A stretch of DNA of 64,000 nucleotides from a virus: IMG/VR virus record IMGVR_UViG_3300047678_000094, positions 1 through 64,000 of that record. One strand, given 5' to 3'. Positions within the stretch are counted from its first letter, which is position 1, and each line of letters opens with the position of its first letter. The position numbers and the translations under genes were made by a program. Below, one piece after another: positions 1-64,000 of this stretch. Below the pieces are notes generated by a model. It searched no databases, had not been told where the DNA came from, and was given only the letters and a program-made list of their open reading frames with translations.

Positions 1-79
1 CAAATAGCATCTCGGATCAAACAATACTATTCCAATCTCTAACATTAACGATTTTTAATGAAAACGGCCGAATTGCTGA

Positions 80-108
80 TTGCTTTTTTGGTCGCGTCAG
101 CGTATACT
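80..108 (+). promoter_or_regulatory. Sigma70-like early promoter
   Basis: A TTGCTT -35 box (80-85) and a TATACT -10 box (103-108) are separated by 17 bases. The -10 is part of a GTATACT word that recurs at other promoters in this window. It lies about 70 bases upstream of the first gene, so it probably drives the first small-gene operon with host RNA polymerase. This is called from sequence only. Confidence 0.6.
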
Positions 109-177
109 GATAATGAATTGAGGAGAAACCGCTCTTCAAGCCGCCCATTACACCGTGTCCAAAGGCCCGTTCCCGCT

Positions 178-552
178 ATGATTAACGAAGATGAATGCGA
201 CGCTAAACGCCTCGCCCTGCGTATCAAACACGCAGCGCTGATCGGCACCCACAAACGCTACTTCGACTTCTCTCCAGGTCCAGGATGGTACGATGCCATC
301 GATGAACTCTGTACAAAGATCGAAACTTATTGTGCGGAAGCTGGCCGCGACCTCCCGATTGTTGGGCAGGTCAAGGAGAAGTTCGGTGGTCTCCGCTTCT
401 ACGTCAGCAGCGCAGATGACACGATTTACGAGTTTATCAGCGAGGCCGAGCGCACGTGCGACTGCACCTGTGAGAATTGTGGTGCACCCGGTACGCTTCG
501 CCAGTCTGGTTGGTGGAAAGTTCTTTGCGATCCGTGTGACGCAAAGAGATGA
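178..552 (+). CDS. Small phage protein with zinc-ribbon-like cysteines
   Basis: This is a protein of about 124 residues with no assigned function. The middle carries VKEKFGGLRFY, a motif I associate with a family of small phage proteins. The C-terminus has a CxCxxC cluster followed after about 20 residues by CDPC, a pattern that suggests a zinc-binding knuckle. The reading frame stays open upstream to 58, but the promoter at 80-108 lies inside that upstream part, so the ATG at 178 is preferred. No strong ribosome-binding site is visible there. The stop overlaps the next start (ATGA), suggesting translational coupling. Confidence 0.65.
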   Translation: MINEDECDAKRLALRIKHAALIGTHKRYFDFSPGPGWYDAIDELCTKIETYCAEAGRDLPIVGQVKEKFGGLRFYVSSADDTIYEFISEAERTCDCTCENCGAPGTLRQSGWWKVLCDPCDAKR

Positions 553-680
553 AAGTAAGAGTCGCTATATCGCGACGTGCTATCATCCGTCGGCCTTCTG
601 AGAAACCTGAGAGGCCGTTGGTCTCTGAAGGTAAACAAAAAGCCCAACGCCTAGCAAGAAAGAAACAGAGACACAAATGA
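549..680 (+). CDS. 43-residue basic hypothetical protein
   Basis: This short gene has ATGA overlaps with both the preceding and the following gene, which is the main argument that it is real. The product is very basic: arginine-rich at the N-terminus and with a run of Lys, Arg and Gln at the C-terminus. That composition would suit nucleic-acid binding, but no family is recognised. Confidence 0.5.
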   Translation: MKVRVAISRRAIIRRPSEKPERPLVSEGKQKAQRLARKKQRHK

Positions 681-868
681 GTAAGATGGTTAAACGAGAA
701 CTGAGCACGCTGATCAAACGCCTTGAACACGGCATTGAATCGCTGAATGATCAGGAACGAGTTATCATGGCGCAGCTTGATGGGATCTATGCTGATCGCA
801 AAAGCTCCATCAAGGAAATCGCTTTGGCGCAGAAACTCCTGCTTGCAGCGGATATGCTGGCTGACTAA
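677..868 (+). CDS. Hypothetical coiled-coil protein, 63 residues
   Basis: Unrecognised. Most of the protein is predicted helical, with heptad-like spacing of Leu and Ile (for example LSTLIKRLEHGIESL), which suggests a short coiled coil. The start overlaps the preceding stop (ATGA) in a tightly packed early operon. Confidence 0.6.
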   Translation: MSKMVKRELSTLIKRLEHGIESLNDQERVIMAQLDGIYADRKSSIKEIALAQKLLLAADMLAD

Positions 869-902
869 ATAGAAGACGTGGGAAACCGAAAAGGGAAACA
901 CC

Positions 903-1052
903 ATGGACATTCTATTAATCGTTATCGGCATTTTCTTCCTGGCAGTTGCAATCATGCAACGTACCGGGCCTGCCTGGATCACGCTTGGGTGCGTTGCTTC
1001 AGCCATCTACGTTCTTTTCCGTGGCGTGGGTATCGTCATCTTCCATGCCTAA
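903..1052 (+). CDS. Small membrane protein, 49 residues
   Basis: The product is almost entirely hydrophobic, with two candidate membrane helices (about residues 2-17 and 23-46) joined by a short loop containing QRTGPAW. A purine-rich GGGAAA stretch precedes the ATG. Phages encode many such small inner-membrane proteins, acting in lysis or exclusion for example, but no function can be assigned. A longer overlapping frame from 878 looks like a shadow. Confidence 0.55.
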   Translation: MDILLIVIGIFFLAVAIMQRTGPAWITLGCVASAIYVLFRGVGIVIFHA

Positions 1053-1062
1053 ATAGTGTTCC

Positions 1063-1138
1063 GCCCGTTTAGCTCAGTTGGTAGAGCTCCAGTTTTGTAA
1101 ACTGGATGTCGTCTGTTCGATTCGGACAACGGGCACCA
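1063..1138 (+). tRNA. tRNA-Thr (TGT)
   Basis: A complete cloverleaf is visible. The acceptor pairs GCCCGTT with AACGGGC, the D arm is GCTC/GAGC, the anticodon stem is CCAGT/ACTGG with loop TTTGTAA (anticodon TGT at 1096-1098), and the T arm is GTCTG-TTCGATT-CGGAC. The CCA end is encoded. It reads ACA codons and probably supplements host tRNA supply. Confidence 0.95.
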
Positions 1139-1168
1139 AATTTCAGAAATTAAAATTATCAACACACT

Positions 1169-1198
1169 TTGACTGTTTTGGATCACAGGTGCCATACT
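1169..1198 (+). promoter_or_regulatory. Sigma70-like promoter between tRNA-Thr and the 173-residue gene
   Basis: TTGACT (1169-1174) and CATACT (1193-1198) are separated by 18 bases, in a gene-free stretch of about 150 bases. An AATAAATA repeat at 1252-1263, resembling a T4 late promoter variant, lies closer to the next gene, so that gene may have both early and late transcripts. Confidence 0.5.
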
Positions 1199-1289
1199 CT
1201 TTTTTTGGATTCATTGTGGTGGAAGCCTTTCAGAACGCGTCGCGTTCGACCAATAAATAAATAAATAAAACGCAGTCAAGAGGAAACCA

Positions 1290-1811
1290 ATGAAAACGCT
1301 TAGAGATACCCTGTTAGAAGCCCTTGCCGATCGTAATGGCGTTCCAAAGAAGTTCAACAAGAATCTCCACGCCAAGATGGTGCATTATGCAAGAGGCCAT
1401 ATTTCGGACATTGCTGGTGATATTGAGCAAGGTGTACAAGACGCTACCAGAATGATGGGTAAGCATAATGCCGGAAGCGTTTATCACGGCGTTGAAGACC
1501 ATCTAGCTGATCATCTTCATGACAAGTTCCACAAGCACCCAGGATATGGTTATGATGGTTATATCCATGGAGGCGTTTCTCTAGCCCGACACGTGTCAAG
1601 ACAGGTAACAAAACAATACATCCACGACGACCGGCCGGAATATCGTGCCGCTGTTCGCAATCATAAAGCTAAACAAAAGAGAGCGGAAGCCGCTAGAAAT
1701 CGTCCGCCAAAACCACCTAAACAACCAAGATCGCGCGGCAAATCTGTACCGACACTTGTGACTGTGTATGGTAAGGGTGAACGCGAGATGAAACTTCCAC
1801 CATTTAAATAA
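1290..1811 (+). CDS. Basic His-rich protein, possible packaged internal protein
   Basis: Unrecognised protein of 173 residues. It is rich in His, Lys and Arg, with a C-terminal tail of Pro/Lys/Arg repeats (RPPKPPKQPRSRGK). The N-terminus MKTLRDTLLEA resembles the capsid-targeting sequences of T4 internal proteins. It contains an LLE site fitting the T4 prohead protease pattern (L/I-x-E). A good ribosome-binding site (AAGAGGAAACC) precedes the ATG. Packaging into the head with the DNA is an inference from this motif and the charge. A similar N-terminus occurs at 23570. Confidence 0.6.
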   Translation: MKTLRDTLLEALADRNGVPKKFNKNLHAKMVHYARGHISDIAGDIEQGVQDATRMMGKHNAGSVYHGVEDHLADHLHDKFHKHPGYGYDGYIHGGVSLARHVSRQVTKQYIHDDRPEYRAAVRNHKAKQKRAEAARNRPPKPPKQPRSRGKSVPTLVTVYGKGEREMKLPPFK

Positions 1812-1900
1812 CTCGAGTTAGCTCACGAAGAGCATCCATTTGTTAAATGGAAGGCGGGTGACTTAAGCGCATTAGGGTTCAACTCCCCCGTTCGGCACCA
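1812..1900 (+). tRNA. tRNA-Asn-like (GTT), atypical
   Basis: The anticodon arm is clear: TCCAT/ATGGA enclosing TTGTTAA, anticodon GTT at 1842-1844. A CCA end is encoded. The rest is unusual. The acceptor ctcgagt/gttcggc has a C:C first pair and several G-U pairs, the D loop is only ACGAA with no GG, only three T-stem pairs form, and about 21 bases separate the anticodon and T arms where an Asn tRNA has about 5. It may be a degenerate or highly diverged tRNA, or a tRNA-like element. Confidence 0.6.
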
Positions 1901-1904
1901 ATTC

Positions 1905-1979
1905 ACCAACTTAGCTCAATGGCTAGAGCACCGGCTTGTGGCGTCGGGGATCTGAGTTCGATCCTCAGAGTTGGGACCA
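1905..1979 (+). tRNA. tRNA-His (GTG)
   Basis: Acceptor accaact pairs with agttggg except at the first position (A:G). The D arm is GCTC/GAGC, the anticodon stem CCGGC/GTCGG encloses TTGTGGC (anticodon GTG at 1938-1940), and the T arm is CTGAG-TTCGATC-CTCAG. The CCA end is encoded. The mismatched first pair is notable because tRNA-His identity depends on the extra G at -1. Confidence 0.88.
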
Positions 1980-1981
1980 CT

Positions 1982-2146
1982 ATTGCGGTAGCTTAGTAAT
2001 AACTCTGAATGATCCTCTGTACAGGGATAGAAGGAGTTCGGTAGTTCCGGTGTTGAACGTGGGTGACTTCGAATATATCTCACTCTGATCCGGAACGAGA
2101 CTTAAAGACCCATCTTGTGGTGGGAGACGGTGTGAAACCCCGCAAT
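1982..2146 (+). ncRNA. Candidate structured RNA of about 165 bases
   Basis: A multibranch fold can be drawn by hand. A closing helix ATTGCGG/CCGCAAT (1982-1988 with 2140-2146) encloses AACTC/GAGTT (2001/2034) with an inner ATCCT/GGGAT hairpin. Next comes GTTCCGG/CCGGAAC (2044-2050 with 2090-2096) with an inner GGGTGA/TCACTC stem, and then a CCCATC-TTGT-GGTGGG hairpin (2109-2124). No open frame with a ribosome-binding site occupies it. It directly follows the tRNA genes, so it may be co-transcribed and processed with them. The RNA class is not recognised. Confidence 0.5.
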
Positions 2147-2162
2147 TTATTATGAGGATGAA

Positions 2163-2636
2163 ATGAATATCCTATTCCTAGACATTGATGGTGTACTTAA
2201 CTCAAGAGAGTGGTACGAAAAAAACAAACAACAAATTGATTCTAATTCTGGTATGTTCTGGCGTTCAGTCGCTGAACTTGATCCGGAAGCATGCGCACGC
2301 GTAAACAGATTTTGTGAAGAAGAAGATCTCAAAATCGTGATTAGTTCTACATGGCGTAAACTACACAAACTTCACGAAATAGAAGCAATGTTTTCAAAGA
2401 AAGGTCTCTTTGCTGATATTATCGGTATGACACCTGATCTGAAGGGTAACTGGCGCGGCAAAGAAGTTGAGTTGTTCATCAAAGAACATCCAGAGCTTCA
2501 AATCGAGAAGCATGTTATCCTTGATGACGACACTGACTTTAATGCTGATCAACCGTTTGTTCGCACAAGCTGGGACATCGGTGTCCAAGATGACGACATT
2601 GAAATGGCAAAACAGGTGCTGAATGGACGACGTTGA
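2163..2636 (+). CDS. HAD-superfamily phosphatase, RNA-repair-like
   Basis: 157 residues, the size of a minimal HAD domain. Motif I is LFLDIDGVLN near residues 4-13, supplying the nucleophile and general-acid Asp. Motif II is the Ser of IVISSTWR, and motif IV is VILDDDTDF. The layout matches the 'Swiss Army Knife RNA repair-like' HAD family, whose members are thought to remove 3' phosphates from RNA ends. Its place beside tRNA genes, with an RNA ligase gene 3 kb away, fits an RNA-repair role; that link is inference. GAGGATGAA precedes the start. Confidence 0.75.
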   Translation: MNILFLDIDGVLNSREWYEKNKQQIDSNSGMFWRSVAELDPEACARVNRFCEEEDLKIVISSTWRKLHKLHEIEAMFSKKGLFADIIGMTPDLKGNWRGKEVELFIKEHPELQIEKHVILDDDTDFNADQPFVRTSWDIGVQDDDIEMAKQVLNGRR

Positions 2637-2874
2637 TGTTCTTCTACCTCCACAACATTTCCCATATTACTATTTTCGTGGTGAACTAGTCGGGCCACCT
2701 ATCCCGTTTCGAGATTCAGAAGAAATTTTGACTTTTGAGTCGAAACATAATCTCCAGTTCAACGACTTCACAAAGCAAACCTTTGAGACAAACTTTATCG
2801 TACAGTTCATAAACGACTTTCCGATTGACTTCAAGTCGGGTGGGTTTGTAATAGAATTAAAATGGAAAATCTAA
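2623..2874 (+). CDS. Hypothetical protein, 83 residues
   Basis: Unrecognised. The start lies inside the 3' end of the HAD gene, with AGGTGC as a plausible ribosome-binding site, and the stop shares bases with the next start (TAATG). The sequence is rich in Phe and Tyr and looks like a compact beta-rich fold. No membrane segment or metal motif is visible. Confidence 0.55.
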   Translation: MDDVDVLLPPQHFPYYYFRGELVGPPIPFRDSEEILTFESKHNLQFNDFTKQTFETNFIVQFINDFPIDFKSGGFVIELKWKI

Positions 2875-3086
2875 TGCATGTAATTGACACGAGAGACATT
2901 CATGAGCTTAATATCATCTTGGACAATGCCTTTGTTGCGGTCACCAAGCTCCGTGAGCAGTGGGAAACCATCAAGTGGCATTATTATGATAAAGACAATA
3001 TGGAGTTTGCGGCGAAGGTCACACACTTCCAAAAGGATGAAATTGACAAACTTTTCGTACTTTTACTAGGAGAATCAACGACTTAA
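2874..3086 (+). CDS. Hypothetical helical protein, 70 residues
   Basis: Unrecognised acidic, mostly helical protein. The ATG at 2874 is preferred over one at 2862 because GGAAAA sits seven bases upstream and the start forms a TAATG junction with the preceding stop. It is the last gene before a new promoter at 3115. Confidence 0.55.
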   Translation: MHVIDTRDIHELNIILDNAFVAVTKLREQWETIKWHYYDKDNMEFAAKVTHFQKDEIDKLFVLLLGESTT

Positions 3087-3114
3087 CACATTAAAAACAA
3101 TTAATGAAAAAGGC

Positions 3115-3143
3115 TTTACTTTTAGTCTGAGTTAGAGTATACT
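3115..3143 (+). promoter_or_regulatory. Sigma70-like promoter for the DUF932 gene
   Basis: TTTACT (3115-3120) and TATACT (3138-3143) have a perfect 17-base spacer, again with the GTATACT word. A leader of about 45 bases follows. It contains a hairpin, GGGTC (3154-3158) paired with GACCC (3167-3171), just ahead of the ribosome-binding site AGGAAA. Confidence 0.65.
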
Positions 3144-3193
3144 TTTATTTGTTGGGTCAGAAAAACGACCCCTCGTGAAACAGGAAATTGATA

Positions 3194-4195
3194 ATGTCGC
3201 ATATGATTGAAATGGTTGACGGTGAAGCCCAGATGGCTTGGACCGGTGAGACTCCCTGGCATGGTCTCGGAAAGCAAGTCCCCGCCGACCTGACGCCCGA
3301 ACAGATGATGAAGGCTGCTGGCCTTGACTGGGAAGTCGAAAAGGTTCCGGCGTATGCCACCGTCGGTAAGAAGCGCATCGCGGTCGGTAAGTCCGCCCTT
3401 ATCCGCAAGTCGGATAATCGCCTTCTGGACGTTGTGGGTGATGATTGGAACCCCTGCCAGAACGCCGAAGCCTTCGAGTTTTTCAACGACTTCATCGGAA
3501 ACGGTGACATGACGATGGAAACTGCCGGTTCGATCATGAACGGCAAACGTGTCTTCGCCCTCGCCCGCGTGAAAGAGTCCTTCGAACTCTTCAAAGGCGA
3601 CAAGGTCGACGCCCACCTGCTCTTCTCCAACCCCCACATGTACGGCAAAACGATCGACATCCAGTTCACGCCGGTCCGTGTTGTGTGCTGGAATACGCTG
3701 TCGCTGTCGCTGAGCCTCGGCTCGAAGAACCGCGTGTCCGTGTCCCATCGCACCAAGTTTGATGGTGATACTGTCAAGCAGATGATGGGTATCGCGAAAG
3801 ACAAGCTCGCGACCTACAAGGAGGCTGCGGCGTTCCTCGGTTCGAAACGCTTCACCGAAGAGTCCATCACGGAATACTTCGGTCGCGTGTTCGGCGCCAA
3901 GAAAGATGAGAAATCCGGTGAGGTCAAAAACTCCCGCAACGCTCGTATCGCCTACGACATCCTGGAACAACAACCCGGTGCGAATTTCGCGAAGGGTTCC
4001 ATGTGGCAAGGTTTCAACGCGGCAACCTTCATGGTTGATCATGTGATTGGTCGTAATCAAGACAATCGGATGAATTCTGCCTGGTTTGGTTGGGGTCGGA
4101 ATCTTAAAGTTAAAGCCCTAGAAATTGCCATGGAAATGGCCGCGAACGCCAAGGACATGGGTGTCCATAAGACCAAAACTCCGGTCGCCGTGTAG
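3194..4195 (+). CDS. DUF932 / TIGR03299 phage-plasmid protein
   Basis: 333 residues. The N-terminal block MAWTGETPWHGLGKQV is the hallmark of the DUF932 (TIGR03299) family found on phages and plasmids. Its biochemical role is unknown to me. The ATG at 3194 follows AGGAAA with good spacing; a TTG six bases upstream keeps the same frame. It is a single-gene transcription unit, with its own promoter before it and a strong terminator after it, so it is probably expressed strongly and early. Codon use is noticeably richer in G/C than in neighbouring genes, and long antisense frames mirror it. Confidence 0.85.
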   Translation: MSHMIEMVDGEAQMAWTGETPWHGLGKQVPADLTPEQMMKAAGLDWEVEKVPAYATVGKKRIAVGKSALIRKSDNRLLDVVGDDWNPCQNAEAFEFFNDFIGNGDMTMETAGSIMNGKRVFALARVKESFELFKGDKVDAHLLFSNPHMYGKTIDIQFTPVRVVCWNTLSLSLSLGSKNRVSVSHRTKFDGDTVKQMMGIAKDKLATYKEAAAFLGSKRFTEESITEYFGRVFGAKKDEKSGEVKNSRNARIAYDILEQQPGANFAKGSMWQGFNAATFMVDHVIGRNQDNRMNSAWFGWGRNLKVKALEIAMEMAANAKDMGVHKTKTPVAV

Positions 4196-4208
4196 TTCTT
4201 CTACTCTG

Positions 4209-4237
4209 GGGGAGGTTTCGAAACCTCCCCTACTCTT
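4209..4237 (+). terminator. Rho-independent terminator after DUF932 gene
   Basis: A perfect 22-base inverted repeat, 4209-4230 (GGGGAGGT arm, TTCGAA centre), is followed by TACTCTTTT. It sits directly after the DUF932 stop codon. Confidence 0.8.
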
Positions 4238-4250
4238 TTCAGGTTTGAAC

Positions 4251-4421
4251 ATGAACGATAAACAAGCACACATTAAAGAATTAGCAGAGATCGTGTTTGA
4301 TGGCTCGGCATTGAAGATGAGATATCTACGCGAGCGCATCTCAAAATTGACAGATAAAGAGATGCTTGAGCTTGTTCAAGAAATTGATTCCATCTTCCAA
4401 CAATATGCGGAGAATATCTGA
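4251..4421 (+). CDS. Hypothetical helical protein, 56 residues
   Basis: Unrecognised. Acidic, mostly helical. The same frame stays open upstream to 4125, but that part lies inside the DUF932 gene and its terminator, so the ATG at 4251 is the sensible start. The stop overlaps the next ATG by one base (TGATG). Confidence 0.55.
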   Translation: MNDKQAHIKELAEIVFDGSALKMRYLRERISKLTDKEMLELVQEIDSIFQQYAENI

Positions 4422-4627
4422 TGAGCAACGTTGTTGCTATCGGTAAGCACGTCAAGACTACCAAGAAAACACCACACCGCGAAGCCTTTGAGCTTCTCGC
4501 TAAGATCAAACCGAACGTTGATATGACGATCGTCATTTCCGTTCTCGAGGGTGTCATCGAAGCCCAGCGTCTTCGTGAGAAAATCGCAAAAGACTTTTTC
4601 AAAAAAGGAACCAAAGACCATGACTAA
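4421..4627 (+). CDS. Hypothetical protein, 68 residues
   Basis: Unrecognised. Lys-rich at both ends, with a central helical segment (FELLAKIKPNVD). It is translationally coupled to both neighbours: TGATG at the start, and the next ATG lies inside its last codons. It may associate with RNA or DNA given its charge, but nothing specific is visible. Confidence 0.55.
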   Translation: MSNVVAIGKHVKTTKKTPHREAFELLAKIKPNVDMTIVISVLEGVIEAQRLREKIAKDFFKKGTKDHD

Positions 4628-4889
4628 GTCTATCTGGAAATTTCCTGTTCCGCTCGCGGGTAAGGTTCGAATTGAGATGCCAAAAGATGCTAAGGTGCTT
4701 TTCGCAGCTGTGCAGCATGGCCAACCTCAAATCTGGGCTGAAATCGACACTGAAGCACCCAAAGAGACTCGCACGTTCTTCTCTTTCGGAACTGGTTGGG
4801 AACTCCCGATTGACAAGCCGCTCGGTCGCTATGTTGGCTCGTTCATCGTCGACAACGGTGCGATTGTTCAGCACTGCTACGAGCAATAG
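4620..4889 (+). CDS. DUF7352-like conserved phage protein
   Basis: 89 residues. The opening IWKFPVP, the middle GQPQIWAEIDTEAP and the FGTGWELP block resemble a small all-beta family widespread in phages. In that family the pattern 'I-W-K-F-P ... P.A..L....Q.G...IWA..D' is typical. Function is unknown. The true start is the ATG at 4620, just after an AAAGGAACC ribosome-binding site; the longer in-frame extension upstream overlaps the previous gene. Confidence 0.65.
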   Translation: MTKSIWKFPVPLAGKVRIEMPKDAKVLFAAVQHGQPQIWAEIDTEAPKETRTFFSFGTGWELPIDKPLGRYVGSFIVDNGAIVQHCYEQ

Positions 4890-4892
4890 ATC

Positions 4893-5117
4893 ATGTCTAT
4901 CGAAATTCCTAGTATTCGTGTTCTACACAAAACAGGTTGGCAACTCTACAGCATTACCGGCATCGCTCCTCGGTATCCGAAGATCGGTGAACAGATTTCG
5001 CTGAATGGTTGTAAATATCGAGTGCTTGATGTTCAACATCACATTGATGGGGTATTGACACCGTCTGCCTGTATCCACGTGATCGTCGGTGACGACTCAT
5101 CTAACATTTCGGAGTAA
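4893..5117 (+). CDS. Hypothetical protein, 74 residues
   Basis: Unrecognised beta-rich protein, with 'YPKIGEQISLNGCKYRVLDV' giving it the look of a small SH3/OB-like barrel. The ribosome-binding site is weak, so expression may depend on coupling to the preceding gene three bases upstream. Confidence 0.55.
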   Translation: MSIEIPSIRVLHKTGWQLYSITGIAPRYPKIGEQISLNGCKYRVLDVQHHIDGVLTPSACIHVIVGDDSSNISE

Positions 5118-5119
5118 CT

Positions 5120-5530
5120 ATGGCTATCGTCACGATGTACGCCGTCGGCGGTGAGCAAATCAACGAGTATCTTGTCAAGGTTTGTCGTAAAGCAAATGTC
5201 GATGATGTGACAGTGAAAGCGAAGTTCAATGATCTTTGCTTCACAATCGAGCCTGGTATGTCTCATGAAGATACAGCTGAGTTGTATAATCGTGAGTACC
5301 AAAAACGTGTCAAGCGCATCCGAGACAAGGAAGCTGCCAATCAGAAACTGATTGACGACAAGCTCCATGACTATGAGTTCTTGTACTCCTTCGCCAAAGA
5401 GATGTATGAAAACATGTGCTGGCGACCGGAAACGAATGAGAATACTCTCAGAGAAAAGATTACGCAGCTGCGTCGCCGCTTGAAGATCAGACACGATGAA
5501 TACGGAAAGCTGACGCCCAATGAAACTTGA
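5120..5530 (+). CDS. Hypothetical protein with coiled coil, 136 residues
   Basis: Unrecognised. The N-terminal third is a mixed alpha/beta segment. Roughly residues 55-130 are highly charged helix suited to a coiled coil (RVKRIRDKEAANQKLIDDKL). The start follows a GGAG ribosome-binding site two bases after the previous stop. The end overlaps the next frame by 11 bases. Confidence 0.6.
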   Translation: MAIVTMYAVGGEQINEYLVKVCRKANVDDVTVKAKFNDLCFTIEPGMSHEDTAELYNREYQKRVKRIRDKEAANQKLIDDKLHDYEFLYSFAKEMYENMCWRPETNENTLREKITQLRRRLKIRHDEYGKLTPNET

Positions 5531-5637
5531 ATTTTCAAAAGAATGGTGGATGAAGAAAGCTATGCAAGAAGGTGAACATGAAATCGGTGCCGGAACCCCT
5601 GCGCGGAAATCGTTCTTGGCAACGATGTCCAACCCCC
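5520..5637 (+). pseudogene. Short EIGAG-motif N-terminal segment, fused to a broken ligase frame
   Basis: From ATG 5520 the frame encodes a peptide containing SKEWWMKKAMQEGEHEIGAG. I associate this W..KMA.xEG..EIGAG pattern with short stand-alone phage proteins. Here no stop follows it. The frame runs to the C5 run at 5633-5637 and then continues as a meaningless shadow of the RNA ligase to 6107. The genuine product may be a short peptide whose stop was lost, or a leader fused to the ligase. Confidence 0.4.
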
Positions 5638-6729
5638 AGTCATCCCGGAAACATTCCGGAGACTCGCAACCATCAGACGCGTCGATGAGGTTCTTCCAAT
5701 CGAAGGAGCCGACAAGATCGAGGCCATCCGTATTGACGGATGGATGTGTGTTGTGTCAAAAGGAGAATTCCAAGCGGGTGACCTCTGTGTCTATTTTGAG
5801 ATTGACTCCTTCCTCCCAGTGGGAGAAAGCTACCCTCATTTTGAATTCCTCCGTAAGCGCGCAATTAAATGGAATGGTAAGGACGGTTGCCGAATCAAGA
5901 CGATCCGGCTTCGTGGTCAGATCTCTCAGGGCATTGCTATGCCACTGTCAGCGTTCTTTGTCGCGCCTAGTGAGACGCAAGTCAATCTCATGTATCTCAA
6001 AGAAGGAGACGACGTTACCACCGCACTCCAAGTTGAGAAATGGGAAAGCCTATTCCGGCTCAGCTTGGAGGACAGGTCAGAGGAGGATTACCGTCTGGTA
6101 TTCCTAAGACCGACCAAGAACGAGTCCAAAATATTGGCCGAGAACTATCCGGACTGAGGAAGTTCTCACCTGACACCAAATTCTAAGTAACCATCAAGTT
6201 GGATGGTTCTTCTATGACCGTTTATCTACTCAAAGATAGAACTTTCGGTGTCTGTTCTCGTAACTTCGATCTGGTTCGCTGTGAGGGTAACTCTTTCTGG
6301 GATTATGCTATCAGAGAGAACCTTGAAGAACGTATGAATGCGATGGCCGATGAGTTCGGCACAGCGTTTGAGGGTCTGGCTTTCCAAGGTGAGCTCATTG
6401 GCCCAGGTATCCAAGGCAACGCGGAGAAGTTGAGTCAAACCGAGTTCATGGTCTTTGACATTTATGCTCTTGGTGGACCATTGGCTGGTTACTACAGACC
6501 TGCTGATCGCCGGCGAGTGTGCGTGAAATACAACTTCACGCATGTACCAGTGGTTGGTGTTATTAGTTTGTCAGAACTGCCCGACCTTGATGCTTTCAAA
6601 GAGTGGTCTAAAGGTGACTCTTTGACACCAGGCGTTAAGCGTGAAGGTGTTGTCTTCAAGTCTACTGAAGATGGTTCTATCCACTTCAAATGCATCAACG
6701 ACGAATGGCTTCTAGAGAATGAGCAATAA
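5625..6729 (+). pseudogene. Broken RNA ligase (DRB0094 / Rnl5-like)
   Basis: The three collinear pieces match the DRB0094-type RNA ligase layout: an N-terminal OB-like region (LATIRRVDEVLPIEG, from 5663), the nucleotidyltransferase motif I KLDG (Lys codon 6196-6198), motif IV EGVVFK, and a final KCIN. Three lesions separate them. One base is missing at the C5 run 5633-5637, one at the AAA run 6045-6047, and a TAA (6184-6186) stands where the family expects an acidic codon just before VTIKLDG. A protein restarted at TTG 6199 would lack the catalytic Lys. The pattern reflects either gene decay or homopolymer sequencing errors plus one substitution. Confidence 0.75.
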
Positions 6730-6739
6730 GGATATTATC

Positions 6740-6982
6740 ATGATTATGCAAAAACTTACTGGATTTGACTTTACAAAAGAAAGAATTGGCTATGGATTTG
6801 GATCTATAGGAGTTGGTGACGTTTTTTATGTTTCTGGCCCAACTACCAAGTTACGAGGCATGGCATTCTATCATGCTAAAAGATCCAAACGAAAGATCGC
6901 CACTATGCGAGTCCTTGCTGGCATGAAGCTCGGTAAGTTTGTTGCACCATCTGATGGTATTGCTATTAAGCGTCTTAGCTAA
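6740..6982 (+). CDS. Hypothetical protein, 80 residues
   Basis: Unrecognised basic protein ending KFVAPSDGIAIKRLS. The ATG at 6740 has AAGGA seven bases upstream and begins after the ligase stop. An in-frame ATG at 6719 would overlap the ligase gene and has no ribosome-binding site. The sequence looks beta-rich, with a short central basic stretch (HAKRSKRKIATMR). Confidence 0.5.
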   Translation: MIMQKLTGFDFTKERIGYGFGSIGVGDVFYVSGPTTKLRGMAFYHAKRSKRKIATMRVLAGMKLGKFVAPSDGIAIKRLS

Positions 6983-6994
6983 AGGAAATTTTTC

Positions 6995-7108
6995 ATGTTC
7001 TATTTCTGGTACTGTTCCTTGGTGGGTCTGCTGAATTGGATTACTCATCCGATTTATCTCTATCGTAGGAAGCTTGCTGAGATGCAAACGAAACACTTCG
7101 ACGAGTAG
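6995..7108 (+). CDS. Tiny membrane protein, 37 residues
   Basis: One hydrophobic, aromatic-rich segment (FYFWYCSLVGLLNWITHPIY, residues 2-21) is followed by a charged tail (RRKLAEMQTKHFDE). It has a convincing ribosome-binding site (AAAGGAAATTTTTC). It is probably an inner-membrane peptide. It lies directly upstream of the M15 peptidase, so a lysis-related role is conceivable but unsupported. Confidence 0.5.
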   Translation: MFYFWYCSLVGLLNWITHPIYLYRRKLAEMQTKHFDE

Positions 7109-7174
7109 TAAGAGATAAATATGGGTGGATCGATACTTTCGGGTATCGACCATTCACCCATCTGGAGCTACGTT

Positions 7175-7669
7175 ATGGCTAAGAGAGAGCTTGTCTCAAA
7201 GAACTTCTACCTTGATGAGTTAACATACTCACCAACAGCTGTTGCACGCAAAATCGACAACACACCGAATGCTGAGCAAGAAGCTAATCTTCGTAATATC
7301 ATACTGAAAATTCTTCAGCCTGTAAGAGATTACTACAAGAAGACTGTTATCATCCATTCTGGATATCGGGCGCCAAAGATCAACGCTCTTGTTGGTGGTG
7401 CTTCAAACAGTCAGCATACCTCAGGTGAGGCTGTAGATTTTGAGATCTCTGGTATTCCAAACAAAGATGTCGCGGAGTGGGTAGCGGATAATCTTCCGTT
7501 TGATCAGATCATTCTAGAATTCTATAACCCAATGGAGGGTGTGAACTCAGGATGGATCCATGTATCCCTTAAACGCAGTGGTATAAATAGAAAGAATCGG
7601 TTGGTGGCTTACAAAGATGGTAAATCAACCCGTTACGAACAAGTCGATGATTTTTCTAAGATAAAATAA
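7175..7669 (+). CDS. M15-family D-Ala-D-Ala peptidase (endolysin candidate)
   Basis: 164 residues. The zinc-site pattern of M15A peptidases is present: SQHTSGEAVDFE near residues 85-96 (S-x-H-x-x-G-x-A-x-D) and the second metal His in WIHVS near residue 132. The fold is preceded by HSGYRAPKINALVGG. Such enzymes cut peptidoglycan cross-links. Without a signal peptide it would need a holin to reach the wall. The ATG at 7175 has GGAG upstream and is preferred to an in-frame ATG at 7121. A TATAAATA box (7582-7589) inside the gene could drive the genes after it late. Confidence 0.8.
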   Translation: MAKRELVSKNFYLDELTYSPTAVARKIDNTPNAEQEANLRNIILKILQPVRDYYKKTVIIHSGYRAPKINALVGGASNSQHTSGEAVDFEISGIPNKDVAEWVADNLPFDQIILEFYNPMEGVNSGWIHVSLKRSGINRKNRLVAYKDGKSTRYEQVDDFSKIK

Positions 7670-7678
7670 AGGTGCTTT

Positions 7679-7903
7679 ATGACGAAACATGTTTATGAAC
7701 TGTATATTGATGTAAACAACCAATGGAGATACCGCGTGTTTTCTTCTAATGGTCGCAACGTTGGTTCTTCAGGTGAAGGAATCAAGAATTTCCGTGATAT
7801 CTTTGAGACAGTAAATAATCTCAAGAAACCTGAGGATGAAGTAAGAATCATCCCGGAAGCGTATAGCGAAAAGCAATTCTTGACTGAGAAGAAAGAGAAA
7901 TGA
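7679..7903 (+). CDS. YegP/DUF1508-like small protein
   Basis: 74 residues. The repeat unit YELYIDVNNQWRYRVFSSNG with a following SSGEGIKN resembles one half of the DUF1508 (YegP) fold, a small beta-beta-alpha unit often found in phage and bacterial proteins of unknown role. AAAGGTGC precedes the start. The stop overlaps the next ATG. Confidence 0.55.
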   Translation: MTKHVYELYIDVNNQWRYRVFSSNGRNVGSSGEGIKNFRDIFETVNNLKKPEDEVRIIPEAYSEKQFLTEKKEK

Positions 7904-8019
7904 TCGTATGTAGTTGTCGTCGAATCAGCACCAAAGACTTTAAGTCTGAAGCTGAATTGAAGCAGCGTCTTAAACAAAAAGATGTTGGCTGCGGTAAATG
8001 CCTTTCTAAAAAGGCTTAA
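7900..8019 (+). CDS. BFD-like [2Fe-2S] mini-protein
   Basis: 39 residues, opening MIVCSCRRIS and ending with a GCGKC knuckle. Four cysteines in the order CxC ... CxxC match the bacterioferritin-associated ferredoxin (BFD-like) [2Fe-2S] domain, here at an unusually small size. The start overlaps the previous stop. It may bind an Fe-S cluster, or zinc, as an accessory module; the partner is unknown. Confidence 0.6.
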   Translation: MIVCSCRRISTKDFKSEAELKQRLKQKDVGCGKCLSKKA

Positions 8020-8041
8020 CAATACTGCTGATATAGGGTGT

Positions 8042-8049
8042 TATAAATA
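8042..8049 (+). promoter_or_regulatory. T4-type late promoter before tmRNA
   Basis: An exact TATAAATA box, the full core of T4 late promoters, lies just upstream of the tmRNA acceptor piece. Transcription would start about six bases downstream, near 8055. This suggests the tmRNA is made, at least partly, late in infection. Confidence 0.6.
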
Positions 8050-8054
8050 ACGGT

Positions 8055-8383
8055 AATGATAGTGAACTGAGGAATATTAAACCAAGCAACACGAGGGTGC
8101 AAATCCCTCCGTCTCCACCAAAAGCCCATACACCTTGGTTGATCGCCAGGTCGTTTCTTGATGGCGCCGCAAGGCTAAGGGGATGGGTTTTTGATGGGGA
8201 CGATTTTAGGTTCGACTGTTTGTAAATAGGTTCTGAGGCTATCCGGATGTTCTCCGTTAAACGAACAAAAACTAGAAATGCAACGCAAGTCGCAAACGAT
8301 AACGAAGATTTCTCAGCAATGAAAATTGCTGCCTAATCTTTAGGTATCCGGAGACGCCAGGTTCTCTGTAAAATAAACCTGGC
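8055..8383 (+). ncRNA. ssrA: Two-piece (circularly permuted) tmRNA
   Basis: The acceptor piece comes first: T arm GAGGG-TGCAAAT-CCCTC (8093-8109), then CGTCTCC and ACCA (8110-8120). A 75-base intervening segment (8121-8195) follows, whose ends form a 9-bp helix. The coding piece starts with GGGGACG (8196-8202), which pairs with CGTCTCC to complete the tRNA-like acceptor, followed by TTTTAGGTTCGAC. After AGTC the tag frame runs GCA 8292 to TAA 8334-8336, encoding ANDNEDFSAMKIAA. A P2-like pairing TGTTTG (8217) with CAAGCA (8083) would hold the two pieces together. A GCCAGGTT/AACCTGGC hairpin (8356-8383) ends the gene. The product tags stalled nascent chains during trans-translation. Confidence 0.93.
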
Positions 8384-8414
8384 ATTACATTTTCAACAAC
8401 AGAAAGAATAACAA

Positions 8415-8927
8415 ATGAGAAAAGCACTTATCGCTCTCGCAGCCGCACTCACCCTTTCAGCACCAGCATTCGCTCAAGAAGTGTCAGTTGGGTCAACCTC
8501 AAAGGGATCAACCTTTGCAAACGTCTCTAACGTTTGGTCTCTCGAAAACAAAGTTGAAGTTATTGGGGAAGTTCGTCTCTCAAGCAAAAACGCAAACACT
8601 GTCAAGGTTGGTGTTCAACGCAATTTCGTTGAAGTTGGTCCGGTGTCACTTGGTGGACGTCTGAATTTCGTTCAAGGTTTCGGCAAAACAAGTTGGTCAG
8701 GTTATTCTGTCGAACCAACCGCGTCCTTCAAATATGATAAAGCTGCTGTAACAGTTGGCTATGAGATTGGAGACTCATTCTCTTCTCGCCATAAACAGGA
8801 TGTTGAAACAGCTAAAGTTACTGTGATGTATCCATTCACCTTTGGTAACTTCGGTCTTCAATATGAAAACGAACGTGGTGATCTGAAGCAAGAATCGGTT
8901 TCACTAGTCTACTCACTCAAGCATTAA
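8415..8927 (+). CDS. Exported beta-barrel-like protein (porin-like)
   Basis: 170 residues. A textbook signal peptide (charged MRK, hydrophobic core, cleavage after APAFA at residue 20) precedes about 150 residues of alternating polar/hydrophobic beta strands with tight turns, as in small outer-membrane barrels. The last residues (SLVYSLKH) do not end in the usual aromatic residue. It is odd cargo for a lytic phage. Altering the host surface, for example to block superinfection, would explain it, but that is inference. It lies directly downstream of the tmRNA. Confidence 0.65.
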   Translation: MRKALIALAAALTLSAPAFAQEVSVGSTSKGSTFANVSNVWSLENKVEVIGEVRLSSKNANTVKVGVQRNFVEVGPVSLGGRLNFVQGFGKTSWSGYSVEPTASFKYDKAAVTVGYEIGDSFSSRHKQDVETAKVTVMYPFTFGNFGLQYENERGDLKQESVSLVYSLKH

Positions 8928-8939
8928 ATTTCTAAGGAT

Positions 8940-8972
8940 GGGGACTATCCTTTAAAAGTCCCAACATTTTTT
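8940..8972 (+). terminator. Rho-independent terminator
   Basis: GGGACT (8941-8946) pairs with AGTCCC (8957-8962), followed by AACATTTTTT. It lies just after the exported-protein stop, separating it from the gp33-gp59-gp32 block. Confidence 0.7.
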
Positions 8973-9007
8973 CACGGAAAAAATTTCTGATCGACCAAGC
9001 ACAGTGA

Positions 9008-9187
9008 ATGGACCCGCCTGTTAAGCGCAGAGCTCTGCGGCGCGCAACTAAAAACGCCAACATTGACGTTGGACCAAAAGAGAACAAGAAGTTCATGAGC
9101 GCCGGATATGGTTCTGGTGTCACGGTTTCTGAGTTCCCCAAAAGAGAAGACCAAGCATGGTATCCAAAACCCAAGACCTCAAACTAG
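9008..9187 (+). CDS. Hypothetical basic protein, 59 residues
   Basis: Unrecognised. The N-terminus is very basic (VKRRALRRATKN), and the rest is rich in Lys, Gly and Pro. The 3' end overlaps the gp33 start by 31 bases in another frame, which would couple translation. No clear ribosome-binding site precedes the ATG, so confidence is modest. Confidence 0.4.
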   Translation: MDPPVKRRALRRATKNANIDVGPKENKKFMSAGYGSGVTVSEFPKREDQAWYPKPKTSN

Positions 9188-9411
9188 GTAAAACAATTGA
9201 TCCTCAGCAGCTGTACAAGGAACTCGAACAAATCGTTCGGGATAGCCATGTCAGCTATGGGGATGCAATCATTCATTACTGTGAACGCGGAAAACTTGAG
9301 ATCGAGACGGTGGCTGAGGTGGTTAAGAAAAACCCCAAGTTGACGTCCGCGCTCCAGAACGAGTTTGAGAACCTCAATATGCTCCCTAAAACAGCGAGAC
9401 TGCCTGTATGA
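9157..9411 (+). CDS. 33: Late transcription coactivator gp33
   Basis: 84 residues, shorter than T4 gp33 (112). The segment QIVRDSHVSYGDAIIHYCE followed by a helical stretch ending FENLNMLP parallels the T4 gp33 region with MSYLEATTAFLEEN and DENLL. In T4, gp33 links the gp55 sigma factor and RNA polymerase to the gp45 sliding clamp, activating TATAAATA promoters. The gene order 33-59-32 is also T4's. The many TATAAATA boxes in this window support a working system. The stop overlaps the gp59 start. Confidence 0.75.
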   Translation: MVSKTQDLKLGKTIDPQQLYKELEQIVRDSHVSYGDAIIHYCERGKLEIETVAEVVKKNPKLTSALQNEFENLNMLPKTARLPV

Positions 9412-9977
9412 CAGCCTTCGAGGCTTACGTCAAGTTTCTAGCACTCAAGCAGCACTTTACATCGGATTACGATTACCAGAAGTATTGCGGTAAGGTGCGA
9501 GCCGACCCCAGTAAGTTTGAGGTTAAGAAGGACAAGTACCTGTTCCAGAAACTGGCAAAGCGGCTGGATCCGGAAATGTACATCGTCGCCAATCTGATTG
9601 ATAGAGACGTCACTTGGATTGGTGATCTGTTCGGCGAGGCGGCCGAGAAGGCATATACCGACTGGTTGAAGCGCAAAGAGTCTCTAACATACGTATTCAA
9701 ACAGGACATCGGTAAGCTGCTTGATGAGTTTGATAAGAATTTCGTTGTTGAAGATGGACAGCACCCATACCTCCTCAAGCTCTATAAGAGAAAGATGATC
9801 TGTATCGAGACGTTGATCATCCTTGATGACATTCTCGACTTCACGAAACATTGGAATAAGCGAATAAATGATTCAGTCATGTGGCCAACTATTTACAGAA
9901 AATGCTTGAAATACCGCCCCTTCTTAGAGTATACTAAGGGTAAGTATCGCACAATCCTTAAGGATAAGTTTGTCTGA
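9408..9977 (+). CDS. 59: Helicase loader gp59
   Basis: 189 residues, close to T4 gp59 (217). Recognisable blocks include YQKYCGKVRAD, KDKYLFQKLAKR and ANLIDRDVTWIGDLFGEA, which match T4's KYNWCMRV, RDKYFFQKLSEK and SNLVANQDAWIGDIS. C-terminally, ICIETLIILDDILDF aligns with ISFETFILLDSFLNI. In T4, gp59 binds forked DNA and gp32 and loads the gp41 helicase, coupling recombination to replication. It sits between gp33 and, two genes on, gp32. Confidence 0.85.
   Translation: MTAFEAYVKFLALKQHFTSDYDYQKYCGKVRADPSKFEVKKDKYLFQKLAKRLDPEMYIVANLIDRDVTWIGDLFGEAAEKAYTDWLKRKESLTYVFKQDIGKLLDEFDKNFVVEDGQHPYLLKLYKRKMICIETLIILDDILDFTKHWNKRINDSVMWPTIYRKCLKYRPFLEYTKGKYRTILKDKFV
9906..9935 (+). promoter_or_regulatory. 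Sigma70-like promoter inside the end of gene 59
   Basis: TTGAAA (9906-9911) and TATACT (9930-9935) are separated by 18 bases, with the recurring GTATACT word. It would drive the small gene at 9970, the methyltransferase and gp32 independently of gp33/gp59. Confidence 0.55.
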
Positions 9978-10152
9978 AATTACCGCATATGTTCGTAGCA
10001 TGTTTATGAGACAGCTTGCTCATGACATCTTAAGCGTTCAACCAATGAACTTACCAATTTTATTCGATTCGTTTAAAAGAGTAAATCGTTTAAGCGAAGA
10101 GTGGATTAATAACGACCACCTTTATTATCTATGGAGTGACCCCATTGTCTGA
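9970..10152 (+). CDS. Hypothetical protein, 60 residues, TTG start
   Basis: Unrecognised helical protein. The TTG start at 9970 overlaps the gp59 stop and is preceded by AAGGAT at good spacing; the product would start MSEITAY. The C-terminus is aromatic (WINNDHLYYLWSDPIV). The next gene appears to use the same kind of TTG start. Confidence 0.5.
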   Translation: MSEITAYVRSMFMRQLAHDILSVQPMNLPILFDSFKRVNRLSEEWINNDHLYYLWSDPIV

Positions 10153-11074
10153 TGAAATGTTTACCTACCAAGCAGCGCCGTATATACCACAGGTTGATAC
10201 GAGTCTCACGTGTCCATCACCTATTTGGTCCGACTTTAATCCGGAGTCACCCGCGTCCCAGAAGATGGTCCGTGCTAAACGCATCAACGATGGTAACTTC
10301 TGGAATGAGATGAGAGCAGTGTTTGATTACGACTTCAACACTCTCCCGCTTGAACGATACAAGGCATGGGCATCTACGTTCATGGTGCCTATTATGTCTA
10401 GGAACAAACCAGCTGAATACATTGGTATGGCTCTAGCTGATGCCTCACATAATGAACAGGTCCGTGATGCTCTAACGGAGCCTCTGGTTGGGATGACCAT
10501 TGAGGACTTCAATGCCCATTACCGCGTGTTCGATAATAACCTGATGACGATGAACCGCATCTTCCTCTATGGACACCTGAAGTATTTCACAACAGGACTC
10601 CCATGCCATGAAGCATCAACGCAGGTCCGTCAGTACCTAAAGGGTCTGAAGCGCATCGTTGAGATCGGTGCTGGGGCTGGTGAGATGGCAGATGTATGCC
10701 GTCAGCTGGGTTTCGAAGGCGAATATGTGATCTATGACTTCAAGGAACTGACTAACATTCAGCAGTGGTTCCATGAAAAGCGTGGCCACAAGAACACTAA
10801 ATATGTACATGATGTGAATGATCTGGAGCCTGCAGACCTCTGTATTGCTACATGGTCACTAACTGAAATGCCAATTGCGGATCGTGCCGCAGTGATGCAA
10901 AAACTAGGTGACACGAGAGACTGGCTCGTTACCTACACCGATAAAATCTTCGGTATGGAAAATGAGGAATGGATTATTAATGACTTTCTACCACGTTTCG
11001 ACGACAGAGAGGCGATCATACAGCCGTTCTGGGATAACGAGTCGAAATACGTGTTCGTTAGACATACACCGTAA
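10145..11074 (+). CDS. SAM-dependent methyltransferase (putative sugar O-methyltransferase type)
   Basis: 309 residues. The Rossmann motif I VEIGAGAGEMADVCRQLG near residue 175, followed by EYVIYDFKEL (motif II acidic strand) and DLCIATWSLTEMP (motif IV), indicates a class I methyltransferase with about 170 residues of N-terminal domain. That arrangement resembles putative sugar O-methyltransferases. TTG 10145 is chosen because GGAG lies eight bases upstream; GTG 10136 and ATG 10157 are alternatives. The substrate is unknown. Together with the large glycosyltransferase at 43310 it hints at glycan modification; that is inference. Confidence 0.65.
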   Translation: MSDEMFTYQAAPYIPQVDTSLTCPSPIWSDFNPESPASQKMVRAKRINDGNFWNEMRAVFDYDFNTLPLERYKAWASTFMVPIMSRNKPAEYIGMALADASHNEQVRDALTEPLVGMTIEDFNAHYRVFDNNLMTMNRIFLYGHLKYFTTGLPCHEASTQVRQYLKGLKRIVEIGAGAGEMADVCRQLGFEGEYVIYDFKELTNIQQWFHEKRGHKNTKYVHDVNDLEPADLCIATWSLTEMPIADRAAVMQKLGDTRDWLVTYTDKIFGMENEEWIINDFLPRFDDREAIIQPFWDNESKYVFVRHTP

Positions 11075-11105
11075 TACAAACATACAACATACAAGGATAT
11101 ACGAC

Positions 11106-12056
11106 ATGGTTGATTTCAAATCAATGAAGAAAAACTCGAGCAACTTCGATAAGCTCACCAAAGCCCTTGCGGAACAAAATCAGGGCAGATCCAAAAAAGA
11201 AGGCGAAGAACGTTTCTGGTCCCCAACAGTTGATAAAGCTGGTAACGGGTTCGCGGTAATTCGTTTCCTCCCAGCACCCGGCGATGAGGATCTTCCTTTC
11301 GTTCGCATGTGGGACCACGGCTTCAAAGGCCCAGGTGGTTGGTACATCGAAAACTCGCTGACTACAATCGGTAAGGAAGACCCTGTTTCTGAGTTCAACT
11401 CTGAGCTCTGGAACCAGTCGGAGGACGACAATTCCCCACAACGTAAACAGGCCCGTGAACAAAAGCGACGCTTGTCTTATACATCAAACATCTATGTTGT
11501 GAAGGATCCAGGAAATCCCGACAACGAAGGTAAGGTGTTCCTCTACAAGTACGGTAAGAAAATCTTTGACAAGCTCAATGATGTGATGAACCCGCTGGAA
11601 GCAGAGGGTGAAGAAGCGATGAACCCATTCGACCTGTGGACAGGTGCCAACTTCAAAATAAAGATCCGTAAGGTCGACGGTTACCGTAACTACGATAAGT
11701 CGGAATTTGATGATGTTGGCCCGCTTCTTGATGATGACAAAGAGCTTGAAGCCATCTGGAAATCTGAGCACAGCCTAACTGAGCTTGTTGATCCAAAACA
11801 CTTTAAGAGCTATGAAGAACTTCAGAAACGCCTCAAGCATGTGCTTGGTGGTAAGTCCTCAGAACGCTCTAACGATGGTGAGTCCAAGGCTGGTAAAACA
11901 GCTGCGCCAAAGAAAGAAAAAGAAGCACCAGCACCAAAGCAGAAGGCTGCGAAAGCACCCAAGCCACCGGTGGATGATGCCGATGACAGTGAAGATGATG
12001 AAGAAGGTGGGCTTGAGTTCTTCTCTAAGCTTGCTAACGAAGAGGACGACGAATAG
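11106..12056 (+). CDS. 32: Single-stranded DNA-binding protein gp32
   Basis: 316 residues (T4 gp32 has 301). The layout is that of gp32: a basic N-terminal self-association region, an OB-fold core (AGNGFAVIRFLPAP, HGFKGPGGWYIE, SNIYVVKDPGNPDNEGKVFLYKYGKKI) and an acidic tail ending in DDSEDDEEGG...NEEDDE, preceded by an Ala/Lys/Pro linker. gp32 coats ssDNA and organises replication and recombination partners. The protein contains no cysteine at all, so the zinc site of T4 gp32 (three Cys and one His) is absent. AAGGAT precedes the start and a strong terminator follows. Confidence 0.92.
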   Translation: MVDFKSMKKNSSNFDKLTKALAEQNQGRSKKEGEERFWSPTVDKAGNGFAVIRFLPAPGDEDLPFVRMWDHGFKGPGGWYIENSLTTIGKEDPVSEFNSELWNQSEDDNSPQRKQAREQKRRLSYTSNIYVVKDPGNPDNEGKVFLYKYGKKIFDKLNDVMNPLEAEGEEAMNPFDLWTGANFKIKIRKVDGYRNYDKSEFDDVGPLLDDDKELEAIWKSEHSLTELVDPKHFKSYEELQKRLKHVLGGKSSERSNDGESKAGKTAAPKKEKEAPAPKQKAAKAPKPPVDDADDSEDDEEGGLEFFSKLANEEDDE

Positions 12057-12080
12057 TCTAATCTTTCAGTGAATGTGAAA

Positions 12081-12107
12081 AAGGGAGCTTCGCGGCTCCC
12101 TTTTTTT
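12081..12107. terminator. Bidirectional terminator between convergent genes
   Basis: GGGAGC (12083-12088) pairs with GCTCCC (12095-12100), flanked by AAAAA on the left and TTTTTTT on the right, so it can end transcription from both sides. It lies between gp32 (plus) and the virion lysin gene (minus). Confidence 0.85.
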
Positions 12108-13779
12108 ATCCTTGCAATGAGAATTGTTCAGCAGATCGTAGCCAATTATTACCATCCGGCGGAGGAACAAACGCTGTCTCTGTAGGAGGCTTTTGACCGC
12201 CGGAAGCTTGAATAACGGTGTTGTTATTTTGTTGTACCGGTTTAGTTGACTGTGGTGCTGGTACCGGGCGACTAGCAGCAGCAAGATTGCGAGCACGATC
12301 AGCTTCAAGAGCAGCTCGCAGCTCTTCGACTGACACATTTGCTTTATTTCCGACAGCACCCTTATCAGCATATGTTTTACCTGTTCTTGGATCAGGTAAC
12401 CCACGCCATTCTTTGGCGGCATCAATCATTGCTGCCATGATGTCATTTGATTCCCCTGACAGATATGCGGATAGAGCTGGTCGTTTAGAGCCAGCCAAGT
12501 ACTCTTTAAAGATACGCTCTTGTAGTTTCTCGTCAAACAATTCTTTACCTGTTAGACCCATTTTTTCTTTGGCTTCTTTCAGTGTACTTGGAATGATCTG
12601 ATATTTACCAACAGCGAACAACTGCTTAGCATTCTGACGAGACATAACTTGATCCAGCGTCATCCTAGTAAGACCGATAGGTCCTTTGATGATAGCACTC
12701 GGTTTCTGTGGTTGGTTGTATGCGTTGTAACCAGCTGGCCCAGATTCAGCCTTACTGATTAAACTCGAGAACGATGATGCTGTCGTTGGTGCAGCTGCTA
12801 ATGCTGATGGAGCATTAGACATTGAACTGATTGGTTTTGGAACTTCAGCTGCCTTTGCTGCAGAAGTTGGTGGTGTTGTTGCTGGCGCAGGTGGTAGCAC
12901 AGGAGTTACCGGAGACTCTTTGTCTTTTTCTTTGTCTCCACCCCAGAGAGAATCCCACCAGTTACCGATATCCTTTGATGTTTTGTTCCACCAGTTACCG
13001 ATGTCGCTGTTCGTCTTAGTCCACCAGTTACCAACATCCTTTACCGTTGAGTCCCAAAGTTTTCCAGCGTCATTGACGAGATTACCAACTGTATCTGTGA
13101 ATGCTTTGGTTGCATCACCAATAGCTTTAGCGATAGGCTTCAGGTTTGTCACAAAAATCATAGCGGCTGTCTTCAGCAAGAATCCAAATAGATTTCCACC
13201 TTTTTCTTTAGCCATTTCTTTTAAGCCACCAAGACCTGGCGCTTCTTGATTCACAGCTTCCGCGTCTTGCTCACGAGCAGCGTTAGCACCTTGTTGTTGA
13301 ATCGCTAAGATTTTCTTCAGCGTGTCATCAATAGAACCAAGAAATTCGTTACTAACCGCACAACATTTGCTTGTTGGATCGTTGTCATTAGCGTGTTCTG
13401 TGTTCTGTTTAATCTGCCTAAGTAATTCAACTGATTGATTGCAGCATGAATCTTTCCCGTTTGAGGCGGCGTAGGCATTCTGCCCATTAGACATCTTCAG
13501 ATTAGAGTTCTGGTTTCTACCAGAACTCTGGAATATGTTTGATTTCTTTTGTGAGACGTCACCTTTAGATTTCCCAGTCTTACGAAGAACACCAGGAACA
13601 GTTCCAGACGGTGCTGTTGTGGCTCCCTTTACTTTCTTAGAAACCAAAGAGATTGCTTTGTCTTCTAAGAATTTTGAACCAATTGATTTCCCGGTGCGGC
13701 TTGCTACTGCACGTGTCGCAGCGCCTCTTACTGCTCCGCTCGCTGCAACTCTACCTACTGCTAATAAAAGAGGAATCAT
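12106..13779 (-). CDS. Virion-associated lysin with lysozyme/transglycosylase-like domain
   Basis: 557 residues. The N-terminal 100 residues are basic and low-complexity. A central region has a hydrophobic stretch (GGNLFGFLLKTAAMIFVTNL) and three tandem W-rich repeats (VGNWWTKTNSDIGNWWNKTSK and similar). After a Pro/Thr/Ala linker comes a domain starting SSLISKAESGPAGYNAYN with AVGKYQIIPSTLKEAKEKMGL. Its Glu-x-x-x-x-x-x-Y and GKYQI-P arrangement recalls lysozyme-like transglycosylases. It probably acts at the tail tip to open peptidoglycan, because the gp5-like spike at 20469 lacks a lysozyme domain. The start overlaps the end of the gp26 extension (ATGA). Confidence 0.65.
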   Translation of the reverse strand: MIPLLLAVGRVAASGAVRGAATRAVASRTGKSIGSKFLEDKAISLVSKKVKGATTAPSGTVPGVLRKTGKSKGDVSQKKSNIFQSSGRNQNSNLKMSNGQNAYAASNGKDSCCNQSVELLRQIKQNTEHANDNDPTSKCCAVSNEFLGSIDDTLKKILAIQQQGANAAREQDAEAVNQEAPGLGGLKEMAKEKGGNLFGFLLKTAAMIFVTNLKPIAKAIGDATKAFTDTVGNLVNDAGKLWDSTVKDVGNWWTKTNSDIGNWWNKTSKDIGNWWDSLWGGDKEKDKESPVTPVLPPAPATTPPTSAAKAAEVPKPISSMSNAPSALAAAPTTASSFSSLISKAESGPAGYNAYNQPQKPSAIIKGPIGLTRMTLDQVMSRQNAKQLFAVGKYQIIPSTLKEAKEKMGLTGKELFDEKLQERIFKEYLAGSKRPALSAYLSGESNDIMAAMIDAAKEWRGLPDPRTGKTYADKGAVGNKANVSVEELRAALEADRARNLAAASRPVPAPQSTKPVQQNNNTVIQASGGQKPPTETAFVPPPDGNNWLRSAEQFSLQG

Positions 13780-13968
13780 CTATTATGTTCCATTGCTTTC
13801 TTTTTTTCTTCTAGATGCTGTATCAACATATCAACATATATGTCACGTTCGAATGGGAATAAATTTTCAATGTCATATATTGAGTATTTATGGTGTTGAA
13901 CTAGAGAGAATATCAGACTGTAGTAACTAGCTAGGCTGGTGTGACTCAGCCCAATGTAAAAAAATCGT
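13776..13968 (-). CDS. -1-frame extension of gp26 (frameshift product or broken end)
   Basis: Immediately after a T7 run near the end of gene 26 (13958-13964 on the complementary strand), the -1 frame is open for about 64 codons. It encodes a conserved-looking block (FSLVQHHKYSIYDIENL, then FPFERDIYVDMLIQHLEEK) typical of the C-terminus of gp26-like hub proteins in T4-like phages. It has no start of its own, and its stop overlaps the next gene's ATG. It is either made by -1 ribosomal slippage on TTTTTTT or belongs to one continuous gene with a base missing from the run. Confidence 0.65.
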
Positions 13969-14656
13969 CCAAGCTGCTTAGTACAATCTGGCGCTCCGTT
14001 CCTTTACTGTTTTTGTAATTGATGACGTGCTCCATTTTTGGTGCATTCGCAAAGAATGTCTTAATTTTCTCGAGTGTCTTAGATGGAAGCGTGTCGATGA
14101 ACTCGGATAGTTCTTTGTCTGATTGCTCTTTGATGTCATATACAGTCTCACCATCAAAGATCTCAGTGATACAATTCTTCACGTAGAACGTCAGTAGGTC
14201 TACCTCATCAGCAAAATCCTCAAGCTGATCAATAGTAGAACCATCACCATGCTTAACCATGATTCCTACTGTGTCGTTGATCATGATTTTGTTACTGACT
14301 TTTTTCTTTGGCTTGGTTATTTTGATGTCAGCAATGTCAATCTTGAATTTGTATTCTTTGCCATCTTCATTGTCGATATACTCAAGACTAATGACGTTGT
14401 TGACCGAGATTCCACGTAGTTGTAGAAATAGATATTCGATGTCTACGATTTGTAGACTATCAACATCAAGCCCATCAACGGCGCAGTTGTTGATGACTTG
14501 CTTAACAGCCTTAAGTGTCTCCTTCTTACTCTTGGCTGATTGAGCCATTAGAAGAATCTTTTCTTCCTTCACAAGGAATGGACGAAAACGAACAACTTTA
14601 TCTGTAGATGGAATTGTGAATTCTGATACTGGGAATTCAATTTTTGGTAGTGCCAT
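13946..14656 (-). CDS. 26: Baseplate hub protein gp26 (T4_baseplate family)
   Basis: 236 residues in the zero frame. Early residues (FTIPSTDKVVRFRPFLVKEEKILLMAQ) are the signature of the T4 baseplate family shared by gp26 and gp51. Central residues (DVDSLQIVDIEYLFLQLRGIS) are also typical. It acts in hub assembly for the contractile tail. The zero frame stops right after DDFFTLG at a run of seven T's, while the -1 frame continues with a plausible C-terminal domain, giving a total near 293 residues. Confidence 0.8.
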   Translation of the reverse strand: MALPKIEFPVSEFTIPSTDKVVRFRPFLVKEEKILLMAQSAKSKKETLKAVKQVINNCAVDGLDVDSLQIVDIEYLFLQLRGISVNNVISLEYIDNEDGKEYKFKIDIADIKITKPKKKVSNKIMINDTVGIMVKHGDGSTIDQLEDFADEVDLLTFYVKNCITEIFDGETVYDIKEQSDKELSEFIDTLPSKTLEKIKTFFANAPKMEHVINYKNSKGTERQIVLSSLDDFFTLG

Positions 14657-14665
14657 GATATTTCC

Positions 14666-15622
14666 TTACTTAAAAATGCGATCAAATGCTTTTGAAATTT
14701 GGCGTTCGGCGCCACTATAGATCTCACCCTGGATCAGTTTACCAGTGGTGTCTAGAATACTACTTAATAAATCAGGTTTCTTGTACTCAAGCAAACCAGC
14801 ATCAATGATATCAGATGAAGATTTTGGTGAGATGCCATACCTTTCTTTGGCCTCTGCATCTAGAATCTTACCCATGCTGGTGAATTGCATTGACATGTGT
14901 GAATACTGCATAACAACGCTGTAGCGCATAGCTTCGTTGTCATTACCCCAACTGAGATCAATATCAGCCGTTTGAATAGGGAACGCATCGTAAAGCTTGA
15001 TTCCAAATGCGTTCAGGTTTGTTTGATCGTATATCCAAATACGAATAGTCGGTGACATGTATGTGTCACGGTATGTTAGCAGATATGGTTTGTATTTTCT
15101 ACCCCTTGGGCTGAACCCAAGGTCGGTGTTGTAATTCACTATAGCGTTTGTCCAAGTATTGAAGAAGGACAAGACTTTGGCGTTGCGATCAACAACGAAT
15201 TGGAGACGTATAGGGTTAAACGTTGGGAGATATGGTCTCTTTTCAATTTGACCTATACCATAACGTCTTACATCGTCATTGGTGAAGAAGTTCACCCCTG
15301 GAATTTGGACGTTTTCGCAACGAAGACTGATGAAGTTATCAGCATCTAAGTGGTTGTCTTTAACATACTCAGGATCATTGATAGCACTATACTCTGCCAA
15401 TCCATCTACACCTGGCGGTAAAGACAGCATCACAATGAAACGATTTGATTGTAGAATACCATTCAAATTTAATTCGGCGCGAGCTTCATCGATACCAAAT
15501 CTTGATGGTCTGCCAGTAACAACAACACGATCCGTTGTTTCTTCTAGAGGTAGAGTGGTTGGTTGTCCGCTTCTAAGAGCATCCGTATCAAGCTTGGGCA
15601 TTCTGTCGTCATAGTCGGTCAT
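14666..15622 (-). CDS. 54: Baseplate tail-tube initiator gp54
   Basis: 318 residues, the same length class as T4 gp54 (320). The central part has the gp19-like tube fold shared by gp19, gp48 and gp54: DADNFISLRCENVQIPGV, then YGIGQIEKRPYLPTFNPIRL and VVDRNAKVLSFFNTWTN. gp54 sits on the hub and starts polymerisation of the gp19 tube. It lies in a minus-strand late operon with gp26 and gp4. Confidence 0.8.
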   Translation of the reverse strand: MTDYDDRMPKLDTDALRSGQPTTLPLEETTDRVVVTGRPSRFGIDEARAELNLNGILQSNRFIVMLSLPPGVDGLAEYSAINDPEYVKDNHLDADNFISLRCENVQIPGVNFFTNDDVRRYGIGQIEKRPYLPTFNPIRLQFVVDRNAKVLSFFNTWTNAIVNYNTDLGFSPRGRKYKPYLLTYRDTYMSPTIRIWIYDQTNLNAFGIKLYDAFPIQTADIDLSWGNDNEAMRYSVVMQYSHMSMQFTSMGKILDAEAKERYGISPKSSSDIIDAGLLEYKKPDLLSSILDTTGKLIQGEIYSGAERQISKAFDRIFK

Positions 15623-15628
15623 GTAACA

Positions 15629-16222
15629 TTATCCTCTGATTATACGTTTGCTGTTTGCCCAAACAAACTGTTTAGACTCCTTCTTGAAGCGTTCAGTTGG
15701 AAGGAACAATGCTATATCCCATTCTTGTGGGGAGATGTACATGAATTTTGAACGCATGTGGTGACTAAGGTAACGTTTAATACAAGGTTCAAAAAATGGA
15801 ATTTTAGAAGCCTTTTTCAGCAGTTGATAGTTCATCTGAAGTTTGGTTGTCTCGTCATACTTGTCGTTGTTGGCGTATTCGTATAGCCCATCCATCAACT
15901 TTGCTCTTAATTGGGGTGGTAGATAGTGCATGTTTAATCCGAGAAACCCACCTTGGGCCTTTTCAAATGGAAACACGAGAGGAAAGGTGTCGAAGTATGG
16001 TAGATCTTTGCCTGTTTTTGGATCATAGAAAAACATATACATTGACCCAAGAATCGGCTGTGATGAAAGTCTTGTTGGATCTCCCTTGAAGAAGCTTTTC
16101 TCATTGATTGATTTAATCTTAGCAGCGGTATTTCTGTACCATTCGCGTGATCTCTTAGTCTCAGCTGGCACCTTACCAGCCTGAAGACCCTTTTTGATCA
16201 TGTCGTCAAAGAGTGTTGCCAT
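15629..16222 (-). CDS. Conserved T4-like protein of unknown function, 197 residues
   Basis: I do not recognise a named T4 equivalent. Blocks such as GSMYMFFYDPKTGKDLPYFD, FPLVFPF, GLNMHYLPPQLRAKLMDGLY and YISPQEWDIALFLPTERF look strongly conserved and recall proteins annotated only as structural or hypothetical in other T4-like phages. It lies between gp54 and gp4, six bases before gp54, so a baseplate or head-completion role is likely by context. An exact minus-strand TATAAATA box lies 22 bases upstream. Confidence 0.65.
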   Translation of the reverse strand: MATLFDDMIKKGLQAGKVPAETKRSREWYRNTAAKIKSINEKSFFKGDPTRLSSQPILGSMYMFFYDPKTGKDLPYFDTFPLVFPFEKAQGGFLGLNMHYLPPQLRAKLMDGLYEYANNDKYDETTKLQMNYQLLKKASKIPFFEPCIKRYLSHHMRSKFMYISPQEWDIALFLPTERFKKESKQFVWANSKRIIRG

Positions 16223-16243
16223 GTTTGTTCCTCAATTACCTCA

Positions 16244-16251
16244 TATTTATA
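16244..16251 (-). promoter_or_regulatory. T4-type late promoter, minus strand
   Basis: TATTTATA on the plus strand reads TATAAATA on the minus strand, just upstream of the 197-residue gene and the gp54-gp26-lysin operon. It sits in the gap between that gene and gp4. Confidence 0.7.
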
Positions 16252-16257
16252 CGAGAA

Positions 16258-16710
16258 TCAGAACTTTATTCCTAGATCTCGCGCACCCATTTTTACGAAT
16301 TTCCACCCCTTCATCGCGCAATAACGCTCCGCTGCAGCCCACTTCGCGCTGTTTATTCCCCATGTATATACTTCTTTGATGTACTGCTTGGTTGGACGTC
16401 CACCCTTAGTGTTTCTCGGCTTTGGCTCAACCATCTGCGACTCAGGTTTCACTTCAATAAGCACTTCTTCTATGGATCCATTGGGTGTGCGTTTCTTGAC
16501 CCAAAAGTCAGGGAAGTACCTGTGTTTTCTGTTGTCGATTGGTGATATGTAATGTATGATGATTTCTTCTGAACTCCATTCCAAAATATTGGGTTGGTTG
16601 TCTAAATACATCATTAGTTTTAGCTCCCAACCGCTTCTGTATATCACATTGGTCGGGTCGCCTTTGTACTTGTTTGGATTCTTTGGTTGGAACTTACCTT
16701 GATACGCCAT
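16258..16710 (-). CDS. 4: Head completion protein gp4
   Basis: 150 residues, exactly the size class of T4 gp4. Matching blocks include MAYQGKFQPKNPNKYKGDPT, YRSGWELKLMMYLDNQPNIL, EWSSEEIIIHYISPIDNRKH, RYFPDFWV and EVLIEVKPESQ. The Asp and Glu-x-Lys arrangement (PDFW ... EVKP) suggests a PD-(D/E)xK nuclease-like fold. gp4 is needed to finish DNA-filled heads before tail joining. The gene starts divergently from gp48. Confidence 0.88.
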   Translation of the reverse strand: MAYQGKFQPKNPNKYKGDPTNVIYRSGWELKLMMYLDNQPNILEWSSEEIIIHYISPIDNRKHRYFPDFWVKKRTPNGSIEEVLIEVKPESQMVEPKPRNTKGGRPTKQYIKEVYTWGINSAKWAAAERYCAMKGWKFVKMGARDLGIKF

Positions 16711-16712
16711 CG

Positions 16713-16720
16713 AATAAATA
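16713..16720 (+). promoter_or_regulatory. Late-promoter variant before gp48
   Basis: AATAAATA, one base from the T4 late consensus, lies 29 bases upstream of the gp48 start in the short divergent gap. The same variant occurs before the genes at 28625 (28587-28594), 37324 (37291-37298) and 1290. Confidence 0.45.
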
Positions 16721-16748
16721 GTCCTGTAAGCATTAAGAGGAAACCTTT

Positions 16749-18359
16749 ATGGGTCTGGATACTGATCTCTTCAGCATTATCACCAATCCAATTGATAAGC
16801 TTGTCAAAGAAGCTGGTGCAAACATTGTTGACACCGCTGAGAACGCTATCGTCGGCGAATTGTCATCTGTGTTTCAACGTATTGGACTTGGTAACGGTTC
16901 AAACAGAAGTATCCTAGGTAATTTAGGCGAACAAGTGTTAGCCGGTATTGCTGGGGAAATTTTCGGCGCGATCGGCCGTGAGATGAATCTTCTTTCGAAG
17001 AGTGAAATCGAAGACAATCGCGGCGTGCTAACTAGTCCGGATAGTCTAGAGCGCGACACGCTATTACAAGATCAAGTATCACGCATCCCAAGCTCTGCCG
17101 CAGAGAACATAATATTTCCACCTGATTTGAACGATTTTTATGTTCAATTGGACTTCAAGAAATACCGACGCCCAGCGCCTGCTGTTCCGGCAGATGTCAT
17201 TACTGAGTTTAGTATTTCTTTACCGCTACCTCGCACGCTTGAAGATAGACATGATGTGTCCTATAACGATTCAATGTCATTAGGGTTTCTTGGTGCTATT
17301 GCCAACCAAGGCCAAAATGGTGTGACGGGTCTTGATACAACCACAGGTTTAATTTATGCTGGTAAAGAAGGAATTAGAGCTATCACAGGTGATGGTTCTG
17401 ACATTATTGGGTTGATTTCTCAATCGTTCGGCGCGTCGCTTAACCCACACCTATCTGTTATGTTCCAACAACCAACATTGCGTCGACATAAGATGCAATG
17501 GATGTTCGCACCAAATAATCCTAAGGAAAGTGAGATCATTAGACAGATCACTAAGAAGATCCGTGGTGCCTCGTTGCCATCATTTGTTCGTAACCAAGAA
17601 GGCGAAGCGAATATCAACACTCTGACATTCCCAATGATGTGTAAGATCACACTATATCCATGGGGTGATAAGAGCAAATTAAGAAAACTGAAGGGAGATG
17701 CCGATATTTCATACAGCGGTAATATGTACACCTTCAAGCATTGTGTCATTGAATCAGTAAACATCAACTACGCCCCAAGCAATCCAGCCTTTTTCTCAGA
17801 TGAAGGTAATGCCCCGGCGTTTGTACTTCTTGACATCTCTTTCCTAGAAATAGAATACTTCACTGGTGATGACTTTGGTCGCATGGGTGATGATATAGAT
17901 CTTCTCAAGGCATTCGATAACTTCGCTGGTGATGTTCTTGGTGGTAAAAATCCAGCAGATATGACAGTTGAAGAAAGACAGGCAGCATTTGATAAAATAA
18001 AGGGGTCTGTAGATCCAGCAGCTGGCGCTGATCCGGCGCAGGCCACTGGTACAAACAACTTCAACGCAAACAACACTATTGTTAGTATGATTGCTGATCC
18101 AGCAAACGCTGACGATCCGACTAAATCAAATTATCTCTATCAAACATCAGATGGAAGTTGGTATAAATCATCAACCGTCGCTGGCAAAGAAACCATCACC
18201 CCCATCAATAGTCTGTCTGATCCTGTTTTCGAACAGTTCAACGTTTATGAACAAACAGTCACACCAGCAGCCGCAGATGCAGTCCAATTCACAAACGGTA
18301 AAAAAATACTAATCCGCACCGGTAAGAGTGGAAATCTTGAGTTATGGGGATCTGAATAA
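16749..18359 (+). CDS. 48: Baseplate tail-tube cap gp48
   Basis: 536 residues, longer than T4 gp48 (364). The core NPHLSVMFQQPTLRRHKMQW, NNPKESEIIRQITKKIR and LYPWGDKSKL matches gp48/gp54-type tube-initiation proteins. The C-terminal 150 residues are an extra low-complexity region rich in Ala, Asp and Asn. gp48 completes the hub platform on which the tube grows. AAGAGGAAACC precedes the ATG. The stop overlaps the next start (AATGA). Confidence 0.82.
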   Translation: MGLDTDLFSIITNPIDKLVKEAGANIVDTAENAIVGELSSVFQRIGLGNGSNRSILGNLGEQVLAGIAGEIFGAIGREMNLLSKSEIEDNRGVLTSPDSLERDTLLQDQVSRIPSSAAENIIFPPDLNDFYVQLDFKKYRRPAPAVPADVITEFSISLPLPRTLEDRHDVSYNDSMSLGFLGAIANQGQNGVTGLDTTTGLIYAGKEGIRAITGDGSDIIGLISQSFGASLNPHLSVMFQQPTLRRHKMQWMFAPNNPKESEIIRQITKKIRGASLPSFVRNQEGEANINTLTFPMMCKITLYPWGDKSKLRKLKGDADISYSGNMYTFKHCVIESVNINYAPSNPAFFSDEGNAPAFVLLDISFLEIEYFTGDDFGRMGDDIDLLKAFDNFAGDVLGGKNPADMTVEERQAAFDKIKGSVDPAAGADPAQATGTNNFNANNTIVSMIADPANADDPTKSNYLYQTSDGSWYKSSTVAGKETITPINSLSDPVFEQFNVYEQTVTPAAADAVQFTNGKKILIRTGKSGNLELWGSE

Positions 18360-19240
18360 TGAAACACTACTTCTCTAGGTTTCCTGTTGTCAACTATGCT
18401 GGAGTTCCAGCAAAGAACATCTTACAGCGAGCAACTCTATCAGACGCGACAAAAAACAACCCGGCCAATTTTGGTGTGGTGCGCGTTCCGGACGAGGGCG
18501 CGCAGAGAGCTGACATCATATCCGAAAACTACTATGGTAATCCATACTATGATTGGCTGGTGTACTTCAGCAATGAGGTTGTTGACCCCTATAATGATAT
18601 GTTCAAAGACAACGAAACATTTCGTGCTTTCATCACAACAAAATATGGATCCATCCAATTTGCCAACGAAAAGGTGATGTTCTACATAAACAATTGGGTA
18701 TCTAATCCTGATGATACTCTGACCGTTGCTCAATTTGAAGCGGCGTCACAAGCAGTAAAGAAATACTACACCGCAGTAACAGACGCATTCAACAATGTTA
18801 CCAGCTACCGTCGACACAGAATAGACTGGATCAAGTCCACGAACAGAATTCGTATACTCACGGTAGACATGACGGATATGTTTGTCATCGGTTCTGTTGT
18901 TGTTCAATATGTGTCAGGTGTGATCGTCGCTAAGGGTGAGATTGTTGATATAAACAGGGAAGATAGTAAGATCAGCGTACAACACATCACCGGTGAGTTT
19001 GTGACAACAGGTGGAAACAAACTCAAGCGTTATGGCACCAATCTTGAATACACTGTCAGTGAGGTCTCGAATCCCCTTACGGAAGATAACATTACTAATG
19101 ATGAGTCGGTATACTGGTCGGCTATGACAGCATATGACTATGAAAATGAATTGAATGAGAGTCGCAGAAACATCAAGCTTCTTCGCGCATCTATGCGTGG
19201 AGCGGCTGATGAGCAACTAACAAACCTGATGAGGGGATAA
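18359..19240 (+). CDS. 53: Baseplate wedge protein gp53
   Basis: 293 residues (T4 gp53 has 196). The N-terminus has the gp53 signature: YYGNPYYDWLVYFSNEVVDPYND, then FRAFITTKYGS. The C-terminus is an added module. gp53 joins the wedge to the hub in the T4 baseplate. It shares a base with the end of gp48 and with the start of the hub gene. Confidence 0.85.
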   Translation: MKHYFSRFPVVNYAGVPAKNILQRATLSDATKNNPANFGVVRVPDEGAQRADIISENYYGNPYYDWLVYFSNEVVDPYNDMFKDNETFRAFITTKYGSIQFANEKVMFYINNWVSNPDDTLTVAQFEAASQAVKKYYTAVTDAFNNVTSYRRHRIDWIKSTNRIRILTVDMTDMFVIGSVVVQYVSGVIVAKGEIVDINREDSKISVQHITGEFVTTGGNKLKRYGTNLEYTVSEVSNPLTEDNITNDESVYWSAMTAYDYENELNESRRNIKLLRASMRGAADEQLTNLMRG

Positions 19241-20469
19241 TGGATTCCGGTGACATTCGTATTGACAAATTTGAATTAGACAACTTTGGTAACAAGTTGG
19301 ATCTAACAGAATTTGTCACAGATCTAAACATATATGAGTCTATCTTCGAACCCAACATCAAAGCGACCATGTCAATCTTCGATGGCGCGGGACTGAATGA
19401 TCGCATCACCTGGGCAGGTTCTAAGGTAACAATAACATACACATCAAGTCCAGATGTTGATCCAACCACAATGGTTTTCATTGTTGATGGAACAGAAGCA
19501 GCAACTCCAATACCAGGAGATAAGGGACAAACTTATTTTGTTCGTATGTTTAGTGAGGAGTGTCTGCGAGGGCTAGCCATAACAGTTGGTGAGATCTTCA
19601 ACAAGATGTCTCCAGAAGAAATGATCAAGAAGATCATCATCAATAAACTGAATAGTAAGAAGCCGTTTATCACGGACAAGACAAGCGCTCTTGACACTAT
19701 AAACTGTGCTAATCTTCGGCCGTTCCAAGCCATTGATAAGATCAAGAAACGTTCCGTATCCCGCGACAAGGTGTCGTCCTCATTTGTTTTCTTTGAAAAC
19801 AAGCATGGCTTCAACTTCAAATCTATTGAGAGTATGCTAGAAACAGCTCGCAAAGACCCACAAGTAACTGAGGGTGACCGCAACTTTTATCTTGATTCTA
19901 TGCAACACAAAGGTGTTGATAAGACAAGCTGGCGTCAGATTCTTGCGTTTGAGAGATCTGTATCACAGTCTTTATCTGGTACTGTTTGGCACGGTGGTAT
20001 GAACAGTAAGATTTATGCCTATGATATCTCAACAGGTGATCACTACGAGTTCACATATGTTGATAGTAAAAACAGCGCTGAGTTCAGTATCGATGGTAAA
20101 TCACTGACATATAAACGTGTTGCTGTTGATGACATAATGAAGACCGGAGATGCAGCTGCTGGAATGATGGTTGCACCAATTAATGATACGAACGACCTAG
20201 AGCGTATTAAGAAGGAATTGTATGTTAGAGCATACATGACAAAACTGATGGGTAACGTTGTACGAATACAGATACACGGTGACAATCGTATTACTGTCGG
20301 TACTGCTGTTAAATTGAATCTTCCTGTGATTGATGGAGCAACAACTAAACACACTAACGAGATGGCTGGTGGTGTCTATCTAATTTCAAAAGTAAGACAC
20401 ATGATTACACCAGCAGGTGGACGCTACTCCCAATCGTGTGAGTTGATAAGAACGGGGATGTTCGAGTAA
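19240..20469 (+). CDS. Baseplate hub protein, gp27-like
   Basis: 409 residues (T4 gp27 has 391). The N-terminal domain (FVTDLNIYESIFEPNIKATM, then GSKVTITYTSS) and the second beta-domain with RPFQAIDKIKKRSVS and SSFVFFENKHGFNFKSIESM follow the pattern of gp27-like hub proteins. These form a trimeric ring above the spike. Direct coupling to the gp5-like gene (TAATG overlap) supports hub identity. The assignment rests on motif layout and context, so the T4 symbol is left blank. Confidence 0.72.
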   Translation: MDSGDIRIDKFELDNFGNKLDLTEFVTDLNIYESIFEPNIKATMSIFDGAGLNDRITWAGSKVTITYTSSPDVDPTTMVFIVDGTEAATPIPGDKGQTYFVRMFSEECLRGLAITVGEIFNKMSPEEMIKKIIINKLNSKKPFITDKTSALDTINCANLRPFQAIDKIKKRSVSRDKVSSSFVFFENKHGFNFKSIESMLETARKDPQVTEGDRNFYLDSMQHKGVDKTSWRQILAFERSVSQSLSGTVWHGGMNSKIYAYDISTGDHYEFTYVDSKNSAEFSIDGKSLTYKRVAVDDIMKTGDAAAGMMVAPINDTNDLERIKKELYVRAYMTKLMGNVVRIQIHGDNRITVGTAVKLNLPVIDGATTKHTNEMAGGVYLISKVRHMITPAGGRYSQSCELIRTGMFE

Positions 20470-21350
20470 TGATCATTGACAAGTATGTCGGCTTTATAGC
20501 CACAGTAATCAACATCGTTGGTGAAGGACCTAACTTCGGTAAGGTCCAGATTCGCATTACTGGTGATCAAGGACAAGCGGTCATTCAAGATGAGGATTTG
20601 CTGTGGGCGACACTAATGATGCCCATTACATCAGCAGCTGAACGTGGCATCGGCACATCACCAAATTGGTTGGTGCCTGGTTCTACAGTAGTTGGTTACT
20701 TTCTTGATGGTGTGTATCGCAGCATACCAATGATTGTTGGAACAATTAACCAGAACAAAAAAGCTGGAGCTGGTATATCACCAATCGCTTCTGGTGATGC
20801 AATTCAACGCAATTTCACGGACGTTGAAGATGAGCTTGGTGTTGGTGCCGCCAGAAAACCCAACTATAAGGACAACAAAGTAATTACCACAGCATCAAAG
20901 GATGCTATTGAAACTCTCAACCATATAATCGAGATCGATGATACGCAGCAGTCCGAGCGCATTCTTGTAAAGCACAAGAGTGGTTCTTATGTGGAATTTC
21001 TTCCAAATGGAACTGTTGTTGTTAAAGGAACAGAAGCGTTCGCAGCTGTTGGTAATGATGTGAAGCTGCGCTCTCTAATCAGCACTCTTTTGAAGTCTGA
21101 TGGAGATACCGACATCACTTCCAAGAAAGATATCACCATAGTCGCTGATGGCGATTTCAGCATCACCGGTAAGACGATAACAATTCAAGCAGACAGCATA
21201 TCGCTTGAAGCAGACACCATAAATATGACAGGTAATACGGTGTTAATTGGTGATTTGAGTATTGTTGGGACACAGGTATTAGTTACCGCACCAACCGTAA
21301 CAGTAGTTGGTGCCATGACTCTTAATGGTCGCCCAGTATTAACCTCATAA
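20469..21350 (+). CDS. 5: Tail spike/hub protein, gp5-like without lysozyme
   Basis: 293 residues. The first 100 residues form the OB-fold of gp5/VgrG-like spikes (GFIATVINIVGEGPNFGKVQ, then LLWATLMMP, GSTVVGYFLDGVYRSIPMIVGTI). After a linker comes a C-terminal stack of short beta repeats (ITSKKDITIVADGDFSITGK, TITIQADSISLEADTINMTG), as in the gp5 beta-helix needle. The lysozyme domain between these parts in T4 gp5 (575 residues) is absent. Peptidoglycan cutting is probably supplied by the separate lysin at 12106. Confidence 0.8.
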   Translation: MIIDKYVGFIATVINIVGEGPNFGKVQIRITGDQGQAVIQDEDLLWATLMMPITSAAERGIGTSPNWLVPGSTVVGYFLDGVYRSIPMIVGTINQNKKAGAGISPIASGDAIQRNFTDVEDELGVGAARKPNYKDNKVITTASKDAIETLNHIIEIDDTQQSERILVKHKSGSYVEFLPNGTVVVKGTEAFAAVGNDVKLRSLISTLLKSDGDTDITSKKDITIVADGDFSITGKTITIQADSISLEADTINMTGNTVLIGDLSIVGTQVLVTAPTVTVVGAMTLNGRPVLTS

Positions 21351-21358
21351 GGTCTGAC

Positions 21359-21781
21359 ATGGTAGATAGAGTAGACAAAGCAGCAAAACGTCCGGTAAGA
21401 ACTAACATTTACTCGGACATTTTCACAAACTTCAACGCTCACCCAAATACAGGTGTGCTGCTGGTCAGATCAGATGTTGATGCTGTTAAGCGTGCTCTTC
21501 GTAATCTATTGATGACTAATAAGGGCGAGCGAGTTTTCGACAGCAACCTCGGCTCAAATATCAAATCACTTTTGTTTGAGCCATCAACAGAGATCAACAG
21601 GCGCCAACTCCAAACTCTGATCAGAGAAGCAATTGAAACATATGAAAAACGCGCAATACTACAGGATGTTGTTGTGTCGCTCTCAAATGATGAAGAGACA
21701 TATATCATTGATGTCTATTTTCGCATAATAAATAGTCCTGATGTAAACAACCTCAACGTCAAACTGGATCGTATACGCTAA
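21359..21781 (+). CDS. 25: Baseplate wedge protein gp25
   Basis: 140 residues (T4 gp25 has 132). It carries the GPW/gp25 core: VKRALRNLLMTNKGERVFDS, NLGSNIKSLLFE and INRRQLQTLIREAIETYEKR. gp25 with gp6 forms the core of the wedge and triggers sheath contraction. The stop overlaps the gp6 start. Confidence 0.93.
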   Translation: MVDRVDKAAKRPVRTNIYSDIFTNFNAHPNTGVLLVRSDVDAVKRALRNLLMTNKGERVFDSNLGSNIKSLLFEPSTEINRRQLQTLIREAIETYEKRAILQDVVVSLSNDEETYIIDVYFRIINSPDVNNLNVKLDRIR

Positions 21782-23568
21782 TGTCAGCAAATACCAGCAT
21801 CTCATTAACCTCCCTTGACTTTGAGACATATAAGTCTGAGCTCAAGGGGTTTCTCAAATCGCAGCCATTGTTCTCGGACTATGACTTTGAGGCTTCTAAC
21901 ATGTCTGTTTTCTTAGACATCTTAGCATACAACACATATCAAAACGGGTTCTATATGAACATGATCGGGAACGAGATGTTCCTCGACTCAGCGCGGTTGC
22001 GTGATTCTGTTGTTTCTCACGCCAAAGAACTCAACTATGTACCTCGTTCATTCAAATCAGCTGAGGCTGTCTTGGATATTGTCATCACAAGTAATGATGC
22101 CACAAAGAAAAACATCACCATTCCAAAGGGTACAGGGTTTGTATCTCGTGTTGGAAGCAACACATTCCTATTCACAACCAATCAAAACCACGTGCTGACA
22201 TCATCAAACAGCGTCTTTAGTGGTGAACTCCGTGTGTATGAGGGTGATTATATCACCGATTCGTTTGTTGTGTCTGACAGAAGATCAAATCGATTCCCAA
22301 TCAGCAACAAACAAGTTGATCTTGAATCTCTAAAGGTAATCGTCATTGAAGACAACGGTGCTAACACCATCGAGTACACAAGAGCCACATCACTGTTTGA
22401 TATCGATGAGACTGATCCGGTTTACTTCCTTCAGGCTGGTACTAATGAGCGTTATGAGATCATGTTTGGAGATAACATCATTGGTCGTAAGCCAAAGAAT
22501 GACAGTGGTGTTGTAGTTGAATATCGAATCAGTAACGGCGAGCTGCCTAATGGTGCTCGCACATTCCGTGTTGCTGAAGCCATCGATGGTGAGTCAAACG
22601 TATCCATAACAACATCATCAGCAGCAACAGGTGGTGAGGTGTTTGAATCTCTTGAGAGCATTAAATTCAACGCTCCACGCGCATTCACAACACAAGAACG
22701 TGCTGTTACAGCAGAGGATTATGAGAATCTTCTAAGGCTAAACTACCCAGAGATCAACGCCGTATCAGCATTTGGTGGTGAGGATGCTACACCACCACAA
22801 TATGGTCGTATCTTCATCTCCGTTGACCTCAATGACATTGATGGACTACCAAAGATTAAAGAGCAGGAGTATGTTAACTTCCTCCGCTCACGCAGCACCG
22901 TATCAATGGACCCTGTCTTCATTAGTCCTGATTACACATATATGCACGTAGAGACATCAATCAAATACAACATCAACCGCACAAGCCTAAACCCAGAGGA
23001 TATGCGCACACTGGTGCTATCAAGCATTCTATCATATGCTGAAACCAACCTAAACAACTTCTCACGCATCTTCCGTTACTCTAAGTTCATCAAGGCAATT
23101 GATGACGCTGATCCAAATATCATTTCGAACGAGACAGAAGTGGAGTTAGCAAAGTATCTATCACCATCACTGAATGTCAACCAGAAGCTACTCGTTGATT
23201 TCAAGACACCAATTGCTGATGATCTACCGATTATCTCAAACGAGCACCCCAGAGGTGATAGTCATGCCATCAGAAGCAGTCCATTCGTATACAACGGTAT
23301 TCGTTGTATACTTGAAGATAATGGTGATGGACTCCTTCGTATTGTGACAGCAACAGGACCAACACACCGAGAGATGGCTGTTGTTGGTACAGTTAACTAT
23401 GACACTGGTCTTGTGACTGTTTCCAATTTCAATGTCAGTTCCTTTGATGGCACATACTTCAAGATCTATGCTCGTGCTCGTACAAAGGATATCGAATCAA
23501 CCAAAAACGTCATCCTAAATATCCTTGAGTCAGACGTAGTCATCACCATTGAGCAGGTAAGAGAGTAA
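21781..23568 (+). CDS. 6: Baseplate wedge protein gp6
   Basis: 595 residues (T4 gp6 has 660). The N-terminus LTSLDFETYKSELKGFLKSQ, the stretch FLDILAYNTYQNGFYMNMIG and DSARLRDSVVSHAKELNYVP, and the GpJ-like segment RAFTTQERAVTAEDYENLLR identify it. gp6 forms the continuous ring joining wedges around the hub. Confidence 0.93.
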   Translation: MSANTSISLTSLDFETYKSELKGFLKSQPLFSDYDFEASNMSVFLDILAYNTYQNGFYMNMIGNEMFLDSARLRDSVVSHAKELNYVPRSFKSAEAVLDIVITSNDATKKNITIPKGTGFVSRVGSNTFLFTTNQNHVLTSSNSVFSGELRVYEGDYITDSFVVSDRRSNRFPISNKQVDLESLKVIVIEDNGANTIEYTRATSLFDIDETDPVYFLQAGTNERYEIMFGDNIIGRKPKNDSGVVVEYRISNGELPNGARTFRVAEAIDGESNVSITTSSAATGGEVFESLESIKFNAPRAFTTQERAVTAEDYENLLRLNYPEINAVSAFGGEDATPPQYGRIFISVDLNDIDGLPKIKEQEYVNFLRSRSTVSMDPVFISPDYTYMHVETSIKYNINRTSLNPEDMRTLVLSSILSYAETNLNNFSRIFRYSKFIKAIDDADPNIISNETEVELAKYLSPSLNVNQKLLVDFKTPIADDLPIISNEHPRGDSHAIRSSPFVYNGIRCILEDNGDGLLRIVTATGPTHREMAVVGTVNYDTGLVTVSNFNVSSFDGTYFKIYARARTKDIESTKNVILNILESDVVITIEQVRE

Positions 23569-23569
23569 C

Positions 23570-24085
23570 ATGTCCCTATTAAAGAGAGTTAGAGAAGCAC
23601 TAGCAGAATCAAAGGTGGATCTTCCATTCGACACCAAATTACTGTTGATGAAGTCACACAAAGCAATTGGGCATTTGCTTGATGATGGCACACGTGCCAC
23701 GCGTGGTAATTATAGCGAGAAGTTGCACGACAACCCACAGTATCTAAATTCTCTTCACAAAGCTATTGGTAATAGCATCAGACGCATTAATCCAAATTCA
23801 GAAGATAGATCAACACCACATCCAGCCGGCAAACGAGGTGGCCTTGTTAGATGGGATCGTCCGAAACACCAAAAAGCTCTTCTTTGGGCAGCTAGACATG
23901 AATTGAATAATGTGAGAGCCCAACATGGTAACCCATTCAATTATGGATATCCACATCCATCACATAAGATGAGTGATGGTGAGTTTGATGAACACATCCG
24001 TAGATTGGGTGATGTGGTTGGCACTAATCCATGGCCTGATGAAAGCATGAAAGACACAATCAAAAAGGTTTGGAATAGATCATAA
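23570..24085 (+). CDS. Basic protein between gp6 and gp7, possible internal protein
   Basis: Unrecognised, 171 residues, rich in His, Lys, Arg and Asn. The N-terminus MSLLKRVREALAES has the amphipathic helix plus L-x-E pattern of a capsid-targeting sequence cut by a T4-type prohead protease, and recalls the protein at 1290. It interrupts the otherwise T4-like gp25-gp6-gp7 order. Packaged or structural function is inference. Confidence 0.55.
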   Translation: MSLLKRVREALAESKVDLPFDTKLLLMKSHKAIGHLLDDGTRATRGNYSEKLHDNPQYLNSLHKAIGNSIRRINPNSEDRSTPHPAGKRGGLVRWDRPKHQKALLWAARHELNNVRAQHGNPFNYGYPHPSHKMSDGEFDEHIRRLGDVVGTNPWPDESMKDTIKKVWNRS

Positions 24086-27000
24086 TGATCGAAAAGAATA
24101 TCTCACAATACATCGAGAAGCAGTTTCCTGCCTTCTATCAAGACGAAGGACCACAATTTATCAGCTTCGTGAAGGCATACTACGAATGGCTAGAGCAGCC
24201 AGATAACGTTCTGAACAAGGCTCGCCACCTGCTTGAGTATCGTGATATTGACACCACACTCGATGAGTTTCTTCTTTACTTCAAAGAGAAATATCTCAAG
24301 AACATCCAGTTTGACACCGCCACCAACAAGCAATTGTTGGTGAAGCACTCATTAGATCTGTATCGTTCAAAAGGAACGGAGCGTTCTATCGACCTGTTCT
24401 TCAAGCTCGTGTTTGGTACCGCAGCAGAGGTACAATATCCGGGTGAGCGCATCTTCAAGCTCTCCGATGGTATTTGGGAAGTGCCAAAATACCTAGAAAT
24501 AACACACAACAAGTACAACATCAACTATGTTGGCCGCCAGATTGTTGGTGCGGCAAGTGGTGCAACGGCATTCGTGGAGCGTTATATCCGTAGACGTGCC
24601 GGATATGGCTATGTGAATATGCTCTACATCAGCAGCCAAGTAGGTGAGTTCACACGTGGTGAGGTGATCGGCATCCGCTCGAGTGGACGATCAGTATTCA
24701 CACCAGGACAAACAGCGGCAATTGTTGGTTCTATTGAATCGGTGATCCTACAGGATTATGGACGTGACTTCGCCATTGGTGATATCGTCAAATTCCAGCA
24801 TAGCAATCGCGGTATCGGTGGACTTGCACGCGTTACCACGATCGGTGAAGACTCTGGAATCATCGATTTTATCCTTCATGAAGGTGGATGGGGATACACA
24901 ACCAATGCAACATCAATCATCTCTGAGAAGGTCGTGACGGCTAATGGTGTTGTTGGAACTATTGGTGATGCTCAGTTGCAGCTGTTTGATGTGGTTGTAC
25001 AACCAACACTGTCTATTGAGTTCACAAATGGTCCGCAGCTGGTGATTGGTGATATTGTCGGTAGATATGATGGTGCTAACCTTATTGCCAATGGTCAGGT
25101 AGTCGAGATCGAAAAGACAGCTGGTCTATCTAATGGTTCATTCACACTGAGCGTTACTCAGGGTCCATTCACCGAGGGCACATTGTATGTGAATGGGAAC
25201 ACAATAAGCCTCAATGCAACGTCAATTACCGATACAAGCACCTATGCCGATGTCATGGGTGTCCCAAGTGTGTATCAGTTGACCGTAAGCAATACCAATG
25301 GCAATTTCACCATCGGAATGAATGTGTTTCAAACAATATCTGATAGAATATACGCTCATGGGACCATCTCCGGGGTGAGCAATGGGATGCTTGTGATTAG
25401 TGCAGGTATCGGTAACTTTAGCAATGGCGCGAACCTAATTTCGAGCGTGAATAACAGCGTCAATGCAGTGGTCTCACGGGTCGATACAACATTAGGTCTT
25501 CATCAGATTAATAAACGAGCCTATACCCTTGATTTTGTTGGTGCAAATAACAATGGCATTGCAAACTCTGGATATCTGTTCCAATACGACGCTCTTGCAA
25601 ATGTCGTTTCCAGTGGTTTAGCCCTTCACTCGTCTGTGTCGTCCAATGCTGGAACAATCGAGTATGTTCCGATCTATGGTCAGATCCAGGAGAATCTACT
25701 CCTGTACACAACCGGAAATACCGCTGTTGCGACCGTCACAAATGTCTCATGCAATGTGTATGGTGGTGACTTCGTGGAGGCGGCAAATGCCGCCTGGAGA
25801 ACATCATACACCAACACAACGTTCACTGTAGCGTCTATCTCAGAGGGAACTGGTGCACAATTCGATGTTGGGGCTATCGGAGAGACAGAGGTAATCTTTG
25901 TGGGCACAGACCTGATCAATAGCAATGGAGTGTCCAGAGTAGACTATGATCGCAAACGTCTGTCCATTGCATCAAATACTGGGTTTCAGGTCGGACAAAC
26001 GGTCCGCCAGTACAATGCATTCTCTGCAACATTCAATCCAACGACACAGGTCGCGGCAAATGGTCTGATCACCGCGTCAAACATCTACAATGCCGGTGAC
26101 TGGGTACTGTATACTCTGGCGTCCGGAAATACCGCTGTTGTTGAGGCAAATACCGCGATGCGTGTGCTATTTGCCAACAGCACCACTCTCAGAGTAGCTG
26201 GACCTGGTTCAGATGACACACTCACAGTATTGGGCACTGTATCTGAGACAGGCCATAGATTCAGCAAGATCGCTGTTGGTACGGTGTATGGTGTCGGCTC
26301 TGGATATGTGGATGTGAAGGATACGTACAATGCATTCGTTGCAACAGCAGGCACAAATACTGTTCTGACGGTGCATGGAACATCGGTGAACTCCAGCATT
26401 ACTGCAGTAGCATCTGCGGCATCAACTCCAAATGTGCCTGGTTCGAACTATCGCCACCAGCTACTCCGCAAGTTCGCATTCGGACTACCAAAAGACCCGC
26501 AGGTCGGCCTCAGAGACATCATCTTTGACTGCCTGAGCTTTGATCGCTTCGAGATTGGGGTGGTCGACTCATTGAGTGGTGTCGACCCTGGATCTGACTA
26601 CAATGTGGATCCATATGTCCTAGTGGAACAACCAGAGATCGCGGGCTTCTCTCGCAGAGATTATGTCATGGATATCGCCAACTCCGTCGCGACATTCGTA
26701 GTGGGAGAGAAGATCTCACATGCAATCGCTAACCTGACGACATATGTGCTCACGATTGACTATGGAACTTTTGGGAACACATATACCAACAGGAATATAC
26801 TGGTCCAGAGCAACAATGAAGTGGTCAGTGCAGATGACTTCATCTACTATCCAGCAAACACTCTAAACTTCAATCCTGGGTCTGATGTCAATCCATTCAC
26901 TGGTGTAGTGTCGCTGGAGAATGATCTGGAGGCAGGTGAGACGGTAAGATACTATACTGCAACAGGCAATACTGCCCTGTATACCAACAATGCCTTCCTC

Positions 27001-28314
27001 ACAGTAACCACTGCCAACAGTTCCACACTCACTCTGTCAAATACCTCCACCCCCACACATGTGACGACAAATGCAGCAGCAATTGTGAACAACTTCCTAA
27101 GCATCACAAGCAACCCATATGCCAATGATACACCAGTGAGGTATGTAGTAGCAAGTGGAAATACTGCTATACTGGGTCTTGATGATGGAAAGAGATACTA
27201 TGCTGTGTACTCCAATAGTACTGGTACAAGACTGTCAGCGACACTAGCAGGTGCAGTCCTGGAATTGTCCGCTGGAGGATCAGAATCAGGACATGCATTG
27301 GTTGGTCTGAATTCATTAGGCAATGGCCACAACTATGTTATCTATCGTAATGAGTATGATGATAATGAACGTGTACTGTATACTACTGCAACAGGTAATA
27401 CTGCTATCACAGGACTCAGCAACAACACCACATACTATGTTAAGAGTGCTAACACTGTTGGGTTTAAACTCTCAGCAACGGTCGGTGGTGCGGCAGTTGG
27501 TTTGACTGCTTCAGTAACGGAGTCAGGACACATCTTTAACTCCATACCAGGCTGGCTGCCACTTGAGGGTATCTACTCTAACAGTGGTGCTTATGGGGTG
27601 ATTGACTCAGTTGGGAATAACAGTCTAGTGATAAGAGGCGTAAGCAACGGCACATTCGCTGCACCAGGTACTATCGCGAGCAACACCAATGCTTATTTAA
27701 CCGCGAATGTAAGCACAAGCGACCTTGAGGTTGTTACACGTACCTCAGAGGGTATTATCAAGTCCGCCAACACGAGCTGTTTAACAGTTAAAAGAATTCA
27801 GTTTGAAAACAACTGGGTGGCCAACACTCTTATAACAGGTGAAACCACTGGTGCCACTGCTCTCTTAACCAGTATCAATGAGGACCAAACGACACTACAG
27901 ATAGGCTTAAATGCCAATGTAGAGGCCGATGTCGTCACCGCAGAGGGACAGGCAACCACTCTTAAGATCATTGATAGTGGCTTTGGATACACCAATAGTG
28001 AGATCATCCAGTTTACCAGTACTGATGGTGCTCGAGCAGGCTCAGCCAAGGTGGTGTTGGGTGGTACTGGTAAGGGAGTTGGTTACTATAAGAGCAGCAA
28101 AGGCTTCCTTAGTGACTCGGTATGTATTCACGATGGAGACTACTACCAAGAGTATTCCTATGAGATATTCAGCAAGCTGTCGTTGGATAGGTATCGTGAC
28201 ATGTTTAAGAAGGTGATGCACACTGCAGGCACCAAGTTCTTCGGGACAGCTCGTGTCGTCGAGGAGGATACATGTGTGGTGTCTGTCGTGACCTCTTCAG
28301 TCGAACAAGAGTAG
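24085..28314 (+). CDS. 7: Giant baseplate wedge protein gp7
   Basis: 1409 residues (T4 gp7 has 1032). The first 150 residues (EKQFPAFYQDEGPQFISFVK, AYYEWLEQPDN, LLVKHSLDLYRSKGTERSID) match the large gp7-like wedge proteins of T4-superfamily phages, and the C-terminus (YKSSKGFLSDSVCIHDGDYY, QEYSYEIFS) is typical too. Between lie many beta repeats, including at least three copies of a 60-residue module (YTTATGNTAITGLSNNTTYY, then GFKLSATVGG and ESGH) also found in the DUF4815 protein and the sheath. It forms the peripheral part of the wedge. Confidence 0.82.
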   Translation: MIEKNISQYIEKQFPAFYQDEGPQFISFVKAYYEWLEQPDNVLNKARHLLEYRDIDTTLDEFLLYFKEKYLKNIQFDTATNKQLLVKHSLDLYRSKGTERSIDLFFKLVFGTAAEVQYPGERIFKLSDGIWEVPKYLEITHNKYNINYVGRQIVGAASGATAFVERYIRRRAGYGYVNMLYISSQVGEFTRGEVIGIRSSGRSVFTPGQTAAIVGSIESVILQDYGRDFAIGDIVKFQHSNRGIGGLARVTTIGEDSGIIDFILHEGGWGYTTNATSIISEKVVTANGVVGTIGDAQLQLFDVVVQPTLSIEFTNGPQLVIGDIVGRYDGANLIANGQVVEIEKTAGLSNGSFTLSVTQGPFTEGTLYVNGNTISLNATSITDTSTYADVMGVPSVYQLTVSNTNGNFTIGMNVFQTISDRIYAHGTISGVSNGMLVISAGIGNFSNGANLISSVNNSVNAVVSRVDTTLGLHQINKRAYTLDFVGANNNGIANSGYLFQYDALANVVSSGLALHSSVSSNAGTIEYVPIYGQIQENLLLYTTGNTAVATVTNVSCNVYGGDFVEAANAAWRTSYTNTTFTVASISEGTGAQFDVGAIGETEVIFVGTDLINSNGVSRVDYDRKRLSIASNTGFQVGQTVRQYNAFSATFNPTTQVAANGLITASNIYNAGDWVLYTLASGNTAVVEANTAMRVLFANSTTLRVAGPGSDDTLTVLGTVSETGHRFSKIAVGTVYGVGSGYVDVKDTYNAFVATAGTNTVLTVHGTSVNSSITAVASAASTPNVPGSNYRHQLLRKFAFGLPKDPQVGLRDIIFDCLSFDRFEIGVVDSLSGVDPGSDYNVDPYVLVEQPEIAGFSRRDYVMDIANSVATFVVGEKISHAIANLTTYVLTIDYGTFGNTYTNRNILVQSNNEVVSADDFIYYPANTLNFNPGSDVNPFTGVVSLENDLEAGETVRYYTATGNTALYTNNAFLTVTTANSSTLTLSNTSTPTHVTTNAAAIVNNFLSITSNPYANDTPVRYVVASGNTAILGLDDGKRYYAVYSNSTGTRLSATLAGAVLELSAGGSESGHALVGLNSLGNGHNYVIYRNEYDDNERVLYTTATGNTAITGLSNNTTYYVKSANTVGFKLSATVGGAAVGLTASVTESGHIFNSIPGWLPLEGIYSNSGAYGVIDSVGNNSLVIRGVSNGTFAAPGTIASNTNAYLTANVSTSDLEVVTRTSEGIIKSANTSCLTVKRIQFENNWVANTLITGETTGATALLTSINEDQTTLQIGLNANVEADVVTAEGQATTLKIIDSGFGYTNSEIIQFTSTDGARAGSAKVVLGGTGKGVGYYKSSKGFLSDSVCIHDGDYYQEYSYEIFSKLSLDRYRDMFKKVMHTAGTKFFGTARVVEEDTCVVSVVTSSVEQE

Positions 28315-28624
28315 CCACACACCACAAAACCCCCCCGGCCCGGTTGAATTTCGGGTCCCCCATTTTTTCCCCTTTAGCGGGGTAGGACCCGACTACCCCA
28401 TTCTGCGTACCTTAAGTGGGAACGAAGAATCCCATTTCATAATGAGCAATAGCTGGTCACTGCACCCTGCAATGTTTCCGTCTCAAAAAATTTTTGCGAA
28501 AAAAAATTGCGGGCTGCAAAAATTCGTCTATTCTGAAAACACCTCCCCCCGGTGTTTGAATTGGGAAAGGTGAGTGCGTTGAGATCAATAAATAAACACG
28601 AAACCCGAGTAAAGGAACCGTACC
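28315..28624 (+). other. Structured intergenic region, 310 bases
   Basis: No convincing gene. Hairpins visible by eye: TCGGGTCC/GGACCCGA (28351-28358 with 28385-28392) enclosing CCCC/GGGG; AGTGGGA/TCCCATT (28415 with 28430); AATTTTTGC/GCAAAAATT (28489-28497 with 28516-28524); AAACACC-TCCCCCC-GGTGTTT (28537-28557). An AATAAATA late-promoter variant lies at 28587-28594. It may terminate the long gp48-gp7 transcript, carry a non-coding RNA, or regulate the next gene. Confidence 0.5.
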
Positions 28625-29386
28625 ATGGAAGAATCAACTAAACCGAAGAACTCACTAGTTGAGGCGGCAGCAAAGCTAATGTCTCAGCAAAACGAGATGT
28701 CCGAGATGGGCGAATCAAGAGATATCGATTTCGAGCGCGAGTATCATTACCGCGTTGGGCGTGCGATTCGTAACCTAAGAGCCGGTAGACCTTCTCTCGC
28801 TGCTGCTCAACAAAAATTTGCCGAGGATCATGCGGAGGCTCATTTTAAGAAGACCGGTAAGAAAGTCTATGATCCACTCTATCTTGGTAAGTCAAATTAC
28901 ATTTCCGCTCTGAAAGAATCTCTGGATGAGCCTGCTGAAAAGACCAAGAACGCTCGTCGGCATTGGAATGGCGCGAAGAAGTCCGTCGGTGAAGGCTTCC
29001 TCGGGCTTGGTAAGAAGAAAAAGGTCGAGCCGGTAAAGAAGGATGCCTGGCCGGATATCTCAAAGAATCCGAAGGCGTGGTCCAAGGCTCAGGAACAAGA
29101 TCGCAAAGATGCCGCTACCGCTGCATATAATAGATGGAAGCAAAAGAAACCTGACGGTTCGAGTATCCATGCTCGGGAATCTGCCGGAGAGATTGACCAT
29201 GAAGATAAGTTCTGGAATCATCTCCGGTTAGCTAATGAAGCGGTCTCTGAAAATAACGCTCACCGCCACAGTGTTACCGCACTTGGTCATGCGAAGCTCC
29301 ACTTCGACAAGACCGGTAAGAAAATTGATGCCGAAGGTATCCTAGATGGATTACCAACTGGGCATGAACATTACTTGAAATACTAA
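28625..29386 (+). CDS. Basic helical protein with two related modules, possible internal protein
   Basis: Unrecognised, 253 residues. Two similar segments end in AEAHFKKTGKKVYDPLYLGK and AKLHFDKTGKKIDAEGILDG, so the protein seems to contain a duplicated module. It is rich in Lys and Ala with charged helices. The N-terminus includes NSLVEAAAKL, which contains the L-x-E site of prohead protease substrates. AAAGGAACC precedes the start. Confidence 0.55.
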   Translation: MEESTKPKNSLVEAAAKLMSQQNEMSEMGESRDIDFEREYHYRVGRAIRNLRAGRPSLAAAQQKFAEDHAEAHFKKTGKKVYDPLYLGKSNYISALKESLDEPAEKTKNARRHWNGAKKSVGEGFLGLGKKKKVEPVKKDAWPDISKNPKAWSKAQEQDRKDAATAAYNRWKQKKPDGSSIHARESAGEIDHEDKFWNHLRLANEAVSENNAHRHSVTALGHAKLHFDKTGKKIDAEGILDGLPTGHEHYLKY

Positions 29387-29404
29387 ATGAAAAGGTACTA
29401 GAAA

Positions 29405-29602
29405 ATGGCTGACAAACTGACTATTAAAGTGAGATGCGATGATGATGTGGTTCGTTCTATCGTTGCTAACCTCGGAACCTTCGATCCGGTAACTAGAAAC
29501 TATACAATGCAAATGAGCGAGAAGTTCATTGAAGATGTTGTCGCGATGTTCCAGAACAGAAACTATCGTGGTGTGGTGAATGTAATCCTTGAAAAGGAAT
29601 AA
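29405..29602 (+). CDS. Hypothetical protein, 65 residues
   Basis: Unrecognised small alpha/beta protein (KLTIKVRCDDDVVRSIVANL). It has an AAAGGTAC ribosome-binding site and sits in the short interval before the gp8 late promoter. Confidence 0.55.
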   Translation: MADKLTIKVRCDDDVVRSIVANLGTFDPVTRNYTMQMSEKFIEDVVAMFQNRNYRGVVNVILEKE

Positions 29603-29611
29603 CACACCAGC

Positions 29612-29619
29612 TATAAATA
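29612..29619 (+). promoter_or_regulatory. T4-type late promoter before gp8
   Basis: An exact TATAAATA box lies 48 bases upstream of gp8. A small GGGGCGC-TTC-GCGCC hairpin (29636-29650) would lie in the leader of the late transcript. Confidence 0.72.
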
Positions 29620-29666
29620 AGATAGAACAGAGATCGGGGCGCTTCGCGCCATAAAAGGGATTACAG

Positions 29667-32054
29667 ATGACTGTCAGCAAGAAGCTGGTAACGAAAAAGT
29701 TCAACGTCCACAACGCAAAGCAATTTGTCGAAGCGAACAATGAACTCTTCGTATACGTAGCAAAACACACACCATATGAACTTGGTGATGACCAGCTGAC
29801 TGAGCCTTCAGATTCGGTAGATCAAACAGTTCTAGATATCTATAACAATATGATCTTTGCGAAGCGTGTTGCTAACACCGACATGATCCACATGATTCCT
29901 CGGTACAACTGGACCGCGAATACCGTCTATGACATGTACTCGCACCTGGATGGCGAACTGACCTCCAAGGAATTCTATGTTGTTACTGATGACACTTCTG
30001 AGTACAACGTATTCAAGTGTCTCAGTAATGCCGGGAACACCGAATCTCTAATTGCTCCTTCCCGTGTGGGTTCTAACGCTGACTTGGAACCCATCATCAC
30101 CGGTGACGACTATGTGTGGAAGTACATGTATACGATCACCCAGAACCAGTTTGAGAAATTCGCCACGACTGCATACATCCCAATTACCGCAAACACCGAA
30201 GTAATTGATGGGGCGGTTCCCGGTAGAATCGATGTGATTCAAATTGTAGATGGCGGACAAGGCTATGACAACTATATCGCCAATGGTGTTTTCCGTACTG
30301 GGGATATCAAGATCTCCGGATCGGATGTCACATATGGTGCTCCTGAAACCGCATCAACGGTGGATAACTTCTTCCGTGGTGGAGTTTTGAAGATCACATC
30401 TGGCGCTGGTATTGACCAGTACCGTCGTGTTGTCAACTACGATGGCACAAGTTCACAGAAGAAATTCACACTAGACTCACCATTCGAAACGCTGCCGGAA
30501 GTTGGTGACACGTATGATATCTACCCATATGTGTTCGTGTTCGGCGATGGCTCAGAGTCAACACCTGCCGAGGGTATGGCGATTGTTGATCCCGATCAAA
30601 GCAACACCATTATCGGTGTCGAGATTCTTGAACCAGGCGCTGGCTACCGCTCAGCAACAACGTATGCGGGAGTATCCCCAGCGGAAGTTCCTGCGAAAGC
30701 TTCAAGCGTGTTGATCACAGTACCAGCAACTGTAGAGAACTCACCAGACTTCGTTGCTGCTGATCTTCAAGCTATGATTCCACCACCAGGTGGTCATGGC
30801 GCGGATCCGTGGAACGAACTGTTCGGCAACCGTGTATGCGTCTACACACGTTTCGCAAATACTGAAGGAAGCATGATTCCTACAGAGAATGATTTCCGTC
30901 AGGTTGGTATCCTGAAGAACCCTCTCTTTACAAACCTTGATGTTTTTTTCGATACAAACACCGCTATTGGAACTTACTCCGTTGGTGAGACTGTAACGCA
31001 ATTCAAGAACATCCGTCTCGCTGGTGAAGTGACAACACTTACAACCGCTAACACAATCACCAAAACTGATGCTGGTAAGATTTCTACAACGATCGCTATC
31101 GCTAATGGTGGTATCAACTACGACTCTACAACAAACAACGAGCTGGTTATCACCGCTCCTACTTCTGGCGTAACTGCTACTGCAACTTTTGCGAACAATG
31201 CCAACGGTACAATCATCACAATAACTGTAACGAACCAAGGTACCAATTATACTGAAGCACCAACAGCAACAGTAGCGGCAGGTGCTGGTGGATCGAACGC
31301 GGTATTGACACCAGCTCTTGCAAACCCAATGGAAACATTGTTCGCGGATGCTTTTGAAATTGGTGATTATGTTCTTGTTCAGTCGGACACAAGAAACTGG
31401 ATTAACGTTGTTACTAACGTGACAGATACTGTTATCACAGCGTCAGCTAACGCTCCTTTCGCCGGAACGGATTCAACAGTTTCCGCCATCGGTCACGGTC
31501 CATCCGGTGTCATCACTGCTGTTTCTGTTGGTCAGTTCACACTCAGCAACGTATCAGGTGTGTTTGAAGAGGGCGCCAAAGTTATTGGATTGTCTTCCGG
31601 TGCAACCTCGGAGATCAGATCTTCTAATGCAACCTTCAATGCACTCGAACTGAATGACAAAGATCCTAATGGTTTCAACATCGCGGTACAATTAACGCGT
31701 CTAGTTGGAAACTATGATTCAGGTGCAGCATTCATTGAAGATGAAGACGTGAGTCAACCTGGCTTAATTTCATATACAGAACCACACGGTTATCTCCACC
31801 ACGCCGATATCTCTGGTGGTGCAAATGATGATATCCTCTATATTTCTAATTCAAGAGGTATTTTCGCTATTGACCCAGATAACGAAAGACCACTAATTGG
31901 TGAGTCTTCAGGTGCAACTCTGTCCTATCTTTCAGCTAAATATCCAGGTGACTTCGTGGTTGATAGTGGTGAAGTAATATACTATGAAAACTTAGACCCT
32001 ATCTCTCGCGCGAACAACACATCTGAGATCATTAAGATCATCCTGGAGTTCTAA
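29667..32054 (+). CDS. 8: Enlarged baseplate wedge protein gp8
   Basis: 795 residues (T4 gp8 has 334). The two ends are gp8-like: MIPRYNWTANTVYDMYSHLD, FKCLSNAGNTESLI, DDYVWKYMYTI near the N-terminus, FRQVGILKNPL in the middle, and SGEVIYYENLDPISRANNTS, EIIKIILEF at the very end, equivalent to T4's SGEMIYMENRPPI...NILFTF. Large beta-rich insertions (TSGVTATATFANNANGT and others) explain the length. gp8 forms the wedge's elongated part. Confidence 0.85.
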   Translation: MTVSKKLVTKKFNVHNAKQFVEANNELFVYVAKHTPYELGDDQLTEPSDSVDQTVLDIYNNMIFAKRVANTDMIHMIPRYNWTANTVYDMYSHLDGELTSKEFYVVTDDTSEYNVFKCLSNAGNTESLIAPSRVGSNADLEPIITGDDYVWKYMYTITQNQFEKFATTAYIPITANTEVIDGAVPGRIDVIQIVDGGQGYDNYIANGVFRTGDIKISGSDVTYGAPETASTVDNFFRGGVLKITSGAGIDQYRRVVNYDGTSSQKKFTLDSPFETLPEVGDTYDIYPYVFVFGDGSESTPAEGMAIVDPDQSNTIIGVEILEPGAGYRSATTYAGVSPAEVPAKASSVLITVPATVENSPDFVAADLQAMIPPPGGHGADPWNELFGNRVCVYTRFANTEGSMIPTENDFRQVGILKNPLFTNLDVFFDTNTAIGTYSVGETVTQFKNIRLAGEVTTLTTANTITKTDAGKISTTIAIANGGINYDSTTNNELVITAPTSGVTATATFANNANGTIITITVTNQGTNYTEAPTATVAAGAGGSNAVLTPALANPMETLFADAFEIGDYVLVQSDTRNWINVVTNVTDTVITASANAPFAGTDSTVSAIGHGPSGVITAVSVGQFTLSNVSGVFEEGAKVIGLSSGATSEIRSSNATFNALELNDKDPNGFNIAVQLTRLVGNYDSGAAFIEDEDVSQPGLISYTEPHGYLHHADISGGANDDILYISNSRGIFAIDPDNERPLIGESSGATLSYLSAKYPGDFVVDSGEVIYYENLDPISRANNTSEIIKIILEF

Positions 32055-32060
32055 TAGAAA

Positions 32061-35000
32061 ATGCCACTACAGACCGATCTGAATCAAGCTCCGTACTATA
32101 ATGACTTCGATCCGGCGAAGGGGTACCAGCAAATCCTATTCAAGCCCGGTGTTGCCGTACAGGCCCGCGAGCTTAACCAGTATCAGTCGATGCTGCAGAA
32201 CCAGATTGAGAAATTCGGCGACAACATCTTCCGTCGCGGAACAATCATCGAGGGATGCGGGCTCACATACTTCCCAGTGTTTCCATACGTCAAGCTGAAA
32301 GATGCTGAGGTAGATGGAACACCGGTAAATGTATCTAGTTACCGTGGACTCTACGCGAAGAACTCAGATGGCCTTGAGGCTCTGATCGTTACATCAGTAG
32401 ATGGCTTCGAATCACAATCACCAGACCTTAATACAATCTATGTGAAATACACCAACTCCGGTAATGACGGTAACACTTCTGTCTTCTCGGCTAACCAGGT
32501 GCTTACAATCTATGACAAAGGTTACCCAATCTTCTCGTATGACATCAATGATGGATCAAGCGGTTTCTCAAACTCTGATTCTGTTGTCGTTGTTTCTTCA
32601 CTCGAAATCCAGAATTCCACAGGCGGTTCGACGTTCCCTAGTGGTGCCTGGGATGTTGGACATGTTATCCAAAACAACGTGGCTAACCTTACAATCGTTG
32701 AGGCTAATAGCACAGCAAATTCAACAGCTCTCATTCTAAGAGTTAAGCCTCTTGCAGCAGACCTTAAGCTTGCTAACTCTGTTCTATGGACATTCAATGC
32801 TGGCGATACAATCCGTAACGCGACGACTGCTAACACTGCGAATGTTGCTGGTATTGTTGGTGTCAATGCCGCTGGGTCTCTGGTAACTGATTCCCTCGGG
32901 AAAATTCTAAGCATCGCTGTAACGAACTACGGTTCCGGTTACTATGTCCCACCATACGTTACTGTATCAATCGCGTCTAACAGTTCGATAACAACTGGAC
33001 AAGTCAACCAACTTGATGTTGATGCATTCAACTATCGCACAACAGTATCAGTAGCAGACTCTGCTCGTCTACCAATCGGTACAGGCTACGGGCTGAAGAT
33101 TGCTCCGGGAGTCGTTTACCAGAAGGGCTTCTTCTCGCGCGTGCTCGAGCAAACTGTTATCGTCAACAAGTACAGCAACACCGACTTTGATTACGTTGTT
33201 GGTTTCACAACTGAAGAAGAAGTTGTAACATCAGATGTTGATGAGACACTGCTTGATAACGCAACAGGAACATACAACTATGCCGCTCCTGGTGCTGATC
33301 GTCTACAACTCAACCCAACTCTAGTTGTTCTTAAGCCAGCCGAAGCTGTCGCCAATACAGACTTCCTTTCAATCATCGAGTTCACAGATGGAAATCCATT
33401 CCGTCAACGTACACAAACTGTCTACAGCACCATTGGTGATGAGATGGCCAAGCGTACATACGAGGAATCAGGTAACTACGTTATCAACCAATTCCTCGTG
33501 CTGCCAAAGGATGATAGCACGCTCGCCAACACCGCCAACACATTCCAGATCATCGTTGATCCAGGCGTGGCTTACATCAAAGGTTATCGCGTCGCGACAA
33601 CTGGTAACTTCACTAAGAATGTGAACAAAGGTTCAAACACCGTAAACGTACCAGCCGCTACTTCGCGTGTTGCTTACGGTTCATACATCAAAATCAATAA
33701 CGTTGGTGGTATCTTCCGCTTCAACTACGGTGACACTGTATCTCTGTATGATACAGCTAAGACTTATCTTTCAGGTATCGGTACTGGTTCAAACGCAATC
33801 ACAGCACCAAGCGGAAACGTAATTGGTACTGCGCGCATGCGCGGGTTACTACCAGGAGATAATGCCGGTGAGTATCATCTGTATCTCTTCGACATTAAGA
33901 TGAGCGCCGGTAAAAACTTTGTAGACACTCGTTCGGTGTACTACAACAACACGCTTGTCGCTGTCGCTGACACAGTTCTACAATCAAACAACACCCTTCT
34001 CCTTGACACTGGTTCGGGCTTTAATGGGCTGCTTGTCAAGAACCACAAAGCTACTGCAGCTGCTAACAGCATCACATACACATACCGCACCTTTGATACA
34101 TCAAAGACCGCGAACTCAACTGGTTACGCTACAATAACACCTGGTGGTGGACAGGCGTTCCCTTATTCTGGGACATTGACAACACCAGAACGCAAAGAAT
34201 TCCTCGTAGTTCCAAAAGGTAACTACCAAGCGCAAGTCAACGCTGCTGGTACAGTAACATTCACATCAACAACAGCTAACGTGACTGGATCAGGAACAAG
34301 CTTCCTGACCGCATACCGTGCTGGTGACTATGTTAAAGTAGCGAACTCAACAGCCAACGCCGTTGCTCGTGTTCTTAACGTATCTAACAACACCTTCATG
34401 ACATTGACCGCGAACGCTTCGCTTACTATCGCAAACCAGTCATGTCTGTATTATCCTAACAACGTACCTCTAGCATTAACCCGCGACGGCAGATCGGTAG
34501 TAGTCGAGTCTAACGGCTCGATTACTATCTTTATCGGAAACACTGTGGCTAACACAGCAGGTTCTGCTGCTTCGATGGATGTTGCTATTGCTTACAACAT
34601 TAAAGATATCGAAATCAACCCAGATGCGAAAACCATTAAACGTGGTATCTACGCTCGTATCAAAACCTCAAACAACTACGCAGGTTCTGTCGGTCCTTGG
34701 CCGCTAGGAGCTTCTGATGTATTCCGTATGCGACAAGTGCTGCAAGCCAATGGTGCTTCGCTAACACTTTCTGTGAACTCTGAGACAGCGGTCGCTAACT
34801 CTACTGACTTCATTACGGTGTCGGATAACAAGTTCGCCAATGGTGACTCGCTGTTGTACTCTAACACAACAGGAGCAGTAATTGTCGGACTCGCAAACAA
34901 CACAACATACTACGCAGTTGACGCAAACACAACTGGATTCAAACTCGCTGCGACGCGTAATGGATCCGCGATCGGACTTACAGCGGTCTCTGGTGGCGGA

Positions 35001-37295
35001 AATCACAGCTTTATCGGAAGTCCTACGTATTTCGCTAACGGAACAAATGGGACTGTCGACATCTCAAATGAATTCTATATTGACCACAGACAAAACGAAG
35101 ACTACCTAGACATATCTTATCTAGTACGTAAACCAAATCTGCCTGCGCTATCAAACAACGATGTTCTACTTGTGAAATTTGACGCCTTCACATCAACAGC
35201 TGGTGTGAAGTCTAAGGACTCATACAACATCACTGATGGTGTGACAGTTGCTACTATGGGTAACACATCCATCAACACTCTTGAGATCCCGGAAGTTTGG
35301 GGTATCAATGGTGAGTATTATGACCTACGTGATCAATTTGACTTCCGCCCATCAGTAGCAAACACCATCCCGCTGATCTCAGAGGCATCAAACACTTCTA
35401 TTTTGAACCCAGAATTACCTGCTTCTAAGTTCACAGCATCTGATAAGAAATTCCCAATTTCAGATTCGGATCTAATAGCTAACGTGTCCTATTACCAAGG
35501 TCGCACTGATCGTGTGATCGTGGACGTCTATGGAACTATAGACGTGATCCGAGGGTACGACGGTAGAACTGAGCCGCCACCCCCACCAAACGACTCAGTC
35601 ACTCTTCAATTGCTTGAAGTGCCGCCGTACCCATCACTACCTAAGTCGATGACTCCAGCAGTTATTGCTCTGGCAGATACACAGGTCTACAACGGAAAAG
35701 GTTCAAGACGTATCTTCGAATACACCGTTGGAACGCCAATCGACTCCAACCAACGCGAGCGTCTGCAGATCCGTAACTACAAGATGGAAGACATCGCTTC
35801 AATCGAACAGCGCGTGTCTGATCTTGAGTACTATGTGTCATACACTCTCGCAGAAACTGTGGCTAAGGCTCGCTTCATCCCATCTTCATTGGATGGTGGT
35901 GTTGATCGATACAAAGTAGGGTTCTTCGTAGATCCGTTCACGAACTATAACTTCGCTGAAACGCAAGACCCCGAGTTCTACGCTACGATCGAAGACGATC
36001 AGCTGACAACTCACATCAACGAAACAATTCTAGAGTTCCGTCACGAAACAGCTCCAGGTGGTGGTGAGTCTATGGCAACACTAGACTACGTTGAAGTAAC
36101 AGCTTTCAAACAGCTTGATGCAACAAACGGACCTCTGATTGCAGTTACTGCTAATACCGTAACACCTAACACAACACCAGTTGTTCCAAGTCAGAATACA
36201 GAAACCGTTACTATCACAACGGTTACCCAGCAAATTACTTCTGAGAACAAAGTCAACAAGTCAACAGCTTGGGGTAATGGTACTGTCTACGAAGACTGGA
36301 CATTCACTATGTCCGCCCTAACAGGACCAGTTGAGATTTATGCCAACCATCGCGGATTGTATAATGCATTCGCGGTCTACCAATCTGAAACACCAGAAGG
36401 CCCATGGGTAGAAAAAATAAACTCGAACGCAGGTTCTGGTGTTTCTAATGCAGATATCAACACTAAAGGTATCGCGAATCTCGAGATGGGGTTTGGCTTC
36501 TACAAACCAGGCGTAACATTCCGCGACTCAAGCGTGGTTCCGGGAACTTCAATTTACTGGTTCCGCGAACACCAGAAGATTCTCTTCACTCACGATCCAG
36601 CTGATGGTATCTACTACATGGTACGTGTCTACAAGGGTCGTAACAGAGATCGTACACCATACGGTAACTACGAGTACAAGATCTTCTACCCAACAGACTC
36701 AATTTCTAGCCGTACAATCACAACCAACAGCCCAGATACCTACGTATACGTTGGTGAGGTTGTTGACATTAACCCACGTAACATCTCAGTTGGTGGATCA
36801 AATATTGACGATCCTAGAAACTACCAAGTCTGGACTTCAGTTGGTATTAAAGGCTACACATCTGATGCGCAGCTTATCAACAACTCTAACCAGTCTTATT
36901 GGTACACAACAGGTAGCAAGCACCGTATCTCTATTATCGGCCTGAAACCAAACACCGTTCACACGTTTACGTTCGATGGTGTTCTATCAACAGATAAGTG
37001 CACTCAGATCCGTACAACCACAGATAACACATCAGGACTGAAATCTGATGCTAATGGTACTCTGTCGTTCGACTTCTACAACGATCTTCAAGTGGATTGG
37101 GAAACAATCCTGACTAACTTCGCTCAAGATCAAATACGTTCTGGATCTACACCAGGGAATAAGTCTTTCACGGTAGCAAGTAGTGATGGAAGTTCAATCG
37201 CATCTGGTGTTATTGGTATTTCGCCTTGGCTTAGTTTCCCACAAATAAGTATTGATTACAATGAGATCTCAAGAGGGCTTCAGATCTTCCAATAA
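32061..37295 (+). CDS. DUF4815 giant baseplate/tail protein
   Basis: 1744 residues. The N-terminus YYNDFDPAKGYQQILFKPGV, AVQARELNQYQSMLQNQIEK, FGDNIFRRGTII is the signature of DUF4815, found in large wedge- or fibre-network proteins of T4-superfamily phages. The middle contains one copy of the YSNTTGAVIVGLANNTTYYA module shared with gp7 and gp18. C-terminally, a segment around PVEIYANHRGLYNAFAVYQS and YKGRNRDRTPYG looks like a receptor- or partner-binding domain. It occupies the place of T4 gp9/gp10 after gp8. Confidence 0.75.
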   Translation: MPLQTDLNQAPYYNDFDPAKGYQQILFKPGVAVQARELNQYQSMLQNQIEKFGDNIFRRGTIIEGCGLTYFPVFPYVKLKDAEVDGTPVNVSSYRGLYAKNSDGLEALIVTSVDGFESQSPDLNTIYVKYTNSGNDGNTSVFSANQVLTIYDKGYPIFSYDINDGSSGFSNSDSVVVVSSLEIQNSTGGSTFPSGAWDVGHVIQNNVANLTIVEANSTANSTALILRVKPLAADLKLANSVLWTFNAGDTIRNATTANTANVAGIVGVNAAGSLVTDSLGKILSIAVTNYGSGYYVPPYVTVSIASNSSITTGQVNQLDVDAFNYRTTVSVADSARLPIGTGYGLKIAPGVVYQKGFFSRVLEQTVIVNKYSNTDFDYVVGFTTEEEVVTSDVDETLLDNATGTYNYAAPGADRLQLNPTLVVLKPAEAVANTDFLSIIEFTDGNPFRQRTQTVYSTIGDEMAKRTYEESGNYVINQFLVLPKDDSTLANTANTFQIIVDPGVAYIKGYRVATTGNFTKNVNKGSNTVNVPAATSRVAYGSYIKINNVGGIFRFNYGDTVSLYDTAKTYLSGIGTGSNAITAPSGNVIGTARMRGLLPGDNAGEYHLYLFDIKMSAGKNFVDTRSVYYNNTLVAVADTVLQSNNTLLLDTGSGFNGLLVKNHKATAAANSITYTYRTFDTSKTANSTGYATITPGGGQAFPYSGTLTTPERKEFLVVPKGNYQAQVNAAGTVTFTSTTANVTGSGTSFLTAYRAGDYVKVANSTANAVARVLNVSNNTFMTLTANASLTIANQSCLYYPNNVPLALTRDGRSVVVESNGSITIFIGNTVANTAGSAASMDVAIAYNIKDIEINPDAKTIKRGIYARIKTSNNYAGSVGPWPLGASDVFRMRQVLQANGASLTLSVNSETAVANSTDFITVSDNKFANGDSLLYSNTTGAVIVGLANNTTYYAVDANTTGFKLAATRNGSAIGLTAVSGGGNHSFIGSPTYFANGTNGTVDISNEFYIDHRQNEDYLDISYLVRKPNLPALSNNDVLLVKFDAFTSTAGVKSKDSYNITDGVTVATMGNTSINTLEIPEVWGINGEYYDLRDQFDFRPSVANTIPLISEASNTSILNPELPASKFTASDKKFPISDSDLIANVSYYQGRTDRVIVDVYGTIDVIRGYDGRTEPPPPPNDSVTLQLLEVPPYPSLPKSMTPAVIALADTQVYNGKGSRRIFEYTVGTPIDSNQRERLQIRNYKMEDIASIEQRVSDLEYYVSYTLAETVAKARFIPSSLDGGVDRYKVGFFVDPFTNYNFAETQDPEFYATIEDDQLTTHINETILEFRHETAPGGGESMATLDYVEVTAFKQLDATNGPLIAVTANTVTPNTTPVVPSQNTETVTITTVTQQITSENKVNKSTAWGNGTVYEDWTFTMSALTGPVEIYANHRGLYNAFAVYQSETPEGPWVEKINSNAGSGVSNADINTKGIANLEMGFGFYKPGVTFRDSSVVPGTSIYWFREHQKILFTHDPADGIYYMVRVYKGRNRDRTPYGNYEYKIFYPTDSISSRTITTNSPDTYVYVGEVVDINPRNISVGGSNIDDPRNYQVWTSVGIKGYTSDAQLINNSNQSYWYTTGSKHRISIIGLKPNTVHTFTFDGVLSTDKCTQIRTTTDNTSGLKSDANGTLSFDFYNDLQVDWETILTNFAQDQIRSGSTPGNKSFTVASSDGSSIASGVIGISPWLSFPQISIDYNEISRGLQIFQ

Positions 37296-37323
37296 ATACC
37301 TTGAACTAGGATAAGAGAAACAT

Positions 37324-39459
37324 ATGACGGCTCTCTACAATTACATTCAAACCTTCTTCGGTGATTACGAAGCAGTAAACAAGTCCCCTGAGTTCATGGT
37401 GACTTCGATTGACCTGTTTTTCAAATCAAAACCGTATGCAGATAACAACACATCTGGGGCCTCTAAGCCTCAGGTGACGATGTGGTTGTGTGAAATTGAC
37501 AACAACGTTCCAAATCCCGACAAGAAAATCAAAGACTCAACAACCTGGGCTGATTGGGATGAAATTGCTTGCTCAACTAACGCAACAGCTTCGACAACCT
37601 TCTCTTTCCGCAACCCAGTTCTACTGAAATCTAACACACCTTATGGAATCGTTCTGAAATTCCAAGACAGCGGGTTTATTCTCTGGGAAAACGTTCGCGG
37701 GGACGCTCTTGTCCGTGAAACAGGAACGACTCAGATCGCATCAACAGGCTCACAGAGCACAACGGACGGCTCTCTGTTCAAATCAGTGTCTCCAGGGTCT
37801 GATGCGATCCGTTATGCGGACCGTGACCTTAAATATGAGATCAAAGTCGCGAAATTTACCGGTGCGAACACGACAGTTTACGTTGTCAACAAGGATTATG
37901 AGTTCTTCACGATCAACACGATCGTCGGCGGGTTCATTCCAGGCGAAGTTGTCTATAAACAGACGGCAAACGCTACTGGAAACATCGCATTTAGCTCTTC
38001 TAACAATTATGTGAGGGGTACAGGAACGATTTTCCAGAATATGTACGAGGGGCAACAAATTATCATCGACAACGGGTCTGCGAATGACTCTGTGACCGTG
38101 AAATCGATCGTTTCTAACACTGAAATGTACATTGAACGTCCTGTCAACTTTGAAGGACCAGGAAATTACAAGTCTCCAGTCGCAGGTAGGGTTTTCAAGT
38201 ATTCCGCACCTTCTAAGACGCTGCATCTTGTTGATTCAAACGCATCAAATAGCACATTCAAGTTTGCTGCCGGAGATACTTTGGTTGGAGAGCGTTCAGG
38301 AACGACAGCCAACCTAGTTTCTCTCGATAGATACTCTGTCGACAGCTTTGTACCTAAGTTCACCCTCAATGGTCCGGTTGCCGGTGCGTTTGAGCTCAGC
38401 TACAAGATTGCTACTGGAGCTAACACGCTCCAATCCGCATACACAAGCTTCAGTCTCAACGATATCAATCGTGTTGGCCAAGTATCATATATTCTGTCGC
38501 GTTCGCAAGAAGTTGAGGGAAGCTCCCTCTACGGAACAGACAAAAAGTCGATTGTGGCGAAAATAGACCTACAGCTTACCGGTACAGGTAACGCTTTCAC
38601 CGCACCATTCATCGACTGTGATGATCTTGATCTAATTGTCAAGAAACATGAAGTGAACAACACATATCTAGAAGATCGTGTCTACGTTTCAAGCGCCAAC
38701 ACTTCATACTCATACACTATTGAAGATTACGACACTGAAATCGATCGCAATGGTCTAGCTGACTCTAAGTACATCTCAAAGAAGGTTACTTACGCCCCAG
38801 GTGTGTATGCTGAAGACTTAAAGGTATTCCTTGCAGCTTACAGACCAGTTGGAACGGAAGTTCGCGTGTATGCGAAAATGCACAATTCCGCTGACGTTGA
38901 GCCGTTCGATATTAAAGCTTGGACGCCTCTGGTTCTCGAACAGAACAACGCCAAGTATTCTGCAGAGAATGATATAAGCGATTTGATCGAGTATACCTAT
39001 GGACTACCACAATATCCAGAGATGATGTCTGCTCATGGGGAAAGTAACCTTGCGGAATATGGTAACACAGTTATTCTGACCCCGTCTTCATTGGTATCTG
39101 TGATTCAGGAAGATGATTTGATCCGCATCTACAAGCCTGACTTCGCAGAAACAAACCATGAGGTATACTCAGTAATTTCATCCAACACAACAGCAATTGT
39201 TGTGAACCGTGCAATTAGAAACACTGATATCGTTAATGGTCTCGGCCAACCTGCTGTGGCCGTTGGTATTGAGAAACTCAAGTACAAAAATATCGCATTC
39301 AACAACCTCGCGAATGATAACGTAGCCCGTTACTACACATCATCTAGAACAGAATTCGACAACTTCAATACAATGCAAATTAAGATTGTTCTTCTATCTG
39401 ATGCCTCAAACAAGAATCCACGCGTTGAACAAATCCAGGCAGTTGGGGTGAGTGCTTAA
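37324..39459 (+). CDS. Large tail structural protein, DUF4815-associated
   Basis: 711 residues. The opening YIQTFFGDYEAVNKSPEFMV, TSIDLFFKSKPY and VTMWLCEIDNNVPN matches segments that in related phages are joined to DUF4815 proteins, suggesting the two genes act together in the baseplate periphery. A late-promoter variant AATAAATA (37291-37298) lies in the gap before it. The exact role is not known. Confidence 0.65.
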   Translation: MTALYNYIQTFFGDYEAVNKSPEFMVTSIDLFFKSKPYADNNTSGASKPQVTMWLCEIDNNVPNPDKKIKDSTTWADWDEIACSTNATASTTFSFRNPVLLKSNTPYGIVLKFQDSGFILWENVRGDALVRETGTTQIASTGSQSTTDGSLFKSVSPGSDAIRYADRDLKYEIKVAKFTGANTTVYVVNKDYEFFTINTIVGGFIPGEVVYKQTANATGNIAFSSSNNYVRGTGTIFQNMYEGQQIIIDNGSANDSVTVKSIVSNTEMYIERPVNFEGPGNYKSPVAGRVFKYSAPSKTLHLVDSNASNSTFKFAAGDTLVGERSGTTANLVSLDRYSVDSFVPKFTLNGPVAGAFELSYKIATGANTLQSAYTSFSLNDINRVGQVSYILSRSQEVEGSSLYGTDKKSIVAKIDLQLTGTGNAFTAPFIDCDDLDLIVKKHEVNNTYLEDRVYVSSANTSYSYTIEDYDTEIDRNGLADSKYISKKVTYAPGVYAEDLKVFLAAYRPVGTEVRVYAKMHNSADVEPFDIKAWTPLVLEQNNAKYSAENDISDLIEYTYGLPQYPEMMSAHGESNLAEYGNTVILTPSSLVSVIQEDDLIRIYKPDFAETNHEVYSVISSNTTAIVVNRAIRNTDIVNGLGQPAVAVGIEKLKYKNIAFNNLANDNVARYYTSSRTEFDNFNTMQIKIVLLSDASNKNPRVEQIQAVGVSA

Positions 39460-39656
39460 TGGATGTATTCGTTAGGGCAAAAGATACTGGCGCGATCATA
39501 AATACGAATGCTAAAGAATTATATGCGATAAAGAAAAAGCGTGAGGAAGCGAAGCAAACAAAAGAGACGCTCAAACGTCTTGATACTCTAGAGAATGAAG
39601 TAAGAGAACTGAAGGAGCTAATTAGAGGGCTCACAAAAGGGACGGTAGATGTCTGA
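39459..39656 (+). CDS. Small coiled-coil tail protein, 65 residues
   Basis: Unrecognised. Highly charged helix with regular hydrophobic spacing (LKRLDTLENEVRELKELIRG) predicts a trimeric or dimeric coiled coil. The start overlaps the preceding stop (TAATGG), and the end overlaps the next start. It may be a connector or fibre-attachment peptide. Confidence 0.55.
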   Translation: MDVFVRAKDTGAIINTNAKELYAIKKKREEAKQTKETLKRLDTLENEVRELKELIRGLTKGTVDV

Positions 39657-40794
39657 AGCTATTGCAAACGTTAACATTCTAGCCGACTCTTTCGAGGGTT
39701 GGCTAAATCGACATAACCAAATGTCGTATCTAATGTCCTATTCGGTCATTACCGCCAACGTGAGCGGTGCAAACACAGGTAACTCTACAGTCTCACGTAT
39801 CTCTCAACTCTGGGGAACATTCGGAGCTAACACGCTCGTTGCCACAAATGGACTTCGTGGTGGTAACGTATCTACAGTGAACGCTCTTCCTGTAGTTGCA
39901 AACCTGGAAGTTTACATCGCTGCAGCAGCAGGGGCCAACGTTCCGGTTTTAAAGGTTGGTAACTCCTCAGTAATTACCACAATTGATCTCTATGGATTAA
40001 GAGCTGGTAACGGAACTTCCAACACAGTCATCAGCAACAGTTCTATTATATCGCAATCTAATGCGACTGTCAAGTCAATTATCACTCCAACAGAAATAAA
40101 TGTTGCGAATGGTGCTGTAAACGCTTCAATGACGCCAATCGGCTTTACAGCTGGTACTACAGGGGCAAACCAGACCCATATTTACAACGGCGCAAATGTA
40201 GTCATCAACAACAGTTCGGTAACTGTCGGAAACGCGACTTTAAACGCTGTTTTAACCTCGCAAGAACTCCTTATTTCAAACGGTTCTTCGTCATCTTCTG
40301 TAAGAAAAGATGGGATCACTACAACAGGAACTCTGAATGTTTCGAGTAACGCTACCTTCCTCGGTCCAGTCTCTTCTAACTCGACTGTGTCTCTTGCAAA
40401 TACGCTTTCCGTCGCTGGAGCGGCTTCTGTAAACAACACCCTCACAATCAAGACAGATTACACCTTTGATGTTGGATCAAACACAAACGTCGGCGCGAAT
40501 GTTACCGCTCCTCAGTTAGTCTACAGATTTCCAAAAGCAGATTTCTCATCAGCGAAACTTACCGTTCAGGTAAAAAACGGCACAAACACTCAATTATCTG
40601 AAATCGTCATCGCCCACAACTCAACAAACGCATACCTCACCGTATACGGTACAGTAAGCTCACCACCAAGTGGGAATTCTTCTCCATTGCTCGCAACATT
40701 CGAGGCGAACCTAAATAGTGCAAACGTTGAACTTCTTATTATTCAAACTCAGGCGAATTCCGCAGTGAAGATCGCCGGACACCTAATTAAGTAA
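39649..40794 (+). CDS. Fibre-like protein with short beta repeats
   Basis: 381 residues. Many short Asn/Thr/Val-rich repeats of the form V-x-x-T-x-x-N-V-x-x-G (for example [20 protein letters not shown]) predict a stacked beta fibre. A compact C-terminal domain ([20 protein letters not shown]) may bind ligand. It lies between the baseplate periphery and the collagen-like fibre. Confidence 0.55.
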
Positions 40795-40802
40795 GGGAAC
40801 GT

Positions 40803-42215
40803 ATGGCCGACTCCAGGTTCAAAGCAGATAAAGGTCTCCGTGTAAGCGGAGACACAGCCATATTCGACACAAACTCCGCGTTTATTGCAAATGTAGATGT
40901 GGTCGGTACAGTGTCTGTTAACGGCGCAATTATTCCAGGTGCAAATGATACGATGACGATTGGTTCGACCAATCGTCGAGTAGCATCCATCAACCTCACA
41001 ACACTATTTGTTGCAAATAGTACTACCGTTCCAAATCTTACCGCAAATAACGCTGACACCGTTTATGGTCTCACAACAGCAGGATTTGTAGCTGTTATTG
41101 GATTGGCTAACGGTGTGTCGCGTGTGTTTATGGGTTCGAACACAGTTACAGTTACCAACGGTAACGGAACCAACGGCAACCCAACATTCTCTATTCCAAT
41201 TCAAGGTGGATTGTTTGCGAACACCACTGGCGTGTACGTTAATGCTGAATCAATCCCAGTAGGAACATTGCCGATTGCTCGTGGTGGTACTGGTGGTAAC
41301 ACACAGCAACTAGCGGCTCGTGGTGTTCTCCCACCACAAACAGGAAACAGTGGAAAATTCCTGAAGACAGATGGTTCAGATTCTACTTGGGAAACCGGTC
41401 CAGTAGGTTACACAGGTTCGCAAGGTGCTATTGGTTACACAGGTTCACAGGGCCCAGCAGGTCCTGCTTCTACACAAGGCTATACTGGATCTATAGGTGC
41501 CACCGGCCCAACAGGTCCTACCGGACCAGCAGGACCAACAGGCCCACAAGGTTCAACCGGATTTACTGGATCTATCGGCGCAACTGGTCCAGCAGGACCA
41601 ACAGGCCCAGCAGGACCAACTGGCGCAGCAGGCCCAACAGGACCAACTGGTTTAACCGGTCCAACGGGACCAATCGGATACACCGGTTCTCTTGGCGCTA
41701 CAGGACCGACAGGACCGACAGGATCTACTGGTCCAACAGGCCCTTCAGGACTAACCGGACCAGCAGGACCAACGGGTGCTACGGGGCCTACTGGATCTAC
41801 GGGACCAACAGGCCCTAGCGGACCAACAGGTCCACAAGGTTCAACCGGATTTACTGGATCTATCGGAGCTACAGGCCCAACCGGAGCAGGTGGACCAACC
41901 GGGTCAGCTGGTCCAACCGGACCCACCGGCCCAACAGGCCCATCAGGTCTAACAGGATACACAGGATCTATTGGAGCCATAGGCCCAACAGGCCCAACAG
42001 GTCCAACAGGATTTACTGGATCTATCGGAGCTACAGGTCCAACAGGCCCAACAGGCCCAACAGGTCCAACAGGATTTACTGGATCTATCGGAGCTACAGG
42101 TCCAACCGGACCTACTGGTGCAACCGGTCCTACCGGTCCAACTGGTGCTACGGTTTACACGCAATCAGGCAACCCAGGAGCGGCACCTACAGGTTCTATC
42201 TGGATACAAATCTAA
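40803..42215 (+). CDS. Collagen-like tail fibre protein
   Basis: 470 residues. About 200 N-terminal residues form a beta-rich attachment region ending in [20 protein letters not shown], a pattern common in phage fibres. Roughly residues 199-450 are near-perfect Gly-x-y triplets dominated by GPTGPTGP, interrupted at regular intervals by [10 protein letters not shown] or [10 protein letters not shown]. It ends with a short cap ([14 protein letters not shown]). A collagen-like triple helix would give a long rigid stalk. It has no coiled-coil trimerisation domain of its own. Confidence 0.8.
41399..42155 (+). repeat. Collagen-type tandem DNA repeat
   Basis: The DNA repeats a 9-base unit close to GGTCCAACA (Gly-Pro-Thr), with a recurring insert GGATTTACTGGATCTATCGG. 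The last two copies (about 42001-42120) are nearly identical at about 60 bases each. Such repeats can change length by slippage or recombination, altering stalk length. Confidence 0.75.
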
Positions 42216-42766
42216 TGCCTAGTTTCAAATTATCAACGAAGGGTTATACTGGCGGGAGTTGGCAAGGCCCAGGTACAAGTTTGTACACTTATAGAAGTGG
42301 ATCATGGCAAGTACCAGACAACGCTTTCTACTACAGTGGTAGCGCATGGGTAAGATTTTTTGGCGATGATGTCTTATTCAACCACGGAAATTTGTCTATT
42401 CGTGGAGTTGGATATGATGAATTGCAAGGTGGAGAAGGTGGTGATCCATTTTGGCTACATTTTTATGGTTCAGGACGTTATACTCTCAAAACAGATGGAA
42501 CAGTGGAATATGAAGGATTAGGAACAACGGGTTCTACTCCTGGATCAACCTCAGGTACTTGGGCTGAAGCTGGTATAACTTCTTCTTTGTATGAGGTTCA
42601 ATGGAACCAAGCTGGATATGGTGCAACTTGGTATGATCTTGCGGGACAAATTGATTTTCTTGTCAATGAAGGTAACTATGGTGATTATTCTGGTACGCTT
42701 CAAATTAGACACAAAGAATCTCAAATTGTTGTTTCATCATTTACTCTAGCCATAAACGTGGATTAA
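42215..42766 (+). CDS. Tail/fibre tip protein, 183 residues
   Basis: Unrecognised. Gly-, Tyr-, Trp- and Ser-rich beta protein (GYTGGSWQGPGTSLYTYRSG). The N-terminus resembles short repeats of phage fibre tips, and the C-terminus (TLQIRHKESQIVVSSFTLAI) resembles the C-terminus of the protein at 51496, suggesting a shared Ig-like fold. It starts directly at the collagen gene's stop (TAATG). Confidence 0.5.
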   Translation: MPSFKLSTKGYTGGSWQGPGTSLYTYRSGSWQVPDNAFYYSGSAWVRFFGDDVLFNHGNLSIRGVGYDELQGGEGGDPFWLHFYGSGRYTLKTDGTVEYEGLGTTGSTPGSTSGTWAEAGITSSLYEVQWNQAGYGATWYDLAGQIDFLVNEGNYGDYSGTLQIRHKESQIVVSSFTLAINVD

Positions 42767-42768
42767 AA

Positions 42769-43104
42769 ATGGCAGCTAAAGCAAACATAGTAATTGATCA
42801 GGGCGCAAATCTATTATTCACTGTTATAGTAACAGATGTTGATGGAATCGCATTAGATCTTACAGGCTACACTGGTGCTGCTAAGATGCGGAAGGAGTAC
42901 ACTTCTTCTAACGCTGCTGCTACCTTTACTGTCGTTATCACAGCAGGTGATGGTCAAGTAGACTTGTCTTTAACAGCGGTACAGACAGCAAATATCACAG
43001 CTGGTGAGTATGTGTATGATTGTGAGCTAACGAAGACATCTTCCAACACAACATCTAGAATTGTTGAAGGTAGAGCTACGGTTACACCTGAAGTAACGAG
43101 ATAA
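42769..43104 (+). CDS. Ig-like/BppU-like tail protein, 111 residues
   Basis: A compact beta-sandwich pattern: DQGANLLFTVIVTDVDGIAL, DLTGYTGAAKMRK, then AGEYVYDCELTKTSS. This is typical of the small N-terminal BppU-like domains of phage baseplate and decoration proteins. It probably decorates the fibre or baseplate; the partner is unknown. Confidence 0.55.
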   Translation: MAAKANIVIDQGANLLFTVIVTDVDGIALDLTGYTGAAKMRKEYTSSNAAATFTVVITAGDGQVDLSLTAVQTANITAGEYVYDCELTKTSSNTTSRIVEGRATVTPEVTR

Positions 43105-43106
43105 GT

Positions 43107-43313
43107 GTGTATACCTCAAACACCATAACGATAATGGTAACGAACAACGGCGGTTTACTAATACCGGCTGTTGGTGAGACATCTGTTAGAATTAAAGTGG
43201 TAGAGAATAATGGTTTGTTACAAGCAGCTAATTCCATGATAACCAAACATATCACGACTGCAGAATTGCCGGTAAGACAGCAAACAGTAAGGGTTCCCAG
43301 GGAACCCCTCTAG
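43107..43313 (+). CDS. Short hypothetical protein, 68 residues, GTG start
   Basis: Unrecognised. The reading frame starts at a GTG two bases after the preceding stop and ends within a terminator hairpin. Composition is like the neighbouring small virion genes (Asn/Thr/Val-rich). Its stop overlaps the stop of the convergent glycosyltransferase gene. Confidence 0.45.
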   Translation: MYTSNTITIMVTNNGGLLIPAVGETSVRIKVVENNGLLQAANSMITKHITTAELPVRQQTVRVPREPL

Positions 43314-43320
43314 TTTTCTA
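43291..43320. terminator. Terminator between convergent tail and glycosyltransferase genes
   Basis: GGGTTCC (43291-43297) pairs with GGAACCC (43301-43307), followed by CTCTAGTTTTCT. The hairpin overlaps the last codons of both convergent genes. Confidence 0.65.
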
Positions 43321-45955
43321 TTCTATAAACGCTTTGGCCGTAGTGGTCGCATCTGATACTAGGATCAACGAAAATTCTATATCCCACAGCCCGAGCTTTT
43401 TGACAAAAATCGACATCTTCACTAAGTGAATCCTCAGCTTTGATAGCCCTGTGGTAATCAAACTGAGGATATCCTATTTTGCGAAGAACATCTACCTTAA
43501 TCAGAGCACAACCAAGTCCAACAGCACCAACCTCAAATAAATTTGGTGATGGAAACGCTTTAGTACTGTAGTAGGGGGTGTAGTCCATCTTGAAAACTTC
43601 AAGGACCTGGCTTGGTTTGCGCTGACGATAGATTCCTCCGACAACATCTTTACCATGATTTATCAAACGTGCCACGGTCGTTGGTGCAAAGGCAATGTCG
43701 TGATCAACACACATTAGATAATCATAATTGTTCTCTATCGCATAGTTCGCGATGAGATTCCTGACTTGATCTACATTGTATCCGTAGAAGTATTGGAAGT
43801 CCATCACAACACCGCCTGGTGTTACTTGTTCGTAAATTGATTTGAATGTTTCCGGTTCAATGTATCTTGCCGTTGGAATTGCGATCAATAATCTCTTTGG
43901 CATTACGTTCTGCTCCAGTGCCTTCTTAGCGTTACGTGTTTGTTCTTCAGAATTTACCTTGTAGTCGTTCTGAGGATTCAAATCATTATACACAACTTGA
44001 ATTTCCTTTACCGCCACAATCTCATCTGGCTCGCATCTCTCTATCATCTCATAGAACATAGCTGTGTCACCACCAGCCATCATCCATTTACCATCAGCAT
44101 CTTTTAGTTGCTCGCGCCTAATACCCTTGATGAGATTAGAAGAGAAAGTACGAAGATGCGTGTATGGAATATTCCATGGGAATAGGTGTGTTCTATACGA
44201 CTTATTCTCTTTGATGTGTAGAGGATAGTCTTGTGCGATGAGTGGTATGTTGTCAGCCATAGACCAACAGCTACCGTATGTGAACTTCGCACCTTCTTTG
44301 ATGTAGAGATCATTCAAGCGACTGAAGATATAAGGATCGTTCTTGAGTTTGTCATCCCCATCTAGGATGATACAAATCTCACCATTCGGATCCTTACAGA
44401 AGTCGTCGATATTATCCATAATGCGGAGTTGATTTAGTACCGCTCCATCACGCTTTTCTGAAAGATAGAAGAGTTTAATTGTATCAGCGCCAACCCAACC
44501 TAATTCGTCTCGTACTTGACTGATAATTCTTTTAGTATCATCTGTTGATGCGTCATCTGATATGTACATCACATAGTTTGAGTAGTCTTGAGCGGCTACC
44601 GAACGCATACACTCTTCAATGTACCTTTCACCATTACGAACTGTCGTGATGATGTTTATCTTACGTTCTTTGAATTCGGTTCGTTCATAATTGTCTTCTG
44701 GATTTGTCCAGCGACGATTGAATACGCGCTTCACCTTTTGGTTGATAGTTGTTGCGCGACGTTGTTCTTCTACGGGGAGATATCCACCAACCTTACGGTA
44801 GATGTGTTGTTTCCACTGAAGAGCAATGGTATCCCATGTGGCAATGTCTTTGATAACATCACAGTAGTTCTGTTTTTGCATGTAGAGATAAGTGTTCTCG
44901 TAAGCAGCCACTACTGTGTTTACAAAGTTCTCCACTTGCCATTCTTCATTGATATTGGGATACAGAACGTTTGGTGTGGTTGAATAAGGTAACTTGTAGC
45001 ATGCCATATCAATAGCTGTTTCCTCAAGAGCACCAAAGTTCGCGGTAATGACTGGTGTTCTATGGTAGAGAGCTTCAAGCGTTGAGATACCAAACGTTTC
45101 CGGATACTCCGTTGGGTAAAGCATAAACCCAGCTGTCTTAATGATATCCGCTACTATTTCTTGCGTTACGGAACCGGTGAATGTGACATTCAAGTCTGGC
45201 CTTATTTGCATCTTCTCTTTCCACAACTTAACATCTTCACCTTGCTTATCAAGCTTGTCACCAGGGAAATTGTAGTATCCACCAATAATAGTAAGTCGCG
45301 CATCTTGGATACGCGTGCGCACGCGAGGCCAGACTTTCTCAAGTAGCACTCTCATACCTTTGGTGTAAGCGGCATTGAATACAAAGTGGTTGTGATCTCG
45401 TGGAATACTTGATTCTTTTCCGTAATCGTTCACACCATTACGTGTCTGCCAGATTGCTCGTTTGAGCATCTCAAAGTTACGACGATTTCCGGTGTGATCA
45501 CAATTAGTAATGTAGGATGTGTGGAAATCTGATAGAGTCCAGACCTCATCAAGTAATCCATTCACTACCAACGGTTCAATAGAACTATCGTCTACGGTAA
45601 AGGTATCGTGCATCCACAGCACCCTTAGCTTTGCCTTCTTAACGAAATCACCAGCAAAGCTGTTGCAAATAGGATCTGAACTTTCATAGAAGATAGTAGG
45701 CGATCGAACCGATATCACGATATCAGCAGGATTTACAGGACCGTTCTTGACGTTTCTGTATTCTACTCCATTATACCAATCTTCATCTTCTATCTTACAG
45801 TTATTGTAGACTGTAACACCAAAACCGATTTCTTGGAGTTCTCTAGCCATAGAGATAACTGCGGACTCAGAACCACCTAGCCCTCGTTCATTCAGCGTAT
45901 CACCATTATACTCAAGACCGTTTGGGTCAACAAATGCAATTTTCAACGTATTCAT
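43310..45955 (-). CDS. Three-module glycosyltransferase
   Basis: 881 residues in three parts. Residues 1 to about 400 look like a GT-B fold (GLGGSESAVISMARELQEIG near the start, then YPTEYPETFGISTLEALYHR with the E-x7-E-like donor site). About 430-650 is a GT-A family-2 domain (INIITTVRNGERYIEECMRS, DDASTDDT, ILDGDDKL). About 690-881 is a second GT-A-like domain (LLIAIPTARYIEP, MCVDHDIAF). It could build a short glycan on virion fibres, host surface or DNA; the target is unknown. It alone runs against the tail genes and has its own early-type promoter. Confidence 0.8.
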   Translation of the reverse strand: MNTLKIAFVDPNGLEYNGDTLNERGLGGSESAVISMARELQEIGFGVTVYNNCKIEDEDWYNGVEYRNVKNGPVNPADIVISVRSPTIFYESSDPICNSFAGDFVKKAKLRVLWMHDTFTVDDSSIEPLVVNGLLDEVWTLSDFHTSYITNCDHTGNRRNFEMLKRAIWQTRNGVNDYGKESSIPRDHNHFVFNAAYTKGMRVLLEKVWPRVRTRIQDARLTIIGGYYNFPGDKLDKQGEDVKLWKEKMQIRPDLNVTFTGSVTQEIVADIIKTAGFMLYPTEYPETFGISTLEALYHRTPVITANFGALEETAIDMACYKLPYSTTPNVLYPNINEEWQVENFVNTVVAAYENTYLYMQKQNYCDVIKDIATWDTIALQWKQHIYRKVGGYLPVEEQRRATTINQKVKRVFNRRWTNPEDNYERTEFKERKINIITTVRNGERYIEECMRSVAAQDYSNYVMYISDDASTDDTKRIISQVRDELGWVGADTIKLFYLSEKRDGAVLNQLRIMDNIDDFCKDPNGEICIILDGDDKLKNDPYIFSRLNDLYIKEGAKFTYGSCWSMADNIPLIAQDYPLHIKENKSYRTHLFPWNIPYTHLRTFSSNLIKGIRREQLKDADGKWMMAGGDTAMFYEMIERCEPDEIVAVKEIQVVYNDLNPQNDYKVNSEEQTRNAKKALEQNVMPKRLLIAIPTARYIEPETFKSIYEQVTPGGVVMDFQYFYGYNVDQVRNLIANYAIENNYDYLMCVDHDIAFAPTTVARLINHGKDVVGGIYRQRKPSQVLEVFKMDYTPYYSTKAFPSPNLFEVGAVGLGCALIKVDVLRKIGYPQFDYHRAIKAEDSLSEDVDFCQKARAVGYRIFVDPSIRCDHYGQSVYRIEN

Positions 45956-45969
45956 TCAAACATCATCCA

Positions 45970-45977
45970 TATAAATA
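45970..45977 (+). promoter_or_regulatory. T4-type late promoter before fibre operon
   Basis: An exact TATAAATA box lies 59 bases upstream of the gene at 46036, in the divergent gap with the glycosyltransferase gene. Confidence 0.65.
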
Positions 45978-46002
45978 AGGGGTGAACCAATATTCAATAT
46001 TT

Positions 46003-46031
46003 AGTATACCTTAAAGATAGGCTGAAGTCAA
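46003..46031 (-). promoter_or_regulatory. Sigma70-like promoter for the glycosyltransferase, minus strand
   Basis: Reading the minus strand, TTGACT (46026-46031) and TATACT (46003-46008) are separated by exactly 17 bases. This is the closest match to the bacterial consensus in the window. It faces the glycosyltransferase gene, indicating early expression by host polymerase in contrast to the late fibre genes around it. Confidence 0.72.
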
Positions 46032-46035
46032 GGAA

Positions 46036-47235
46036 ATGTCTGAAGAAATCACCTACATCGCAACAAACACAGATATCCAAGTTATCGACACCTTTGATCC
46101 GGGTGAAGTAAAGGCTTTGTCGTATTTGTGTCAGATAGATACTGAAGCAGAGACGGGGTTTGTTCAATTCAAAGTAGTTCATGATGGAGTTACAGCAGGT
46201 ATCACACAACAAGGGTTGTCTGTTTCAGACAATTCACCTTTAAGTTTTGATGCTAACATATACTCGCACTCAGGTGAGATTAAGGTAACTCCGGTTTCGC
46301 AGCCAACAACCATTGTTATGGAAAAGACGACTATCCTCGCTAACAATTATGCCGAACACACAAAGTGTGGCCGCTGGATTAAACACACTGAAGGTTTCGC
46401 TTTGAACTCTGACACTGTGGTTGTTAGACAAGCAAACAATAATGTGTATGATGAACCGAGCGTCTATCTGACATCAAACACACTTGGTCCTGTTGAAGAT
46501 GGACCTAATCTATTATCTAATCCGACGTTCTCTGATACCTCAGGTTGGATTCCACATAATGATGCTGTCTTATCAAATACTATTCTAACCACGAGCAACA
46601 TTTACAAAGACAACTTTATCTATCAAGCCTTCGAAGCAGAACTAGGTTACACATACCGAGCTTCAGTTTCTGGAAGTAATGGGTCTATGGTGGTAGGAAC
46701 AACACTCTCAGATAACAACTATGTTGATACCGAGTTAGCTATCAACGTTGATCGCGAGTTCACACCGAACACCGTTACCGGAATGTACTATTCGCTTGGG
46801 CATACGAATTCTGGTGACACATCTCTATTGGAGAGCTATCTTTATAAGATCGTTCCTTTCAACACATATCGCTATGACCTCGGAACGTTCTTTATCAAGT
46901 GGGCTAACACCGCAGTAAACACCGTTCTCTGGGAGATGCTAACAGTAGAGGGTTATCCGCGTGAAGTGAAGATTAACTCTAATGGTGATGTTCAGATCAC
47001 CGAAAACACGACTATACTAGTGATTGGTGCTCAAAGTGGTGGAAACAACAAGCTTGCATTCAGTTACGAGGATGGAATTGTTGCTTCTCTTAATGGAAAT
47101 TCCGTGGTCTCAAACCTAAATATTGAGATACTGGATAATATGATGACGCTTGAATTTGTGGCTCCGTTTTTACAATTCTCATACGTTCCAACAGTTATCT
47201 CAAACACCGAATTGGTAGTCCTATCGAATGGCTAG
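46036..47235 (+). CDS. Beta-rich tail protein, 399 residues
   Basis: Unrecognised family. A segment NLLSNPTFSDTSGWIPHNDA resembles the opening of carbohydrate-binding-like jelly-roll domains seen in phage adhesins, with beta strands on both sides. The ribosome-binding site AAGGAA abuts the ATG unusually closely. The gene overlaps the long fibre gene by eight bases, so the two are probably made together and may bind each other. Confidence 0.55.
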   Translation: MSEEITYIATNTDIQVIDTFDPGEVKALSYLCQIDTEAETGFVQFKVVHDGVTAGITQQGLSVSDNSPLSFDANIYSHSGEIKVTPVSQPTTIVMEKTTILANNYAEHTKCGRWIKHTEGFALNSDTVVVRQANNNVYDEPSVYLTSNTLGPVEDGPNLLSNPTFSDTSGWIPHNDAVLSNTILTTSNIYKDNFIYQAFEAELGYTYRASVSGSNGSMVVGTTLSDNNYVDTELAINVDREFTPNTVTGMYYSLGHTNSGDTSLLESYLYKIVPFNTYRYDLGTFFIKWANTAVNTVLWEMLTVEGYPREVKINSNGDVQITENTTILVIGAQSGGNNKLAFSYEDGIVASLNGNSVVSNLNIEILDNMMTLEFVAPFLQFSYVPTVISNTELVVLSNG

Positions 47236-50200
47236 AAAAAAAGAGTATTTTGAAAACGATGTAGCTCTGCAAGGCATTTACGCTGCAGGCTCTCTCGGTA
47301 CAGCCGGACAGGTTCTTAAGTCTGATGGAGACAGCGTATATTGGGGTACAGATTCTGCTTCCGGCGGAGATGCAGCCACACTAGACGGATACGACTCTAC
47401 AGCGTTTGTGCTCGTAACAGATTACGAAGATTCTGATGTTCTAACAAAAATTAAAAACGTAGATGGGTCCGGATCGGGTCTTGATGCAGACCTTCTAGAC
47501 GGCCATGACACATCATACTTTGCCACAGCTTCAAGTCTAGGTTCGTATCTACCATTGGCTGGTGGCACGATGACTGGTGATTTGCTTATTAGTGCTGGAC
47601 ATGGACTTGCTTGGTCAAACAGTTCAGCAAATCGTATTTACATAGAAAATAACGGCACAAATTGGACTTTTAATCGCCAAACATCGGTTCCTGCCTATAT
47701 CGATACGCCATTCTATGTTCCACTTGCCACTGGTGTTCTTACTTTCAATACTGGACCATACGTCGGTGCTAGCGTAATCTGGCACGCCGGTAACGATGGT
47801 GCAGGCTCAGGTCTTGATGCTGACTTGCTGGATGGTATGAACACCACAACGGTTGGTGCAGTAAGCTCAATCTTAGCACTAGATTCCGGTGGTACTGCAA
47901 CAGCATTACAATTTAATGCTTCTACAACAACACCTTATTACGCGTTCTATCAGAGTGGCGCCGCTACTAATGAGAAGCGTTGGTATTGGGTTGCTACTGG
48001 TGGAGTTCTCTACCTCCGCACCATCAACGACGCGTTTAGTAGTGACAGCACTGTTCTTTATTTTACACGCTCAGGACAAACTCCTGGTGTTGCGCAATTT
48101 ACTGTGCCATTGGGTACAACAGGACAAACGTTTGCTATCGGAAGTGTCGCCAACCCACGTTTCTATATGTACAATAGTAGCGGTACTGCTTCAACTTTAG
48201 TTGCTGGAGCCGACAGTGGTGCTGCTTGGATTGGAACATTTACGAACAGCTTCTTTTCTCTTTATGCAAATTCTGCAGAAAGACTTAGAGTAACAACTTC
48301 TGGGTCTCTATTGAGAGATGGTGCGTACACGATATGGGACAGTAACAATGACGGTTCCGGATCGGGGCTTGATGCCGACACAACCGATGGATATCATTTA
48401 AACCAAAACGTGCTGACAACAAGTTCTCCTAGATTTGTCGGTGTTGGTGTTGCATATAGTGGAGGTTCACCAGAATTTTATCTCGATGGTGGATACACAG
48501 CATTCACCGGAAACTCCAACAATCCCGGTCTTCGTATTCAAAGATATACAGGCAACTACTACGTAGATTTTATACACGACACAAATGGAACCGGTGAACA
48601 TCTTCATATTGCTGTTCGCTCCGGCGGAGCAGCTGTAGCTACACTACGCATTTATCCAACAACTATGACCTTCTTGGGCAACACAGTTTGGCATGCCGGT
48701 AACGATGGCGCGGGTTCTGGTCTTGATGCCGATTTGCTTGATGGTATAAACAGCACGTCGTTTGCAAGATTAGACACGGATCCAACGTGGGTCTCGGGGC
48801 GAATAGTTCAGTTCACAATGAACAGCAACATTGCTCTATCGAGCGCGACGAGCAGTGAATATTACGCTCTGGCTGCTCTTGGAAACGGGACTGGAGCCGC
48901 TGTAATTTCATTCCACCGTCCAGGATCATTCGCGGCGTATCTTGGACTTGATACGGACAATGGTCTGAAGTACGGCGGCTGGTCTGCGGGAGGACCGTTT
49001 ACAGTCTGGCACTCCGGTAACGACGGTTCTGGCTCTGGTCTTGATGCTGATACCGTTGGTGGATTAAACTCCACGCAATTTCTGCGTTCAGATATAACCC
49101 AACAAGGTGGCGTCGCATATCTGGCGCAAGATTTCAATACTTATCCAAACGTGTATAACGTCTCGTTTGCCAACATTACCGGTTCAACCAATCTGCCAAC
49201 TGGTATGGCCTCAGTTAACTCGTACCGCTTTATCATGGCCGGTGGAGATACGGCTGGGCGTGGAGTTGACCTTGTTGTCACACAGGAAAATCCTTATGCA
49301 AATATGTTCTTCAGGGAGCGAACATACGGCGGTTGGAGCAAGATTTGGCACAACAACAACGATGGCGCAGGTTCTGGTCTTGATGCCGACTTGCTCGACG
49401 GGTACAATATCGGCACATCGGGCGCCGCCATTGGCCTACTAAACGCTGCGTGGACTAGAAGTGCTGTCACTACGTTCACTCAGGGCTACGGCGTCCTCTT
49501 CGCCAACTCGGGCGCTACGCACGGCATCTTCGACTACAACAACACCGCCCTTATCATAACCTACAATACGTCTGATTGGGCTTCATCAGTTCGTATCAAT
49601 TCAGCCAGCACGGATATTTATGCGAACTCAGTTCCGCTATCGTGGAACGGACAAACCATAAACCTATCTTCAACAGCGAACCCACGTTTCTACATGTACA
49701 ACAACGCCGGAACGGCTTCTACACTTATCGTAGGGGCTGATAGTGGTGCGGCATGGATTGGTACGTTCACCAACTCAAACTTCTCGCTTTACGCGAATTC
49801 ATCGGAACGTCTCCGTATAGGCCCATCGGGGTCGCTTCTGCGCGATGCAACTCACACGATGTGGGACGCCAACAACGACGGCGCAGGTTCTGGTCTTGAT
49901 GCCGATCTGCTTGATGGATACAGCAGCGAAGCATTCGCCCGTCTCGCTGCAACGTCAATATCCTTTACGAGTGCTGCTTCGGGCTTCAACGTGTTTCTCT
50001 CGAAATATGTGTACTTCAATATTATTGACCAAACATCAACGGATGGCCAGACAGGTATTCGGATCACAACCAAAAATGGTGCTGGTGTAGACAAACACAC
50101 CTACATCTACACGACCTCAGGCAATGATCTACGCATTCAACAAGGTTCCGGCACGGATGGCCTAATATGGACTTCGGGTAACGGTGGTTCCGGTTCTGGT

Positions 50201-51493
50201 CTTGATGCCGATCTGCTTGATGGTATGGACTCCGGACGTTTTGTCTCTGGTGGTGCCACCGGAAAATCAGACGGCTCCCAGACGAACATGAATTCCAATA
50301 CCCTGCGTTCTGGATTCTACTACGCAAACGCTCCAACTAACTATTCAGTAAATGATTGGTTGAATTGGATACAAGTTCGCGCGGATGCGTGGGGAGATGG
50401 TAGCCAGTACGGGTTCCAGATCGCTGGAGCTTTCCATAGTGATAACCTTCATTATCGTCGCCATACGAATGGAACCTACTATGGCTGGAATTCCATTTGG
50501 CACGCCGGTAGCGATGGTGCTGGTTCGGGCTTGGATGCGGACTTGCTCGATGGATTGAACGTCGGTACGTCCGGTTCTGCTATTCCAAATCTTGCTGCGG
50601 CCAACATCTTCGGAACGGTTCAGACGATCACGGCTGGAACCGCCGCGACTGTAACGGAATTGATTAGGTTCAGGCCGTCTGACTATGCGACAGGCAAACC
50701 GTATCTGTTTATCCAAAACGTCGCCGCGCAGAATTATCATATTGGTCTATGGGACGGCACCAACAACAATGGAACAATTACCTTTGATACAGCAGTTGGG
50801 CTTCCGGGGGGAAGCACCGTGGGTGGCTATTATCCGTGGACGTCGAACAACGACGGCGCAGGTTCTGGTCTTGATGCCGATCTGCTTGATGGCTACAACA
50901 CAGCAACAGCAGCTACCGCCTCAACGGTCGCTGTTCGTGATAGTTCTGGTGATATCTACTCTTCTTCCATATATGTCTCAAACTGGCTTAGAACCACAGG
51001 TTCTGCTGGTTGGTATAGCCAGACATACGGTGGTGGTACGTGGATGGAAGATACCACATACGTTAAAATATACGGCAGCAAGGCGCTTTACGTTGCTAAC
51101 AACATTGATGCAACAGGCAACATCACAGCTTACTACTCTGATGAACGCCTCAAAGAACGTACAGGTATCATTAATGGAGCGTTGGACAAGATTGAAAGTC
51201 TTGATACGTTCTACTACAAAGAAAACGATATTGCTCGTTCGCTTGGGTACAAAAACGACAAAGAACAGGTTGGTATGTCTGCACAACAAATTCAAAAGGT
51301 GCTTCCACACGTTGTTCATCGCGCGCCTGTGGACATTAAAGTCAATGAAGATGGGACACAATCCTCTAAATCGGGAGAAGAATATTTAACAGTAGATTAC
51401 GCACGTGTAATGCCACTTGCGATTGCCGCTATTAAAGAACTTCGCTCTGAAGTTGCTTCTCTTCGTGCAGAAATTGCATCAATGAGGAAATAA
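47228..51493 (+). CDS. Long tail fibre with S74 autochaperone domain
   Basis: 1421 residues. Ten copies of a GSGLDADLLDG unit, usually preceded by W-H-A-G-N-D-G, divide the shaft. A stretch around PRFYMYN...SGAAWIGTFTN occurs twice. The last 130 residues are a Peptidase_S74 intramolecular chaperone: SDERLKERTGIINGALDKIE, GMSAQQIQKVLPHVV, VDYARVMPLAIAAIKELRSE. In this family the chaperone trimerises, folds the fibre and cuts itself off at the conserved Ser of S-D-E-R-L-K. This is probably the main receptor-binding fibre. Confidence 0.88.
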   Translation: MARKKEYFENDVALQGIYAAGSLGTAGQVLKSDGDSVYWGTDSASGGDAATLDGYDSTAFVLVTDYEDSDVLTKIKNVDGSGSGLDADLLDGHDTSYFATASSLGSYLPLAGGTMTGDLLISAGHGLAWSNSSANRIYIENNGTNWTFNRQTSVPAYIDTPFYVPLATGVLTFNTGPYVGASVIWHAGNDGAGSGLDADLLDGMNTTTVGAVSSILALDSGGTATALQFNASTTTPYYAFYQSGAATNEKRWYWVATGGVLYLRTINDAFSSDSTVLYFTRSGQTPGVAQFTVPLGTTGQTFAIGSVANPRFYMYNSSGTASTLVAGADSGAAWIGTFTNSFFSLYANSAERLRVTTSGSLLRDGAYTIWDSNNDGSGSGLDADTTDGYHLNQNVLTTSSPRFVGVGVAYSGGSPEFYLDGGYTAFTGNSNNPGLRIQRYTGNYYVDFIHDTNGTGEHLHIAVRSGGAAVATLRIYPTTMTFLGNTVWHAGNDGAGSGLDADLLDGINSTSFARLDTDPTWVSGRIVQFTMNSNIALSSATSSEYYALAALGNGTGAAVISFHRPGSFAAYLGLDTDNGLKYGGWSAGGPFTVWHSGNDGSGSGLDADTVGGLNSTQFLRSDITQQGGVAYLAQDFNTYPNVYNVSFANITGSTNLPTGMASVNSYRFIMAGGDTAGRGVDLVVTQENPYANMFFRERTYGGWSKIWHNNNDGAGSGLDADLLDGYNIGTSGAAIGLLNAAWTRSAVTTFTQGYGVLFANSGATHGIFDYNNTALIITYNTSDWASSVRINSASTDIYANSVPLSWNGQTINLSSTANPRFYMYNNAGTASTLIVGADSGAAWIGTFTNSNFSLYANSSERLRIGPSGSLLRDATHTMWDANNDGAGSGLDADLLDGYSSEAFARLAATSISFTSAASGFNVFLSKYVYFNIIDQTSTDGQTGIRITTKNGAGVDKHTYIYTTSGNDLRIQQGSGTDGLIWTSGNGGSGSGLDADLLDGMDSGRFVSGGATGKSDGSQTNMNSNTLRSGFYYANAPTNYSVNDWLNWIQVRADAWGDGSQYGFQIAGAFHSDNLHYRRHTNGTYYGWNSIWHAGSDGAGSGLDADLLDGLNVGTSGSAIPNLAAANIFGTVQTITAGTAATVTELIRFRPSDYATGKPYLFIQNVAAQNYHIGLWDGTNNNGTITFDTAVGLPGGSTVGGYYPWTSNNDGAGSGLDADLLDGYNTATAATASTVAVRDSSGDIYSSSIYVSNWLRTTGSAGWYSQTYGGGTWMEDTTYVKIYGSKALYVANNIDATGNITAYYSDERLKERTGIINGALDKIESLDTFYYKENDIARSLGYKNDKEQVGMSAQQIQKVLPHVVHRAPVDIKVNEDGTQSSKSGEEYLTVDYARVMPLAIAAIKELRSEVASLRAEIASMRK

Positions 51494-51495
51494 CT

Positions 51496-52050
51496 ATGAC
51501 ACTGGCAGCATCAGGCGCTATAACTCTGGTTGACATAAGAAACGAATTCAAGGCTGCTTCAGGTGCAGTAAGTTTGTCGGAAATGTATAGAAGTGGGACA
51601 TATGTTCCACCATTAACAGCTAACGCTGGTATCCCAACTTCTGGGCAGATTCAACTTGATGATTTCTATTCAACTACTGTGGTAACAGACATGGATGCCT
51701 CATATAGTGCAGAATCAATTGGAATTAAAGGTGGTGGATCTACAGTAAGTTTTACTGTAGGTAATGACGGAAACATAGCATCTATATGCATTCCTTCTAT
51801 TGTTACCAATTTCAGTGATACTTGGGTAGCTTCTAGTTCTGCTCCTGGTTCTTGGTACGAGGTATATGTTAGCGTCAGTTCTGGAACCTCTCCGACCGGA
51901 GCCTCTTTAAATACTTGGCTAGCACTGAGTAGTGATAGAACTTGGACTCTCAGTAGCTCAGCTAGCTGTACGTTGACTCTGAAAATTCGACATAAATATA
52001 ATACCGCTTCTGAAGAAACATGTACAATCTACTTAACCGCAGGCGCATAA
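51496..52050 (+). CDS. Tail tip/adhesin-like protein, 184 residues
   Basis: The N-terminus (MTLAASGAITLVDIRNEFKA, SGAVSLSEMYRSG) is a pattern common in small virion proteins of myoviruses, in which S-G-x-I-S-L..I begins a fibre-attachment region. The C-terminal half is a Ser/Thr-rich beta-sandwich ending CTLTLKIRHKYNTASEETCT, similar to the end of the protein at 42215. It follows the long fibre by two bases and may be its accessory or tip. Confidence 0.55.
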   Translation: MTLAASGAITLVDIRNEFKAASGAVSLSEMYRSGTYVPPLTANAGIPTSGQIQLDDFYSTTVVTDMDASYSAESIGIKGGGSTVSFTVGNDGNIASICIPSIVTNFSDTWVASSSAPGSWYEVYVSVSSGTSPTGASLNTWLALSSDRTWTLSSSASCTLTLKIRHKYNTASEETCTIYLTAGA

Positions 52051-52059
52051 GGAATTTCA

Positions 52060-52572
52060 ATGTCTTCGATCGATTGGATGATAGATCAGCAAATAAAATC
52101 TGGTAGACCCATGACTTGTTCGTTCGTAGTTTTGGCTAAAGAATACAAAGCTATCCACGATGCTGAGACTAAACCAGCAGCAAAAATTAAGATAGAAAAC
52201 AATTTCAGAAAAGCATTGATGGCTTTACCTGAATTTGAACCAGTTCATTCTAGAATGATCATATCTTACTTACTGGCTAATCCGAATAACTATACTCCTG
52301 CTCAAAGAACTCTTATACTAAATGATCACATAAATTATTTGATCTCTAAAATAACTCCTGAATCAAGAGCCACTACGTTGAGTTTTTTAGAAAGTCTACT
52401 ACCGAGTAATAAGAGAGCAGGGAAATTGGGGGACCATCCCGCTTTAGCTGCTCTCATTCAAACTAAGATTCTAAATTTTACACCAGCTAAACAACTACCA
52501 AAAAAACCAGAAATTTCGGTGTCAACCACGCCTATTATTGTATCTGTAGGTCCCCCATCAACCAAGTCATAA
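52060..52572 (+). CDS. Hypothetical helical protein, possible fibre assembly factor
   Basis: Unrecognised, 170 residues. All-helical central part (RTLILNDHINYLISKITPES) with a Pro/Ser/Lys-rich C-terminal tail. It lies directly after the fibre genes, where fibre-assembly chaperones are often found, but no diagnostic motif is visible. AAGGAATTTCA precedes the start. Confidence 0.5.
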   Translation: MSSIDWMIDQQIKSGRPMTCSFVVLAKEYKAIHDAETKPAAKIKIENNFRKALMALPEFEPVHSRMIISYLLANPNNYTPAQRTLILNDHINYLISKITPESRATTLSFLESLLPSNKRAGKLGDHPALAALIQTKILNFTPAKQLPKKPEISVSTTPIIVSVGPPSTKS

Positions 52573-52574
52573 AA

Positions 52575-52582
52575 TATAAATA
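52575..52582 (+). promoter_or_regulatory. T4-type late promoter
   Basis: An exact TATAAATA box lies 25 bases upstream of the gene at 52607, right after the preceding stop. Confidence 0.65.
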
Positions 52583-52606
52583 AAGCGAAGAAGTAAGGAA
52601 ACTCCA

Positions 52607-53161
52607 ATGAGTACTGAGAATATGGAATACACCGTCAACAAAAAAGACGATAAGACAGCAGAGTTGATTCTTATCGATCCGGATTCTGGGATCGTCACAA
52701 CCAGAACTATCAATATTTTTGATTGTAAAAATAAAGCTCAGCTTGATGAAAGAATCGAAGCTCACCTTAGAGCCTTTGCCCACAGAATTAATGTTGGTGT
52801 TATAACAACGTCTTCTCTTCCAGCAGTAGATTTGCCATCTGACATCGTAGTTGACCCAACTCTTTCTAAAGCTAGCCAGCTGGTTCTATTGGATGTCATC
52901 GAAGCAAAAACTGGAGAAATGCTCCAGCAAGCCGAAGAAAATTTAACAAAGTTAATTAAAGAAGACGAAGACGAAGAAGCTGTCATAGAAGCTAAAGAAA
53001 AAATTGCAACAATCAAAACTTCAGTCGAGTCTATTTTTGCAGTTAAAACTGAAACTCTTGCTCTTGTAGAACCAGTGAAAGAGGAAGTATTTGTAGAACC
53101 GGAAGTGCTGAATAATACTTTGCCAAAAACTCCAGTTCCACCAACAACAAAACCAAAATAG
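52607..53161 (+). CDS. Acidic hypothetical protein, 184 residues
   Basis: Unrecognised. The N-terminal 60 residues are a small alpha/beta unit (YTVNKKDDKTAELILIDPDS). A central acidic helix (LTKLIKEDEDEEAVIEAKEK) follows, and then a Pro/Thr-rich tail. It has its own late promoter in front and another after it, so it is probably a late protein, perhaps an assembly chaperone. Confidence 0.55.
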   Translation: MSTENMEYTVNKKDDKTAELILIDPDSGIVTTRTINIFDCKNKAQLDERIEAHLRAFAHRINVGVITTSSLPAVDLPSDIVVDPTLSKASQLVLLDVIEAKTGEMLQQAEENLTKLIKEDEDEEAVIEAKEKIATIKTSVESIFAVKTETLALVEPVKEEVFVEPEVLNNTLPKTPVPPTTKPK

Positions 53162-53167
53162 AGTTGG

Positions 53168-53175
53168 TATAAATA
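53168..53175 (+). promoter_or_regulatory. T4-type late promoter
   Basis: An exact TATAAATA box (53168-53175) lies 65 bases before the 85-residue gene. A GATGGTGGATGAGACACATC region in the leader gives a weak hairpin. Confidence 0.62.
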
Positions 53176-53239
53176 TACTTGATGGTGGATGAGACACATC
53201 CCATCACCAAAATCACCTAACAAATAGAGAGAAAAGATT

Positions 53240-53497
53240 ATGAAAGTAGCACCTAAACTATCTAAAACTAAACCAAGTGATCCTGTAGGAGAAAGCATGA
53301 AGAAACAACACAAAGAACCTACCGTGAATGTGGTTCTGACTGCCAAACAATTTAATATTGTGATGGCTGGACTTGGTGAACTACCACACAAACATGTTGG
53401 TAATCTCATTAATGAACTTGTGGCGCAAGTTCAACCGCAGGTCGAAGAGAAACCACCCGCGAAGGCTTCAAAAGCCCCACCAGCATCTGAAGAGTAA
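53240..53497 (+). CDS. Hypothetical protein, 85 residues
   Basis: Unrecognised. A short conserved-looking core (VNVVLTAKQFNIVMAGLGEL PHKHVGNL, read as two blocks) lies between Lys/Pro-rich flexible ends. The last codon overlaps the next ATG (TAATG). Confidence 0.5.
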   Translation: MKVAPKLSKTKPSDPVGESMKKQHKEPTVNVVLTAKQFNIVMAGLGELPHKHVGNLINELVAQVQPQVEEKPPAKASKAPPASEE

Positions 53498-53688
53498 TGC
53501 TTCGGCATATTCTTTTCAATCTACAATCATCTGAATATAGTGTTGATGTTGTTCCTTCTTTCGCTTTATTCGAGAGAAATCTCGATGTCGCAGAGATCGA
53601 TCTAACATCAACACTTGTATCATTCCGAAGACAAATTATGGAAAGAGTTGATAATTATGAACCAAATGATGAAAATATGGACAGCTAA
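53497..53688 (+). CDS. Hypothetical protein, 63 residues
   Basis: Unrecognised. Starts in a TAATG junction with the previous gene, and its 3' end overlaps the oxygenase start by 32 bases. The sequence is acidic at the C-terminus (NYEPNDENMDS). Confidence is limited because of size and overlap. Confidence 0.42.
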   Translation: MLRHILFNLQSSEYSVDVVPSFALFERNLDVAEIDLTSTLVSFRRQIMERVDNYEPNDENMDS

Positions 53689-54229
53689 TCTCAACGGTCA
53701 GTTTGTAGATGCTATCTGCGAGGTTGGAGATAAACAACCAATCGCTCAAACAGGCATTGGATTCGCCGGAGAATCTAATGGCATTGATACAATAAGAAAG
53801 AGTGAGATTCGGTGGATCAACACATACGATCTAAACCACAAGTTCATCGTTGACACGCTCTGGAATTTTGCCAACGATGCTAATCGCGACCACTTTGGGT
53901 TTGATCTTAACTATCTCAGAGACATCCAATACACAACCTACAAATCTGAGAACAGTGGTAAGTATGATTGGCACCAGGACACCTTCTGGCTTAACCCTAC
54001 CGCGAATCATCGCAAAATATCAATGATCATCCAACTCTCAGATCCCAAAGAGTATAGCGGCGGAGAATTCCAAGTTGATCCGGAGTTTGGTGTCCTGGAT
54101 CAACAATCTGTGAAACAGAGAGGAACCGTGATAGCATTTCCTTCATTCTTAAGACATAGAGTAACACCAGTCACTTCCGGGATCAGAAGAAGCCTTGTTT
54201 GCTGGATAGAGGGACCTAAATTCAGATAA
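53657..54229 (+). CDS. 2-oxoglutarate/Fe(II)-dependent oxygenase
   Basis: 190 residues. The double-stranded beta-helix iron site is visible: H-x-D in KYDWHQDTFW near residue 101, the distal His in FPSFLRHRVTPV near residue 166, and a 2OG-binding Arg shortly after (SGIRRSLVCW). T4-superfamily phages, especially marine ones, often carry such enzymes next to tail genes, where they may hydroxylate proteins or DNA. The substrate here is unknown. The ATG at 53657 is chosen to give the first strand of the family; the frame is open to 53615. Confidence 0.75.
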   Translation: MNQMMKIWTANLNGQFVDAICEVGDKQPIAQTGIGFAGESNGIDTIRKSEIRWINTYDLNHKFIVDTLWNFANDANRDHFGFDLNYLRDIQYTTYKSENSGKYDWHQDTFWLNPTANHRKISMIIQLSDPKEYSGGEFQVDPEFGVLDQQSVKQRGTVIAFPSFLRHRVTPVTSGIRRSLVCWIEGPKFR

Positions 54230-54259
54230 ATAGCTGAATAGACCCACTGGAGAGGTATA

Positions 54260-55000
54260 ATGAGCGTTCCTACATCAAGAGCCCTATTCAAAGAGTGGTG
54301 CCTCAAGAAACTCGGCAAGCCAGTCATTTCGATCAACGTATCTGACGATCAGGTAGATGATCGTATCGACGAGGCTCTGAAGTACTACTATGATTACCAC
54401 TTCGATGGTACCGAGAAAACATACTACAAGTATCAGCTAACTCAACCAGACATTGATGCTGGATGCATTCCAGCACCGGAAAATCTTCTGGGTGTGGTTG
54501 GCGTATTCCCAGTTATGGGATCGTATGCCGGATCAAACATCTTTAACATCCAGTATCAGATTGCTTTGAATGAGATCTGGTCTCTAACAAGCATTCAGCT
54601 TACACCATACTACCTTGCGATGGAACATATCGCCCTGATCAACGAATTGTTTGTTGGAAACCAACGTATACGCTTCAATCGACACACTAATAAGATTTAC
54701 ATTGATATGGATTGGACACAGGCCGTTGTCGGTAAGTGGATTGTTGTTGAAGGATATCTTCTGGTAGACCCAGACACATACACTGATGCTTGGTCTGATC
54801 GTTGGCTTCAACTGTACGCTACAGCCAAAATCAAAGAACAGTGGGGTAACAATCTGTCTAAATTCTCTGGTATGCAATTACCAGGTGGAGTTCAATTCAA
54901 TGGACAAGCTATCAAAGATGAAGCAGTTGCAGAGATTAAAGATCTTGAAGCCCGCATGATCAATGAGTTCAGCCTGCCTCCTGAAGATATGGTAGGCTAG
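54260..55000 (+). CDS. 13: Neck protein gp13
   Basis: 246 residues, within the size range of T4 gp13 (309). The opening LFKEWCLKKLGKPVISINVS, DDQVDDRIDEALKYYYDYHF is characteristic of gp13, and YTDAWSDRWLQLYATAKIKE near the end is also typical. gp13 and gp14 form the collar that joins the filled head to the tail. GATAAATA (54225-54232), a near-consensus late promoter, lies in front. Confidence 0.88.
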   Translation: MSVPTSRALFKEWCLKKLGKPVISINVSDDQVDDRIDEALKYYYDYHFDGTEKTYYKYQLTQPDIDAGCIPAPENLLGVVGVFPVMGSYAGSNIFNIQYQIALNEIWSLTSIQLTPYYLAMEHIALINELFVGNQRIRFNRHTNKIYIDMDWTQAVVGKWIVVEGYLLVDPDTYTDAWSDRWLQLYATAKIKEQWGNNLSKFSGMQLPGGVQFNGQAIKDEAVAEIKDLEARMINEFSLPPEDMVG

Positions 55001-55011
55001 ACATACGTTTT

Positions 55012-55019
55012 TATAAATA
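55012..55019 (+). promoter_or_regulatory. T4-type late promoter before GIY-YIG endonuclease
   Basis: An exact TATAAATA box lies 23 bases upstream of the endonuclease start, followed by an AAAGGAG ribosome-binding site. Confidence 0.65.
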
Positions 55020-55041
55020 GACTCTGAAAAGGAGATCTATT

Positions 55042-55761
55042 ATGAGTGAGAAATACGGTTTTGTATACATCTGGTACGATCGCAAACACAAGCGATTCTA
55101 TATTGGGAGTCACTGGGGAACTGAAGATGATGGGTATATCTGTTCATCTACTTGGATGCGAAATGCATATAAACGAAGACCAACAGATTTTAAAAGAAAA
55201 ATTTTGAAACACGTAAAAACAAATCGCAACGATCTTCTTTTAGAAGAACATAGATGGCTGTTGATGATTCCTAAGGAATCATTGGGTAAAAATTATTACA
55301 ACATGACACAACACTTAAACGGTCATTGGGAAACAGAAGAAGAACGACGTTTATCTTTAGTTGATAAGATATCTCTTCATACAAAAGAAGCTATGCAAAG
55401 ACCTGATGTTCGAAAGAAATATCTGGCTGGTTTACAGAAACGTAACAGTATACAAAGCATCGAAGCCAAAAAGAAACGTTCTGAATCTATGAAACGTACA
55501 ATGGCTAAAAAATTCCCAATTGAATCTAGATTTAAATACGAAACCAAATTTGGTTCTGATGAATACAAAATTAATATGGGGAAAACAATATCAGAATCTT
55601 GGAAACATAGAGACAAAAAGAAAATAGGGAAGAAAATTTCCGCAAGCCTTAAAGGTGTACCAAGACCATCTATGTTGGGTCGTAAATGGTGGAATAATGG
55701 TTCTATAAATAGAAGATCTATATTACCACCAGATGCAACTTTTGTTGCAGGAAAAGTTTAA
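55042..55761 (+). CDS. GIY-YIG homing endonuclease
   Basis: 239 residues. The N-terminal GIY-YIG-type module is visible (YGFVYIWYDRKHKRFYIGSH, then SSTWMRNAYKRRP and LEEHRW with the catalytic Glu). A Lys-rich linker with a NUMOD3-like DNA-binding segment follows (KKISASLKGVPRP, GRKWWNNG). It is a free-standing homing gene inserted between neck genes 13 and 14. Such genes spread by cutting phage genomes that lack them. AT-rich composition differs from its neighbours. Its last codons carry a TATAAATA box that serves gp14. Confidence 0.85.
   Translation: MSEKYGFVYIWYDRKHKRFYIGSHWGTEDDGYICSSTWMRNAYKRRPTDFKRKILKHVKTNRNDLLLEEHRWLLMIPKESLGKNYYNMTQHLNGHWETEEERRLSLVDKISLHTKEAMQRPDVRKKYLAGLQKRNSIQSIEAKKKRSESMKRTMAKKFPIESRFKYETKFGSDEYKINMGKTISESWKHRDKKKIGKKISASLKGVPRPSMLGRKWWNNGSINRRSILPPDATFVAGKV
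55704..55711 (+). promoter_or_regulatory. T4-type late promoter inside the endonuclease gene, for gp14
   Basis: An exact TATAAATA box lies within the last 20 codons of the GIY-YIG gene, 50 bases upstream of gp14. It lets gp14 be transcribed late regardless of the inserted homing gene. Confidence 0.62.
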
Positions 55762-56489
55762 TGGCAACCAATCCGTATATTAATGCGTTCTACAATGAAC
55801 CTGAACAGGATCTGATGGATGATCTTGTGATGGAGAGCATTAAATTTTATGGACATGATTGCAACTACATCGTTCGTGATACTGTAGAAGTGGACGAAGT
55901 TTACGGCGAAGCTCCACTAACAGAATACAATCGCGCATATATGTTAGATTTCTATATCCGTAACTTTGATAGTTACGAGGGTGACGGTGTCTTCCTTTCT
56001 AAATTCAATCTTGAGATTCGCGACAGCTTAACTCTGACTGTATCATTGAAGAACTTCAAAGCAGAAATTGGACAAGCCGAAAATTTATCAAGACCACGCG
56101 AGGGTGACCTAATACACGTGCCAATGGATGGTCGTGTCTATGTCATCAAATTCGTCAACAAAACCCCGGTGTTTTACCAGATGGGTAAGATCCAATTCTA
56201 CGATTTGACTTGTGAGGTGTTCGAGTATAGTAACGAGAAATTCAATACTGGTATCCAAGCTGTTGATAACATCTACCGTAACCGTTCAGTAGACATTACA
56301 AATTTCGCTCTACTAACGCAAGACGGCTATATGATTGCCGACCAAGATGGTTACCCAATCATACAAGGTGGATATGATATTGACGGACAATCTGGTGACT
56401 CCGGCGATGACAGTGGCGAGATCCAGAATGAGTCTAATGCCGTTCTAGACTGGAGCGAACGAGATCCATTCAGCGAAGGAAATGTGTAA
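55761..56489 (+). CDS. 14: Neck protein gp14
   Basis: 242 residues (T4 gp14 has 256). The opening NPYINAFYNEPEQDLMDDLV, MESIKFYGHDCNYIVRDTV with DEVYGEAPLTEYNRAYMLDF is typical of gp14. It forms the collar above the tail with gp13. It starts within the stop of the homing endonuclease gene (TAATGG). Confidence 0.9.
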   Translation: MATNPYINAFYNEPEQDLMDDLVMESIKFYGHDCNYIVRDTVEVDEVYGEAPLTEYNRAYMLDFYIRNFDSYEGDGVFLSKFNLEIRDSLTLTVSLKNFKAEIGQAENLSRPREGDLIHVPMDGRVYVIKFVNKTPVFYQMGKIQFYDLTCEVFEYSNEKFNTGIQAVDNIYRNRSVDITNFALLTQDGYMIADQDGYPIIQGGYDIDGQSGDSGDDSGEIQNESNAVLDWSERDPFSEGNV

Positions 56490-56610
56490 TAAAAACAAGA
56501 GACTAGAAGAAGAATTTCTGAAACGAGACTTAGAAAGATAGAATCTGGAGATCTAGTTATAGTCGGACACAAACACAATGAAAGTTCAATAAATAAAATT
56601 AAAGAGAAAC

Positions 56611-56730
56611 GTGCATTACAAATTTTCTCTGAAGAAAGTAAAAAAGAAGATGCGAGAATCAGCCAAAGGTAGACGCTGGTACAAATGTCCAGAAACAGGT
56701 AAACGTGTTTTCTATAGAGAGGCTGCGTAA
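56611..56730 (+). CDS. Small basic protein or homing-endonuclease remnant, 39 residues
   Basis: A GTG start with AAAGAG upstream gives a very basic peptide ending KGRRWYKCPETGKRVFYREA. The W-Y/W-x-N/C-x-x-T-G arrangement recalls C-terminal tails of phage homing endonucleases. The preceding 120 bases contain another open stretch with an ESGDLVIVGHK-like reading but no start. Both may be remains of a homing gene between gp14 and gp15, or this may be a genuine small gene. The stop overlaps the gp15 start. Confidence 0.4.
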   Translation: MHYKFSLKKVKKKMRESAKGRRWYKCPETGKRVFYREAA

Positions 56731-57545
56731 TGTTTGGGCAGACCTGGTCGCATGATATTATGCGTAAATACGTCATCATTTTTGGGACGTTATTCAACAA
56801 CATCTACATCACACGAAACAGCTCAAAGGGTGCACCAACCAAAACGATTAAGGTGCCACTGACATACGCACCAAAAGAAAAGATGCTTGCGCGTGTTAAC
56901 GCCGATCCTGATCTTGATAAAGCGATCGCCATCACTCTGCCGCATATGTCGTTCGAGATCAACAACTATCAGTACGCACCAGATCGTAAACTTACAACGA
57001 TCGGAAAGCACTACAAAAATCAAACTGATGGTACAACAAAGTATGTGTACCAACCTGTTCCATACGACATCGTTTTCAACCTCTATATTATGGTTAAGAA
57101 TGCCAACGATGGCACGAAAATCGTTGAACAGATTCTGCCATACTTCACACCAGAGTTTACTGTCACCGCGAACATTCTTCCGGAGATGGGTAAGACTCTT
57201 GATATTCCAATTGTCCTAAACGACACTTCAGTGCAGGACATTTACGATGGGAACTTTGAAACAAGGCGCTCTCTTGTTTGGGTTCTCACCTTTACTATGA
57301 AGGGCTATCTCTATGGTCCAATTCGACAGTCCTCGTTGATTCACTTCGCAAACACAGGATTCATCCTATCTGATGACCCCACAAACGCGAATACCGCATC
57401 ACCACGAGTAGCAACAGTAACGGCACAACCAGGTCAGCTTGCTAATGGAGAAGCTACTTCTAACATTGCACTGACTGTATCCTATGACGATGTAGATCCG
57501 AATAGTGATTACGCCTTTATCAACCAATTCTCAGAGACTCCGTAA
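56730..57545 (+). CDS. 15: Tail sheath stabiliser gp15
   Basis: 271 residues, almost exactly T4 gp15 (272). The N-terminus (HDIMRKYVIIFGTLFNNIYI, TRNSSKGAPTKTIKVPLTYA, PKEKMLARVNADPDL) is highly characteristic. gp15 forms the hexameric terminator at the top of the tail and docks to the neck. Confidence 0.93.
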   Translation: MFGQTWSHDIMRKYVIIFGTLFNNIYITRNSSKGAPTKTIKVPLTYAPKEKMLARVNADPDLDKAIAITLPHMSFEINNYQYAPDRKLTTIGKHYKNQTDGTTKYVYQPVPYDIVFNLYIMVKNANDGTKIVEQILPYFTPEFTVTANILPEMGKTLDIPIVLNDTSVQDIYDGNFETRRSLVWVLTFTMKGYLYGPIRQSSLIHFANTGFILSDDPTNANTASPRVATVTAQPGQLANGEATSNIALTVSYDDVDPNSDYAFINQFSETP

Positions 57546-57976
57546 TGAGTAACGATCTAGACAAAGCACTCAATGTAGCGCCAGCCAAAGACACCCCTCT
57601 TGTGCATGGGGAACTTGTTGTTCCTGTTGTAGAACAACTTCCAGCTGTCATTGATGCTGACTCTTCAGATGATAAAGAGGTGGATGAAGATTTCCAACTC
57701 GCCCGTGAAAACATAAAAGAATTGCTTGAGCAAGGCAAGGACGTCTTCGCTGAGATGCTCCAGGTCGCCAAACAATCGCAACATCCAAGAGCATTCGAGG
57801 TCTTAGGCAACCTCATGAAAATTGCGGTTGACACCAACAAAGACCTATTAACGCTTAGAAAGCAAAAAAGGGAGTTGGTCAAGAAGACCGATGGGTCCCC
57901 AACTACGGTAAACAACAACCTGGTGTTGAGTACAGCCGATCTTCTCAAATTGATCAAAAATCAGACTAATGAGTAA
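57545..57976 (+). CDS. 16: Small terminase subunit gp16
   Basis: 143 residues (T4 gp16 has 164). After an acidic N-terminus comes the helical core DFQLARENIKELLEQGKDVF, HPRAFEVLGNLMKIAVDTNK and LLTLRKQKREL, matching the oligomerising coiled coil of gp16. It regulates packaging by the gp17 motor. The start overlaps the gp15 stop, and the end overlaps the gp17 start. Confidence 0.9.
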   Translation: MSNDLDKALNVAPAKDTPLVHGELVVPVVEQLPAVIDADSSDDKEVDEDFQLARENIKELLEQGKDVFAEMLQVAKQSQHPRAFEVLGNLMKIAVDTNKDLLTLRKQKRELVKKTDGSPTTVNNNLVLSTADLLKLIKNQTNE

Positions 57977-58907
57977 CGAAAGACAATCATACTTAGGAAA
58001 CCCGAAACTAAAAAGATCTAACGTCGCTGTCGAATGGACACCCCTTCAGTTGAAGGAGTACATAAAATGCTCGCAAGATCCAATTTACTTCATCCACAAA
58101 TACTGTAAGATCATTCACGTGGACCGAGGCTTGATTAACTTCAAGCTGCACGAATTCCAAGAAGAGATGATCCGAACGTTCTCGGAAAACCGTTTCGTAA
58201 TATGCAAGATGCCGCGTCAGGTGGGTAAGACCACGACGACAGCATCATACATTTTGTGGAAAGTTATCTTCAACGAATACACCAACGTCGCTATTCTTGC
58301 CAACAAAGACAAGAAGGCCCGAGAGATTCTGGACAGAATTCAGAAAATGTTCGAGAACCTCCCAAGCTGGATGCAGCAGGGTGTTACAGAATGGAACAAA
58401 GGTAACGTTGAACTTGAGAACGGTTCTAAGATCGTTGCTACATCTACATCTTCATCTGCCGCTCGTGGTGACACCTACAACCTTGTTTACCTTGATGAGT
58501 TTGCGCACGTTGAACGTAACATCCAAGACGACTTCTTCACATCCGTGTACCCAACCATTTCATCGGGTGAAAAGACGCAGCTTATCATTACATCCACACC
58601 AAAGGGTATGGAGCTCTTCTACAAAATCTGGATTGATTCTGAAGAAGGTCGCAACAGCTACAAGCGCGTTGAGGTTCACTGGTCAGATATTCCTGGTCGT
58701 GACCAGAAGTGGAAAGAACAAGAGATCGCCAACACCTCGGAAGATAAGTTCCGCCAGGAATACGAATGTGTTGATGGAAAAACAAAAATAACCATTAGAA
58801 ACAAGAAAACTGGTAAAACCAAGAAACTTACAATCAATAAATTTATAAATATGATTGTAAGTTCCTCGGAGAACGAAGATGCACTACAGAAAAGTGTGGG
58901 AGAATAA
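57969..58907 (+). CDS. 17: Large terminase gp17, ATPase half fused to N-intein
   Basis: 312 residues. Residues 1-266 are the packaging ATPase, with Walker A MPRQVGKTT at 81-89, Walker B LVYLDEF at 172-178 and a coupling motif TSTPKG. At residue 267 (TGT 58767-58769) a 46-residue N-intein begins, CVDGKTKITI..., with the catalytic Cys1 and block A layout, then stops. The extein junction QEYE/CEFLGS lies at the conserved ATPase-nuclease boundary. Protein trans-splicing with the product at 59441 would regenerate a terminase of about 553 residues (T4 gp17 has 610). Confidence 0.92.
   Translation: MSNERQSYLGNPKLKRSNVAVEWTPLQLKEYIKCSQDPIYFIHKYCKIIHVDRGLINFKLHEFQEEMIRTFSENRFVICKMPRQVGKTTTTASYILWKVIFNEYTNVAILANKDKKAREILDRIQKMFENLPSWMQQGVTEWNKGNVELENGSKIVATSTSSSAARGDTYNLVYLDEFAHVERNIQDDFFTSVYPTISSGEKTQLIITSTPKGMELFYKIWIDSEEGRNSYKRVEVHWSDIPGRDQKWKEQEIANTSEDKFRQEYECVDGKTKITIRNKKTGKTKKLTINKFINMIVSSSENEDALQKSVGE
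58825..58863 (+). promoter_or_regulatory. Late promoter inside the loop of a 12-bp inverted repeat
   Basis: AACTTACAATCA (58825-58836) and TGATTGTAAGTT (58852-58863) are perfect inverted repeats. The 15-base loop contains an exact TATAAATA (58844-58851). The HNH ribosome-binding site GGAG (58868-58871) starts four bases after the repeat. Transcripts through the terminase would fold the hairpin next to the HNH ribosome-binding site, whereas late transcripts starting near 58857 would lack its left arm. Confidence 0.7.
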
Positions 58908-59451
58908 ATTTGGAAAAATCCCAACCGATGAAAATGGATTTAAATATGAAATACACCACATAGATGGTAACAGAAAAAACAATTCTATTGAAAATCTACA
59001 ATGTATAACAATTTTGGAACATCTTCAAATTCACATAAACCGTGGTGATTGGGGTGCTGTTGCTCTCATTGGAAAGAGAATTGGTCTTGGACCAAAATAT
59101 ATGTCAGAAGTCCAAAGAGGTGTTAAACGCCTGGGAGTTGGCGGTGCTAAAAAAGGAAGAACACCTTGGAACAAAAACAAAAAAGGGTGTTTCTCAAAGG
59201 AAACAATTGATAAGTTTAAAACTTCCAGAAAGGGTAGAAGATTTTCGCCATTGAAAATTTCTGATTCTGATTGTCAAAAAATTATCTCATTGTATGCTAA
59301 TAAACCAAAAATGGTTGGAGCTGGCAAGAAAAGCAAAAACGGTAGAATAATGTCTTATGAGACAGCTTTCAGCAATTGTATTTCTAAAGAATATAGCGTT
59401 ACTCCAAAACAAATATGTAACATAATAACAGGTAAACGTAATGTTCTATAA
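58879..59451 (+). CDS. HNH homing endonuclease between terminase halves
   Basis: 190 residues. The HNH core is EIHHIDGNRKNNSIENLQCI followed by a His-rich stretch (ILEHLQIHINRGD), giving H-H...N...H metal-site residues. The C-terminal part has NUMOD-like DNA-binding helices (SKETIDKFKTSRKGR, ITGKRNVL). It overlaps the N-intein end (29 bases) and the C-intein start (11 bases). A homing gene lying between split-intein halves is the layout described for 'fractured genes' of T4-like phages. GGAG seven bases before ATG gives strong initiation. Confidence 0.88.
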   Translation: MHYRKVWENKFGKIPTDENGFKYEIHHIDGNRKNNSIENLQCITILEHLQIHINRGDWGAVALIGKRIGLGPKYMSEVQRGVKRLGVGGAKKGRTPWNKNKKGCFSKETIDKFKTSRKGRRFSPLKISDSDCQKIISLYANKPKMVGAGKKSKNGRIMSYETAFSNCISKEYSVTPKQICNIITGKRNVL

Positions 59452-60628
59452 GAACGATAACTTTGAAATTCTAACACCAAGTGGCTTCAAAGAGTTTGCT
59501 GGTGTGCAGGAAGTTATCAAATGTGGTAAAATAGAACTGACGTTGAACAATGGTAACAGATTAATCTGTGCATCCAAACACAACATTTTGACTGATAGTG
59601 GTTGGATTGAATCTGGAAAATTGAGAAGAGACAGCAAAGTAATTACCAAAGATGGTTTGGTCGGTTTATACCACATTGAACTTTTGGATGACGAACACAC
59701 ATTTTATGATATTGTCGGTGTTCCTAATTTTGAATACTATACTAATGGTATAGTTTCTCACAACTGCGAATTCCTTGGTTCCGCCAACACCCTTATCCAC
59801 CCTTCTAAGTTGCGCACATTAGCTTGGAAAAAACCAATCAAACAAAACCATCTTGGGCTCAAGGAATACTATGAGCCTGATCCAAACACCGTATATGCGA
59901 TGGTGGTGGACACGGCCCGTGGTGCAGGGGCAGACTATTCCGCATTCATCGTGGTGAACGTTTCGACGTTCCCATACAAGATTGTCGCGACGTTTAAGAA
60001 CAACACCATCTCACCATTGATTCTGCCAAACATCATTTACGAGACGGCTAAATACTACAATAATGCTTTGGTACTTGTAGAGACAAACGATATTGGTCAA
60101 CAGGTAGCAGATATTCTACACTACGATCTAGAGTATGAGGGTATGCTTGTTTCTGCCATGTCTGGTCGTAACGGCCAGTCGCTATCTGGTGGTTTCGCAA
60201 CGTCTACCCATAAAGGAGTGAGAACAACAAAACAGGTCAAGAGAATTGGATGCGCCACATTAAAGACGCTTGTTGAGTCAGACAAACTTATCATCGAGGA
60301 TGCTGATGTCATTTATGAGTTAACGAGATTCGTGCTCAAAGGACAGTCATATGAAGCTGAAGATGGTAATGATGATCTTGCTATGTGCTGTGTTCTATTT
60401 GGTTGGCTTTCTACTCAGTCATACTTACGAGAAATTACGGACCTTGATGTTAGGAAAAAGATCTACGAACAAAACGAAAGAATGCTCGAAGACGAAATGC
60501 TCCCATTCGGGATCTTTGCCACCGGGGACGATGAAATAGACGAAAAAATCAACGACGCTCCTACAGTTCTTGACCGACGTCCTAGAGACGAGTTCGGTGG
60601 GTTCTTTGGAAGCGCCGCAACAGACTAA
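59441..60628 (+). CDS. 17: C-intein fused to large terminase nuclease half
   Basis: 395 residues. Residues 1-108 form the C-intein, with a block B-like LICASKHNILTDSGW (His47), block F/G FYDIVGVPNFEYYTNGIVSH and the terminal Asn108, followed by Cys109 (+1). Residues 109-395 are the terminase nuclease: CEFLGSANTLI, YAMVVDTARGAGADYSAFIV (metal Asp157), LVETNDIGQQVADIL and EDGNDDLAMCCVLFGW. Trans-splicing to the half at 57969 would restore gp17. A very short N-piece with a long C-piece is an atypical split position. Confidence 0.92.
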   Translation: MFYKNDNFEILTPSGFKEFAGVQEVIKCGKIELTLNNGNRLICASKHNILTDSGWIESGKLRRDSKVITKDGLVGLYHIELLDDEHTFYDIVGVPNFEYYTNGIVSHNCEFLGSANTLIHPSKLRTLAWKKPIKQNHLGLKEYYEPDPNTVYAMVVDTARGAGADYSAFIVVNVSTFPYKIVATFKNNTISPLILPNIIYETAKYYNNALVLVETNDIGQQVADILHYDLEYEGMLVSAMSGRNGQSLSGGFATSTHKGVRTTKQVKRIGCATLKTLVESDKLIIEDADVIYELTRFVLKGQSYEAEDGNDDLAMCCVLFGWLSTQSYLREITDLDVRKKIYEQNERMLEDEMLPFGIFATGDDEIDEKINDAPTVLDRRPRDEFGGFFGSAATD

Positions 60629-60650
60629 AATTCGCGTGGAACCAGCGTTT

Positions 60651-60658
60651 TATAAATA
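60651..60658 (+). promoter_or_regulatory. T4-type late promoter before tail sheath
   Basis: An exact TATAAATA box lies 42 bases before gp18, preceded by a run of T's, as expected for a highly expressed late structural gene. Confidence 0.75.
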
Positions 60659-60699
60659 AGAGTAACAGCTAAACCACCCGTAACGATTGTAGGGAGAAT

Positions 60700-63261
60700 A
60701 TGTCGATGACGTTCCAAGTAAGCCCAGGTATCAATGTATCAGAGATTGATTTAACAACCTCTATACCAGCCGTGGCGACCGCAGTAGGTGCGTTCGCAGG
60801 TCCATTCAACTGGGGACCCATCGGTAAATTTTCACTAATCACAGGCGAGAATGATCTCGCAGCCCGTTATGGAAAACCTAACAGCGACAACTTCGAGAGC
60901 TTCTTCTCAGCGGCAAACTATCTCGCTTATGCAAATCGTCTCTATGTAAGTCGAGCAGCTAAGACAAGCGGTTTCTCAAACACAGTCACGACAGCCCTTA
61001 TCGGAAACAACGTTCTTCTCGCATACTCTTCAGATGCTGGTCTAGCGGCTGGATATGGCGTGTTCGGAACAGGTATCCCAGATGAAGCAACAATCGTTTC
61101 TGCAAACAACACCGCTCTGTCGAATACTTTCAACGCCAACACCGCTGTTGCATCAAACGGACAAATCACTCTGTCTGCAAACCCATTCGTAACTGGTGAA
61201 ACCGTAGTTTACACTACAGCTACAGGTAACACTGTACTAACAGAACTTGCAAACAACTCAACGTACTTCGTGCGTGCAGCAAACACAACCACCCTTTATC
61301 TTTCTGCTACAGTCGACGGATCTGTTATCACCCTTACAAAAGGTGTGACGGAAGCTGGACACACACTAACTCGTAGCGGCGTGACTCGCGTAACTCTCTC
61401 AGCAAACGCCACAACCGGAAACGTTGCATCGCCACAGCTGACCACGGTCAACTACTTTGACACTGCTCTATCATTCAACGCTGTAGCAAACTCTGCCGCA
61501 GTGACAAACCGTTCAGCGGCTATCGTAAAGAACTCTGATCATTACGATACTGTAACCTTCCCTTCAGGTGTTGAGTGGGTGGCAAAATACCCATCCGACC
61601 TTGGTAACTCTCTGAAGGTATCCGTGTGTGACTCTGCTGACCAATATCAGTCAACACTTACACCATACTCAATGACAGCTGGTGGTGTTACATCCAACAG
61701 CACAGTAATCCCAGGCGGAGCAGGAATCACTGTTGCGCTGAACGCAAACAGCGCCACAATCTATGTCGCCAACTCTGCCACACTGAGCTCAGCAAACGCT
61801 GCACTTCTTGCAGAAGGGCTAGCTGATTCGTTGATTGTTGGTGACGTTCTTGAAGTTGGAAACAACTCTATCAACAAGCAAAAACTGAAGATCTCTGCAA
61901 TCGGTGCTGTGTCGACAGCTTCTGGTAACTCTTCGTTCACTGTGAGCTTCGATGGAACATATGCTCTGTCAACAGCCTTCTCAGCTAATACGATTTCTCG
62001 TTACTGGGAATATGCTTCGATTGTTGGAAAAGCCCCAGGAACAAGCCCCGCTGTTGAAGCTCTAAACCGTAGCATTGTGGATGAACTTCACATCGTTGTG
62101 GTTGATGAAGATGGCAAATTCTCTGGCGCGCCAGGAACTGTTCTCGAAGCATTCACAAGCCTATCACGTTCTACGGATGCTCGTAACGATGATGGTTCGT
62201 CAGGATACTACAAGACAACAATCAACGACCTATCTCGCTATCTCTGGTGGGCTGCAGACCGTCCAGGAGCCGCTTCAAACACCGCTGCTCTAGTCGCTGC
62301 TTCTACAGCACTTGTACCATACACAGTTTCTCTGACAGGTGGTACAACTGGTGCTTCTGAATCAGACATCGCTGCGGCCGACCTGGCAGCTGCTTGGGAT
62401 CTATTCGCAGATACAGCATCTGTAGATGTATCACTTCTGATCGCAGGTAAACCAGCCGGTGCCTCTGGAACACAGATGGCCAACTACATCATCGACAACA
62501 TCGCAGAAGCTCGCAAAGACTGCGTCGCCTTCATCTCACCACAGAAGTCTGACGTTGTCAGAACTGATGGTGCTGAGGCTGACTCTGTAGTAACCTTCCG
62601 CGATGGTCTCCGTAGCACTAGCTACGCTGTGATGGACTCTGGGTACAAGTATCAGTATGACAAGTACAATGATGTGTATCGTTGGGTTCCTTTGAACGGT
62701 GACATCGCTGGTCTAACAGCCCGTACCGACCAAACACGTGACCCTTGGTTCTCACCAGCCGGATTTAACCGTGGTTCTATCAAGAACGTGGTAAAATTGG
62801 CTTGGAACCCAAAACAAGCAGCACGTGACGTTCTGTATGGTAAAGGTATTGATCCAGTTGTTACTTTCCCAGGACAAGGTACAATCCTCTTTGGAGACAA
62901 AACTCTACTGACCAAGGAAAGCGCCTTTAACCGCATTAACATTCGTCGTCTCTTCATTATCCTAGAAAAAGCGATTGCTAACGCCGCAAACGCAATGTTG
63001 TTCGAATTCAACGACGAGTTTACTCGTGCGCAATTCAAGAACATTGTTGAGCCTTTCCTCCGTGATGTGCAAGGTCGCCGTGGTATCTACGACTTCCGCG
63101 TAGTCTGCGACGAAACAAACAACACATCAGAAGTAGTTGATAGTAGTCGCTTCGTTGGTGATATCTACATCAAGCCAGCTAAGTCGATTAATTTTATTCA
63201 ATTGAATTTTGTCGCAGTGCGTTCAGGTGTTGAATTTGATGAAATCATCGGACAATTCTAA
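60700..63261 (+). CDS. 18: Tail sheath protein gp18
   Basis: 853 residues (T4 gp18 has 659). The N-terminus (FQVSPGINVSEIDLTTSIPA, VATAVGAFAGPFNWGPIGKF) and the C-terminal sheath core (FNRGSIKNVVKLAWNPKQAA, RDVLYGKGIDPVVTFPGQGT, DKTLLTKESAFNRINIRRLF, then the final SINFIQLNFVAVRSGVEF) are typical of contractile sheath proteins. An insertion near residues 160-225 carries the YTTATGNTVLTELANNSTYF module also seen in gp7 and the DUF4815 protein. It would decorate the outside of the sheath. Confidence 0.93.
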   Translation: MSMTFQVSPGINVSEIDLTTSIPAVATAVGAFAGPFNWGPIGKFSLITGENDLAARYGKPNSDNFESFFSAANYLAYANRLYVSRAAKTSGFSNTVTTALIGNNVLLAYSSDAGLAAGYGVFGTGIPDEATIVSANNTALSNTFNANTAVASNGQITLSANPFVTGETVVYTTATGNTVLTELANNSTYFVRAANTTTLYLSATVDGSVITLTKGVTEAGHTLTRSGVTRVTLSANATTGNVASPQLTTVNYFDTALSFNAVANSAAVTNRSAAIVKNSDHYDTVTFPSGVEWVAKYPSDLGNSLKVSVCDSADQYQSTLTPYSMTAGGVTSNSTVIPGGAGITVALNANSATIYVANSATLSSANAALLAEGLADSLIVGDVLEVGNNSINKQKLKISAIGAVSTASGNSSFTVSFDGTYALSTAFSANTISRYWEYASIVGKAPGTSPAVEALNRSIVDELHIVVVDEDGKFSGAPGTVLEAFTSLSRSTDARNDDGSSGYYKTTINDLSRYLWWAADRPGAASNTAALVAASTALVPYTVSLTGGTTGASESDIAAADLAAAWDLFADTASVDVSLLIAGKPAGASGTQMANYIIDNIAEARKDCVAFISPQKSDVVRTDGAEADSVVTFRDGLRSTSYAVMDSGYKYQYDKYNDVYRWVPLNGDIAGLTARTDQTRDPWFSPAGFNRGSIKNVVKLAWNPKQAARDVLYGKGIDPVVTFPGQGTILFGDKTLLTKESAFNRINIRRLFIILEKAIANAANAMLFEFNDEFTRAQFKNIVEPFLRDVQGRRGIYDFRVVCDETNNTSEVVDSSRFVGDIYIKPAKSINFIQLNFVAVRSGVEFDEIIGQF

Positions 63262-63846
63262 ATGATAGATCGCACACCATATACTTACTTGATTGGCTGG
63301 AAACATCTAAACTTGTGGTATTTTGGTGTGCGATATGCTAAAAATTGTCATCCATCAGAATTATGGAAAAAATATAAAACATCATCAAAAAAAGTTTTAG
63401 AACAAGTAAAACTTTCTGGTAATCCAGATGTTATTGAGGTTCGTGATATATTTGATTGTGTTGAGAAGGCTAGAAATCATGAACATAAAGTTTTGAAAAA
63501 ACTTGGTGTTATTCGATCATCTAAGTGGTTAAACGAAACAGATAATAAATCGTTCTCAATCGAAGCTTCTAGAAAGGCATCTCTTTCTGATATTTCTAGA
63601 TTGAGAAAATCTAATTCGCATATTGGTAAACCTGGTCCAAACAGAGGCAGAAAATTTTCAGAAGAAACTAAAATGAAAATGTCTTTGGCTAGAAAAGGTA
63701 AGAAACGGCCTGAACACTCCGAAAAGATGCGCAAGGCTCAAAAAGATGGTGGATTCCATAAAGGTTTTTTACATACTTTAGAAACTCGCCAAAAAATGAG
63801 TAATTCTAGATTGAATTACTGTGCATCAAAACAACTAAATAATTAA
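63262..63846 (+). CDS. GIY-YIG-like homing endonuclease
   Basis: 194 residues. The opening YTYLIGWKHLNLWYFGVRYA is a diverged GIY-YIG module, with CVEKARNHEHKVLKK supplying the catalytic Glu region. The C-terminal half has NUMOD3-like segments (SRLRKSNSHIGKPGPNRGRK, KMKMSLARKGKKRPEHSEKM). It begins directly after the sheath stop (TAAATG). It is AT-rich compared with gp18, consistent with a mobile insertion between genes 18 and 19. Confidence 0.75.
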   Translation: MIDRTPYTYLIGWKHLNLWYFGVRYAKNCHPSELWKKYKTSSKKVLEQVKLSGNPDVIEVRDIFDCVEKARNHEHKVLKKLGVIRSSKWLNETDNKSFSIEASRKASLSDISRLRKSNSHIGKPGPNRGRKFSEETKMKMSLARKGKKRPEHSEKMRKAQKDGGFHKGFLHTLETRQKMSNSRLNYCASKQLNN

Positions 63847-63865
63847 GAATTAGGAGAATAGAAAT

Positions 63866-64000
63866 ATGGCCTTCTCGATCAACGAAATCAAAAGTCAGCT
63901 TGCCGGTGGTGGTGCTCGTCAGAACCTGTTCCAAGTTCGTATTACGAACCCCGCGAACGGATCAGCTGACATCAAGGTACCATTCCTTGTTCAAGCTTCG
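63866..64000 (+). CDS. 19: Tail tube protein gp19 (partial)
   Basis: Only the first 45 codons are in the window. MAFSINEIKSQLAGGGARQN, LFQVRITNP matches the N-terminus of T4-type gp19, and the place after gp18 is the canonical one. A TAGGAG ribosome-binding site precedes the ATG, and CTAAATAA upstream is a weak late-promoter-like stretch. The gene continues beyond the window. Confidence 0.88.
   Translation, partial: MAFSINEIKSQLAGGGARQNLFQVRITNPANGSADIKVPFLVQAS

Follow-up and report, generated by a model that had tools for sequence, protein, structure and literature searches.

The window analysed here, a stretch of 64,000 nucleotides that forms part of a 97,448-base IMG/VR virus record, contains at 8058-8336 (+) a gene that Rfam matches confirm as a circularly permuted, alpha-type tmRNA gene, intact-looking and carried by a T4-like phage. 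We consider it quite likely that this is an intact, late-transcribed tmRNA, that its spacer is a site in which other genes can nest and that the window holds the empty allele of this site, with flanks as they would be after homing. The features of the locus are as follows.

8042..8049, +: T4-type late promoter box TATAAATA, exact consensus match
8058..8120, +: acceptor piece, including the 3' strand of a P2-type helix (RF04321 alignment, cofold)
8093-8109, +: T arm GAGGG-TGCAAAT-CCCTC, part of the acceptor piece
8110-8116, +: acceptor 3' strand CGTCTCC, followed by ACCA at 8117-8120
8121..8195, +: intervening spacer of 75 nt with its own closing helix and without a gene-sized ORF (fold)
8196..8279, +: 5' part of the coding piece, P2 and PK1 region (RF04321; sister identity from TTCGAC)
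8196-8202, +: acceptor 5' strand GGGGACG
8211-8216, +: TTCGAC
8280..8336, +: tag reading frame, probably ATQVANDNEDFSAMKIAA-stop, with GCA 8280 as resume codon
8356..8383, +: 3' hairpin GCCAGGTT/AACCTGGC of the coding piece (fold)

Identity and structure of the tmRNA gene

The permuted tmRNA model RF04321 (tmRNA_permuted) was matched over its whole length with 86.9 bits (E 2.8e-15; cut-off 47 bits), and RF01849 (alpha_tmRNA) scored the gene at 51.7 bits, barely over its cut-off of 50 bits. These matches, together with the order of the parts, bear out a preliminary description made from the letters alone, which had seen a phage-encoded, permuted, alpha-type tmRNA with encoded CCA and had proposed such Rfam models as a check. 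According to the fold, the cofold and the Rfam alignment, all elements named in it are present where it had placed them. The acceptor strands GGGGACG and CGTCTCC pair at 7/7 positions across the 75 nt, including G3-U70 (alanine identity), and when the acceptor piece was cofolded with the beginning of the coding piece, the spacer being omitted, the acceptor stem, T arm and a long P2-type helix formed. The 75-base spacer stood as described, but folding predicts a closing helix of 8 bp rather than the stated 9 (-28.1 kcal/mol; z of about -2.9 relative to mononucleotide shuffles). The hairpin at 8356-8383 could also double as a terminator.

From TTCGAC onward, 61/61 bases are identical between the window and two sister phages, L002 and L004. 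A chance origin can be excluded, given the E value of RF04321, the above-cut-off score of RF01849 and the conservation of this core. It is also very improbable that the gene is a decaying or non-functional copy acquired from an alphaproteobacterial host. Its tag and 3' part do diverge from those of the sisters (score 86.9 versus 108.3 bits), and ARAGORN, when run on the window, made no tmRNA call at 8058-8336. However, the acceptor stem, T arm and G3-U70 are complete, the tag ORF is intact, the core is fully kept and the locus recurs, with its neighbours, in the sister phages. Comparison of the window tmRNA DNA with phage records by similarity gave zero matches. Permuted tmRNAs are not rare in environmental phages, contrary to what the preliminary description had supposed: each of two RNA patterns gave at least 120 matches in IMG/VR, and 53 of 133 distinct phage tmRNAs were of the two-piece form in a previous survey (PMC9004378).

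Expression, processing, charging and function of the window tmRNA are inferred from its sequence. Host RNase P would cut before GGGGACG, 3' processing would end at the encoded CCA and the spacer would be thrown away, while the two mature pieces would remain paired via the acceptor stem and P2. The host AlaRS would charge the molecule via G3-U70, and host SmpB would deliver it to stalled ribosomes, which would lead to an Ala-Ala-ended tag of probably 18 aa. A host SmpB is assumed because a search for an SmpB gene across the phage record found none.

Phage and locus context

Homologues of baseplate wedge, baseplate tail tube cap and helicase loader genes, as well as of portal, major head protein, tail sheath, SbcCD-like and terminase genes, were found in the record and identify the virus as a T4-like myophage. 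One baseplate protein had its best matches in Sinorhizobium phiM12-type and Caulobacter Cr30 phages; an alphaproteobacterial host would fit these matches and the alpha-type tmRNA, which is suggestive only. The gene 3' of the tmRNA (8415-8927), which has a signal-peptide-like start and no PHROG match, stays adjacent to the tmRNA in L002 and L004. A tRNA-Asn at 1812-1900 was called by ARAGORN only, the Rfam tRNA model having no match above cut-off there. In the same phage record, a GOLLD RNA (RF02032, 200.7 bits) adjoins a tRNA cluster (L126:10479-10951; record 94479-94951), and in phage DSS3_MAL1 (L386:3-466) a GOLLD RNA lies immediately before its permuted tmRNA.

Resume codon and tag

Read from GCA 8280, the frame gives ATQVANDNEDFSAMKIAA (18 aa) with a stop ending at 8336; read from GCA 8292, in frame and 12 bases further on, it gives ANDNEDFSAMKIAA (14 codons). 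The first codon is favoured by its AAAT context, by alignment with sisters L002, L003 and L004, in which the resume codon follows AAAT at the position equivalent to GCA 8280, and by the layout of 18-19-aa tags of the '...AMKIAA/AMKVAA' type in other phages (L156, L109, L030, L322 and L021), which resembles that of the window. Thus, the tag is probably 18 aa long rather than the 14 codons first proposed; its Ala-Ala end, also proposed, was recovered by reading the frame through to Ala-Ala-stop at 8336. The KIAA ending had further been thought to alter degradation of tagged proteins. This is not implied, since residues other than Leu precede Ala-Ala in other phage tags as well: the 147 distinct phage tags among the matches listed end in LAA (123), IAA (12), MAA (5), VAA (4) and QAA (3), a count in which a few tags may be wrong because they were chosen by a scoring rule favouring AA endings.

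The segment GCAATGAAAATTGC (8316-8329, in the tag frame) is common to other AMKIAA/AMKVAA tags. The AMKIA codons of these tags are GCAAT-GAAA-ATTGC, possibly a small hairpin that may constrain the end of the tag. The tag and the 3' part of the window gene, including the 3' hairpin, differ from those of the sisters despite the identical core, which, judged by this sequence comparison, is a module swap.

A probable late promoter upstream of phage tmRNAs

The late-type box reported upstream of the gene is indeed the exact TATAAATA, and the same box is general among relatives. Among the matches listed, it was found upstream of the tmRNA in 99 of 150 distinct related phage regions, compared with 27 of 2,646 control windows taken at the same loci (about 1%), and where up to one mismatch was allowed, boxes lay mostly 73-80 bases upstream of the CCA end. 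Such genes should therefore in general be transcribed late, and the phage tmRNA is probably a late gene, as suggested by the consensus match of a box at fixed position. This expectation contrasts with the early promoter inferred for the tmRNA of phage Melnitz (PMC9004378). Late timing would bear on the purpose of a phage tmRNA.

HNH endonuclease genes in tmRNA spacers

The window spacer was checked for an endonuclease ORF and has none. Sister phage L004, a relative located via the helicase loader, has a spacer of 495 nt between an acceptor piece ending at 381 and a coding piece starting at 877, in which an ORF (435-875) with its own TATAAATA box encodes an HNH protein. Profile search assigned this protein to phrog_655 homing endonuclease (E 3.5e-14); its Pfam HNH score of 20.9 bits is slightly below the cut-off of 21.4, and the H, N and H residues are invariant in the spacer family. 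In a first search with the L004 protein, relatives lay within permuted tmRNA spacers in 8/8 contigs. A wider search reached about 20 contigs, and both tmRNA pieces were found for 14 distinct alleles (L004 included). In all 14, the acceptor strands are 464-642 nt apart and pair at 7/7 positions in 10 different compensated versions; because each pairing was chosen as the best available within a range of about 30 bases, no single case counts as independent proof. In nearly all 14 alleles the two insert ends are complementary, and many of these tmRNA genes are still recognised by RF04321 or RF01849 with the insert in place.

The spacer endonucleases are under purifying selection (pooled pN/pS 0.31), and in the protein tree they nearly make up a single clade that excludes most freestanding relatives, with exact placement unsure on account of long branches. 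The nearest matches in cultured phages (S-SKS1, S-B05 and S-SRM01) adjoin ordinary genes at the loci examined, and a search of bacterial genomes gave one weak match (44% over 107 aa) at a locus without tmRNA signal, and so provided no sign of such spacer enzymes beyond phages. Two HNH endonuclease genes were seen next to permuted tmRNA genes: one immediately before, and outside, a beta-type permuted tmRNA (L180:2501-3150) and one on the opposite strand (L189:2098-2659).

The TATAAATA box precedes the endonuclease ORF in nearly all alleles and is degenerate in L170 and L190. In most of these genes (L004:382-437 and 12 other leaders) it lies in a short inverted repeat before the ribosome-binding site. 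Single leader sequences fold into a hairpin around the box, and consensus folding of the 5' leader alignment gave zero pairs. Readthrough RNA could fold the repeat, which a transcript starting at the box would be unable to do. As the spacer would be removed in maturation, genes nested there would leave the tmRNA unharmed.

Small reading frames in other spacers

Spacers of at least 130 nt were found in 30 of 186 distinct complete genes, among the matches listed in the RNA-pattern samples. In the pattern-found phage genes with spacers of 130-300 nt, an ORF took up 60% or more of the length in 26 of 29 spacers, versus 10-13% in dinucleotide shuffles; below 100 nt, enrichment over shuffles was absent. 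Five families of spacer ORFs (MKNPLV..., MEIIWH..., MSKNKY..., MDEVIL... and MHDVVT...) gave pN/pS of 0.2-0.4, and in 18 of 43 cases the stop codon was the TGA of a TTTTTGA-T-GGGG junction. A relative of the MEIIWH family is the annotated gene immediately before the tmRNA of cultured Melnitz, whose own 142-nt spacer (L385:1186-1327) holds a 54-aa ORF that by eye resembles those of L361 and L339. The Melnitz record lists zero proteins in this spacer; the frame continues into the coding piece, with its stop beyond the presumed cut. Spacer ORFs of MKNPLV, L253 (a zinc ribbon), L341 and L303, taken one each, had zero matches in phage records.

From these sequence patterns, other phages look to keep small, selectively constrained ORFs in their tmRNA spacers. 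We give little credence to the idea that the long-spacer ORFs are chance frames or assembly artefacts, which could draw on the short length of many of them (34-60 aa) and on the origin of most from metagenome contigs. Against it, spacers are filled far beyond shuffles, families recur under purifying selection, independent contigs share one endonuclease family, and a spacer ORF is also present in Melnitz, which is a cultured phage.

Homing or ordinary recombination at the window locus

The window equals L004 exactly over 24 bases before ACCA and 15 bases after the spacer, whereas L002 differs at 9 of those 24 and 5 of those 15 positions. Homing with short co-conversion could leave such flanks, which match those of the endonuclease allele. 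We regard it as somewhat probable that the spacer is a general nesting site, used by a dedicated tmRNA-targeting HNH clade, and that the window flanks record a homing event. A possible, if rather doubtful, alternative is that the window has an ordinary two-piece tmRNA and that its match to L004 results from ordinary T4-like phage recombination unrelated to homing. T4-like phages recombine freely, the window shows another swap (tag and 3' hairpin), and the mosaic is known from one comparison (window, L004 and L002), for which a single recombination event suffices. However, the bases shared with L004 lie directly against the insertion site on either side, and around them L004 resembles L002 instead (next gene, L004 versus L002, 483/525 identical; L004 versus window, 345/522). 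In addition, the enzymes match homing endonuclease profiles, and their family occupies one type of site in many different tmRNA genes.

Homing endonucleases need harmless refuges for insertion, usually introns, inteins or intergenic gaps. If the nesting-site reading is true, the spacer, cut out by the normal tRNA-processing machinery, would add another refuge, in which a mobile gene sits harmlessly in an RNA gene, comparable to a self-splicing intron but with no need for splicing. Such a refuge may partly explain the persistence of permuted tmRNA genes in phages. Annotation can miss long-spacer tmRNA genes and their small proteins, as ARAGORN did the window gene and the Melnitz record its spacer ORF. 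Melnitz, which has a cultured marine host (OM43 strain H5P1), allows direct testing of the spacer-gene idea.

Comparison with known systems

The window RNA belongs to an already described class, the phage two-piece tmRNAs, which include those of Methylophilales phage Melnitz and Pelagibacter phage Mosig (PMC9004378). These are likewise phage-encoded, permuted and alpha-type by Rfam, but come from other phages and have other tags. Melnitz, like the window, has a TATAAATA box before its tmRNA; unlike the window, it has a 142-nt spacer with an ORF, unmentioned in the text of that paper, and a glutamine riboswitch after the tmRNA, whereas an Rfam scan of the window gave none. The two-piece tmRNA of alphaproteobacteria (RF01849, merged in RF04321) shares with the window gene the order of parts, the tRNA-like domain and the resume/tag layout. 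It differs in that the window gene is phage-borne with a late-promoter box and its relatives have endonuclease or small genes in their spacers.

An endonuclease gene within a removed part of a tmRNA gene also has a precedent, a LAGLIDADG endonuclease gene in a group I intron, described in the tmRNA database paper (PMC11915505). That intron is self-splicing and lies in the T loop of the intron form of tmRNA, whereas the L004-type gene encodes an HNH enzyme and occupies the spacer of a permuted gene; for permuted spacers, the same paper, which has 11,946 curated permuted tmRNAs, described one tRNA gene and one repeat. The freestanding HNH homing endonucleases of T4-like phages and cyanophages (for example, Synechococcus phage S-SKS1) have an N-terminal HNH region homologous to that of the spacer enzymes, but those examined lie between ordinary genes, whereas the tmRNA-spacer enzymes form almost one clade. 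A full-text literature search, which covered few subscription papers, found zero reports of permuted tmRNA spacers containing protein genes or endonucleases. The class of tmRNA loci with spacer-nested genes looks to be a new variant, and the window its empty form.
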